Shown here in pieces: positions 1 through 42,177 of a DNA stretch of 42,177 bases. Origin of the DNA: Acidimicrobiales bacterium (GTDB lineage Bacteria > Actinomycetota > Acidimicrobiia > Acidimicrobiales > Ilumatobacteraceae); NCBI GenBank assembly GCA_025463415.1, contig JAOBWO010000102.1, positions 1 through 42,177 of the forward strand. Reading direction: 5' to 3'. The position numbers were made by a program, and so were the translations under genes. Each line of letters starts with the position of its first letter. Positions within the stretch are counted from its first letter, which is position 1. The notes beneath the pieces are model-generated. The model was given only the letters and a program-made list of their open reading frames with translations. It made no database searches and was not told the DNA's origin.

Positions 1-597
1 CGCGGAGTCGGAGGAACACCTCGCGCCGGCTGGCAGCGACGGACCGTGCCAGCTCGATCAAGGCCGGATCGACCGATCGCAGACCGGTGACGCCGTTGAC
101 GAGGAACGGCACGAAGCACACGAGGGAGGTGACCACCACGATGGAGTGGAGCCCGAATCCCTGCCACACCACGATCGCGGGCGCGTACGCGACGATCGGC
201 GTGACCTGCACGAGCAGCGCCAGTGGCGTGACGGCGCGCTCGATGAACCGTGAGTGGGCCATGACGGTGGCCACGACCATCGCGATGACGAACGCGATGA
301 ACGCACCCAGGAACGCCTCCCAGAGGGTGGTGCGTGCGTTGCGCAGGTAGAACGACGTGTTGCCGTTGATGGTGGAGAGGATGTCCGACGGTCTCGGCAG
401 CACGAACTTCTTGATGTCGAAGATCGCCACACCGAACTGCCAGACGAGGAAGAAGACCGCGAGGCCGATGAGCGGCGCCAGCAAGCGCATGGTCTTCGTG
501 AGGCGAGCGCGACCCGACGGAGGCTCGGCGGCCAGCAGGTCGCCCGCGGTGGCCTTGGTGCTGGCATCGAACATGGCCGCGGGAGTCATCCAGCTGC

Positions 598-601
<4 letters not shown>
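1..601 (-). CDS. ABC transporter permease, NitT/TauT class (partial)
   Basis: Inner-membrane permease of a nitrate/sulfonate/taurine-type (SsuC/TauC-like) importer. The window holds only the first 200 residues. The protein starts MSSWMTPAAMFD at 601, where its ATG overlaps the stop of the ATPase gene (ATGA). A first membrane helix lies at about residues 35-53, followed by a 'VLPRPSDIL' segment typical of this class and further hydrophobic helices. The sequence is cut inside the cytoplasmic EAA loop (ELARSVAASRREVF), which docks on the ATPase. It is the last visible gene of the urease operon, and a substrate-binding protein may follow beyond the left edge. The substrate cannot be read from the sequence; a nitrogen compound is inferred from the operon only. 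Confidence 0.88.
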
Positions 602-1422
<821 letters not shown>

Positions 1423-1430
1423 CGGCACCG

Positions 1431-1440
1431 CTCCTCCCCT
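1431..1440 (-). promoter_or_regulatory. Shine-Dalgarno site fixing the ATPase start
   Basis: On the minus strand AGGGGAGGAG lies 8 nt before the ATG at 1422. It supports that start over the upstream in-frame ATG at 1452. Confidence 0.7.
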
Positions 1441-1485
1441 CGCACGGTTCATCGCCCGGCTCTCGATGGTTCTATCGCCGAATTG

Positions 1486-2271
1486 TCACGTCGAGGTTTC
1501 CGACTGGTCAACACCACGCAGCCCGCGTGCAACCGGCCCAGAACGATCGAGACCGAGGTCGGCGAGCGCAGCGCGAGCGCGATCCAGGTCATCAGCCAGA
1601 GCGATCCAGGCGGTGCACGTCTCTCCCAACGGAGCGCGGACGCAGCGCAGGTCCGGCGACACGATGCTGGCCGCCGGCACGGCCGTCGGCCCGGTGACGA
1701 TCGCGGTCACCACCACCCGGACGTGACCGTGGCGCCCGACTCCCGCGTGCCGCGGATCCAGCGTGACCGTGTGGCGGAGGACGGGAGCGCCGCCGATGCT
1801 GATCCGTTGATGGAGGGTCAGGCGTCCGCCGACCTCGCGATGGCGACCCAGCACCGCTTCATCCACCCAGCGCACGTGTGCATCGCCAGCGATGTCGACG
1901 GCGGTGGTGATCGTGTGGGAACTGCCGCTCACCGAGATCACCGGCTCCGGCCACCAGTCGAGCGCTGCGCCGGCGTGCACCCGTGCGCTCACCGCCGCTG
2001 TCGACCCGTTCGCGCCGGCGCGCCCGGGCTGAGCCAGCGAGGCAGCTACCGAGCGGACCGTCAGCCGCGCACCGGACTCGAGGTCGAGACCGAACACGAG
2101 CCGGTCGCCTGCCAGCGGCCCGGCCGCGCCGCCCACGAGGTGGACCGTCAGCCCACACCCGACGTCCTCATCGGTGACGCGCATCAGCAGCGGAGCCTCG
2201 GCGCGCAGCTCCGTCGGCACGGTCCGTCCGCGAGCATCGAGCGCGACACGCAGCCGCGCCGTGGCATCCAT
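1486..2271 (-). CDS. ureD: Urease accessory protein UreD
   Basis: UreD (UreH family), the scaffold that binds apo-urease and, with UreF and UreG, carries nickel to the active site. The 261-residue protein has the beta-rich layout of the family: a 'GPLAGDRLVFGLDLESGARLTV' type strand pair near residues 50-75, then W-[WP]-x-EP (WWPEPVI) near 108 and further short strands. UreD is poorly conserved, so the call rests on weak motifs plus position: it starts 7 nt after the ureG stop, as the last urease gene in the usual actinobacterial order. At 261 residues it is near the usual family length. Confidence is high because of the operon. Confidence 0.88.
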   Translation of the reverse strand: MDATARLRVALDARGRTVPTELRAEAPLLMRVTDEDVGCGLTVHLVGGAAGPLAGDRLVFGLDLESGARLTVRSVAASLAQPGRAGANGSTAAVSARVHAGAALDWWPEPVISVSGSSHTITTAVDIAGDAHVRWVDEAVLGRHREVGGRLTLHQRISIGGAPVLRHTVTLDPRHAGVGRHGHVRVVVTAIVTGPTAVPAASIVSPDLRCVRAPLGETCTAWIALADDLDRARAALADLGLDRSGPVARGLRGVDQSETST

Positions 2272-2278
2272 CAGTGGC

Positions 2279-3004
2279 TCAGGTCTGCAGCTGCCGTGCC
2301 CGCCAGGCGTCGAGGCAACCGAGCACCCAGTCGGCCACCGCCACCGCGCCGTGCGGATCCACCAGCGACGTGAACGCGATCGGCAGCTCGCCCCGGCGGG
2401 CCTTGGCGTCTCGGTCCATCACGCTGAGATCGGCGTGCACGAGCGGGGCGAGATCGGTCTTGTTGATGACGAGCAGATCGGCGGTGGTGACGCCGGGGCC
2501 ACCCTTGCGCGGCACCTTGTCGCCACCCGCGCCGTCGATCACGAAGATCTGCTCGTCGACCAGTGCTCGCGAGAAGATCGCCGTGAGGTTGTCGCCGCCG
2601 CTCTCGAGCAGGCTCAGCTCGACGCCGGGATGTGACGCCTCCAGTTGCTCGAGGGCATCCAGGTTGGCGGAGATGTCGTCGCGTATCGCCGTGTGCGGGC
2701 ACGCCCCGGTCTCCACCGCCACGATCCGGTCATCGGCCAGCACGGCCATCCGACGCAGCGCCTCGGCGTCCTCGGTGGTGAAGATGTCGTTGGTGACCAC
2801 CACCATCGACACCCGCTCGGCGAGCAGCCGGCAGAGCGCGGCGACGAGTGCCGTCTTGCCGCTGCCGACCGGCCCACCGATCCCGATCCGCAGCGGTCGA
2901 CCCTGCGGGTCGGCCGGTGTCTCGTGATCGTGCGAGTGGTCGTGGTCGTGCGGATGGGCGTGTCCGCCCAGTGCGTTCGAGCTCGGCGAGTGATCAGGAG
3001 GCAA
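2279..3004 (-). CDS. ureG: Urease accessory GTPase UreG
   Basis: SIMIBI-class GTPase that hydrolyses GTP while delivering nickel to urease. Of 241 residues, the first 30 are His/Asp-rich ([14 protein letters not shown]), followed by the P-loop GPVGSGKT at 44-51, the nickel-binding CPH at 102-104 ([10 protein letters not shown]) and the guanine motif INKTDLAP. The His-rich head suggests nickel storage, which may compensate for the absence of a ureE gene here. The start at 3004 overlaps the end of ureF by 11 nt, so translation is probably coupled. All catalytic motifs appear intact. Confidence 0.97.
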
Positions 3005-3671
3005 AGAGCCTCACCTCCCAGGTCCCGTGGTGCTCGGCGAGCACGTCGTTGAGCAATGCGACATCGGCCGGCAGTTCGGCTGGGTCGAGGTGCGCGGTGG
3101 ATGCAGCCGCTTCGGCGAGACGTTCCAGCTCGGGCGCCAGCCGCGCTCCGGTGGCGGCGATCGCAAACGGATCGAGGCCGAGGAGCCGCACGGCCGCAGT
3201 GGTCAGCGAGCCGACGAGGTGGTGGAGCTCGCACAGGGCGGCCTCGGACGGCGTGCACCCAGCGGCTGCAGCGACGAGACCCATGACGATCGGCTGCGGG
3301 ATGGACGTACCGAGCGCCTCGACCGCTTCATCGAACCGTGGCGACGAGAACGCTCGGCGGCCGCCGCGAAGCAGTTGCCGACCGAGCGTGCGGCTTGCGG
3401 TGCGCAGCCGGGGCGACCCGGTGCGGGCGAGGTACTCGAGCTCGAAGTCGCGCCAATCGACCGCACCGTCGGATGCGCATCGGGCGCAGACCGCAGCGGC
3501 GAAGGCAGCATCGACCAGACCCGAGGTCTGCAGCCGGCCGTCGACGAACTCGCCCAAGGTGGCGAGGTCCGTGATGTCACCGACGCCGACCGCCGGTTCG
3601 GCTCCGCCGGAATGGGCGTGGGCACCGGATGGGAAGCGCCCGTCGGCGAGCAGCAGCAGAGCAGCGTTCAT
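2994..3671 (-). CDS. ureF: Urease accessory protein UreF
   Basis: UreF is an all-helical activator in the UreDFG pre-activation complex, where it gates the UreG GTPase. It has 225 residues, starting [23 protein letters not shown]; the 'L.D..FP.GA..HS.G' head is the family's N-terminal signature. The ATG at 3671 shares one base with the ureC stop (TGATG), which decides the start although the frame stays open much further upstream. The C-terminus overlaps ureG by 11 nt. Its length matches the family. Confidence 0.93.
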
Positions 3672-5395
3672 CAGAACAGGAAGTAGCGCTGGGCGAGGGG
3701 CAGTTCGGTGGCCGGGTGCTCCTCGACCACCTCGCCGTCGATGCGCACCGTGAACGAGTCGGCGTCGACGGTGATGTGCGGTAGCGCGTCGTTCTGGGGC
3801 AGGTCGGCCTTCGTGAGCGCCCGCGTGCTGGACACGGCCACCAGCTCTCGGCCGAGGCCGAGCCGATCCGCCAAGCCGTCCTCGATCGCGGCTTCGGATA
3901 CGAACGAGACGCTGGACATCGCCGCCACTCGTGGGCTCGCGCCGAACATCGGGCGGGCGAACACCGGCTGCGGCGTGGGGATCGATGCGTTCGCGTCGCC
4001 CATCTGCGCGAACGCGATCATGCCGCCCTTGATCACGAGGTGGGCCCGGACACCGAAGAACCGCGGATCCCACAGCACGAGGTCGGCCAGCTTGCCGATC
4101 TCGATCGAGCCGACTTCACGCTGCAGCCCGTGGGTGACGGCTGGGCAGATCGTGTACTTGGCGACGTAACGACGGGCCCGCAGGTTGTCCGCCTCACCGT
4201 CGCCGGCGAGTGCACCACGCCGTTCCTTCATCGCGTGCGCCGTCTGCCACGTGCGCATGATCACCTCACCGACGCGTCCCATCGCCTGCGCGTCGCTGCC
4301 GATGATCGAGATCGCGCCCATGTCGTGCAGCACGTCTTCCGCCGCGATCGTCGAGGGTCGGATCCGGCTCTCCGCGAACGCGAGGTCCTCCGGAACGCTG
4401 GCGTTCAGGTGATGGCAGACCATCAACATGTCGAGGTGCTCGGCGAGGGTGTTGATCGTGTGCGGACGGGTGGGGTTGGTCGACGACGGCAGCACGTTCG
4501 GGAACGACGCAACGGTGATGATGTCCGGCGCGTGGCCACCGCCCGCGCCCTCGGTGTGGTACGTGTGGATCGCCCGGCCGGCGATCGCAGCCATCGTCGA
4601 CTCGACGAAGCCGGCCTCGTTCAGGGTGTCGGTGTGGATCGCCACCTGCACGCCGGATTGATCGGCGACGGTGAGGCAGGCGTCGATGACGGCGGGCGTC
4701 GTGCCCCAGTCCTCGTGGAGCTTGAAACCCCCGGCGCCCCCGCGGAGCTGCTCCCACATGCCTTCCTGCGACACCGTGTTGCCCTTGCCGAGCAGCAGGA
4801 AGTTGAGGGGCCAACCGTCGAGCGCGCGGTGCATGCGCTCGAGGTACCACGAGCCGGAGGTGACCGTGGTGGCCTTGGTGCCGTCTGCCGGCCCGGTGCC
4901 GCCACCGACCACCGTGGTGATCCCACTCGCCAGTGCTTCGGTGAGGATCTCCGGGCAGATCAGGTGCACGTGGCAGTCGATCGCGCCCGCTGTCACGATC
5001 TTGCCGTTGCCGGCGATGATCTCCGTGGACGGTCCGATCACCAGCGACGGATCGACGCCGTCCATTGTGTCGGGGTTGCCGGCCTGGCCGATGCCCACGA
5101 TGCGCCCGTCGCGCACCCCGATATCAGCCTTGATGATGCCCCAGTGGTCGAGGATGACGACGCCGGTGATGACGAGGTCGGGGGTGCCCGGCTCGCCTGC
5201 GGTACCAGCGCGCGTGCGAGCGGACTGGCCCATCGACTCGCGGATCACCTTGCCGCCGCCGAACACGGCCTCCTCCCCGCCGAAGCACAGATCGCGCTCG
5301 ACCTCGATCACCAGGTTCGTGTCGGCGAGACGGACGCGGTCACCGGCGGTCGGCCCGTACAGGCGGCGATATCGGGCGCGGTCGATCTCGACCAT
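3671..5395 (-). CDS. ureC: Urease subunit alpha (catalytic)
   Basis: Catalytic subunit that hydrolyses urea to ammonia and carbamate at a dinuclear nickel site in the cytoplasm. All known active-site residues can be placed in the 574 residues: H142 and H144 (CHVH), carbamylated K225 and H227 (KLHEDWG), H254 (HTDTLNE), H280 ([13 protein letters not shown]), C327 and H328 of the flap (MVCHHLN) and D368 ([12 protein letters not shown]). The constant offset of 8 from the Klebsiella numbering shows there are no indels across the active site. It starts with a one-base TGATG overlap to ureB and ends with the same overlap to ureF. It appears fully functional. Confidence 0.99.
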
Positions 5396-5727
5396 CAGCT
5401 GCTTCGCTTCGGAGCCGCGGCGTCGAGCGGCCCGGCCACCTGGTTGCGCAACCCGGCGACGATCCGTGCACCGCCGAGCGGGATGAGCGCGACGTTGCGG
5501 CCGATGCCCGGCTCGAAGCGCACCGAGGTGCCGGCCGCGATGTCGAGTCGACGGCCACGTGCTGCGTCACGATCGAAGGACAGACCCGGGTTCGCCTCGG
5601 CGAAGTGGTAGTGCGAGCCGACCTGGATCGGCCGATCGGCGGCGTTCATCACGGTCAGTTCGATCGCGACGGCACCAGCGTTCAGCACGAGCGTGCCGTC
5701 GGGTCCGAACACCTCGCCCGGGATCAT
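5395..5727 (-). CDS. ureB: Urease subunit beta
   Basis: Small structural subunit that packs against UreC. It has 110 residues from [11 protein letters not shown], with the family motifs [19 protein letters not shown] near residues 30-50 and 'RFEPG' near 80. The start at 5727 is chosen because MIPGE is the normal family N-terminus and AGGTGA lies just upstream, 7 nt after the ureA stop; the open frame to 5775 would overlap ureA. It is separate from ureA, unlike the fused form of Helicobacter. Confidence 0.97.
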
Positions 5728-5734
5728 CGGCCGC

Positions 5735-6037
5735 TCACCTGATCGGCTGGTGCAGGGTGACCAGCTTGGTGCCATCGGGAAAGGTGGCCTCGATCTGCAC
5801 CTCGTCGACGAGCTCGGCGATGCCGTCCATCACGTCGTCTCTGGACAGGACGCGGGTGCCGGCGTCCATCAGATCGACCACGGTGCGACCGTCGCGGGCG
5901 GCCTCGTAGACCCACGAAGTCAAGATCGCGACGGTCTCCGGGTAGTTCAGCTTCAACCCGCGCGCCTGGCGGGCGAGAGCCACCTGGGCGGCGACGTGCA
6001 CGAGCAGACGCTCCTGTTCGTGCTGGGACAGCTGCAT
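5735..6037 (-). CDS. ureA: Urease subunit gamma
   Basis: First gene of the urease operon, encoding the 100-residue gamma subunit of the (alpha-beta-gamma)3 complex. Recognisable family segments are [18 protein letters not shown], '[10 protein letters not shown]' near 25-34 and '[13 protein letters not shown]'-like sequence at the end ([17 protein letters not shown]). A TAAGAT box lies 7 nt before the ATG, so the transcript is probably leaderless and begins at this start codon. The divergent methyltransferase gene begins 68 nt away. Regulation by nitrogen is likely for such operons but I see no recognisable operator. Confidence 0.97.
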
Positions 6038-6044
6038 GCCGGCG

Positions 6045-6050
6045 ATCTTA
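6045..6050 (-). promoter_or_regulatory. -10 box of ureA (leaderless)
   Basis: TAAGAT on the minus strand, 7 nt before the ureA ATG, fits TANNNT. There is no Shine-Dalgarno site between it and the start. It would drive the whole urease operon. Confidence 0.6.
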
Positions 6051-6090
6051 CGGTCGCCATGTTTCCGCTCGATGAACCGTGCGCGCTGGC

Positions 6091-6096
6091 TACGTT
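6091..6096 (+). promoter_or_regulatory. -10 box of the methyltransferase gene (leaderless)
   Basis: TACGTT lies 8 nt before an in-frame GTG at 6105. It forms a back-to-back promoter pair with ureA within 68 bp and supports the GTG as the true start. Confidence 0.5.
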
Positions 6097-6104
6097 TGCC
6101 GTGC

Positions 6105-6698
6105 GTGACTGGTCCGGAACGGTTCGACTCGGCGTACTACCGGAGGTTCTACGGGCGCGGGCCCGTGCACGATCGGCGCCGCATCGGTCAGCTGGCGACA
6201 GGCATCACGTCCTTGATGACCTGGTGGCGGATCCCCCTGCGAAGGGTGCTCGACGTCGGCGCCGGCAAGGGATACTGGCGCGAGTGGCTGTCCACGGAGC
6301 TGCCGAACGTCGGCTATCACGGACTCGAGGTCAGCGAGCACGCAGCAGTGCGGTACGGCCACGAGCTCGCCGACATCGCAACGTGGACGACGCGCCGAAG
6401 GTTCGACCTGACCATCTGTCAGAGCGTGCTCCAGTACCTCGACGACGACGGCGCCAGGTCTGCCGTCGCCACGCTCGGGCAGGTGACCCGCGGGATCGCG
6501 ATGCTCGAGGTACCGACGGTCGCCGACCGCGCGGACATCATCGACCCGGCGCGAACCGACCTCGACGTGCACTGGCGAACCGGCGACTGGTACCGCTCGC
6601 TGATGGACGACGCGTTCGTCGAGATCGGCGCCGGCCTGTGGCTGAGCCGCTCGTGTCCGGTGCCGTTCTTCGAGCTCGAACACTCACGAACATCGTGA
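6105..6698 (+). CDS. Class I SAM-dependent methyltransferase
   Basis: Probable cytoplasmic methyltransferase of unknown substrate, 197 residues. The N-terminus ([15 protein letters not shown]) is a helix often seen at the head of small actinobacterial methyltransferases. SAM-binding motif I follows as [12 protein letters not shown] at about residues 46-57, an acidic strand end at LEVSEHA near 76, and motif IV-like [13 protein letters not shown] near 102-114. The frame is open from 6036, but that would run into the ureA start; a GTG at 6105 with a TACGTT box 8 nt upstream is a better start. It is monocistronic and converges with the next gene. Nothing ties it to urease apart from proximity. 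Confidence 0.82.
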
Positions 6699-6728
6699 GG
6701 GAGGCCGGCGGAGCAATGGCAGCGCAGT

Positions 6729-7127
6729 TCAGGCCGAGGTGGTGAGGCGGGTCATCTCGTTGGTGAACGTGGCCATGTCGAAGTAGTCGCGCCAGAGGCT
6801 GATCTTGCCGTCGGCGTTCACCTCGAACACGCCCGCCACGGGAAGGTCGAGCCACTGCTCGCCGAGGCGGAACCGGTCGGTGCGCTCGTTCATGACGATG
6901 TTGCCCGTGACCGTCTGGCGGTGGACGACGAACTGCACCTCGGCGAAGCCCGACACCATCATCCCGAGAAACGTCTTCAGCCCCTCCGGTCCGTGGTTCT
7001 TGCCGACCGGGACGTTGTCGTACTCGAGGTCGTCGCTGACCAGCTCGCAGGCACCATCGAGATCGAGGGCGACGACCCGGCAGATGAACTCGTCAACGGT
7101 GTCGGCGGGCGATGCGGAAGCGGTCAT
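6729..7127 (-). CDS. Limonene-1,2-epoxide hydrolase family protein
   Basis: 132-residue protein of the SnoaL/NTF2-like fold. It carries the full catalytic set of limonene-1,2-epoxide hydrolases: Y36 and N38 (LEYDNVP), R82 and D84 (NERTDRF) and D114 (LWRDYFD). In the characterised Rhodococcus enzyme the equivalents are Y53, N55, R99, D101 and D132, so the spacing agrees throughout apart from one residue. It probably opens an epoxide by direct attack of water; mycobacterial relatives accept lipid or steroid-like epoxides. The start at 7127 is chosen because homology begins there (MTASASPADTVDEF), although the frame extends to 7349. A weak GAGACT box lies 6 nt upstream. The natural substrate is unknown. 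Confidence 0.85.
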   Translation of the reverse strand: MTASASPADTVDEFICRVVALDLDGACELVSDDLEYDNVPVGKNHGPEGLKTFLGMMVSGFAEVQFVVHRQTVTGNIVMNERTDRFRLGEQWLDLPVAGVFEVNADGKISLWRDYFDMATFTNEMTRLTTSA

Positions 7128-7221
7128 CGGAGCAGTCTCTCGCGCCCCGGTACCGGGCGTGAACCCGGACCGGACCGGGTCTCGCAGGTGTCCATGCGGG
7201 CCACCTGGCTGACCCGGCCGA

Positions 7222-7227
7222 TAACGT
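7222..7227 (+). promoter_or_regulatory. -10 box of the L,D-transpeptidase gene (leaderless)
   Basis: TAACGT lies 7 nt before the ATG at 7235, with no Shine-Dalgarno site between. It would drive both this gene and the coupled CAP-domain gene. Confidence 0.6.
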
Positions 7228-7234
7228 TGGATCC

Positions 7235-8146
7235 ATGTTGTGCCGCTCCATCGCCGCGGTCTTGACGACCGTGACGCTGTGCTTGCCGACTGCCGGTCTT
7301 GCTCTCGCGCCGCCCGCGATCGGTCCGCTGAACAGCGCTGCCACAGCATCGGCCCAGGCAGTGGCCGGTGCTGCCGAGCAGCTGGGACCGGTCCCCGCCT
7401 CCCCCACCATCGACGCGGCAGCGCTCACCGGGTGCGACATCGACGTGCTCCAGAAGCTCGCCGCCAGCGACCGCACCGTGATGCAGTGGATCATCGTCTC
7501 CGTGCCGCAGTCGGCGACAACGGCAGGCACGCTCTCGATCGCGACCGTCCGCTCCGGTCGATGGGTCTGCACGCTGCCGAGCACGGTCGCCCAGGTCGGA
7601 CGGCAGGGTGTGCGCCCGATCCTGCAGCGGCGCAGCGGTGACGACACCACGCCCGCCGGCATCTTCCCGCTGGGTGTGGTCGGCACCCCGCAGGGCCCGA
7701 TCACGTTCTTCGGCAACAGCGCCGACCCGGGCGCGCTCGGCGCGTACCGGCGGGTGCAGCGCGGCGACTGCTACGGAGCCAACCCGAACACCGCTGGCTA
7801 CGGCCACTGGCGGGTGGACACCAGCACGTGCACCGGCGACGACGAGCTGTTGGCCAACAACGTGCAGGCGTACGAGCACGCCGTGCTGATCGGGGCGAAC
7901 ACCGAGCCGAACGTCAGCGGTGACGCGCCGGGGGAGATCGCCTACGCCGCTGCCATCTTCCTGCACCGCACCACCTACGCCAGCGGCAACGTGCCGAAGG
8001 CGACATCCGGCTGCGTGTCGATTCCCCACGATCAGCTGGTCACCGCCGTCCGCTCCATCGATCCGGCGCTGAACCCACGGTTCGCGATCGGCACGCGCAC
8101 CGACCTCCTCGCCACCCCTACGAAGTCGGGGTTGCCGGTCCGATGA
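7235..8146 (+). CDS. Secreted YkuD-type L,D-transpeptidase
   Basis: 303-residue exported protein. Residues 1-25 form a signal peptide (hydrophobic 6-24, AxA-like end LALAPP). The C-terminal half carries the YkuD core: 'TTPAGIFPLG' at 138-147, a conserved histidine H244 (AIFLHRTTY) and the nucleophile motif ATSGCVSIP with C260. Enzymes of this family make 3-3 cross-links in peptidoglycan or attach proteins to it through a cysteine acyl-enzyme. The motif is SGC rather than the common HGC, with glycine and cysteine intact. The N-terminal part to about residue 120 is not a known binding domain. Its stop overlaps the next start by 4 bases, so the two are made together; the partner could be a substrate or a co-factor of wall remodelling. 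Confidence 0.88.
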   Translation: MLCRSIAAVLTTVTLCLPTAGLALAPPAIGPLNSAATASAQAVAGAAEQLGPVPASPTIDAAALTGCDIDVLQKLAASDRTVMQWIIVSVPQSATTAGTLSIATVRSGRWVCTLPSTVAQVGRQGVRPILQRRSGDDTTPAGIFPLGVVGTPQGPITFFGNSADPGALGAYRRVQRGDCYGANPNTAGYGHWRVDTSTCTGDDELLANNVQAYEHAVLIGANTEPNVSGDAPGEIAYAAAIFLHRTTYASGNVPKATSGCVSIPHDQLVTAVRSIDPALNPRFAIGTRTDLLATPTKSGLPVR

Positions 8147-9798
8147 GGAACCGACGCGGGTTCGCCGCGCGCACGCAGCTGGCCGTCGCCCGACTCGGCG
8201 CGGTCGCGATCTCGGCCACGTGCGTCGCGTTGGCCAGCGGCTCGACGACGCACGCTGCACCTGCCGACGCCACGACCAGATACGTCGCCGTGCAGCCGTG
8301 CCGGCTGGTGGACACCCGCGCCGGCTTCGGGGCCAGCACGCTCGACCCACTCACGTTCGACGTCGCCACACGCGGGTCGTGCAACCTGCCCGCCGGCGCA
8401 ACAGCGCTCTCCGTCACGCTCACGGCCGTGCAGCCGGCCGGTCGCGGCTTCCTGACCGCGTGGCCGTCCGATCAGGCCCGTCCGACCACCTCGAACATCA
8501 ACTTCGACACCGGCCAGGTCCGCGCCAACGGCTCGATCGTGATGCTCGATGCCAGTGGTTCGTTCCGGGTCTTCACATCTGTGCCGGCGTCCGTCGTGGT
8601 CGATGTCGTCGGCGCGTTCGTGCCGGCCGCAACGGCCCGTTCGGGCAGGTTCGTGGCCACCGCGCCGACGCGGCTGCTGGACACGCGTGTCAGCGGACGG
8701 GTGGCGGGCGGCTCGTCCGTGGAGGTCGCGCTGCCGGACGGCGTGCCTGCTGACGCGATCTCGCTCGCCCTCAACGTCACGGTCACCGACTCCAGCACGG
8801 CGGGCTACGTCACGGCGTACCCGATCGGGCAGGCCGTTCCCCACACCTCGATCCTCGATCTGGACGGCGCGGGCCAGACGCGCGCCGCCGGCGGCATCGT
8901 GCCGGTCTCGGCCGGAGGCGCCGCGCTCTTCCTGTCCGGCGGCGGCAACGTCGTGGTCGATCTGTTGGGCTACTTCACCGGCCCGTCGGCCGCGTCCGGC
9001 ACCGAGGGTCTCTTCACCGCGATCGCGCCGACCCGCGTCCTCGACACCCGAGATGTCAGCCCACTCGGCACCGCTGTGCCGATCCACCCCGGTGGCGGGC
9101 TGGAGCTGGCCACCGGGCACGGGGGCGCCGTGGCCTTCAACATCACCTCCGTCGACGGCGACCCCGGCTTCGTGACCGCATTTCCCGCCGGGACGAGCCA
9201 GCCGCCGACCTCCACGATCAACGCGATCGGCGGCGGTGACGTGGTGGCGAACTTCGCGATGATCCAGATGTCCGGTCGCGGACTCGACCTGTTCAGCAAA
9301 GCCGAATCCCACGTGCTCATCGATGTCCAGGGCTGGTTCAGCGGTCCATCCGCCAGCGCCACCCTGCCACCGCCCCGCAACGTTGCACCCGCCGGGCCGG
9401 TCGTCTCCTACTCGACGTGCAGCACCGGCGGCAGTGTCCCCCTCGACCAGTTCAACGCCGTTCGAGCCGGGGCGCGCATCGCGCCGCTCGTGATGTCACC
9501 CGCCGGCCAGCAGTTCGCGTGCGCGTACGCGTTGCAGCTCGCGCGGCAGTCCAACGGCCTCACCCACTCCAACGAGACCGCACGCGACGCTGCCTTCGGC
9601 TGCACGTCCGGTGAGAACATCGCGTATGCGACGGGCACGTCGGTGCAGGTCATCCTCGATTTGTGGTTCACGTCGGCACCGCACCTCGCGAACATCAAGA
9701 ACAGCATGTGGCGTTCGGTCGGCTTCGGGTTCGTGACCCGGGTCGAGCCGTCGGGCGAGACGATGACCTGGGCCGCCGCCGACTTCGGCGCCTGCTGA
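8143..9798 (+). CDS. Secreted triple PxRxxDTR-repeat protein with C-terminal CAP domain
   Basis: 551 residues. A signal sequence with a basic head (MRNRRGF) ends near residue 40 (THAAPADA). Three homologous beta-rich modules of about 115-125 residues follow, each opening with a similar motif: QPCRLVDTR (51-59), APTRLLDTR (174-182) and APTRVLDTR (295-303), and each ending in a 'VVVDVVGAF/VVDLLGYF/VLIDVQGWF' strand (about 151-159, 270-278, 391-399). A Pro-rich hinge near 407-420 leads to a CAP/SCP-PR1 domain at about 430-551, with H475 (LTHSNE), GENIAYA (490-496) and H514-xxx-NI (HLANI). Six cysteines (426, 460, 487, 551 and others) may form disulfides. Coupled by ATGA to the L,D-transpeptidase upstream, it is probably surface-exposed or wall-bound. 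Molecular function is unknown. Confidence 0.85.
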   Translation: MRNRRGFAARTQLAVARLGAVAISATCVALASGSTTHAAPADATTRYVAVQPCRLVDTRAGFGASTLDPLTFDVATRGSCNLPAGATALSVTLTAVQPAGRGFLTAWPSDQARPTTSNINFDTGQVRANGSIVMLDASGSFRVFTSVPASVVVDVVGAFVPAATARSGRFVATAPTRLLDTRVSGRVAGGSSVEVALPDGVPADAISLALNVTVTDSSTAGYVTAYPIGQAVPHTSILDLDGAGQTRAAGGIVPVSAGGAALFLSGGGNVVVDLLGYFTGPSAASGTEGLFTAIAPTRVLDTRDVSPLGTAVPIHPGGGLELATGHGGAVAFNITSVDGDPGFVTAFPAGTSQPPTSTINAIGGGDVVANFAMIQMSGRGLDLFSKAESHVLIDVQGWFSGPSASATLPPPRNVAPAGPVVSYSTCSTGGSVPLDQFNAVRAGARIAPLVMSPAGQQFACAYALQLARQSNGLTHSNETARDAAFGCTSGENIAYATGTSVQVILDLWFTSAPHLANIKNSMWRSVGFGFVTRVEPSGETMTWAAADFGAC

Positions 9799-9821
9799 CT
9801 CGCCGACGCCCGAACCCACCC

Positions 9822-10601
9822 TCAGGCGCGCTTCGGAGGACGGGGGACGAAGGGGCTCGTCGTCGCCACGTAGTCGGTGTAGCCCTCACGGCGCTTGACG
9901 AGCGATCTCTCGAGCAGGGTCACGCCGGAGACCCGGCGCAACAGGTAGGTCATCAGCGCCGAGCCAATCAGGCCCCACGCACCGGCGCCCGTCTCGGCGG
10001 CGACGAGGCCGATGCCCCACCAGACGCACGCGTCGCCGAAGTAGTTGGGGTGACGGGTGTAGCGCCACAGACCGACGTTCATGACCTTGCCCTTGTTCGC
10101 CGGATCGCGCTTGAACGCAGCGAGCTGCAGGTCGCCCACGGTCTCGAAGAACATGCCGATCAGCCAGACCGCCACGCCGACGATGGCGATCACACCGACC
10201 TTCGGTGTCGGGTCGGCCTGACCGAGCTGCACCGGCAGGGACACCACGAACATCAGCACGCCCTGCAGGGCGAACACGGTGCCCAGGCTGATCAGCCCGT
10301 ACCGCGGGCCGTAGTGCTTGCGCATCGCGCGGTAGCGGTAGTCCTCGCCCGCGCCGTGGTTGCGGACGAAGAGGTGGACGGCCAGCCGCAGCCCCCAGAT
10401 GGTGGTGAGCGCGAGGAGGAGCCACTGGCGCTTCGAATCGCCCTGATCGGTGCTCAGCCGCACCGTCCACGCGACGAGCACGAAGCCGAGCCCCCAGACG
10501 ATGTCGACGATCGACGCGTTCTTCAGCGCCAGGCTGATGACCCAGGTGACGATCATCAGCGCGGCGATCGCGATCGCGGCCGCCAGCAGTGCGTGTCCCA
10601 T
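9822..10601 (-). CDS. DUF1295 / steroid 5-alpha-reductase-like membrane protein
   Basis: 259-residue polytopic membrane protein of the DUF1295 family, related to the C-terminal domain of 3-oxo-5-alpha-steroid 4-dehydrogenase. The signature LWRYTRHPNYFGD is present near residue 180, followed by W-W-G and a C-terminal 'LLERSLVKRREGYTDYVATTSPFVPRPPK', the usual tail. About six to seven hydrophobic helices are visible. It starts 2 nt after the acyltransferase stop; I prefer ATG 10601 because AAGGGGG then has proper spacing, though ATG 10607 (ATGA overlap) is possible. Family members reduce or modify lipid-like substrates with NADPH; the substrate here is unknown, but the acyltransferase partner points to lipids. 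Confidence 0.85.
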   Translation of the reverse strand: MGHALLAAAIAIAALMIVTWVISLALKNASIVDIVWGLGFVLVAWTVRLSTDQGDSKRQWLLLALTTIWGLRLAVHLFVRNHGAGEDYRYRAMRKHYGPRYGLISLGTVFALQGVLMFVVSLPVQLGQADPTPKVGVIAIVGVAVWLIGMFFETVGDLQLAAFKRDPANKGKVMNVGLWRYTRHPNYFGDACVWWGIGLVAAETGAGAWGLIGSALMTYLLRRVSGVTLLERSLVKRREGYTDYVATTSPFVPRPPKRA

Positions 10602-10603
10602 GC

Positions 10604-11656
10604 TCATTCCCCCTTGCGCCGAGCGGCCAGAGCCAGCTCCACGTCGGCGTCCATGCACAACCATTGCTCGTCGAGCCAGCCGGAGAACGCATCATCGTGC
10701 GGCACGTCCGCTGCGGGCACCCGCCGCGCGACGAAGCGGATCGGGTCCACGCCGCGGTTCAGCGCACGAAGGATGCCACTGAACGTGTCGAGGCCCTCGA
10801 AGCCGATGTGCCACGCCAGGATCACGTCGGCGTGAGGAGCGCCCTCGACCATCGCCTGCGCGCCACTCGGTCGCGGCGGCAGGAGCTCGCGCAGCGCACC
10901 CAGCCGGCCGGCACGGGCGGGATCGCGCTCAGCGATCTTGGCCAGCGCGCGGACCCGCTTGTCCGGGTTGGCGCGGGTGCCCTCCGGGAAGATCACGCCG
11001 ATGTCGCGCGGTCCCATGCCGTCGACCAGCGCGCGCAGCGCGGTCAGTTCCGGCGCCGAGTCGTTCGCGCCACGATCGAGGAAGTGGTTCGGCACCCGCT
11101 GTCCGACGATGTCGAGGCATGGGTCAGCCAGCAACTCGCGCTTGAGCACGAACCGTGGGTTCATCCCCGCGAGGTTGACGATCACGTGCGCCGACACGAG
11201 CGAATCGGCGAGGCTGGCATGTCGGACGAACAGCAGCGCCGGCCCGGGCGCGAGCGCCTGCACGTTCTCGGCCATGACCGTGATGCCACAGGTGCGCCCC
11301 AGCGAGCCGAGCAGGTGCTCGGCCCACCACCGCTGGAGCGCGTAGTGGGCGCGCACGTTGTGCCGCTGGCCGGTGATCCACAGCCCGAACGCAGCCGAGA
11401 CACCCGCCAGCTCCAGCCACGACCAGCACACGCCGAACGCGAGCAAGCGGGCGAGTGGGAAGCGGAAGCGCAACCGCACCCCGTCGGCGATGACGGACAG
11501 GAGGAGCCAGACCGGGATCGTGACGGTGAGTCCGACGGCGAGCGCGACGATCACCGGGACCGTGATCACACGGCGCTGCACGGCGTTCGTCGACAGGCTC
11601 ACGACCGGTGCATTCCCATGGTGTCCGTGTTCGGAGCCGCGAGGGATCTGGATCAC
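10604..11656 (-). CDS. PlsC-type 1-acylglycerol-3-phosphate acyltransferase family protein
   Basis: Membrane-bound acyltransferase of the lysophosphatidate acyltransferase superfamily. Of 350 residues, two membrane helices lie near 30-55 and 70-95, then the HX4D catalytic motif at 146-151 (VRHASLADSL) and the substrate-binding FPEGTR at 223-228. Both motifs are intact. The GTG at 11656 is the furthest start; GTG 11602, just before the first membrane helix, is an alternative giving 332 residues. It is followed almost directly by the DUF1295 gene, suggesting a two-step lipid modification. The acyl acceptor cannot be predicted; the long N-terminal membrane region resembles fusion-type actinobacterial homologues rather than housekeeping PlsC. 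Confidence 0.85.
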   Translation of the reverse strand: MIQIPRGSEHGHHGNAPVVSLSTNAVQRRVITVPVIVALAVGLTVTIPVWLLLSVIADGVRLRFRFPLARLLAFGVCWSWLELAGVSAAFGLWITGQRHNVRAHYALQRWWAEHLLGSLGRTCGITVMAENVQALAPGPALLFVRHASLADSLVSAHVIVNLAGMNPRFVLKRELLADPCLDIVGQRVPNHFLDRGANDSAPELTALRALVDGMGPRDIGVIFPEGTRANPDKRVRALAKIAERDPARAGRLGALRELLPPRPSGAQAMVEGAPHADVILAWHIGFEGLDTFSGILRALNRGVDPIRFVARRVPAADVPHDDAFSGWLDEQWLCMDADVELALAARRKGE

Positions 11657-11667
11657 CCGTGACGCGA

Positions 11668-11699
11668 CGGACCCGGGTGCCGCGAGGCACCCGGGTCCG
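11668..11699 (-). terminator. Perfect 14-bp hairpin between two minus-strand genes
   Basis: CGGACCCGGGTGCC and its exact reverse complement flank a GCGA tetraloop. It lies 35 nt after the stop of the DUF2680-like gene and 12 nt before the acyltransferase GTG. The stem is very GC-rich with no U-tract, so it may be a strong pause or terminator, or an mRNA stabiliser. It is the most stable short hairpin I saw in the window. Confidence 0.6.
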
Positions 11700-11733
11700 G
11701 ATCAGCGTCACCGCTGACGCCGCTGGCGTGGCG

Positions 11734-12453
11734 TCAGCCGGTGGTGGTGGGTGTCGTGTCGCCGGTGTCGGGGACACTGCTGTCGGGCGCTGCCGGCGGG
11801 GTCGGCCGAACGCCGTTCACCGCGTCGGTGACCCGCTGCGTCAGCTCGGTGGTCGCCGCGGCGACGATCGCGTCGATCACCTTCTGGACGTCGACGCCCT
11901 TGTCCTTGGCGACGTCAGCGATCGTCTTGCCGCCCTCGAGGTCGGTCTTCAGCTCGTCGGAGGTCACGCCGAGTGCCGTCGCCGCGGCGTCGAGGCCGCC
12001 GGCGAGGCCGAAACCGCCTCCGAAGCCAGGTCCACGGCCACCCATCCCGCCGTGGCGGCCGCCGAAGCCCGGTCCGCCCTCGACGCCGGATCCATCCCCC
12101 GTTGGCGGGGTCGGGCGCGCGGCCTCGAGGCCGGCGATGATCGAGTCCTCCTGGGCCTGGGTGATGGTGCCGTCCTTGACCAGAGCATCGAGCTCGGTCT
12201 TGAGCAGCTCGCCGCGTCCACCAGGACCGGGGCGGCCGCCCTGATCTGCGTCCGTCGTGTCGGGTGTGGCTGCGTCGGTCGACGGTGTCGCGTCGGTGGA
12301 GGGCGTCGCGGAGTCGCTGGTCGGGGTGCTGGTGACCGTGGACGCGTTCGAGGCGCCGGCGCCGGCCGGGAGGTTCAGCACCACGCCGGCTCCGGCACCG
12401 AGCAGCATCGCCCCGGTGATCCCGGCGGCGGCCAACTTGCTCTGTCGCTTCAT
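11734..12453 (-). CDS. Secreted DUF2680-like low-complexity protein
   Basis: 239-residue exported protein. The head MKRQSKLAAAGITGAMLLGAG is a signal peptide with cleavage near residue 30. A Ser/Thr/Asp-rich linker spans about 34-70, then a short helical unit ELDALVKDGTITQAQEDSI, a Gly/Phe-rich segment (GGPGFGGRHGG...), and a second helical unit ALGVTSDELKTDLEGGKTI with IADVAKDKGVD. These 'LGVT.DEL...L..GKT...IA...G' units are those of DUF2680/YckD-like secreted proteins found across Gram-positives, whose function is unknown. The start is fixed by AAGGGAGA 7 nt upstream. A direct repeat at 12559-12574 upstream resembles one near the response-regulator gene, so envelope-stress control is possible. 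Confidence 0.8.
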   Translation of the reverse strand: MKRQSKLAAAGITGAMLLGAGAGVVLNLPAGAGASNASTVTSTPTSDSATPSTDATPSTDAATPDTTDADQGGRPGPGGRGELLKTELDALVKDGTITQAQEDSIIAGLEAARPTPPTGDGSGVEGGPGFGGRHGGMGGRGPGFGGGFGLAGGLDAAATALGVTSDELKTDLEGGKTIADVAKDKGVDVQKVIDAIVAAATTELTQRVTDAVNGVRPTPPAAPDSSVPDTGDTTPTTTG

Positions 12454-12460
12454 GCAGATG

Positions 12461-12468
12461 TCTCCCTT
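12461..12468 (-). promoter_or_regulatory. Shine-Dalgarno site of the DUF2680-like gene
   Basis: AAGGGAGA on the minus strand, 7 nt before ATG 12453. It sets the start although the frame is open to 12660, and marks this as a leadered gene, unlike many neighbours. Confidence 0.7.
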
Positions 12469-12558
12469 GTCTGTTGCCGCCGGAGCGGCTTGCCCGTGCC
12501 CCAGTGCGGCGGTACCCGCCAGACTCGCCGACCAACGTATGAACGCCACCGCGGCAAG

Positions 12559-12574
12559 GTGAGAGTTCGTTAAG
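12559..12574 (-). repeat. Direct repeat, possible response-regulator site
   Basis: On the plus strand GTGAG-N6-TTAAG, period 11 bp, lies about 105 bp upstream of the DUF2680-like gene. Half-sites with one helical turn between starts are typical for OmpR-family regulators. A similar pair occurs at 17963-17978. Confidence 0.3.
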
Positions 12575-12580
12575 GACGCC

Positions 12581-12604
12581 TTCGCCGCAAGGCCCAGCGG
12601 CGAA
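12581..12604. repeat. Short inverted repeat between divergent genes
   Basis: TTCGCCGC-N8-GCGGCGAA, a perfect 8-bp stem in the 272-bp space between the DUF2680-like gene and the GGDEF-EAL gene. It could be an operator or a hairpin in an untranslated leader. No assigned function. Confidence 0.4.
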
Positions 12605-12725
12605 CGCTGCACATCCGGGCTGCGGCGCGACGTGCACGTCACTTGGCATTCGATGGGCACAATTTTTCGTTCGCCGCACGGTCAATTTGCTCACGCGCTG
12701 CGTTTGGCGCGCCGATGACATCACC

Positions 12726-14798
12726 ATGCCCAAGAAGAAGCGCCGCAGCCTGCGGCCGAGCCTGCTCGTGCAGTTCGGCCTGCTCAGCTTCGTCTCGCTC
12801 GCCGCCGTCGGCGTGGCACTGGGCAACCGTCTCCAGCAGAACGCCCGAGAACGGATCCTCAACGAAGCCGTGCACAGCGCGCAGCTGATCTCCACTGCAG
12901 GCATCCAACCGCTCCTGTCACCGGCCGATCTGCAGCAGGACTTCCTCCCGCTCTCGGCGGACAAGCTGGCAGCGCTCGACATGTCCTTGCATTCGAGCAT
13001 CTCGGCGAACGGCATCGTTCGCTTGAAGATCTGGAACCTGGAGCACTGGATCGTCTACAGCGACAACCCCCGGCTGATCGGTCGATGGTTCGCAGGCGAG
13101 GACCAGCTCGACGCAGCGTTCGCCGGCACGACCGTGTCCGGAGTCAGCGATCTCAAGGCGGCCGAGGAGCTGGAGGAGCGAGCGTTCGGCAGGCTGCTGT
13201 CGGTCTACGTTCCACTCAGGACCGGTCCGGACGGGCAGTTCACCAGCGCATCGACCGGCACCGTCGTCGGCGCCTTCGAGCTGTACATGCCGTACGCACC
13301 CATCGCCGACACGATCGCCCACGACACCCACCAGCTGTACCTCGCGCTGGCCGTCGGGCTGCTCGTGATCTACCTGATCCTGTTCCGCCTCGTCGCGGGA
13401 GCATCCCGCCGGTTGCGCCGTCAGGCCCGCGACAACGAGTTCCTGGCGACCCACGACGCGCTCACCGGTCTCGCCAACCGCCGGCTGCTGGAGGCCACCG
13501 TGGAGACGCTCCTCGAGGAACGCAAGCAGGGCGGAGGGCACGTCGCGCTCGCCCTGTTCGACCTCGACCGGTTCAAGGAGATCAACGACACGCTCGGGCA
13601 TCAGAGTGGCGACGACGTCCTCGTCGAGGTCGCCAAGCGCCTCGCCCAGCTCGATGCTGCATGCGTCTCACGGCTCGGCGGTGACGAGTTCGTGGTCGTC
13701 AGCACCGACGTCGACGACGGCCACGGGGCACTGCTGCTGTGCGACCGCATCGAGCAGCTGCTCGAGGCGCCGGTCGAGGTGCAGGGCATCCAGGTCGGTG
13801 TCCGGGGCAGCCTGGGGCTCGCCGTCTCGCCGTTCGACGGCGCCGACTGCAGCACGCTGCTGCAGCACGCCGACGTCGCGATGTACGTCGCCAAGCGCAG
13901 CGGCACCACCCGGCGGATGTACTCCGCCGAGTTCGATCACTACAGCCCTGAGCGGCTCGGCCTGGCCGTCGAGCTGCGCGGCGCGATCGAGTCCGGTCAG
14001 ATCGGGATGGTCTACCAACCCAAGCTGCACATCGAGTCGTGCGAGATCCGCAGCGTGGAGGCGCTCGTGCGCTGGTACCACCCCGAGCGCGGCATGGTGC
14101 CACCGAACGACTTCCTGCCGCTGATCGAGAACACCGAGCTGATCGGTCCACTGACCTGGCACGTGCTCGATCTGTCGCTCGCACAGTGCGCGGCATGGCG
14201 TCGTTCGGGCATCGATGTCTCCGTTGCGGTCAACCTCTCGGCACGCACCCTGGGCGACGTCAGCCTGGTCGACAACGTCCGTGTCGCGCTGGCTCGCTAC
14301 GGCCTGCCCGCCACAGCGCTGGAGCTTGAGCTGACCGAGAGCGCGTTGCTCGACGACCACCAGCGTGCCAACGACGCACTCGTCGAGCTGCGCAAGATGG
14401 GCGTGACCCTCTCTGTCGACGACTTCGGCACCGGCTACGCCTCGATCGGCTACCTCACCAACCTGCCGATCGACGTGCTCAAGATCGATCAGTCGTTCGT
14501 CTTCGATCTGCTCACCGATGCCCGCTCCGCGGCCGTGGTGCGCTGCACGATCGACCTCGCCCGCCAGCTCGGGCTGCAGGTGGTCGCCGAAGGCGTGGAG
14601 GACCAGGCGACGCTCGCCGAGCTGCACCGCCTCGGCTGTGACGACGCGCAGGGCTACCTGATCGCCCGTCCGATGCCCGCCGAGCAGCTCGGCGGCTGGA
14701 TCGGTCGCTGGTACGCAGCCACGCGGCAGACGCAGACGCAGACGCCGACCACGCCCGAGCTCACCGCGACCCCGCAGCTGTCCGGAGCACCGTCGTGA
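12726..14798 (+). CDS. Membrane GGDEF-EAL protein (c-di-GMP turnover)
   Basis: 690 residues. A membrane helix at about 12-32 and another at 204-222 enclose an extracytoplasmic sensor region of about 170 residues of CHASE/Cache-like character. The GGDEF domain (about 235-400) has an intact RLGGDEF (GGDEF at 318-322) but no RxxD inhibitory site at the expected place upstream. The EAL domain (about 410-660) has EAL at 445-447, NLSAR, ELTES, DDFGTGYAS and KIDQSF, and EGVE, all needed for phosphodiesterase activity. So both synthesis and breakdown of c-di-GMP are possible. The start at 12726 (MPKKKRR) is chosen for its basic head before the helix. The C-terminal tail is Gln/Thr/Pro-rich. The stop overlaps the lipoprotein gene (GTGA). 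Confidence 0.95.
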   Translation: MPKKKRRSLRPSLLVQFGLLSFVSLAAVGVALGNRLQQNARERILNEAVHSAQLISTAGIQPLLSPADLQQDFLPLSADKLAALDMSLHSSISANGIVRLKIWNLEHWIVYSDNPRLIGRWFAGEDQLDAAFAGTTVSGVSDLKAAEELEERAFGRLLSVYVPLRTGPDGQFTSASTGTVVGAFELYMPYAPIADTIAHDTHQLYLALAVGLLVIYLILFRLVAGASRRLRRQARDNEFLATHDALTGLANRRLLEATVETLLEERKQGGGHVALALFDLDRFKEINDTLGHQSGDDVLVEVAKRLAQLDAACVSRLGGDEFVVVSTDVDDGHGALLLCDRIEQLLEAPVEVQGIQVGVRGSLGLAVSPFDGADCSTLLQHADVAMYVAKRSGTTRRMYSAEFDHYSPERLGLAVELRGAIESGQIGMVYQPKLHIESCEIRSVEALVRWYHPERGMVPPNDFLPLIENTELIGPLTWHVLDLSLAQCAAWRRSGIDVSVAVNLSARTLGDVSLVDNVRVALARYGLPATALELELTESALLDDHQRANDALVELRKMGVTLSVDDFGTGYASIGYLTNLPIDVLKIDQSFVFDLLTDARSAAVVRCTIDLARQLGLQVVAEGVEDQATLAELHRLGCDDAQGYLIARPMPAEQLGGWIGRWYAATRQTQTQTPTTPELTATPQLSGAPS

Positions 14799-15808
14799 GC
14801 CCCCGACATCGCGCTCGCTCCACCCGCGCCGTCATCGCCGGCGGGTTGCTCGTCGGGCTCGTCGCGACGTTGGCCGCGTGCGGCTCCGACGCGGCGAAGA
14901 CCGCGCCGTTCAGCGTGCCGCACGTCTATGACCTCAACGTCGATGCAGCGCAGGGCATCGCCCCCGTGGATCCGAACCGAGGACAGGTCGTGACCGCGGA
15001 GCAGCTCCGCAACCTCCTCGACCAGCAGCTCGCATGGCACGGTCTCACCCTCGTCGAGGTCATGCGCTCGGCCCGCGCGGATCGCGCCGAGATGCAGGTC
15101 TGGATCGATCAGCTGACCCAGAACACCGCCGACCTCACCGCCACCGTCGGCCTGGCCTACGGACCGGTCGCAGCCCGGGCGTTCAACCAGCAGTGGGCCC
15201 AGCACACGCAGTTCCTCGTCGACTACGCAGTTGCCATCGGCCAGGACGACAAGGCCGCCGCCGACGAGGCTCGCAGCGCGCTCGTCGACTACGCCCACGA
15301 CTCCGGATCGTTCTTCTCCACCGCCACCGGCGGCATCCTCCCGGCGACGGCGGTGCAGGATCTGCTCAGCACCCACGTCGGACACATGCTGACGATGATC
15401 GAGGCGGATCAGGCCGGAGACGTCGCCGGCACGGTCGATGCCGCAGTGACCGACAGCGCCTACCTCTCGACGATCGCCAACGGCCTCTCGTCCGCGATCG
15501 CCCAGCAGAACCCGACGTGGTTCCCCGGCACCACCGACACGCCGCTCGCCGCGCTGTGCTCGCTCGTCACTTCGGGCACCGGCGGCTACCTCTCCAGTCT
15601 GATCATCACCGGCGACCCGGCCAGCAGCGAGGTCCTCAACGCCGATCAGGCGCTGGTCAGCGCGACCGGCGCGACGACCGCAGCGATCATCGGGCTCAGC
15701 CCGAACTTCGGCGGCACCGACAGCACCGCCCGCGCCGAGTCCGCCAAGGCAGCGCTGGCTACGGCGAACGCCTACGCGCTGGCCCATCCGCCGGCTCCGG
15801 TTCCCTGA
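14795..15808 (+). CDS. Exported lipoprotein, helical, unknown function
   Basis: 337 residues starting at a GTG inside the preceding stop. Residues 12-29 form a lipoprotein signal peptide with the lipobox LAAC, so the mature protein is probably anchored on the outside of the membrane. The rest is predicted helical with two similar units: one around QLAWHGLTLVEVM (about 75-95) and one around THVGHMLTMIEAD (about 190-205), each with conserved His and followed by small-residue helices. The pattern recalls a family of Bacillus secreted proteins with a repeated 'W..H..L' helix, but I cannot assign it. Being coupled to the membrane GGDEF-EAL gene, it may feed a signal into its external sensor domain; this is inference. 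Confidence 0.75.
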   Translation: MSPRHRARSTRAVIAGGLLVGLVATLAACGSDAAKTAPFSVPHVYDLNVDAAQGIAPVDPNRGQVVTAEQLRNLLDQQLAWHGLTLVEVMRSARADRAEMQVWIDQLTQNTADLTATVGLAYGPVAARAFNQQWAQHTQFLVDYAVAIGQDDKAAADEARSALVDYAHDSGSFFSTATGGILPATAVQDLLSTHVGHMLTMIEADQAGDVAGTVDAAVTDSAYLSTIANGLSSAIAQQNPTWFPGTTDTPLAALCSLVTSGTGGYLSSLIITGDPASSEVLNADQALVSATGATTAAIIGLSPNFGGTDSTARAESAKAALATANAYALAHPPAPVP

Positions 15809-15832
15809 CCCGAACCTGTCACCCGCGTCGGC

Positions 15833-17212
15833 TCACTCACTGACCACTGGGAGGACGAAGCCGACGACGGCACCACCATCGGGATGGTTGTCGGCGAACG
15901 TCGAACCTCCGTGTGCGCCGGCGACCTCGGTGACGATCGACAACCCGAGCCCGGAACCCGGTTGCGAGCGGGCCTCAACGGAGCGGAAGAAGCGATCAAA
16001 GACGCGGTCGAGATCCGCCGGCTCGATGCCGGGCCCGTGATCGCGCACAGCGACCCGGCCCTCCAGCGCGGAGACCTCGATCGGTACGTCGGTGGGGTCG
16101 AACTTGGCGGCGTTGTCGAGCAGGTTGGTGATCGCACGTTCCAGGAGCAGCCGCTGCGCCAGCACCCGCGAACCGTCGGCGTCCACGGTGATCGTCCGAC
16201 CGGTGCGCCGCCCGACGCGCTCGGCTGCGGCGTGCACGGCATCGGCCAACGGCATCGGACGGGAGACCTCGTCGCTCGACCGTCCGGACCCGACGGCGAC
16301 GACCTCTTCGACCAACGCCGACAGCTCGGCGACCTCAGTGTCGAGATCGTCGAGCACCTTCGACCGCGTGTCGCTCGGCAGGTCGGTGTGCCGGCGGAGC
16401 ACGTCGACGTTGGTGCGCAGGCTGGTCAACGGTGTGCGCAGCTCGTGACCTGCGTCCTGCACCAGCCGCTGCTGCTGCTCACGCGAGCGTGACAGCGCAC
16501 CGAGCATCGACGAGAACGCGGTGCCCAGTCGCCCCACCTCGTCGCGCCCGTTCGCGGTCACGTCGATGTCGAGGCGACCCGTGGTGGAGACCTCGCCGGC
16601 AGCGTCGGTGAGCTTGCGCAGAGACTTCGTCAGGCCGCGCGCGAACAGCCATCCGGCCACCGCGGCGAGGCCTACAGCGATGCTGCCGACGAGCAGGATG
16701 CGGGTCCGGAGATCGTCCAGGACGCGTTCCATCTCGGACAGGTCGCGTCCGAGCTGGAACGTCACCAGCTCGTTGGCCCGGCTGTAGACGCGGTACTCGT
16801 GGCCATCCGACGCGGTGACCGTGCGCAGCACGCTGCCCTTCCCGATCGCGGCGATCCGGATCTCGTCGGCATCGGGTTGGAACGACACGTCCACGGTGCC
16901 GCGGACCCGCCTGCCGTCGCGTCCGAGGATCTGGGTGACGAACTGCTCGATGCCGAACGGTCGGATCGTGTCACCGTTCGGCGTCTCCGGCGGGCCGCCG
17001 CCACCGACGCCGACTCCGTTCCCGGGCACGACAGGAAACGCACCCTCGCCCGGCAGCCGGTTGCCACGCGCGTCGTTCGCGTTGCGGAGCGTGTTGTCGA
17101 TCTCGGACAACATCCGGTCGCTCGTCGCGTCGTAGCTCAGCCAGCCGACGCTCATCGCCGCGAGCGCGGCGAGCGAGGCCAGCACCAAGGCCAGCTTGGC
17201 GCGCAGGCTCAC
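15833..17212 (-). CDS. Sensor histidine kinase, MprB/TcrY-like
   Basis: 459-residue membrane kinase. Membrane helices lie at about 7-25 and 172-192, enclosing an external loop of about 145 residues with a Gly/Pro-rich stretch. A HAMP linker (about 193-245) and the HisKA domain with H256 (DAGHELRTPLTSLRTN) follow, then the ATP-binding domain with N-box NLLDNAAKFDP, the G1 motif DHGPGIEP, F-box VFDRFFR and G2 GSGLGLSIV. All motifs are intact. It starts at GTG 17212, 10 nt after the stop of the response regulator. MprB-like kinases sense envelope stress; the ligand here is unknown. It converges with the lipoprotein gene, 24 nt apart. Confidence 0.94.
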   Translation of the reverse strand: MSLRAKLALVLASLAALAAMSVGWLSYDATSDRMLSEIDNTLRNANDARGNRLPGEGAFPVVPGNGVGVGGGGPPETPNGDTIRPFGIEQFVTQILGRDGRRVRGTVDVSFQPDADEIRIAAIGKGSVLRTVTASDGHEYRVYSRANELVTFQLGRDLSEMERVLDDLRTRILLVGSIAVGLAAVAGWLFARGLTKSLRKLTDAAGEVSTTGRLDIDVTANGRDEVGRLGTAFSSMLGALSRSREQQQRLVQDAGHELRTPLTSLRTNVDVLRRHTDLPSDTRSKVLDDLDTEVAELSALVEEVVAVGSGRSSDEVSRPMPLADAVHAAAERVGRRTGRTITVDADGSRVLAQRLLLERAITNLLDNAAKFDPTDVPIEVSALEGRVAVRDHGPGIEPADLDRVFDRFFRSVEARSQPGSGLGLSIVTEVAGAHGGSTFADNHPDGGAVVGFVLPVVSE

Positions 17213-17222
17213 GATGCGACGT

Positions 17223-17915
17223 TCACTTGGTGCGCACGGTGTAGCCGACGCCGCGCACCGTGTGGATCAACGGCGAGCGGCCCTCGGTGTCGATCTTGCG
17301 GCGGAGGTAGCCGATGTAGACGGCGAGGTTCTTCGAGTCGGGGCCGAAGTCGTAGCCCCAGATCCGTTCGTAGATCGTGCTCTGGTCGAGCACGATGCCG
17401 CTGTTGCGGACGAGCAGCTCCAGCAAGTCGAACTCGGTCTTGGACAGGTCGATCTCGTCGCCGCCGACCCAAACTCGGCGCGCGGCAGATTCGAGGCGCA
17501 GGTCGCCGACCGAGACGCTGGAGGTCTCGCTGGCCTCGTCCGGCTGCGAGCGGCGGAGCAGGGCGCGCAGCCGGGCGAGGAGCTCGTCGAGCGCGAAGGG
17601 CTTGGTCAGGTAGTCGTCGGCGCCGGCGTCGAGCCCGGCGACGCGATCGGACGTCTCCGTGCGCGCGGTCACCATCAGGATCGGCACCCGGTTCTTCTCG
17701 CTGCGCAGCACCCGGCACGCGGTGAGCCCGTCGACGACCGGCATCATCACGTCGAGCACCACGACGTCCGCCGGCTCGGCGCGCAGCGCCTCCAAGGCCT
17801 GGGCACCGTCGGACACGGCGGTCACGTCGTACCCCTCCAGGGTGAGGGCGCGGGTCAACGACTCACGCACGGCGCGTTCGTCCTCGGCAACCACGATTCG
17901 ACAGCCGCTGCTCAT
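17223..17915 (-). CDS. OmpR/PhoB-family response regulator, MprA-like
   Basis: 230 residues. The receiver domain has acidic E11-D12, the phosphoacceptor D55 (VVLDVMMP), T84 and K105 (DYLTKPF). The C-terminal winged-helix domain (about 135-230) contains LSKTEFDLLELL, the turn 'VLDQSTIYERIWGYDFGPDSKNLAVYIGYLRRKI' region and the end VRGVGYTVR. It is the cognate regulator of the downstream kinase and is first in the operon. The start at 17915 is chosen because the receiver fold begins there; a run of open frame extends upstream. A direct repeat at 17963-17978 may be an autoregulatory site. Confidence 0.95.
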   Translation of the reverse strand: MSSGCRIVVAEDERAVRESLTRALTLEGYDVTAVSDGAQALEALRAEPADVVVLDVMMPVVDGLTACRVLRSEKNRVPILMVTARTETSDRVAGLDAGADDYLTKPFALDELLARLRALLRRSQPDEASETSSVSVGDLRLESAARRVWVGGDEIDLSKTEFDLLELLVRNSGIVLDQSTIYERIWGYDFGPDSKNLAVYIGYLRRKIDTEGRSPLIHTVRGVGYTVRTK

Positions 17916-17962
17916 CCTCGCCCCACTTCGATCCCGTCGTGCTTCAGGTCTAGGCGCAGAGC

Positions 17963-17978
17963 GTAAGAGGGTGGTGAG
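17963..17978 (-). repeat. Direct repeat upstream of the response regulator
   Basis: Plus strand GTAAG-N6-GTGAG, period 11 bp, 48-63 bp before the regulator start. It is similar in half-site and spacing to the repeat at 12559-12574. Possible autoregulation site; not verified. Confidence 0.3.
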
Positions 17979-18001
17979 AACACCGGGTGGATCGGGCGAG
18001 A

Positions 18002-18946
18002 TCAGTCGATCGACCCTCGGAGCACGTCGACCCAGTCCTCCGCGTCGCGCCATCGCGCATCCGCGTGCTCACGGGCGGAGTGGGCGTGCTCGCCGGCTGC
18101 GGGATAGGAGCCGAGGAACTTCACGCCGCCCTGCTTGGCGTGCAGCGACCGCAGCGCATCGGCCAGCAGCTCGTCCGCGATGTGACCATCCGCGTAGAGG
18201 ATGAAGCAGTAGTCGCCGAGCCCACCCCGTTTGGTGGGACGGCTGAGCAGGTTGCTGAGGTTGATCCGGCGCGCCGCGAACTCCTGGAGGATGCTGATCA
18301 GGCTGCCCGGCGCGTCGGCGCGCTGGTAGACGACCACCGCGGTGCGGTCGTGGCCGGTCGGTGCGGGAACCCGACCCTTGCCGACCAGTACGAACCGGGT
18401 CTGGTTGCCCTCGCTGTCGGCGATGCCGGCGTCGATCACCTCGAGCCCGTAGAGCGCACCGGCCACCCGCGGCGCGATGACGGCGAATCCCGGCTGAGGG
18501 CGCTCGGCGAGCACGCGTGCGGCCTCGGCAGTGCTGTTCGCCGCCTGGAACTCCACGTTCGGGAGGCGCTTGCGGAGGTACTGGTGGCACTGCGCGATCG
18601 CGACCGGGATCGACACGACGGTGGTGACATCGTCGAGCAACGTTCCGGCGCCGGCCAACAGGCAGTGCTCGATGTCGAGCACGACCTCGCGCTGGATCAG
18701 CAGGTCGTGATCGAACGCGAGCGCGTCCTGGGTGAAGTTGACCGTGCCCTCGATCGAGTTCTCGATCGGCACGAAGCCGAGATCGACCTCGTCGGCGTCG
18801 ACCGCGTCGAGCACGTCGGGCACCGTTCGATACGCCACGAGCTGACCGGCGGCGAGATCCGCCTGCGTCTGCAGGGCCTGCTCGGTGAACGTGCCGAAGG
18901 GCCCGAAGAAGCCGATCCGCACTGTGTCATTCGAGTTCGTGGCCAT
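18002..18946 (-). CDS. pheA: Prephenate dehydratase
   Basis: Converts prephenate to phenylpyruvate in phenylalanine synthesis. Of 314 residues, the catalytic domain has FFGPFGTFTEQAL (13-25), ENSIEGTVN (62-70), STAEAAR near 138 and the catalytic Thr in NQTRF (T183). An ACT domain at about 195-280 (DAPGSLISILQEFAARRINLS, split by SRP) provides feedback inhibition by phenylalanine. It is the monofunctional form without chorismate mutase. The ATG at 18946 follows a TAGCCT box by 6 nt, so it is probably leaderless. The last 35 residues (EHAHSAREHADARWRD...) are an extension beyond the ACT domain. Confidence 0.97.
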   Translation of the reverse strand: MATNSNDTVRIGFFGPFGTFTEQALQTQADLAAGQLVAYRTVPDVLDAVDADEVDLGFVPIENSIEGTVNFTQDALAFDHDLLIQREVVLDIEHCLLAGAGTLLDDVTTVVSIPVAIAQCHQYLRKRLPNVEFQAANSTAEAARVLAERPQPGFAVIAPRVAGALYGLEVIDAGIADSEGNQTRFVLVGKGRVPAPTGHDRTAVVVYQRADAPGSLISILQEFAARRINLSNLLSRPTKRGGLGDYCFILYADGHIADELLADALRSLHAKQGGVKFLGSYPAAGEHAHSAREHADARWRDAEDWVDVLRGSID

Positions 18947-18952
18947 TCCGTG

Positions 18953-18958
18953 AGGCTA
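18953..18958 (-). promoter_or_regulatory. -10 box of pheA (leaderless)
   Basis: TAGCCT on the minus strand, 6 nt before ATG 18946. No Shine-Dalgarno site is present. Confidence 0.55.
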
Positions 18959-19044
18959 CGGCACGAGGTGCTCCGCGACCCTCGACAATTGACCCTGGTC
19001 GGTTGACGGCGACATCGGCAGGTCCGCCGAGGAGGCACGGGCCG

Positions 19045-19050
19045 TAGCAT
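19045..19050 (+). promoter_or_regulatory. -10 box of larB (leaderless)
   Basis: TAGCAT lies 7 nt before GTG 19058. The ATG at 19049 overlaps the box itself, which argues for the GTG as start. Confidence 0.5.
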
Positions 19051-19057
19051 GCTCGCC

Positions 19058-19795
19058 GTGAACGAGGCCGACATCCGTCAGTTGCTCGACGACGTGCGCG
19101 ACGGCTCGTTGAGCCCCGACGACGCTGTCGCGACCTTGCGACGGTTGCCCTTCGCCGACGTCGGCGATGCACTCGTCGATCACCACCGCTCGCTCCGTCA
19201 AGGCATGCCCGAGGCCATCTACGGACCGGGCAAATCACCGGAACAGGTCGTGCGGATCGTGGGCGAGCTGCTGGCCCACGGCACCGACCCGGTGCTGCTC
19301 ACCCGCGCGTCGGCCGAGCAGGTCGAGGCCGCGGCGCTGGCCCACGGCGAACCCGAGCAGTCGGGAGCCGCGGCGCTCTGGCGCAGGCCGCGGGCATGGC
19401 GGTTCTCGAAGGTGCTGGTGCTGTCCGCAGGCACCGCCGATCAACCGGTGGTCGACGAGTGCATGCTGACCCTCTCCGCGCACGGCTTCGCCGCTGATCA
19501 GATCAGCGACGTGGGCGTGGCAGGCCTGCATCGCCTGCTGGCCCGGCTCGACGACGTCACCAAGGCCGACGCGATCGTGGTGATCGCCGGCATGGAGGGC
19601 GCACTGGCGAGCGTGATCGGTGGGCTCACCGCCGCACCGGTCGTGGCCGTCCCGACCAGCGTCGGCTACGGCAGCGGCCTGGAGGGCGTCACCGCCCTGC
19701 TGGCGATGCACGCCGCATGCGCCAGCGGGATCACCGTGGTCGGCATCGACAACGGCTTCGGGGCTGCCTGCGCGATCGCGCGGATGGCTCAGTGA
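19058..19795 (+). CDS. larB: Pyridinium-3,5-biscarboxylic acid mononucleotide synthase LarB
   Basis: LarB carboxylates and hydrolyses nicotinic acid adenine dinucleotide, the first step to the nickel-pincer cofactor of lactate racemase and related LarA enzymes. The 245 residues carry the family signatures DHHRSLRQGMPEAIYG near 46-61, SAGTADQPV (about 127) and a PurE-like C-terminus: IAGMEGALASVIGG, PTSVGYG and GIDNGFGAA. The start is GTG 19058, or ATG 19049 three codons earlier. It is first in an operon with larC; larE and larA are not in the window, so they are elsewhere or missing. The gene is divergent from pheA. Confidence 0.93.
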   Translation: MNEADIRQLLDDVRDGSLSPDDAVATLRRLPFADVGDALVDHHRSLRQGMPEAIYGPGKSPEQVVRIVGELLAHGTDPVLLTRASAEQVEAAALAHGEPEQSGAAALWRRPRAWRFSKVLVLSAGTADQPVVDECMLTLSAHGFAADQISDVGVAGLHRLLARLDDVTKADAIVVIAGMEGALASVIGGLTAAPVVAVPTSVGYGSGLEGVTALLAMHAACASGITVVGIDNGFGAACAIARMAQ

Positions 19796-19805
19796 GGATC
19801 GCTCG

Positions 19806-19861
19806 ATGAAGACAGCCCGATGAGCACAGCCCAATGAACACAGCCCAATGAACACAGCATG
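19806..19861 (+). repeat. Four-copy 14-bp tandem repeat forming mini-ORFs before larC
   Basis: Copies start at 19806, 19820, 19834 and 19848 with unit ATGAACACAGCCCA; copy 1 (ATGAAGACAGCCCG), copy 2 (ATGAGCACAGCCCA) and copy 4 (ATGAACACAGCATG) differ slightly. Each of the first three encodes a five-codon ORF (MKTAR, MSTAQ, MNTAQ) whose TGA stop overlaps the ATG of the next copy. The fourth copy is the start of larC itself (MNTAW). GAGGA at 19794-19798 lies 7 nt before the first ATG; larC has no ribosome site of its own. Translation may reach larC by repeated termination and restart. Confidence 0.85.
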
Positions 19862-21080
19862 GTTCCACTGCTTCGCCGGCACGGCGGGCGACATGACCAT
19901 GGGGGCGTTGATCGACGCCGGCGCGGATCCCGTCGCTGTGATGGAGATCGTCGGAGCGCTCGGCCTCGACGGCTACGCGCTCACGTTCGAGCCGGTGATG
20001 CGCTGCGGGGTCGCCGCCACCCACGCCGCCGTCGTCGTCGACGACCACTCGCACGACGACCACTCGCACGACGACCAGCCCCACGACGGTCACTCCCACG
20101 ACGGCCACGGGCATCGGCCGTACCGGGTCATCCGCGAGCTGCTCCTGGGCGCGGAGCTGCCACAGCGAGTGCGCGAGCGCGCCCTCGCCACCTTCGACGC
20201 ACTGGCCGAGGTCGAAGGCGCGATGCACCGCATGCCGCCGCTCGAGGTCGAGTTCCACGAGGTCGGCTCGGTCGACGCGATCGTCGACATCGTCGGCACG
20301 TGCGCCGCGCTGGAGGTGCTCGGCATCGACAGGATCGTGTGCAGCCCGATCGCGGTCAGCCGCGGCACGGTGCACGCTGCGCACGGCGAGCTGCCCACGC
20401 CGGCACCCGCCGTCGCCGGCCTGCTGGCCCGCCGCAACGCACCCGCGTTCGGCATCGACAGCCGCAAGGAGATCGCCACACCCACCGGCGTCGCGCTGAT
20501 GACAGCGCTGGCCGAGGACTTCGGCCCGCTACCGGCGATGCGCGTGGGCGCAGTCGGCTACGGAGCCGGCACGGCCGACATCCCGGGCCGGCCCAACGTC
20601 GTCCAGGTCGTGATCGGCGACGCGGACGCCATGTCGGCGATGGCCATGCGCGGTCAGCCGATGCGTCTGCTGGAGGTCAACGTCGACGACGTCACCGGCG
20701 AGGTCATCGCACACACCATCGGTGCGTTGCTCGACGCCGGCGCCAACGATGCGTGGGCCACCCCGATCGTGATGAAGAAGGGTCGCCCGGCGCACACGGT
20801 GCACGCGCTCTGCGACCCGGCACTCGCCGCGGCCGTCGCCGGAGTGTTGATCGGCGAGACCGGTTCGCTCGGTGTGCGCGGCACGACGATCGAGCGGTGG
20901 CCGCAGCAGCGACGCGACGGTGTCGTCGACGTCGAGGGCCATCCGGTTCGGGTCAAGCTTGCTGCGGGACGGGTCAAGGTCGAGAACGACGACGCGGTCG
21001 CGGCTGCGCGCTCACTCGGATGGCCGCTGCGTGCGGTGCTCACCGCGGCCGAGGCACTCGGCTGGTCGCTCGACGAGTGA
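19848..21080 (+). CDS. larC: Nickel-inserting enzyme LarC
   Basis: LarC inserts nickel into the pincer cofactor precursor, using CTP. The 410 residues begin HCFAGTAGDMTMGALIDAGAD (split around DMT), the family's N-terminal signature. A His/Asp-rich insertion at 67-89 (HSHDDHSHDD...) probably holds nickel. Later motifs include EFHEVGSVDAIVDIVG, GTVHAAHGELPTPAPA, ATPTGVAL and, in the C-terminal domain, EVNVDDVTGE and ATPIVMKKGRP. In Lactobacillus LarC is made through a programmed frameshift; here it is one uninterrupted frame. The start is the fourth unit of a tandem repeat of mini-ORFs, 52 nt after larB. Confidence 0.95.
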   Translation: MNTAWFHCFAGTAGDMTMGALIDAGADPVAVMEIVGALGLDGYALTFEPVMRCGVAATHAAVVVDDHSHDDHSHDDQPHDGHSHDGHGHRPYRVIRELLLGAELPQRVRERALATFDALAEVEGAMHRMPPLEVEFHEVGSVDAIVDIVGTCAALEVLGIDRIVCSPIAVSRGTVHAAHGELPTPAPAVAGLLARRNAPAFGIDSRKEIATPTGVALMTALAEDFGPLPAMRVGAVGYGAGTADIPGRPNVVQVVIGDADAMSAMAMRGQPMRLLEVNVDDVTGEVIAHTIGALLDAGANDAWATPIVMKKGRPAHTVHALCDPALAAAVAGVLIGETGSLGVRGTTIERWPQQRRDGVVDVEGHPVRVKLAAGRVKVENDDAVAAARSLGWPLRAVLTAAEALGWSLDE

Positions 21081-21195
21081 CGCTGTCCTCGATCAGTGAC
21101 ATTGGTCATGCAGTGGGCAATACTTCGCCCCGACAACCCGGGGGCGGCCGAACAACCGACCGTCACCCGTACGAGCAGGGGAAGGCTCAAACAAC

Positions 21196-21474
21196 ATGGC
21201 AACAGCATCGACAACCATGAAACCGGACGGCTGGTTCATGCACTTCATCAGGTTCCTCCTGATCGGTCTGGTGATGAACATCATCCCGCTCGTGGGGTTG
21301 ATCTGGGGCATGATCGCGCTCTCCAAGACGGGGTACCGCAAGCGCGACATCCTCATGTACATCATCCCGATCTGGGGCATCGTAGTCGCAATCCGGATGG
21401 GCTGGCGCTACACCGCCAAGAACGTCTACTGGTCGCCCCGCGCCGATCGCCCGTCCGGGTCACTCTTCGCCTGA
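21196..21474 (+). CDS. Small two-helix membrane protein
   Basis: 92 residues, no family recognised. Hydrophobic segments lie at about 17-43 (FIRFLLIGLVMNIIPLVG) and 52-68 (ILMYIIPIWGIVVAI), with a Lys/Arg loop GYRKRD between them and a C-terminus with W and basic residues. A GGGGAAGG sequence 10 nt upstream supports the ATG. Coding character is good (codon third positions are GC-rich but less so than neighbours). It stands 115 bp after larC and converges with cydB, 25 nt apart. Function unknown. Confidence 0.7.
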   Translation: MATASTTMKPDGWFMHFIRFLLIGLVMNIIPLVGLIWGMIALSKTGYRKRDILMYIIPIWGIVVAIRMGWRYTAKNVYWSPRADRPSGSLFA

Positions 21475-21499
21475 CCGGGCTGACCGGACGATCCCGTGA

Positions 21500-22531
21500 T
21501 CAGCCGGCCGACGGCGCCCGAGGGGCGTCGTCGGCCCAGTCACGGCGGTTGACCAGCAGGAACAGCCACGCCATCGCCGGGACAGCGGTGACGGCGGCGA
21601 TCGCGAACACGATCAGCAGGCCGTACAGGGTCGAGCGCGCCCCGGCGACATCGCTGATCTCGGCGTGGTCGACGAGGATGTCGGGGTACTGGGCGACACC
21701 CCAACCGATCACCACGGCGGCGACGGCGATGACCGCGCCGACCCGCGCCCGCGCGTAGCGACGTGCTCGCAGTCGCCACAGCGCGAACAACCCGGCCACT
21801 GCTGAGATCGCGACGAACGGCGCGGCCTTGCCCTGCAGCCCGCCGGCCAGGGTGTCGGCATCGGATTCGATCGGAGCGATCGCGATCATCGCGACTGCGC
21901 CCGACAACAGCCCCGACACCAGCGCCCGACGACCGAAGTAGTTCGCCATGTCGCGATCACCGGCCCGGTGGGAATCGGCGGCGAGGAAGGTGGCCGCCAG
22001 GAACGAGCACGTCAGCACGGCCAGCACCCCACCCACCCACGATGTCGGGCCGGTCCAGCTCGTCAGCAGGTCGGGGTGTCGCCCGTCGAGCAGCTCCACC
22101 CGTCCGCTGGCGATCGCTCCCGCGATCATCCCGAGGAAGAACGGGGTGATGAGCGACGACGCCGCGAACGCGGCTCCGTAGAACCGTGCCTGGCTGAGCG
22201 TCTCCGCGAACTTGCGGAACGCGAAGCCCGAGCCGCGCAGCACGATGCCGAGCCCGACGAAGAGCCACGGCACGAACAGGGTCGTGATCATCGCCGCGAA
22301 CGCCCGCGGTAACGCGGTCCACATGAACACGAGGACGTAGATCAGCCAGACGTGGTTGGCCTCCCACACCGGGCCGATGCTGCGGTCGATCTGCCGGCGA
22401 CGCGCCCCGCCCGACGCGGCATCGCCGGCGAGGAGGTCCCACACACCACTGCCGAAGTCGGCCCCGGCGAAGATCGCGTAGGCGACGACACCGAAGAACA
22501 TCAACGCCGCGCACAGCGCCGCGAGGCTCAC
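21500..22531 (-). CDS. cydB: Cytochrome bd oxidase subunit II
   Basis: Membrane subunit of the bd-type quinol oxidase that pairs with CydA. 343 residues with eight to nine hydrophobic helices. The N-terminal FAGADFGSGVWDLLAGD and RSIGPVWEANHVWLIY are the family's best-known motifs. The GTG start at 22531 overlaps the cydA stop (GTGA), which decides it. No cydDC transporter genes for assembly follow; the next gene is convergent, so those may be elsewhere. Confidence 0.95.
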   Translation of the reverse strand: MSLAALCAALMFFGVVAYAIFAGADFGSGVWDLLAGDAASGGARRRQIDRSIGPVWEANHVWLIYVLVFMWTALPRAFAAMITTLFVPWLFVGLGIVLRGSGFAFRKFAETLSQARFYGAAFAASSLITPFFLGMIAGAIASGRVELLDGRHPDLLTSWTGPTSWVGGVLAVLTCSFLAATFLAADSHRAGDRDMANYFGRRALVSGLLSGAVAMIAIAPIESDADTLAGGLQGKAAPFVAISAVAGLFALWRLRARRYARARVGAVIAVAAVVIGWGVAQYPDILVDHAEISDVAGARSTLYGLLIVFAIAAVTAVPAMAWLFLLVNRRDWADDAPRAPSAG

Positions 22532-23943
22532 ACGGGCACCTCGCGCTGGTTCGGCACCTCGTTCGACCCGCCGGTGGACGGCGGGCCGTACGGCGTCGGC
22601 AGGTCGATCTCTCCGTGCTCGCGCCACCGGCGGCTCATCGATCGCAGCACCCGGTAGGTGATCGTCGCCAGTCCCGCGTAGACGATCGCAGTGACGGTGA
22701 AGCTGATCCAGATCCCGCCGTTGGGGGTGACCGCGTCCTTGACGCGCAGCACTCCCTGCACGATCCACGGTTGGCGCCCGACCTCCGTGGTGGTCCATCC
22801 GGACTCCAGTGCGACGACCGCGAGCGGCCCGGCGAGAAGCGCGAGACGCAGGAACCGACGACTCGTCAAGAGGTCACGATCAGTGCCGCGGTTACGACGG
22901 CGCCGCCACCAGAACCACAGCGAGAACAGCACGAGTGCGGTCCCGATGCCGACCATGATCTGGAACGAGTTGTGGACCACGTTGGCGGGAGGTTGATCGG
23001 CCTTCGGCACCTGATCGAGCCCCGGCACCGGCCGGTTGAACCAACCCCTGGCGAGCAGCGACGAGACACCGGGGATGTCGATCGCCGCGCGCACCGTGCC
23101 GTCGATCAGGATCCCTCCGATCCGCAGTGGGGCGTTGTGTTCGGTGGTGGTGGCCAGCTCCATCGCCGCCAACTTGATCGGCTGGTGCTCGGCCAGGCGC
23201 ATCCCGGCGATGTGCCCGATCAGCGGTTGGACGAGCGCACCGACGGACGCCACGGCGAACGCGACGGTGAACCCGAGGCGATGCGCGCGATCGCGTCGCC
23301 CCTTCAACATCCCGCCGGCATAGACCGCGGCGACCACGAAGCCGACCACCATGTACGCGGCCACGAACATGTGCGAGAACTCGGTCCATACCGCGTTGTT
23401 GAACATCGCGGTCAGCGGCTGCACGTCCGTGATCCGCTGGGTTCCGTCGGCTGACGTGACGAGACGGAACCCGGATGGCGAGTTCATCCACGCGTTGACC
23501 GCGACGACGCAGAACGTGCCGACCACGCCGGCCGCCATCATCGGCACGAGCGTGCGCAGGTGGACCTTCGGGGGCAGCCTGTTCCAGCCGTAGAGGTAGA
23601 TGCCGATGAAGATGGCCTCGACGAAGAAGGCGATGCCCTCCAGCGCGAACGGCAGACCGACGACATCGCCGAACCGCGACATCAGCCCGGGCCACAGCAA
23701 GCCCATCTCGAAGCTCAGCACGGTGCCCGAGACCGCGCCGACCGCGAACAGCACCGCGGCCACCTTCGACCAGCGCTTGGCGAGCAGCAGCGCGTCCGAG
23801 TCACCGCGCAAGCCGCGCCGGTGAACGATGTAGATCAACGTCGGGAACGCGACGCCGAAGCACGACAGGACGATGTGGAACCCGAGCGAGAGCGCCATCT
23901 GATCGCGAGCCGCCAGCAACTGAGACGCGCTGACCGCAACCAT
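22528..23943 (-). CDS. cydA: Cytochrome bd oxidase subunit I
   Basis: Haem-bearing subunit that oxidises quinol and reduces oxygen without pumping protons; used under low oxygen, or nitric oxide or sulfide stress. 471 residues. Haem ligands are visible: H23 (LGFHIVLSC), H191 (EFSHMF) and Met in NSFQIMVGIG. Also present are E103-E109 type residues (LEGIAFFVEAIFIG) and the GRQPW motif near the end. The Q-loop between the sixth and seventh helices is short. I choose ATG 23943 because TACAGT lies 7 nt before it, although GTG 23979 in the same frame is possible. It is divergent from the rhodanese gene, 58 bp away. Confidence 0.96.
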   Translation of the reverse strand: MVAVSASQLLAARDQMALSLGFHIVLSCFGVAFPTLIYIVHRRGLRGDSDALLLAKRWSKVAAVLFAVGAVSGTVLSFEMGLLWPGLMSRFGDVVGLPFALEGIAFFVEAIFIGIYLYGWNRLPPKVHLRTLVPMMAAGVVGTFCVVAVNAWMNSPSGFRLVTSADGTQRITDVQPLTAMFNNAVWTEFSHMFVAAYMVVGFVVAAVYAGGMLKGRRDRAHRLGFTVAFAVASVGALVQPLIGHIAGMRLAEHQPIKLAAMELATTTEHNAPLRIGGILIDGTVRAAIDIPGVSSLLARGWFNRPVPGLDQVPKADQPPANVVHNSFQIMVGIGTALVLFSLWFWWRRRRNRGTDRDLLTSRRFLRLALLAGPLAVVALESGWTTTEVGRQPWIVQGVLRVKDAVTPNGGIWISFTVTAIVYAGLATITYRVLRSMSRRWREHGEIDLPTPYGPPSTGGSNEVPNQREVPV

Positions 23944-23950
23944 GATCGGC

Positions 23951-23956
23951 ACTGTA
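23951..23956 (-). promoter_or_regulatory. -10 box of cydAB (leaderless)
   Basis: TACAGT on the minus strand, 7 nt before ATG 23943. It falls inside the alternative longer cydA frame, and so argues against the GTG at 23979. Confidence 0.5.
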
Positions 23957-24001
23957 TGCCCGGCCGGTACCGTGGGCACTCAGACAGCCAGGAGATCCAC
24001 C

Positions 24002-24844
24002 ATGACGACCATGCCCCCCATCGTCTCGATCGACGATCTGGCCGACCACCCCGACGCAGTGATCGCCGACGTCCGCTGGTACCTCGACGGACGCGACGCC
24101 CGAGCCGCGTACGAATCCGGCCACCTGCCCGGCGCCGTGTTCGTCGACCTGGAGCACGACCTCTCGACGCCGCTGAAGTCGCCGGGTGCGGGCCGCCACC
24201 CGTTTCCGGAGCCTGACGCGTTCGCGGCCGCGATGGGCAGCCTCGGCATCGGTGACGACTCCACCGTGATCGCCTACGACGACACGGGCGGCATGACGGC
24301 GGGCCGCCTCGTGGTGATGCTGCGGATGATCGGCCGCAACGCAGCCGTGCTCGACGGCGGCATCGGGCTGTGGCAGGGCGAGCTGATGCGGGGTCCTGGC
24401 GTCATCCCCGAGCACCTCGACTTCACGCCGTGTGAATGGCCGCTCGACCGCCTCGCCGATGCCGACGAAGTGATGACCGTCGCCGCCGCGGAGCACGGGT
24501 TGGTCCTGGACGCGCGAGCCCACGAGCGGTTCACCGGTGAGGTCACCCAGATCGACCCGCGGCCGGGCCACGTCCCCGGCGCGAAGTCGGCACCATGGGC
24601 CGACAACATCGACCCGGAGACGCATCGGTTCCGCCCCGCCGCCGAGCTGCGCGAACGGTTCAACACGCTCGGGGTCAGTGCCAGCGACAGCGTCATCACC
24701 TACTGCGGCAGCGGCGTGTCGGCCTGCATGAACATCCTCGCGATGGAACAAGCCGGTCTCCCCCCGGCGCGCCTCTACGTGGCCAGCTTCAGCGGCTGGT
24801 CGGCAGAACCGGACCGCGAGGTAGAACTCGGACCTGGCCGGTAG
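24002..24844 (+). CDS. Two-domain rhodanese / 3-mercaptopyruvate sulfurtransferase
   Basis: Transfers sulfur from thiosulfate or 3-mercaptopyruvate to an acceptor. 280 residues in two rhodanese modules: an inactive N-terminal one with DVRWYLDGRDARAAYESGH and HLPGAVFVDLEHDLS, and a catalytic one with LDARAHERFTGE, GHVPGAKSAPWADN and the active loop YCGSGVSACMN with C235. CGSGV is the loop type seen in 3-mercaptopyruvate enzymes. The start at 24002 has AGGAG 7 nt upstream. Divergent from cydAB; a functional link to sulfide tolerance of bd oxidase is conceivable but not shown. Confidence 0.93.
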   Translation: MTTMPPIVSIDDLADHPDAVIADVRWYLDGRDARAAYESGHLPGAVFVDLEHDLSTPLKSPGAGRHPFPEPDAFAAAMGSLGIGDDSTVIAYDDTGGMTAGRLVVMLRMIGRNAAVLDGGIGLWQGELMRGPGVIPEHLDFTPCEWPLDRLADADEVMTVAAAEHGLVLDARAHERFTGEVTQIDPRPGHVPGAKSAPWADNIDPETHRFRPAAELRERFNTLGVSASDSVITYCGSGVSACMNILAMEQAGLPPARLYVASFSGWSAEPDREVELGPGR

Positions 24845-24856
24845 CGTCGCACCCGC

Positions 24857-26518
24857 ATGGAATCAGCTTCTCCCGCGCCGCTGGGCAACCCCCTGGCCGA
24901 CCTTCGCAGGGCGCGGCGCAAGAACCGGATGCAGGAGCTGGACTGGTTCGAAGCGGCCTATCGGGTGTACCTCGTCGCGATCGGCTTCGGCGGTACCGCG
25001 CTCTGGGCGTCGAGCTTCATCAAGGACTCCAAGGTCGATGCCAAGGCCGTCGCAGACATCTATCACTACGGCCCGGCGGTGCTCGGCATGTTGGCCGTCG
25101 CCGCGTTCGCCGCAGGCCTTCGCAGTGGTTCCCGCGGCGGGCCGCTGGCCATCGAAGAAGCCGACGTCCGCCACGTGCTGCTCTCGCCGGTCGATCGCCG
25201 CAAGGCGCTCCTCCGCCCGGCGTTCCAGCGAGCCCGCTCCAGCTCGTCGCTCGGCATCCTCGTCGGCGCACTGGCCGGCCAGCTCGCCGGTCATCGGCTC
25301 CCCGGCAGCGATGCGGCGTGGGTCTTCTCCGGCGCCGCGTTCGGCCTCGGCATCGCGATGCTCTTCGTCGGTGCCGCGCTCGTGGCCCACGCGTTCACGT
25401 TCCCGCGCTGGGCGGCGTCGGCGGTCGGCGCACTGTTGATCGTGTGGGAGACCTTCTCGATCGTCAAACACATCGCGGGACCCGGCAACACCTACGGCAG
25501 CCTCGCGCTGTGGGGCATGCGCCAGCGGTGGTTCGATCTCGCCGGTCCGGCCGTCAGCGCAGTGCTCGTCGTGATCGGTCTCACATTGCTGCGCCGCACC
25601 TCGCTCGACGCTCTCGCCCGGCGCAGTGGGCTCGTCGCCCAGCTCCGCTTCGCCGTCACGATGCAGGACCTTCGCACCGTGGTGCTCCTCCGTCGTCAGC
25701 TCAGCCAGGAGAACACCCGCAGCCGGCCGTGGATCCGTCTCCGGCGCAACGGCGGCTCGGCCGTGGTGTGGCGTCGGGGCTGGCACAGCCTGCTCCGCTT
25801 CCCCGTCTCGCGGATGCTGCGGATGGCGTTGCTCGCCGTCGGCGCGGCCGCCTGCCAGGTCGCCGCGTTCAAGGGCACCACGGCCATGTTCCTGCTCAGC
25901 GGCGCACTGCTGTTCCTCCTCGGCATGGAGGCGCTCGAGCCGCTGTCGCAGGAGATCGACCAGCCCGACCGGATGGCCTCGCTGCCGCACAAGCGCGGCG
26001 ATCTGCTCGTCCGCCACCTCATCGTGCCGGCCGTCGCGCTCGTGCCGTTCGCCGCGATCGGGGTCCTCACAGCTGTGCTCCTCGACCGCTCCTCGGGCAC
26101 CCTGCCCGTTGCCGCGATCCTCGCCCTGCCCACGGTGTGGATGGGGGCCGCGGGTGCGGCCGTCAGCATCGTCAAGGATGCCCCCGACCTCGGCAGCGTG
26201 TCGGCCGAGCAGACGATGCTGCCGCCGGAGATGAGCGGCCTCACCACCATCTTGCGCACGTTGCTGCCGCTGATCGTGTCGGTGATCGGCAGCGTCGGAG
26301 TCATCGTCGTCCGCGCCTCCTTCAACCACGGGCAGTCCACCGTCGCCGCAGCAGTTCGGATCGGCGTCGCACTGCTGCTGCTCGTCGCGTTCACGGCCCA
26401 ATGGGTGCGTCGGCGCGACGACTGGAAGGCGAAGTTCAAGAACATCATGGCCGAAGGCAAAGACGTCACGGCCCAGCAGCGGGCCCAGCGCGCCCAGACA
26501 ACGAGGAGCGGGTCGTGA
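24857..26518 (+). CDS. Putative ABC exporter membrane protein
   Basis: 553-residue membrane protein with about 12 hydrophobic segments in two groups (about 35-240 and 320-525) and a basic loop near 290 (RPWIRLRRNGG). It has no ABC ATPase of its own, but the next gene, overlapping by 4 bases (GTGA), encodes one, so it is the permease of a two-part exporter. No known substrate family is recognised. A conserved-looking 'SQEIDQPDRMASLPHKRGDLL' segment follows residue 355. It begins 12 nt after the rhodanese stop and may be in its operon. The C-terminus is charged and Gln-rich. Confidence 0.75.
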   Translation: MESASPAPLGNPLADLRRARRKNRMQELDWFEAAYRVYLVAIGFGGTALWASSFIKDSKVDAKAVADIYHYGPAVLGMLAVAAFAAGLRSGSRGGPLAIEEADVRHVLLSPVDRRKALLRPAFQRARSSSSLGILVGALAGQLAGHRLPGSDAAWVFSGAAFGLGIAMLFVGAALVAHAFTFPRWAASAVGALLIVWETFSIVKHIAGPGNTYGSLALWGMRQRWFDLAGPAVSAVLVVIGLTLLRRTSLDALARRSGLVAQLRFAVTMQDLRTVVLLRRQLSQENTRSRPWIRLRRNGGSAVVWRRGWHSLLRFPVSRMLRMALLAVGAAACQVAAFKGTTAMFLLSGALLFLLGMEALEPLSQEIDQPDRMASLPHKRGDLLVRHLIVPAVALVPFAAIGVLTAVLLDRSSGTLPVAAILALPTVWMGAAGAAVSIVKDAPDLGSVSAEQTMLPPEMSGLTTILRTLLPLIVSVIGSVGVIVVRASFNHGQSTVAAAVRIGVALLLLVAFTAQWVRRRDDWKAKFKNIMAEGKDVTAQQRAQRAQTTRSGS

Positions 26519-27387
26519 GTCCCAACCAGAGCCGGCATCCGAAGCCGGCGAGCCGTCACCCGAAGCCGCCCTCGGCGTCATCGTCCTCCGAGCCGGGCGC
26601 GCCCAAGGGCGGCACCAGCGGCGGACGCGGGATGGGCACGAGCACCCGCCAGACCGCATCCCCCGCTGCCGCCGCGCCGCGGTCTTCGGCGCCGCAGCGC
26701 ATCACCGGAGGCGCGCTCGCCGCGAACGAGCTCACCAAGGACTACGGCGATCGCCCGGCGCTCGCGCCACTCACGCTCGGCGTGCCGGTCGGTCAGCGGG
26801 TCGCCGTCGTCGGCCACAACGGCAGCGGCAAGACGACCTTCATCCGCATGGCCGCCGGCTTGCTCGACCCGAGCGGCGGCACGGTGCACGTGATGGGCCA
26901 CGCGTCCGGCACGCCCGAGGCACGCGCGGCGCTGGCCTACCTCTCCGACACGCCGACGTTCTACGACGACCTGTCGCTGTGGGAGCACCTCGAGTACGTC
27001 GCCCGGCTCCACGGCGTCGACGAATGGGATCAGGTCGCAGCCGATCTGCTCGGCCACCTCGGTCTGTACGAACGCGCCGACGACCTGCCGAACACGTTCA
27101 GCCGCGGTCTGCGCCAGAAGGCCGCGATCGCGCTCGCGTTCGTGCGTCCGTTCGAGGTGCTGCTCGTCGACGAGCCCTTCGTCGGCCTCGACGCCACCGG
27201 CAAGACCGCCCTCCTCGAACTGCTCGACCAAGCCGACGAGGACGGCGCCACGCTGATCGTCGCGACGCACGAGTTGGGGTACGTGGAGAAGGTCAGCCGA
27301 TTGATCGCGCTGCGCGACGGCGAGCTCGTCCACGACGGCCCGGCGACCGGTGCCGACGTCGCGGAATTGGTCACTCCAGCAGGGTGA
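26515..27387 (+). CDS. ABC exporter ATP-binding protein
   Basis: 290 residues. An unusual 60-residue head rich in Ser, Pro, Gly and Lys is predicted disordered. The ABC domain follows with Walker A GHNGSGKTT (100-108), a Q-loop-like LSDTPTFYDDLSLWEHL, a signature degenerate from LSGGQ (FSRGLRQKAAIALA) and Walker B VLLVDEPFVGLD, then H-loop ATHEL. It belongs to the CcmA/DrrA-like group of export ATPases. The GTG at 26515 overlaps the permease stop and has GAGGAG upstream. The ATPase and permease form one exporter of unknown substrate. Confidence 0.9.
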   Translation: MSPNQSRHPKPASRHPKPPSASSSSEPGAPKGGTSGGRGMGTSTRQTASPAAAAPRSSAPQRITGGALAANELTKDYGDRPALAPLTLGVPVGQRVAVVGHNGSGKTTFIRMAAGLLDPSGGTVHVMGHASGTPEARAALAYLSDTPTFYDDLSLWEHLEYVARLHGVDEWDQVAADLLGHLGLYERADDLPNTFSRGLRQKAAIALAFVRPFEVLLVDEPFVGLDATGKTALLELLDQADEDGATLIVATHELGYVEKVSRLIALRDGELVHDGPATGADVAELVTPAG

Positions 27388-27463
27388 ACTCTGCCTGCTC
27401 TTGGCCGATCTTCAAGGGATTCTCTTTTTTCTCACACGGCTGCGCCCGACTCTTCGGCGTGAC

Positions 27464-27469
27464 TACGAT
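27464..27469 (+). promoter_or_regulatory. -10 box of the DUF2510 gene (leaderless)
   Basis: TACGAT lies 6 nt before ATG 27476, with no ribosome site. It probably starts the transcript that continues into the MBL-Rieske and kinase genes. Confidence 0.55.
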
Positions 27470-27475
27470 CGCACC

Positions 27476-28051
27476 ATGAACGAGTTCGTCACCGTCAGCT
27501 CATCGTCCTACGATCCCGCCAGCCTGGCCACCAAGCTCACCGAGAAGGCGGGCGAGGGCTGGACTGTCGTGGCGATCGTGCCCACGGGTGGCGACGTGAC
27601 GGCGTTCTTGAGCCGTGAGGCCACCGGCGCCTCCTCGTCCGCGATGGCCGAGACCGACCACGCCGAGCCTGCGATGGAGGCCACTGCCGCCGAGCCGGAG
27701 CCCGCGTTCACGCCGATGATGCCGGTGATGACGCCGGAGCCGGTCGCCACACCGGAGCCCGCTGCCGCCGAGCCTGCCGGCTGGGCCGTTGCCCCCGATC
27801 CCGCACCCGTGTCGTCCGCCCCCGCCACCGTCATCCAGACCTCGGGCAACGCGGACTACGGCCAAAGCGCACAGCCCACAGCACAGGCAGCCGCCTACCA
27901 GCCGGCTCCCGCCGCCGCTGCTCCCGCCGTGCCCGCCGGTTGGTATGCCGACCCCGCCGGTCGGTACGACCTCCGCTACTGGGACGGCGGCACCTGGACC
28001 GAGCACGTGTCGCGCGCCGGCCAGCAGTTCACCGACGCCCCGGTCGCCTGA
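27476..28051 (+). CDS. DUF2510-domain protein with disordered linker
   Basis: 191 residues. The N-terminal 50 residues (NEFVTVSSSSYDPASLATKL, EGWTVVAIVPTGG) form a small alpha/beta unit that recalls domains seen before DUF2510 in actinobacteria. A Pro/Ala/Glu-rich linker spans about 55-150. The C-terminal DUF2510 motif is WYADPAGRYDLRYWDGGTWTEHV, a small Trp-rich module of about 30 residues common in actinobacterial membrane-associated proteins. No membrane helix is present. The start ATG 27476 is fixed by a TACGAT box 6 nt upstream. The next gene begins 14 nt after its stop, so it is probably co-transcribed. Confidence 0.82.
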   Translation: MNEFVTVSSSSYDPASLATKLTEKAGEGWTVVAIVPTGGDVTAFLSREATGASSSAMAETDHAEPAMEATAAEPEPAFTPMMPVMTPEPVATPEPAAAEPAGWAVAPDPAPVSSAPATVIQTSGNADYGQSAQPTAQAAAYQPAPAAAAPAVPAGWYADPAGRYDLRYWDGGTWTEHVSRAGQQFTDAPVA

Positions 28052-28065
28052 GCCCTGCGAGCACC

Positions 28066-29619
28066 ATGCGGGCCACGTCACTGGGCCACGCGGGCATCCT
28101 GATCGAAACCGAACACGGGTCTGTCGTCTGCGACCCGTGGTTCACCCCGACCTATCTCGCCAGCTGGTTCGTCTTCCCGCGCAACGACCAGCTCGACGCT
28201 GACCTGTTGCGCCGGGTCGAGTCCGCCGACTACCTCTACGTCTCGCACCTGCACAGCGATCACCTCGACGAGGTCTGGCTCACCGAGCACCTGCGGCGAG
28301 GCATCGCGGTACTCGTGCCGGGCTACCCGACCCGCGAGCTGGAGCGTCGGCTGCGTGGCCTCGGCTTCACCAACTTCATCCGCACCATCGACGCCGAGGA
28401 GATGGACCTCGGTGGCATGACTGTCGCGATCCACGTCGAGACCTCGATCACCGACGGTCCGGGCGGCGATTCCGCGCTGGTGATCAGCGATGGCACGGCG
28501 CGCCTCGTCAACCAGAACGACTGCCGCACGTCGGACCTCGGCGCGCTCCGCGGCCACGGCCCCGTCGACCTGCACTGGCTGCAGTACAGCGGTGCCATCT
28601 GGTACCCGATGGTCTACGAAGAGACGGCGGAGCGGATGCGCGAACTCGTCGACGCGAAGGTCGACAGCCAGTTCACCCGGGCAATGAAGTACGTCGAGGC
28701 ACTCGATGCTGCGGCGGTCGTGCCCAGCGCGGGGCCGCCGTGCTTCCTCGATCCGGACCTGTTCCACCTCAACATGATCACCGGCGACGAGCTGACGATC
28801 TTCCCCGACCAGCCGTCGTTCCTCGCCCGCCTGGCCGCCCTCGACCGGGTCGGGATCCTCGCGATCCCGGGCACCACGATCGACGTCGCGTCCGGTGCCA
28901 TCGTCACGACGCACCCGCTGCCTGCCGCCGACGTCGATTCGATCTTCACCGACAAGGGTGCCTACCTCCGCCGCTACCAAGCCGACTGGCTGCAGTGGAT
29001 CGCCGACCAACGCGCCACCTGGCACGCTGCAACCCCTGACCTCTTCCAGGTGATCAAGGCCTGGTGGGAGCCGCTGCTGGCGATGGCTCCGACCCTGCGC
29101 CAGGCCGTCGGCGCGAACTGCCTGCTGCGCATCGACGACCTCGAACTGGTCATCGACTTCCCCGAAGGCATCGTGCGCCTCGCCGCGCCGGACGCGATCG
29201 ACACCGAGCCGCATGCGTTCCGGTTCGACATCGCCCGCCCCCTCGTCGAGACCGTGGTGGCCGAACGTGCGGTGGACTGGAGCAACTCGCTGTTCCTGTC
29301 CTGCCGCTTCCGCGCGTGGCGAGCGGGTTCGTTCAACGAATACATCTACAACTTCTTCAAGAGCCTCTCCGTCGAGCGCATGCGCCGAGCCGAGAGCGAG
29401 GCGCGCCGCAAGCTCGATCCGCCCGACGCGCACGAGGAGATCCAGCTCGGCGACTACGTGATGGAGCGCGCCTGCCCGCACCGTCAGGCCGACCTGTCGG
29501 TGTTCGGAGAGATCGACGGTGACGTGCTGGTCTGCACGCTGCACGGGTGGCGCTTCGACCTCGAGACCGGTCGCTGCCTGACCGCCGACGACCGCAAGCT
29601 GCGTGTCCGCCGCGCCTGA
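28066..29619 (+). CDS. Metallo-beta-lactamase-fold protein fused to a C-terminal Rieske domain
   Basis: 517 residues with two joined domains. The N-terminal UlaG-like metallo-hydrolase domain has HAGILIE (8-14), DPWF (23-26) and the metal site SHLHSDHLD (H61, H63, D65, H66). A middle region (about 250-450) is helical. The C-terminal Rieske domain binds 2Fe-2S through C470, H472 (ACPHRQADL) and C490, H493 (CTLHGWRFD). Animal CMP-N-acetylneuraminate hydroxylase combines the same folds, with the Rieske part at the N-terminus, so this is a reordered relative in architecture, not a proven orthologue. It probably oxidises a substrate using electrons from a ferredoxin partner. The kinase gene overlaps its end by 17 nt. 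The start ATG 28066 has only a weak ribosome site. Confidence 0.85.
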   Translation: MRATSLGHAGILIETEHGSVVCDPWFTPTYLASWFVFPRNDQLDADLLRRVESADYLYVSHLHSDHLDEVWLTEHLRRGIAVLVPGYPTRELERRLRGLGFTNFIRTIDAEEMDLGGMTVAIHVETSITDGPGGDSALVISDGTARLVNQNDCRTSDLGALRGHGPVDLHWLQYSGAIWYPMVYEETAERMRELVDAKVDSQFTRAMKYVEALDAAAVVPSAGPPCFLDPDLFHLNMITGDELTIFPDQPSFLARLAALDRVGILAIPGTTIDVASGAIVTTHPLPAADVDSIFTDKGAYLRRYQADWLQWIADQRATWHAATPDLFQVIKAWWEPLLAMAPTLRQAVGANCLLRIDDLELVIDFPEGIVRLAAPDAIDTEPHAFRFDIARPLVETVVAERAVDWSNSLFLSCRFRAWRAGSFNEYIYNFFKSLSVERMRRAESEARRKLDPPDAHEEIQLGDYVMERACPHRQADLSVFGEIDGDVLVCTLHGWRFDLETGRCLTADDRKLRVRRA

Positions 29620-30544
29620 CCTCGCCACGGTGCTCGACCGCTTCGACCTCGGTGACGACGCGACACTTGCGGATGTTCCGGATCGGGGCCAGCGTGGCCT
29701 CGTCTGGAAGCTGACGTCCTCGCGCGGCGCCTTCGCCGTGAAGTCGATGTTCGAGACCTGGGCGGAGGCCGACGTCGCCGAGCCTGCTGCGTACCAGCAG
29801 CTCGTGCACGCCACAGGTGTGGCCCTGCCGGGGATCGTCCGCACCGTCGATGGGCGGGTGCTCGCCGAGATCGACGGTCGCACCGTTCGCGTCTACGACT
29901 GGGTCGACATCCAGGCACCGGATCCGCTGCTCGACACGGCTGCGGTGGGTGCCGTCGTCGCCGCGATCCACCGGGTGCGCACGGTGGCGAACACCGCCGT
30001 GCACCCGTGGTATCGGGAGCCGGTCGGCGCTGGGCGATGGACGGAACTGCGCGACGCGGCGGTGCGCGAGCACGCGCCGTTCGCGGAGGATCTCGCCGCC
30101 ATGGTCGAGGGCATGATCGCGCTCGAGTCGCTGCTCGAACCCCCGGCCGACATCCAGACGTGCCACTGCGACCTGTGGGCCGACAACGTGCGCTCGACGT
30201 CGGGCGGCGGGGTGTGCGTGATCGACTGGGAGGACGCCGGGCCCGCAGACCCCAGCCAGGAGCTGTGCCTCGTGCTGTACGAGTTCGGAGGCGACGCACC
30301 ACGGTCCCGGGCCCTCTACGACGCCTACCGGGATGCCGGCGGGACGGCGCGGGTCGAACGCCCCGGCCACTTCTCGATGCTGATCGCCCAGCTCGGTCAC
30401 ATCAACGAGAGGGCGATCTCAGGCTGGTTGCGCGAGGGAGCCACCACCGAACAACGCGCCCACGATGCCGATCTGTTCGGTGAGTTCGTCAGCCGCCCGC
30501 TGACCCTCGCTCTCATCGAGGAGATCCTCGACGCGATCGCGTGA
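29603..30544 (+). CDS. APH/choline-kinase-like phosphotransferase
   Basis: 313-residue small-molecule kinase of the aminoglycoside/choline/homoserine kinase fold. Visible motifs are a lysine in the nucleotide lobe (AVKSM, K47), the catalytic loop HCDLWADN (H188, D190, N195) and the metal-binding IDWEDAG (207-213). The usual loop is HGDxxxxN; here the second residue is Cys. The GTG start lies 17 nt inside the MBL-Rieske gene, which strongly suggests joint translation and a shared pathway. It might phosphorylate a metabolite made or used by the oxygenase-like partner. Antibiotic resistance is less likely given this context, but cannot be excluded from sequence. Confidence 0.88.
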   Translation: MSAAPDLATVLDRFDLGDDATLADVPDRGQRGLVWKLTSSRGAFAVKSMFETWAEADVAEPAAYQQLVHATGVALPGIVRTVDGRVLAEIDGRTVRVYDWVDIQAPDPLLDTAAVGAVVAAIHRVRTVANTAVHPWYREPVGAGRWTELRDAAVREHAPFAEDLAAMVEGMIALESLLEPPADIQTCHCDLWADNVRSTSGGGVCVIDWEDAGPADPSQELCLVLYEFGGDAPRSRALYDAYRDAGGTARVERPGHFSMLIAQLGHINERAISGWLREGATTEQRAHDADLFGEFVSRPLTLALIEEILDAIA

Positions 30545-30574
30545 CTGTGACGATGCACCTCCGCCGAGCGTCTC

Positions 30575-30580
30575 TACGCT
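30575..30580 (+). promoter_or_regulatory. -10 box of the AlkB-like gene (leaderless)
   Basis: TACGCT lies 6 nt before ATG 30587. It separates this gene's transcript from the preceding kinase gene. Confidence 0.55.
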
Positions 30581-30586
30581 TGGGTG

Positions 30587-31285
30587 ATGACTGAACCGCT
30601 CGACCTCGCGATCGATCGACGCGCAGGTGTGCGACGGATCGCGTTGGACGCCGGCTCGTGGGTCGACGTCGTCGAGGGCTTCGTCCGCGATGCGGCGGTG
30701 ACGTTCTGCGAGATCAACGAGTCGACGGCGTGGATGCAGGCCGAGGTCCTGCGGTACGACGAGTACGTGCCGGAGAAGCGGCTCGGCGCGGGGCTGAGCA
30801 GCGATTCCCGGCCACTGTTCCGGCAGACAGAGATGCACCTGCAGTCGGCGTACCGGGCAGCGGTCACCGGCGTCGGTGCACTGCTGTACCGCACCGGCGA
30901 GGACTTCCAGGGTCTGCACAGCGATCGGCAGATGCGCTGGCTCGACGACACCCTCGTCGCGATCATGGTGCTCGGCCAACGTCGACCCTTCGTGTTCCGC
31001 CAACGGAAGCCGATGTCCGAGGTCGTCGAACGCGTCCCGGCCGGCACCGAGCCGGGCGACATCGTGCTGACCCCCGGCGAGGGTGATCTGCTCGTGATGG
31101 GCGGCGCCGCGCAACGCGATTGGCTCCACGGCGTGCCGCGGGCCGAGACCACCAACCCACGCATCTCACTCACCTGGCGATGGTCGAGCCGCCGCGGCCG
31201 CCCCGACACGAACCCGGGCTACTTCGACGGACGCCAGTTCAGCGATCGCCCGCAACGCCCCGGCACCCGCACCCGCCGCCCCTGA
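30587..31285 (+). CDS. AlkB-like Fe(II)/2-oxoglutarate dioxygenase
   Basis: 232 residues with the AlkB fold. Iron ligands are H111 and D113 (LHSDRQM) and H181 (WLHGVPRA); 2-oxoglutarate would be held by R192 and R198 (NPRISLTWRW), as in AlkB. The preceding FQGLHSD and DTLVAIMVLGQRRPFVFR strands fit. AlkB removes alkyl groups from DNA and RNA bases, but the nucleic-acid-binding lid is not obvious here, so the substrate may differ. The Pro/Arg-rich C-terminus is an extension. It converges with the SCO6745-family gene, only 7 nt apart. The start is ATG 30587 (a GTG codon precedes it) on the basis of the -10 box. Confidence 0.88.
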   Translation: MTEPLDLAIDRRAGVRRIALDAGSWVDVVEGFVRDAAVTFCEINESTAWMQAEVLRYDEYVPEKRLGAGLSSDSRPLFRQTEMHLQSAYRAAVTGVGALLYRTGEDFQGLHSDRQMRWLDDTLVAIMVLGQRRPFVFRQRKPMSEVVERVPAGTEPGDIVLTPGEGDLLVMGGAAQRDWLHGVPRAETTNPRISLTWRWSSRRGRPDTNPGYFDGRQFSDRPQRPGTRTRRP

Positions 31286-31292
31286 GCCGTCC

Positions 31293-36125
<4,833 letters not shown>

Positions 36126-36264
36126 GTGGGTGATCGAGTCTTCTGTCTGTCGAGGAGAGGCTGTCATCAGCCCTGTGGTCGAGATGTTCCGCACCGAGAC
36201 CTTACCCCCGGGCCCCTTCCCGCAAACGGTCACCCAGGGCGCTCCCCGACAACAGTTGGGTAAC

Positions 36265-36286
36265 TTTTCGTCACCATTTTCGTCAC
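36265..36286 (-). repeat. Ten-base direct repeat upstream of the lipoprotein transpeptidase
   Basis: TTTTCGTCAC occurs twice with a 12-bp period (plus 36265-36274 and 36277-36286; minus strand reads GTGACGAAAA twice). Just beyond lies the palindrome GATCATGATC. These could be regulator sites 140-170 bp upstream of the gene. Confidence 0.4.
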
Positions 36287-36357
36287 GATCCTGATCATGA
36301 TCTTGCTCATGTGATCCGGCCGTTCCGCAGCCGTGCTGGGACCTCGCCGCGCGGCCC

Positions 36358-36948
36358 TCAACCGATGTACGTGGGCAGCTCGCACCAGATCGTCAGGGCG
36401 TACTTGACGCCATCGACGAGCTGGTTGGTCTGGTGCGGATGGGTCACCAGCGAGGGCCAGGCCAGCAGCGTGCCGACCTCGAGCGAGGTGTTGTCGAAGG
36501 CCTGCAACGGGAACTCCAGCTCACCGCCGGTGTAGCCGTCGTTGAGCTTGATCGACGCGGAGACCTGGGCGACGTCGTGGTGGATGCGGAGGCTCTCCTG
36601 CTCACCGAGGGCATACCGGATCACGAACACGTCGCGCAGGCCGTGGTAGTCGATGTACGGCCATGCATCCTGCAGCTGTGGCCAGAGGCGCATGCCGATG
36701 TCGGCCTGGACCTGCTCGAACAGCCGCGGACTGATCATCGCCAGCGACACCTCGTGGCCGGGCACGGGATCGTCCGGCTGCGGCTCGAAGGCGCCGATCG
36801 CCTCCGCTGCCCGGATGATCGCCGCGCAGAACTCCGGTTTCCAGAACGACGTCGCGTACAGGTCGGCGCCGACGGCCCGGATCGGTTCGGAGTCGTCGGC
36901 GGCATCGATGTAGCCGAGCACGCGTTGCAGGTCGTCGAGGTCGCTCAC
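36358..36948 (-). CDS. Fe(II)/2-oxoglutarate oxygenase, prolyl-hydroxylase type
   Basis: 196 residues with the double-stranded beta-helix core. Iron ligands are H123 and D125 (RIHHDVAQ, HxD) and H172 (HPHQTNQLVDG), with K182 (VDGVKYALTIW) at the 2-oxoglutarate site, where Arg or Lys is common. It resembles prolyl-4-hydroxylase-like enzymes. The GTG start overlaps the gluQ stop (GTGA), so the two are made together. No signal peptide; cytoplasmic. Substrate unknown; because gluQ modifies tRNA(Asp), RNA or the translation machinery is one speculative target. Confidence 0.87.
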   Translation of the reverse strand: MSDLDDLQRVLGYIDAADDSEPIRAVGADLYATSFWKPEFCAAIIRAAEAIGAFEPQPDDPVPGHEVSLAMISPRLFEQVQADIGMRLWPQLQDAWPYIDYHGLRDVFVIRYALGEQESLRIHHDVAQVSASIKLNDGYTGGELEFPLQAFDNTSLEVGTLLAWPSLVTHPHQTNQLVDGVKYALTIWCELPTYIG

Positions 36949-37874
36949 GGATCCGATCGTTGCAGGTCGAGCGGGATCACCCACGGCTCCCGCGGCACCA
37001 TCCGCACGTCGAACCCACCGTTCTCCGCGTGAAAATGCGCGCTCTGGGGGGCTGTCGTTTGCTGCGAACCGAGGGTGGCGTCGAGGAGGCGGCGGACGGC
37101 GGTGGGGTCGATGCCCCGCGCCGCCACGTCGGTGAGGGTGACCGCACCATGGCGCTTGGCCAGCCGCGCACCGTCGGCGCCGACCACGAGCGGCACGTGC
37201 ACGTACCTCGGCGTCGGCAGCCCGAGCAGGCGCTGGAGCAGCACCTGTCGCGGGGTCGTTGCGAGGAGGTCGTCGCCGCGCACCACCTCGGTGACACCTT
37301 GCGCGGCATCGTCCACCACGACCGCGAGGTTGTACGCCGGGACTCCGTCGTTGCGGCGCAGCACGACGTCGTCGACGACCGCGCCCACCGGGCCGACGAG
37401 CTCGTCGACCACCTCGACGGTGACCCCGCCGGCGCGCAGGCGGATCGCCGGCCGGCGGCCCTCGCCCACCATCGCCGCGCGCTGCGCAGCCGTCAGCTCG
37501 CGGCAGGTGCCCGGATAGGCGAGGTGGCCCTCGTGCGGCGCGCGGATGGCATCGCGGATCTCGCGGCGGGTGCAGAAGCACTCGTACGTGCTGCCGCGCT
37601 CGGTCAGCTCGGCGATCGCGGCGTCGTAGCGATCGAACCGCTCGCTCTGACGAACGACGTCACCGTCCCAGTTCAACCCGATCGCCGCCAGTGCCTCGAG
37701 CTGGTGCCGCTCGTGCTCGGCCGACGACGTCATCCGGTCGAGGTCCTCCATCCGCACGATGAACCGACCGTCCTGTGACCGTGCCGACAGCCACGCGATC
37801 AGCGCCGTACGGAGGTTGCCGAGGTGCAGATCACCGGTCGGCGACGGAGCGAATCGACCGACGACGCTGCCCAC
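36945..37874 (-). CDS. gluQ: Glutamyl-Q tRNA(Asp) synthetase
   Basis: 309-residue shortened glutamyl-tRNA synthetase lacking the anticodon-binding half. It attaches glutamate to queuosine at position 34 of tRNA(Asp). Class I motifs: GRFAPSPTGDLHLGNL (6-21) with the HIGH-like HLGN, the zinc-site cysteines in YECFCTRREI and further Cys in GTCRELT, and KMSKS replaced by RLAKRHG. Full GluRS would be 470 or more residues, so GluQ is preferred. The GTG start lies 6 nt after a CAGAAT box, probably leaderless. It overlaps the oxygenase gene at its end. Activity would require queuosine in this organism. Confidence 0.9.
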   Translation of the reverse strand: MGSVVGRFAPSPTGDLHLGNLRTALIAWLSARSQDGRFIVRMEDLDRMTSSAEHERHQLEALAAIGLNWDGDVVRQSERFDRYDAAIAELTERGSTYECFCTRREIRDAIRAPHEGHLAYPGTCRELTAAQRAAMVGEGRRPAIRLRAGGVTVEVVDELVGPVGAVVDDVVLRRNDGVPAYNLAVVVDDAAQGVTEVVRGDDLLATTPRQVLLQRLLGLPTPRYVHVPLVVGADGARLAKRHGAVTLTDVAARGIDPTAVRRLLDATLGSQQTTAPQSAHFHAENGGFDVRMVPREPWVIPLDLQRSDP

Positions 37875-37880
37875 CCGATC

Positions 37881-37886
37881 ATTCTG
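37881..37886 (-). promoter_or_regulatory. -10 box of gluQ (leaderless)
   Basis: CAGAAT on the minus strand, 6 nt before GTG 37874. It faces away from the zinc-ribbon gene's box at 37895, so two promoters share 34 bp. Confidence 0.4.
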
Positions 37887-37894
37887 CCGCCGAA

Positions 37895-37900
37895 TAGGCT
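37895..37900 (+). promoter_or_regulatory. -10 box of the zinc-ribbon gene (leaderless)
   Basis: TAGGCT lies 8 nt before ATG 37909. GCGGAG directly abuts the ATG and is too close to act as a ribosome site. Confidence 0.45.
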
Positions 37901-37908
37901 GCGCGGAG

Positions 37909-39276
37909 ATGAACTGCCCTACGTGTAGTGCGACCCTCGAGACCGGTCAGAAGTTCTGCATCCAGTGCGGCGCGAACGTCGCAGCGCTGACGCTGCCGGC
38001 ACCGCCGGCTGGTCCCGTCCCGGCCGCGCCTCCCACCGAGGCGATTCCCTCGGTGGCGCCACGGGTGGCCTCGCCGCCCACGGTGAGCATCGCGCCCATC
38101 GCCGATCCGGTCGCGGCCGCCGCTCCACCCACGGTTCCCGCCGCCATCGCACCGTTGCCGCCGTTGCCGTCCTCGGTGTTCGACCGACTGCCCGCTGCCG
38201 CACCGGCTCCGGCTGCGCCCTTCGACGGAGCGGCGACGTGGACCGGGGGCTGGGATGCTCAGCCGAGCGAGGCCGAGACGCTGACCGGCGTGCAGCCGCG
38301 CATCCAAGCCGCTGACCTGCGGACTGACGGCACCGCCGCCACCGCGTTCACCATCGTTCCGGCCACCGACGTCCTGGCCATCCCGGGCCGCGGATCAACG
38401 CTGCTCGCCGCCGTTGCGGCGATCGCGGGCATCGCCGTCGTCATCGGGTCGCTGTTCCCCATGCTGACGATCGAGACGGATGCGCCGATCCCCGACGTCG
38501 GCGACTACAAGATCAACGACTTCGCAGCGCTCGGCACCGACGTGCTGGTCGGTTTCGTGGTCGCGGCGTTGTGCCTCATCGGCGGTGGACTCTTGGCAAC
38601 TCGCGGCAAGCGCCTCGGCGCAGGCCTCGCCGCAGGTGCCGGACTGGCGATCGTTCCGGTTGCAATCCTGTTGTGGGGCACGGTCGACCTCGTCTCCAAG
38701 CAGGGCGAGACCAACGCGTTCCTCGCCGCCGGCGCAGGCGCGGGCGGCACCTTCTATCGAGCGCGCCAGGACGTCGGCCTGTTCGTCGTCCTCGGCGCCG
38801 CAGTGGTCGGTCTGTTCGCGTTGAGCGTCTCCTTGGTGCAGTCCGGCAACGACGGCCGCCCGCGTCTCAACGTCGCGCTCGGCGTGATCGGAGCGTTGGC
38901 CAGCCTGGCCGCCTCAGCCGGTCAGATGATCCCGGCCAACGGCGCTGCGTTCAGCGACAACTTCCACACCGGCTTCTCCAACACTGCCATCGTCGCAGGA
39001 CGCCTCGCCCTCATCGCGATCGTCGCGCTGGCCGGTTGCCTCGGCTTCCTCCGCAGCAACCGCTGGGGCGTCGGCCTCGCACTCGGTGGTGCCTCGATCT
39101 GGATCTGGCAGTGGCTGTCCTCGCTCGCCACGCTCGGCGACCGACCCGCGGCGCCGGGTTTCTTGTCGTTCGCGACCAACGGCAAGCCGAACGTCGTCAC
39201 CACCATCGGCGTGCTCGTGATGCTCCTCACGGCCATCGTGGCCGTGGCGACGGCCCCCAAGCCACGCGCCGCCTGA
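37909..39276 (+). CDS. Zinc-ribbon membrane protein
   Basis: 455 residues. A zinc ribbon at the N-terminus has C3, C6 and C17, C20 (CPTC, CIQCG). A long Pro/Ala-rich linker (about 25-110, PAPPAGPVPAAPP and similar) leads to five or six membrane helices from about residue 165 to 450. Similar ribbon-linker-membrane proteins are common in actinobacteria, function unknown. The start at 37909 is chosen because the zinc ribbon begins at residue 3. It has its own promoter box and is monocistronic, followed by the long non-coding gap. Confidence 0.82.
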   Translation: MNCPTCSATLETGQKFCIQCGANVAALTLPAPPAGPVPAAPPTEAIPSVAPRVASPPTVSIAPIADPVAAAAPPTVPAAIAPLPPLPSSVFDRLPAAAPAPAAPFDGAATWTGGWDAQPSEAETLTGVQPRIQAADLRTDGTAATAFTIVPATDVLAIPGRGSTLLAAVAAIAGIAVVIGSLFPMLTIETDAPIPDVGDYKINDFAALGTDVLVGFVVAALCLIGGGLLATRGKRLGAGLAAGAGLAIVPVAILLWGTVDLVSKQGETNAFLAAGAGAGGTFYRARQDVGLFVVLGAAVVGLFALSVSLVQSGNDGRPRLNVALGVIGALASLAASAGQMIPANGAAFSDNFHTGFSNTAIVAGRLALIAIVALAGCLGFLRSNRWGVGLALGGASIWIWQWLSSLATLGDRPAAPGFLSFATNGKPNVVTTIGVLVMLLTAIVAVATAPKPRAA

Positions 39277-39607
39277 CGCCGGCCTGTCGGCCTACCTCTT
39301 GCCGATCGGCCTCCGGCCGGAACCATGCACCGAACCGGGGGCGATGCTGCCGGCGGGTTGCGGCTGCGGCGGCCACTGTCGCCGGCTCGCTCGCTACTGG
39401 AGGGTTTCCGCCGCACCCGCGCGCGTCACAGATCCTCCGGTGCACAGAGGCGCACGCGAGCGGAGGCTTTGTGACGCGACCGGCCGCGACGCAAGGCCTC
39501 CAGTGGGCACGAACGCCGCCGATGAGGCTGGCCGCCGCAGCCTTCAAACATCCGCAACATCGCCCCCTTCTTTGCGGGTTTCCATGGGGGGTTCGAGGGT
39601 GGAGGCC
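39277..39607. other. 331-bp non-coding gap
   Basis: Only long stretch without a gene in the window, between the zinc-ribbon gene and the small protein gene, which converge. No conserved ORF, tRNA or known RNA is seen. It is GC-rich throughout and contains the 111-bp imperfect palindrome at 39395-39505. No obvious terminator T-tract follows either gene. Confidence 0.7.
39395..39505. repeat. 111-bp imperfect palindrome / large stem-loop
   Basis: Inner arms 39422-39438 and 39462-39478 pair over 17 positions (15 Watson-Crick, one G-T, one mismatch), with a 23-nt loop that has its own 4-bp stem (GTGC/GCAC). Outer arms 39395-39403 (TACTGGAGG) and 39497-39505 (CCTCCAGTG) pair over 9 positions, one of them G-T. 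The unpaired spacers between inner and outer arms are both exactly 18 nt, so the layout is symmetric. It may be a structured RNA, a bidirectional terminator or the remnant of a small mobile element. Confidence 0.7.
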
Positions 39608-39904
39608 TCAGTCGTTCGAGATCTGGTCCGGGATGGCGAGGAGGTCGGCGCTCATCGCGAGCGCGCTGGCCAGCCCGGCCGCGCGTTCGATGACGGTGGC
39701 GATGTAGTGGCCGGCGACGGTGCTCTTGTTCATCAGCGGCGGATCACCGAGCGAGCGCAGCAGCACCGCTGGATCCTGGGCGGCGACGATCAGCTCGACC
39801 TCGGGCAGCTGCGGAACGGGGCGCCAGAGATCGGTCGGCTTCGGCAGCGCCTTCGGCGCCGGTCGACGGTTCTGCTGCTGGTTGTTGCGCCGAGGTTGGT
39901 TCAC
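39608..39904 (-). CDS. Small protein coupled to the SNF2 helicase gene
   Basis: 98 residues, no family recognised. The head NQPRRNNQQQNRRPAPK is basic and Gln/Asn-rich, followed by PKPTDLWRPVPQLPEVELIV and a helical C-terminus (AGHYIATVIERAAGLASALA, LLAIPDQ). GTG 39904 overlaps the helicase stop (GTGA), which fixes the start. As a small partner made with the helicase, it might bind nucleic acid or the enzyme through its basic head. In other actinobacteria, SNF2 proteins of this type often neighbour a SWIM zinc-finger gene; none is visible here. Confidence 0.7.
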   Translation of the reverse strand: MNQPRRNNQQQNRRPAPKALPKPTDLWRPVPQLPEVELIVAAQDPAVLLRSLGDPPLMNKSTVAGHYIATVIERAAGLASALAMSADLLAIPDQISND

Positions 39905-42177
39905 GACACGTCCTTCGCCGGCACGTTCTTCACGATGGGCTCCTCGTCGATCTCGTCGTCCGTGAGCAGATCCTCGGTGCGCAGGCCGAGCGCGACGCGC
40001 AGCTGCTGCGCGTCGAGGTCGGCCAGCGAACTGCTCTTCGGCAGGACCAGATCCGCGATGTGCCGTTTGCCGTTGACGACTTCCTCGACCCGCTCGTCGA
40101 CCGTGCCCGGGCAGACGAGACGGTGTGACACGACGGTCTTGGTCTGGCCGATCCGCCAGGCGCGGTCGCGGGCCTGATCCTCGACGGCGGGGTTCCACCA
40201 GCGGTCGTACAGCACGACGTGGCTGGCGGAGGTGAGGTTGAGGCCAGTGCCACCGGCCTTCAGCGACAGCACCAGTGCGCCCGGGCCCCTGCCGGCCTGG
40301 AACTCGGTGACGAGGTGGTCGCGTGCACCACGGGCGAGGCTGCCGTCGTAGCAATCGATCCGCTGGCCGAACCGTTCGCTGAGGTGCACGGCCAGACGGC
40401 GGCCCCACGATGCGAAGTGGGTGAAGATGAGGATCCGTTCGCCGGCCGAGAAGACCTGCTCGACGATCTCCTCGAGGCGGGCCAACTTGCCCGAGCGACC
40501 GGAGAGCGGCTGGCCATCATCGACGTACGCGGCGGGGTGGTTGCAGATCTGCTTGAGCGCGGTGATGGCGGCGAGGATCGCGCCCTGCTTCGGCTCGGCG
40601 CCGAGCTCCACGCCGGCGGCGTTGGCAACGAGACCGTCCAGCACGGCTTGGTACAGGCCGATCTGCTCCGGCGTCATCGAGCAGTGGTCGAGCTCGTCGA
40701 TCTTGTCCGGCAGTTCGGCTGCGACCTCGGGCTCCATCTTCGTGCGGCGGAAGACGAGGATGCCGTTGAGGGCACGCAGCGCGGCCTCGCCCTCACCCGA
40801 CATCTGCGCGATGAACGCTGGTCGGGTGCCGACGAGCCCTGGGTTGGTGAAGTCGAGGATGGCCCACAGGTCGCCGAGCCCGTTCTCGACCGGTGTGCCG
40901 GTGAGTGCGATCCGGCTGCGCGCGTCGAGCCGCCGCAGCTGCTGGGCCGATTCGCTCGTGGGGTTCTTGATCGCCTGCGCCTCGTCGAGCACGAGTCGGT
41001 GCCAGTGCTGCTTGGTGAGCTCATCGATGTCGCGCACGGCCGTGCCGTACGTGGTGATCACCACGTCGTGCCGGTTGATGGCTGCATCGAGCTGGGCCCC
41101 TTCAGCGCGTGACGCGCCGTGGTGGACGAGCACCTTGAGGCCCGGTGCGAAGCGGGCCGACTCACGGGCCCAGTTGCCGACGACAGCCGGCGGAGCCACG
41201 ACGAGCACCGGCCCGTTGCCAGGTGTGCGGGCGAGGTGGGCCAGCACCGTGGGGGTCTTGCCGAGGCCCATGTCCAGCGCGAGACATCCACCGAGCTCGG
41301 CAGCGTCGAGGAACCCGAGCCAGGCGAGGGCTTGAGCCTGGTAGCTGCGCAGCTCGCCGGCGAACCCGTCGGGACGCGTGACCGGCTCGGTCGACACTTC
41401 CTTCGCACGCTGGAACAGCTCGGTGGCCCAGCCGCTGCCCTCGATCGAGATGCCCCCGGCCAGCGGTGAGCCTTCGAGCCCGAGGCCCTGGCGGAGGATC
41501 TCCGCACCGGTCAGCTGCTTGGTGCCGGCCCGCTCGGCCAGCGCCGCGGCGGCTTCTTTGAGGTCGACGCGATCCAGCTCGACCCACTTGCCGTGCGAGC
41601 GGACGAGCGGTCGAGCCTCGGTGGCGAGCCTGGTGATCTCGGCGGCGGTCAGCTCGACATCGTCGAACAGCACCGACCAGCGCACGTTGGCCAACTGATG
41701 TGCGCCCACCACGGAGTCGCCACCGATGTCGGCGAAGAGCCGCAGCGAGGGCGTGGGCTTGCGGCGCGACAGCGCCGGCACGCGAACCTCGAACCCGGCC
41801 GCTTCGAGCTGCGCACCGGTGATGGTCATCAGCTCCCACGCCTCGGACTGGCTGAGCACGACTTGGCCGCGCCGCAGCTCTCCGGCTCGCCGCAGGATGG
41901 GGTACGCGCGCTCGAGACGGGCCAGCTCGTCGGCTAACTGCTTGGTGTCGCGACTGTCGCCGAGGGCGACCTCGATCGGCAGCGGCTTGCCCTTGGCCCC
42001 TGGCCCGAGCACGCTGAGATGCCACGCGTTGCCCGAGTCCGGGGGCTCGAGCTGCACGATCAGCTGCGGGCGCGAGAACGAGGTGACCGAACCCGACCAG
42101 CCACCCATCCGGCGGGCGAGATCGCTGGCCGGGACCGTCGGCGCGACGAAGGGAGAGCCGTTGAGGCGGGTGATGAA
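39901..42177 (-). CDS. SNF2-family helicase (partial)
   Basis: DNA-dependent ATPase of the Swi2/Snf2 group, open to the right edge; the first residues lie outside, and at least 758 residues are in the window. An N-terminal SNF2-associated region precedes the two RecA-like domains. Motifs in order: Walker A DMGLGKT, TTYGT, DEAQ (VLDEAQAIKNP), TGTPVENGLGDLW, then domain 2 with LIFTHFASWG, SLKAGGTGLNLT and RAWRIGQTKTV. All helicase motifs are intact. The C-terminal tail is acidic (TDDEIDEEP). Such bacterial proteins often act at stalled transcription or in DNA repair, or belong to defence loci; neighbours do not point to defence. Confidence 0.93.
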   Translation of the reverse strand, partial: FITRLNGSPFVAPTVPASDLARRMGGWSGSVTSFSRPQLIVQLEPPDSGNAWHLSVLGPGAKGKPLPIEVALGDSRDTKQLADELARLERAYPILRRAGELRRGQVVLSQSEAWELMTITGAQLEAAGFEVRVPALSRRKPTPSLRLFADIGGDSVVGAHQLANVRWSVLFDDVELTAAEITRLATEARPLVRSHGKWVELDRVDLKEAAAALAERAGTKQLTGAEILRQGLGLEGSPLAGGISIEGSGWATELFQRAKEVSTEPVTRPDGFAGELRSYQAQALAWLGFLDAAELGGCLALDMGLGKTPTVLAHLARTPGNGPVLVVAPPAVVGNWARESARFAPGLKVLVHHGASRAEGAQLDAAINRHDVVITTYGTAVRDIDELTKQHWHRLVLDEAQAIKNPTSESAQQLRRLDARSRIALTGTPVENGLGDLWAILDFTNPGLVGTRPAFIAQMSGEGEAALRALNGILVFRRTKMEPEVAAELPDKIDELDHCSMTPEQIGLYQAVLDGLVANAAGVELGAEPKQGAILAAITALKQICNHPAAYVDDGQPLSGRSGKLARLEEIVEQVFSAGERILIFTHFASWGRRLAVHLSERFGQRIDCYDGSLARGARDHLVTEFQAGRGPGALVLSLKAGGTGLNLTSASHVVLYDRWWNPAVEDQARDRAWRIGQTKTVVSHRLVCPGTVDERVEEVVNGKRHIADLVLPKSSSLADLDAQQLRVALGLRTEDLLTDDEIDEEPIVKNVPAKDVS

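Follow-up and report, generated by a model that had tools for sequence, protein, structure and literature searches.

A chain of five-codon reading frames with stop-start overlaps that probably couples larC to larB in an Ilumatobacteraceae genome

In the window analysed here (the whole stretch of 42,177 nucleotides), larB and larC are separated by 52 nt, an interval that carries tandem five-codon open reading frames (mini-ORFs), four in all, in the order larB, MRIAR, MKTAR, MSTAQ, MNTAQ, larC. The five starts (19792, 19806, 19820, 19834 and, for larC, 19848) are 14 nt apart, and every link is a 4-nt stop/start overlap. The arrangement suggests a stop-start relay, in which serial termination and reinitiation probably maintains the coupling of larC to larB across the gap. 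The features are:

19049-19795, plus strand: larB, with its TGA stop (19793-19795) overlapping the GTG at 19792; matches LarB NF033503 (E=8.6e-71), above cut-off
19792-19809, plus strand: mini-ORF 0 (MRIAR), GTG AGG ATC GCT CGA TGA; from sequence, with a counterpart unit in the relatives G217 and G214
19794-19798, plus strand: GAGGA, Shine-Dalgarno-like, 7 nt 5' of the ATG at 19806; duplex energy -6.5 kcal/mol at mini-ORF 1
19806-19823, plus strand: mini-ORF 1 (MKTAR), from sequence
19820-19837, plus strand: mini-ORF 2 (MSTAQ), from sequence
19834-19851, plus strand: mini-ORF 3 (MNTAQ), from sequence, its stop overlapping the larC start
19848-21080, plus strand: larC, 410 aa in one frame; matches TIGR00299 (E=9.8e-56) and NF052512 (E=7.9e-32), above cut-off

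The larB gene ends in CAG TGA, and the last G together with the stop forms GTGA, which places a GTG start in a 4-nt overlap with the larB stop, exactly 14 nt 5' of the ATG at 19806. The copies that follow are ATGAAGACAGCCCG (19806-19819), ATGAGCACAGCCCA (19820-19833) and ATGAACACAGCCCA (19834-19847), and larC itself opens with ATGAACACAGCATGG from 19848; the TGA stops at 19821, 19835 and 19849 each overlap the following ATG. The first-pass annotation described four 14-bp copies with these TGA/ATG overlaps, and both the sequence and Tandem Repeats Finder (19806-19858, period 14, 3.8 copies, 89% matches) agree. It also placed GAGGA before the first copy only, which is correct, as the motif is absent before the others. 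Its count of three mini-ORFs is one short because mini-ORF 0 was missed, and the chain begins at the larB stop. A pattern made of two copies of the unit has three overlapping matches in the 4.70 Mb source assembly (G000; 76% complete, 482 contigs), all at the larB-larC junction, and none in the same assembly when read backwards. An assembly artefact was considered and rejected, as the copies are non-identical, relatives have their own versions, and there are chains at other gene pairs. The predicted RNA fold of the junction has an energy of -96.7 kcal/mol over 230 nt.

The single larC ORF encodes both the LarC1 and LarC2 domains at full length (NCBIfam), unlike the split larC of the Lactobacillus type, in which two frames are joined by a frameshift. 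The placement of its start is consistent with relatives, in which MNTAWFHC aligns. Shine-Dalgarno pairing, calculated in kcal/mol with the canonical anti-Shine-Dalgarno tail rather than that of the source genome, is strong at larB (-11.0), moderate at mini-ORF 1, and weak or absent before mini-ORF 2 (-0.3), mini-ORF 3 (-1.9) and larC (+0.4); across the family, the 57 larC starts with a plain overlap have a median of -5.8. A sigma-70 consensus scan of positions 19000-19950, which covers promoters of that type, found none between the two genes. An internal promoter or ribosome site that starts larC directly had been named in the first-pass annotation as the observation that would count against it, and neither appears, the scan being empty and the larC site showing no pairing. 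Within larC there is also an in-frame 15-bp tandem repeat (20039-20108, plus strand; DDHSHDDHSHDD...) encoding a His/Asp-rich stretch, possibly involved in metal binding.

In the proposed relay, a ribosome would end larB at the TGA at 19793, restart on the overlapping GTG, make five residues and terminate where a TGA and the following ATG overlap, with the cycle repeating up to the larC start. Coupling would then be kept over 52 nt because no link is anything but a 4-nt overlap. Translation of the mini-ORFs is our inference, and so is the efficiency of each step. All five links are of the -4 type (ATGA/GTGA) familiar from termination-reinitiation coupling, of which plain forms are present at 57 of 96 scored larB/larC junctions; the published descriptions consulted involve two genes and one overlap, whereas here there are one to seven serial short ORFs. 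In the accessible part of a study of E. coli and H. volcanii reporters, coupling drops steeply with distance and nears abolition at about 20 nt; with gaps of 38 nt, two E. coli pairs lost 80-90% of it and a third lost it entirely (PMC10666635). On this scale, a gap of 52 nt would be expected to uncouple larB and larC without a relay.

LarC matches are present in 112 of the 221 family genomes. We took 103 larBC loci and scored 96 junctions, skipping seven (five without larB, one with it far away and one without larC). Eighty-five of the junctions are direct, 57 by plain overlap and 28 by an in-frame N-terminal extension; six are relays, five lack an overlapping start, and none is broken. Within the genus, there are four mini-ORFs in the source genome, three (diverged) in G214 and one in G217, with LarC identities to the source genome of 83% and 91% in the latter two. 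Five other members (G213, G215, G218, G219 and G220) have a plain overlap, and in G216 the larB stop is TAG and the larC match is fragmented. One example from another genus is G131, with two 14-nt mini-ORFs of unrelated sequence (ATGACCGGACCGGG, ATGATCGGACTGGG); G114 and G129 have single-unit relays of 20 and 26 nt, respectively.

Two further gene pairs were followed in the same manner. The source genome has a second array, on contig C178, where three 14-nt mini-ORFs link a NifS-type cysteine desulfurase gene with mnmA. Of 69 nifS-mnmA junctions scored (one of 70 loci was skipped), 37 are direct, 15 are relays, 17 lack an overlapping start, and none is broken. Within the genus, G217 has two 14-nt units and G214 a 15-nt in-frame extension, and in two other genera G205 has three 14-nt units and G194 has two. 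At the same pair in G207 (L478), repeats of 18, 18, 18 and 17 bp total 71 nt, which is 3n+2, and form a single 24-codon ORF that ends on the mnmA start. The third pair was drawn from nine plain overlaps in contigs of the source genome and chosen before its relatives were seen, whereas larBC and nifS-mnmA were chosen for their relay in that genome. Its upstream member is trpD, which scores 356 bits as an anthranilate phosphoribosyltransferase (cut-off 199), and the downstream member is homoserine-kinase-like (TIGR00191, 167.3 bits against a cut-off of 168.25). Fifty junctions include 19 that are direct (12 plain and 7 extended), 9 relays, 22 without an overlapping start and none broken; one of the relays takes four steps, of which two measure 17 nt. 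These junctions cover part of the matching genomes (70 loci from 203 genomes for mnmA and 50 loci from 56 genomes for the third pair).

If ribosomes restart at the overlapping start, the gap can tolerate an insertion only where the path still enters the next gene. The permitted insertions are then 3n (in frame) or 3n+2 per unit (as mini-ORFs), and without restart their length is irrelevant. With the three pairs pooled, all 67 junctions that have an overlapping start and a gap of more than 3 nt have a connected path, 30 of them via a relay. In the internal control, where the stop forms no ATG, GTG or TTG (CTGA or TAG), 22 of 31 are connected by the same rule and nine are broken (p=1.3e-5), so most of the control paths are open too. 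When like cases are merged the figures are 37 of 37 and 14 of 23 (p=5.5e-5), the merging keys being slightly unequal in that the control key adds the four stop bases. Nulls made by shuffling and jittering give joint probabilities of 7e-12 (24 larBC events), 2e-4 (16 nifS-mnmA events) and 3e-7 (16 trpD/homoserine-kinase-like junctions, unmerged); these assume an independence that the events do not fully have, and so they are indications. The serial termination and restart proposed in the first-pass annotation is indirectly supported by these results, and the preserved path is in keeping with the dependence of downstream on upstream translation that such coupling would entail. Its point of entry is not, since the path begins at the GTG at 19792 and not at the first mini-ORF that it reported. 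Insertions at a junction would thus be expected to persist if the path stays readable, either as N-terminal extensions or as relays.

Copy gain or loss in 14-nt steps would leave both proteins unaltered, and the earlier expectation that the chain survives such changes is borne out by relatives with 4, 3, 1 and 0 mini-ORFs. One explanation for the variation is that a fraction of ribosomes is lost at each step and copy number is selected for the LarC:LarB ratio. The counts do differ among close species, being 4, 1 and 3 for larBC and 3, 2 and 0 for nifS-mnmA in G000, G217 and G214; however, they are not parallel across the two pairs, and drift among tolerated states yields the same pattern, which leaves selection on copy number doubtful.

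Arrays elsewhere speak for a neutral origin. A minisatellite could grow by slippage, with the mini-ORFs incidental and larC reached by another route, such as scanning or a weak direct start, and tandem RTGA arrays are indeed found at every spacing tried, many of them outside gene borders. The pattern (RTGA N10)x3 RTGA has matches in 46 of the 221 family genomes, and the five-start form, (RTGA N10)x4 RTGA, in 13 of 396 genomes of a phylum sample, including the source genome. In 60 genomes, matches to the pattern and to its backward control number 130 and 23 at spacing 14, 40 and 13 at spacing 11, 29 and 6 at spacing 17, 33 and 7 at spacing 13, 30 and 7 at spacing 10, and 56 and 16 at spacing 16. 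The patterns outnumber their controls 3- to 6-fold at each of the six spacings, those of 3n+1 included, so that translation cannot be argued from the abundance of arrays alone. Frame selection argued from array counts was accordingly rejected, as RTGA exceeds the control at every spacing and only spacing 14 is numerous. In addition, a repeat resembling TGATCAGGCCC turns up repeatedly in arrays that were not classed as relays. Against this, neutral growth should place insertions in any frame, yet all 67 paths are kept and the nulls are 2e-4 or less for each gene pair; in the part of the reporter study available, moreover, coupling is poor across gaps of 20-40 nt. We consider neutral growth unlikely.

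Many of the family arrays are flanked by two long open frames, which the chain joins (10 of 20 hand-picked ones). Examples include ribosomal protein S1/dephospho-CoA kinase (rpsA-coaE) and FtsW-like/MurG-like pairs in G131, the latter named from best models slightly under cut-off, as well as a YceG-family protein/shikimate dehydrogenase pair, a substrate-binding protein/ABC permease pair, and a histidine kinase/FGGY kinase pair with seven units between the genes. In the phylum sample, 4 of 21 arrays pass as relays, including the larBC array of the window; another of the four, in the 7.8-Mb genome G544, has six units between two ABC-permease genes. Genes beside arrays are defined by open frames together with position-specific GC, and only the named pairs also have protein models. 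Among the spacing-14 arrays, from 30 loci of the family pattern search and 20 hand-picked from its list, 11 of 52 are relays between coding-like ORFs and 41 fail as such. The corresponding numbers are 5 of 22 at spacing 11, 7 of 21 at spacing 17, 1 of 16 at spacing 10, 1 of 18 at spacing 13, 1 of 24 at spacing 16 and 0 of 20 at spacing 15, which appears to be dominated by in-frame repeats. The relay share is thus 23 of 95 for spacings 11, 14 and 17 against 3 of 58 for 10, 13 and 16 (Fisher p=0.002), with one locus, L301, counted twice among the eleven spacing-14 relays and hence among the 23. Softer measures give 16 of 95 against 4 of 58 (stop and start both inside the array; p=0.09) and 21 of 74 against 1 of 18 (position in the first or last unit; p=0.06). 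Two other types of array were seen. At five loci (L278, L280, L281, L282 and L290), 15-nt RTGA arrays start where an upstream open frame stops and continue in frame into the downstream one; judged on open frames, they appear to be repeated in-frame starts, a 3n counterpart of the relay. At five others, in five genera (L112, L263, L270, L307 and L313), units of 13 or 14 nt resembling RTGATCAGGCCC form arrays that were not scored as relays and, with the palindrome TGATCA, are perhaps a different class of repeat.

Single units are a different matter. Unselected contigs C1-C20 of the source genome (173 kb) have two one-unit relays, compared with eight when one base is deleted after the stop and none (plus one two-unit relay) when two are deleted. 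In 303 kb of unselected G206 sequence there are three one-unit relays and one two-unit relay, and the controls have 12 and 2 one-unit relays; in neither set of contigs are single-unit relays commoner than in the frame-shifted controls. The window has three one-unit relays and the larBC chain, and its controls have one one-unit and two two-unit relays, then two one-unit relays and one of three or more. With one-unit relays at control level, single units are unrecognisable from their anatomy alone, the shift control itself being imperfect. In the window, a response regulator gene (17223-18053, minus strand) is linked to a histidine kinase gene (15833-17212, minus strand) by a single 14-nt mini-ORF (17209-17226, minus strand; GTG AAC GTC GCA TCG TGA) that overlaps each of them by 4 nt, and a single-unit 11-nt stop-start link lies between two coding-like ORFs at 5712-5743 (minus strand).

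Ribosomes might instead be recruited by GAGGA to mini-ORF 1, or straight to larC in G217, with larB termination playing a minor part. The motif lies 7 nt 5' of the ATG with an energy of -6.5 in both genomes, and G214 has sites of its own before the third mini-ORF (-7.9) and larC (-6.3). Relays elsewhere also often have a downstream ribosome site (at nifS-mnmA, the median over 15 relays is -6.8), and three of four single-unit 17-nt cases have a strong site (-10.9 to -11.0) within the insert, which may therefore act as a spacer. But with sites at mini-ORFs 2 and 3 and at larC weak or absent, the chain would still be needed past mini-ORF 1, and G214, which has no GAGGA, retains its chain. The motif overlaps the larB stop, so both entries could coexist, and GAGGA may be a second entry point at mini-ORF 1. 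Direct entry as the principal route seems improbable.

The units likely arose by local tandem duplication, to judge from the sequences at the gene borders. Of 32 listed arrays compared with their gene ends, four had no chain, and in the remaining 28, of the 10 bases that follow RTGA, the last unit shares 5.4 with the 5' end of the downstream gene (3.0 when permuted, with a maximum of 4.1 among 5000), while 5.6 of 10 are shared between the first unit and the 3' end of the upstream gene (3.1 when permuted, maximum 4.4). Units of different arrays are barely more alike within a genome than between genomes (3.2 versus 2.9 of 10 for G206 and G130), and the two arrays of the source genome differ from each other, with units that match their own gene ends. 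Resemblance to the flanking gene ends and difference across junctions point to local tandem duplication across the overlap, and at larBC a 14-bp duplication would have spanned the ancestral larB/larC overlap. Neighbouring units in the five arrays found by orthology have no differences in the TGA columns and 41 elsewhere (P=1e-4 if even), an invariance that is partly built in, since arrays are recognised by their TGAs, although TGA loss would have been scored as broken. A protein- or RNA-binding array (an operator or attenuator) with ATG and TGA present by chance would account for the regularity of 14-bp direct repeats, but is highly implausible given that units vary by junction and species, with the same low identity in G206 and G130, and that only the TGA columns are invariant.

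The stop-start relay has partial precedents. The closest known device, from the accessible parts of two sources, is MIRU, the mycobacterial interspersed repetitive units (PMC12548453, PMC4213456), which form tandem copies of strain-dependent make-up, with units of 53 and 77 bp that are apparently mobile (PMC4213456). As far as those parts go, the larBC units are similar in having an internal ORF with a 4-nt overlap of the neighbouring gene, and in being tandem and variable (four, three and one in G000, G214 and G217), if between species and not strains. They differ in being 14 bp long (as most relay units are, others being of 11, 17 or 20), and in that relay units are not dispersed repeats of a common sequence, being unrelated between junctions and similar to flanking gene ends. 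In the portions seen of reports on the axe-txe minigene (PMC8708949) and a nonsense-ORF booster (PMC13255528), a dispensable peptide ORF likewise affects translation of the next gene, but these are single ORFs and not tandem arrays born at a junction. No tandem 14-nt stop-start relay is described among the matches listed in a search of the titles and abstract openings of the open-access literature. MIRU were reportedly described by Supply et al. in 1997, with senX3-regX3 as one example.

Five-codon ORFs are far under the usual length limit of gene callers. It is possible, if tentative, that stop-start relays form a class of operon element that recurs in this family and in certain other genomes from the phylum: minisatellites that originate at gene overlaps and survive only at path-preserving lengths, with coupling held over tens of bases and copy number a fast-evolving setting of the downstream:upstream ratio. 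Opinion is still divided on whether ribosomes reinitiate in place after termination or move along the mRNA by scanning. The arrays are natural experiments in this respect, as the gap grows by 14 nt while each hop is still a 4-nt overlap; orthologous junctions reveal which insertions selection tolerates, and chains with zero to seven units are a ready set with which to measure the efficiency of restart at each step.
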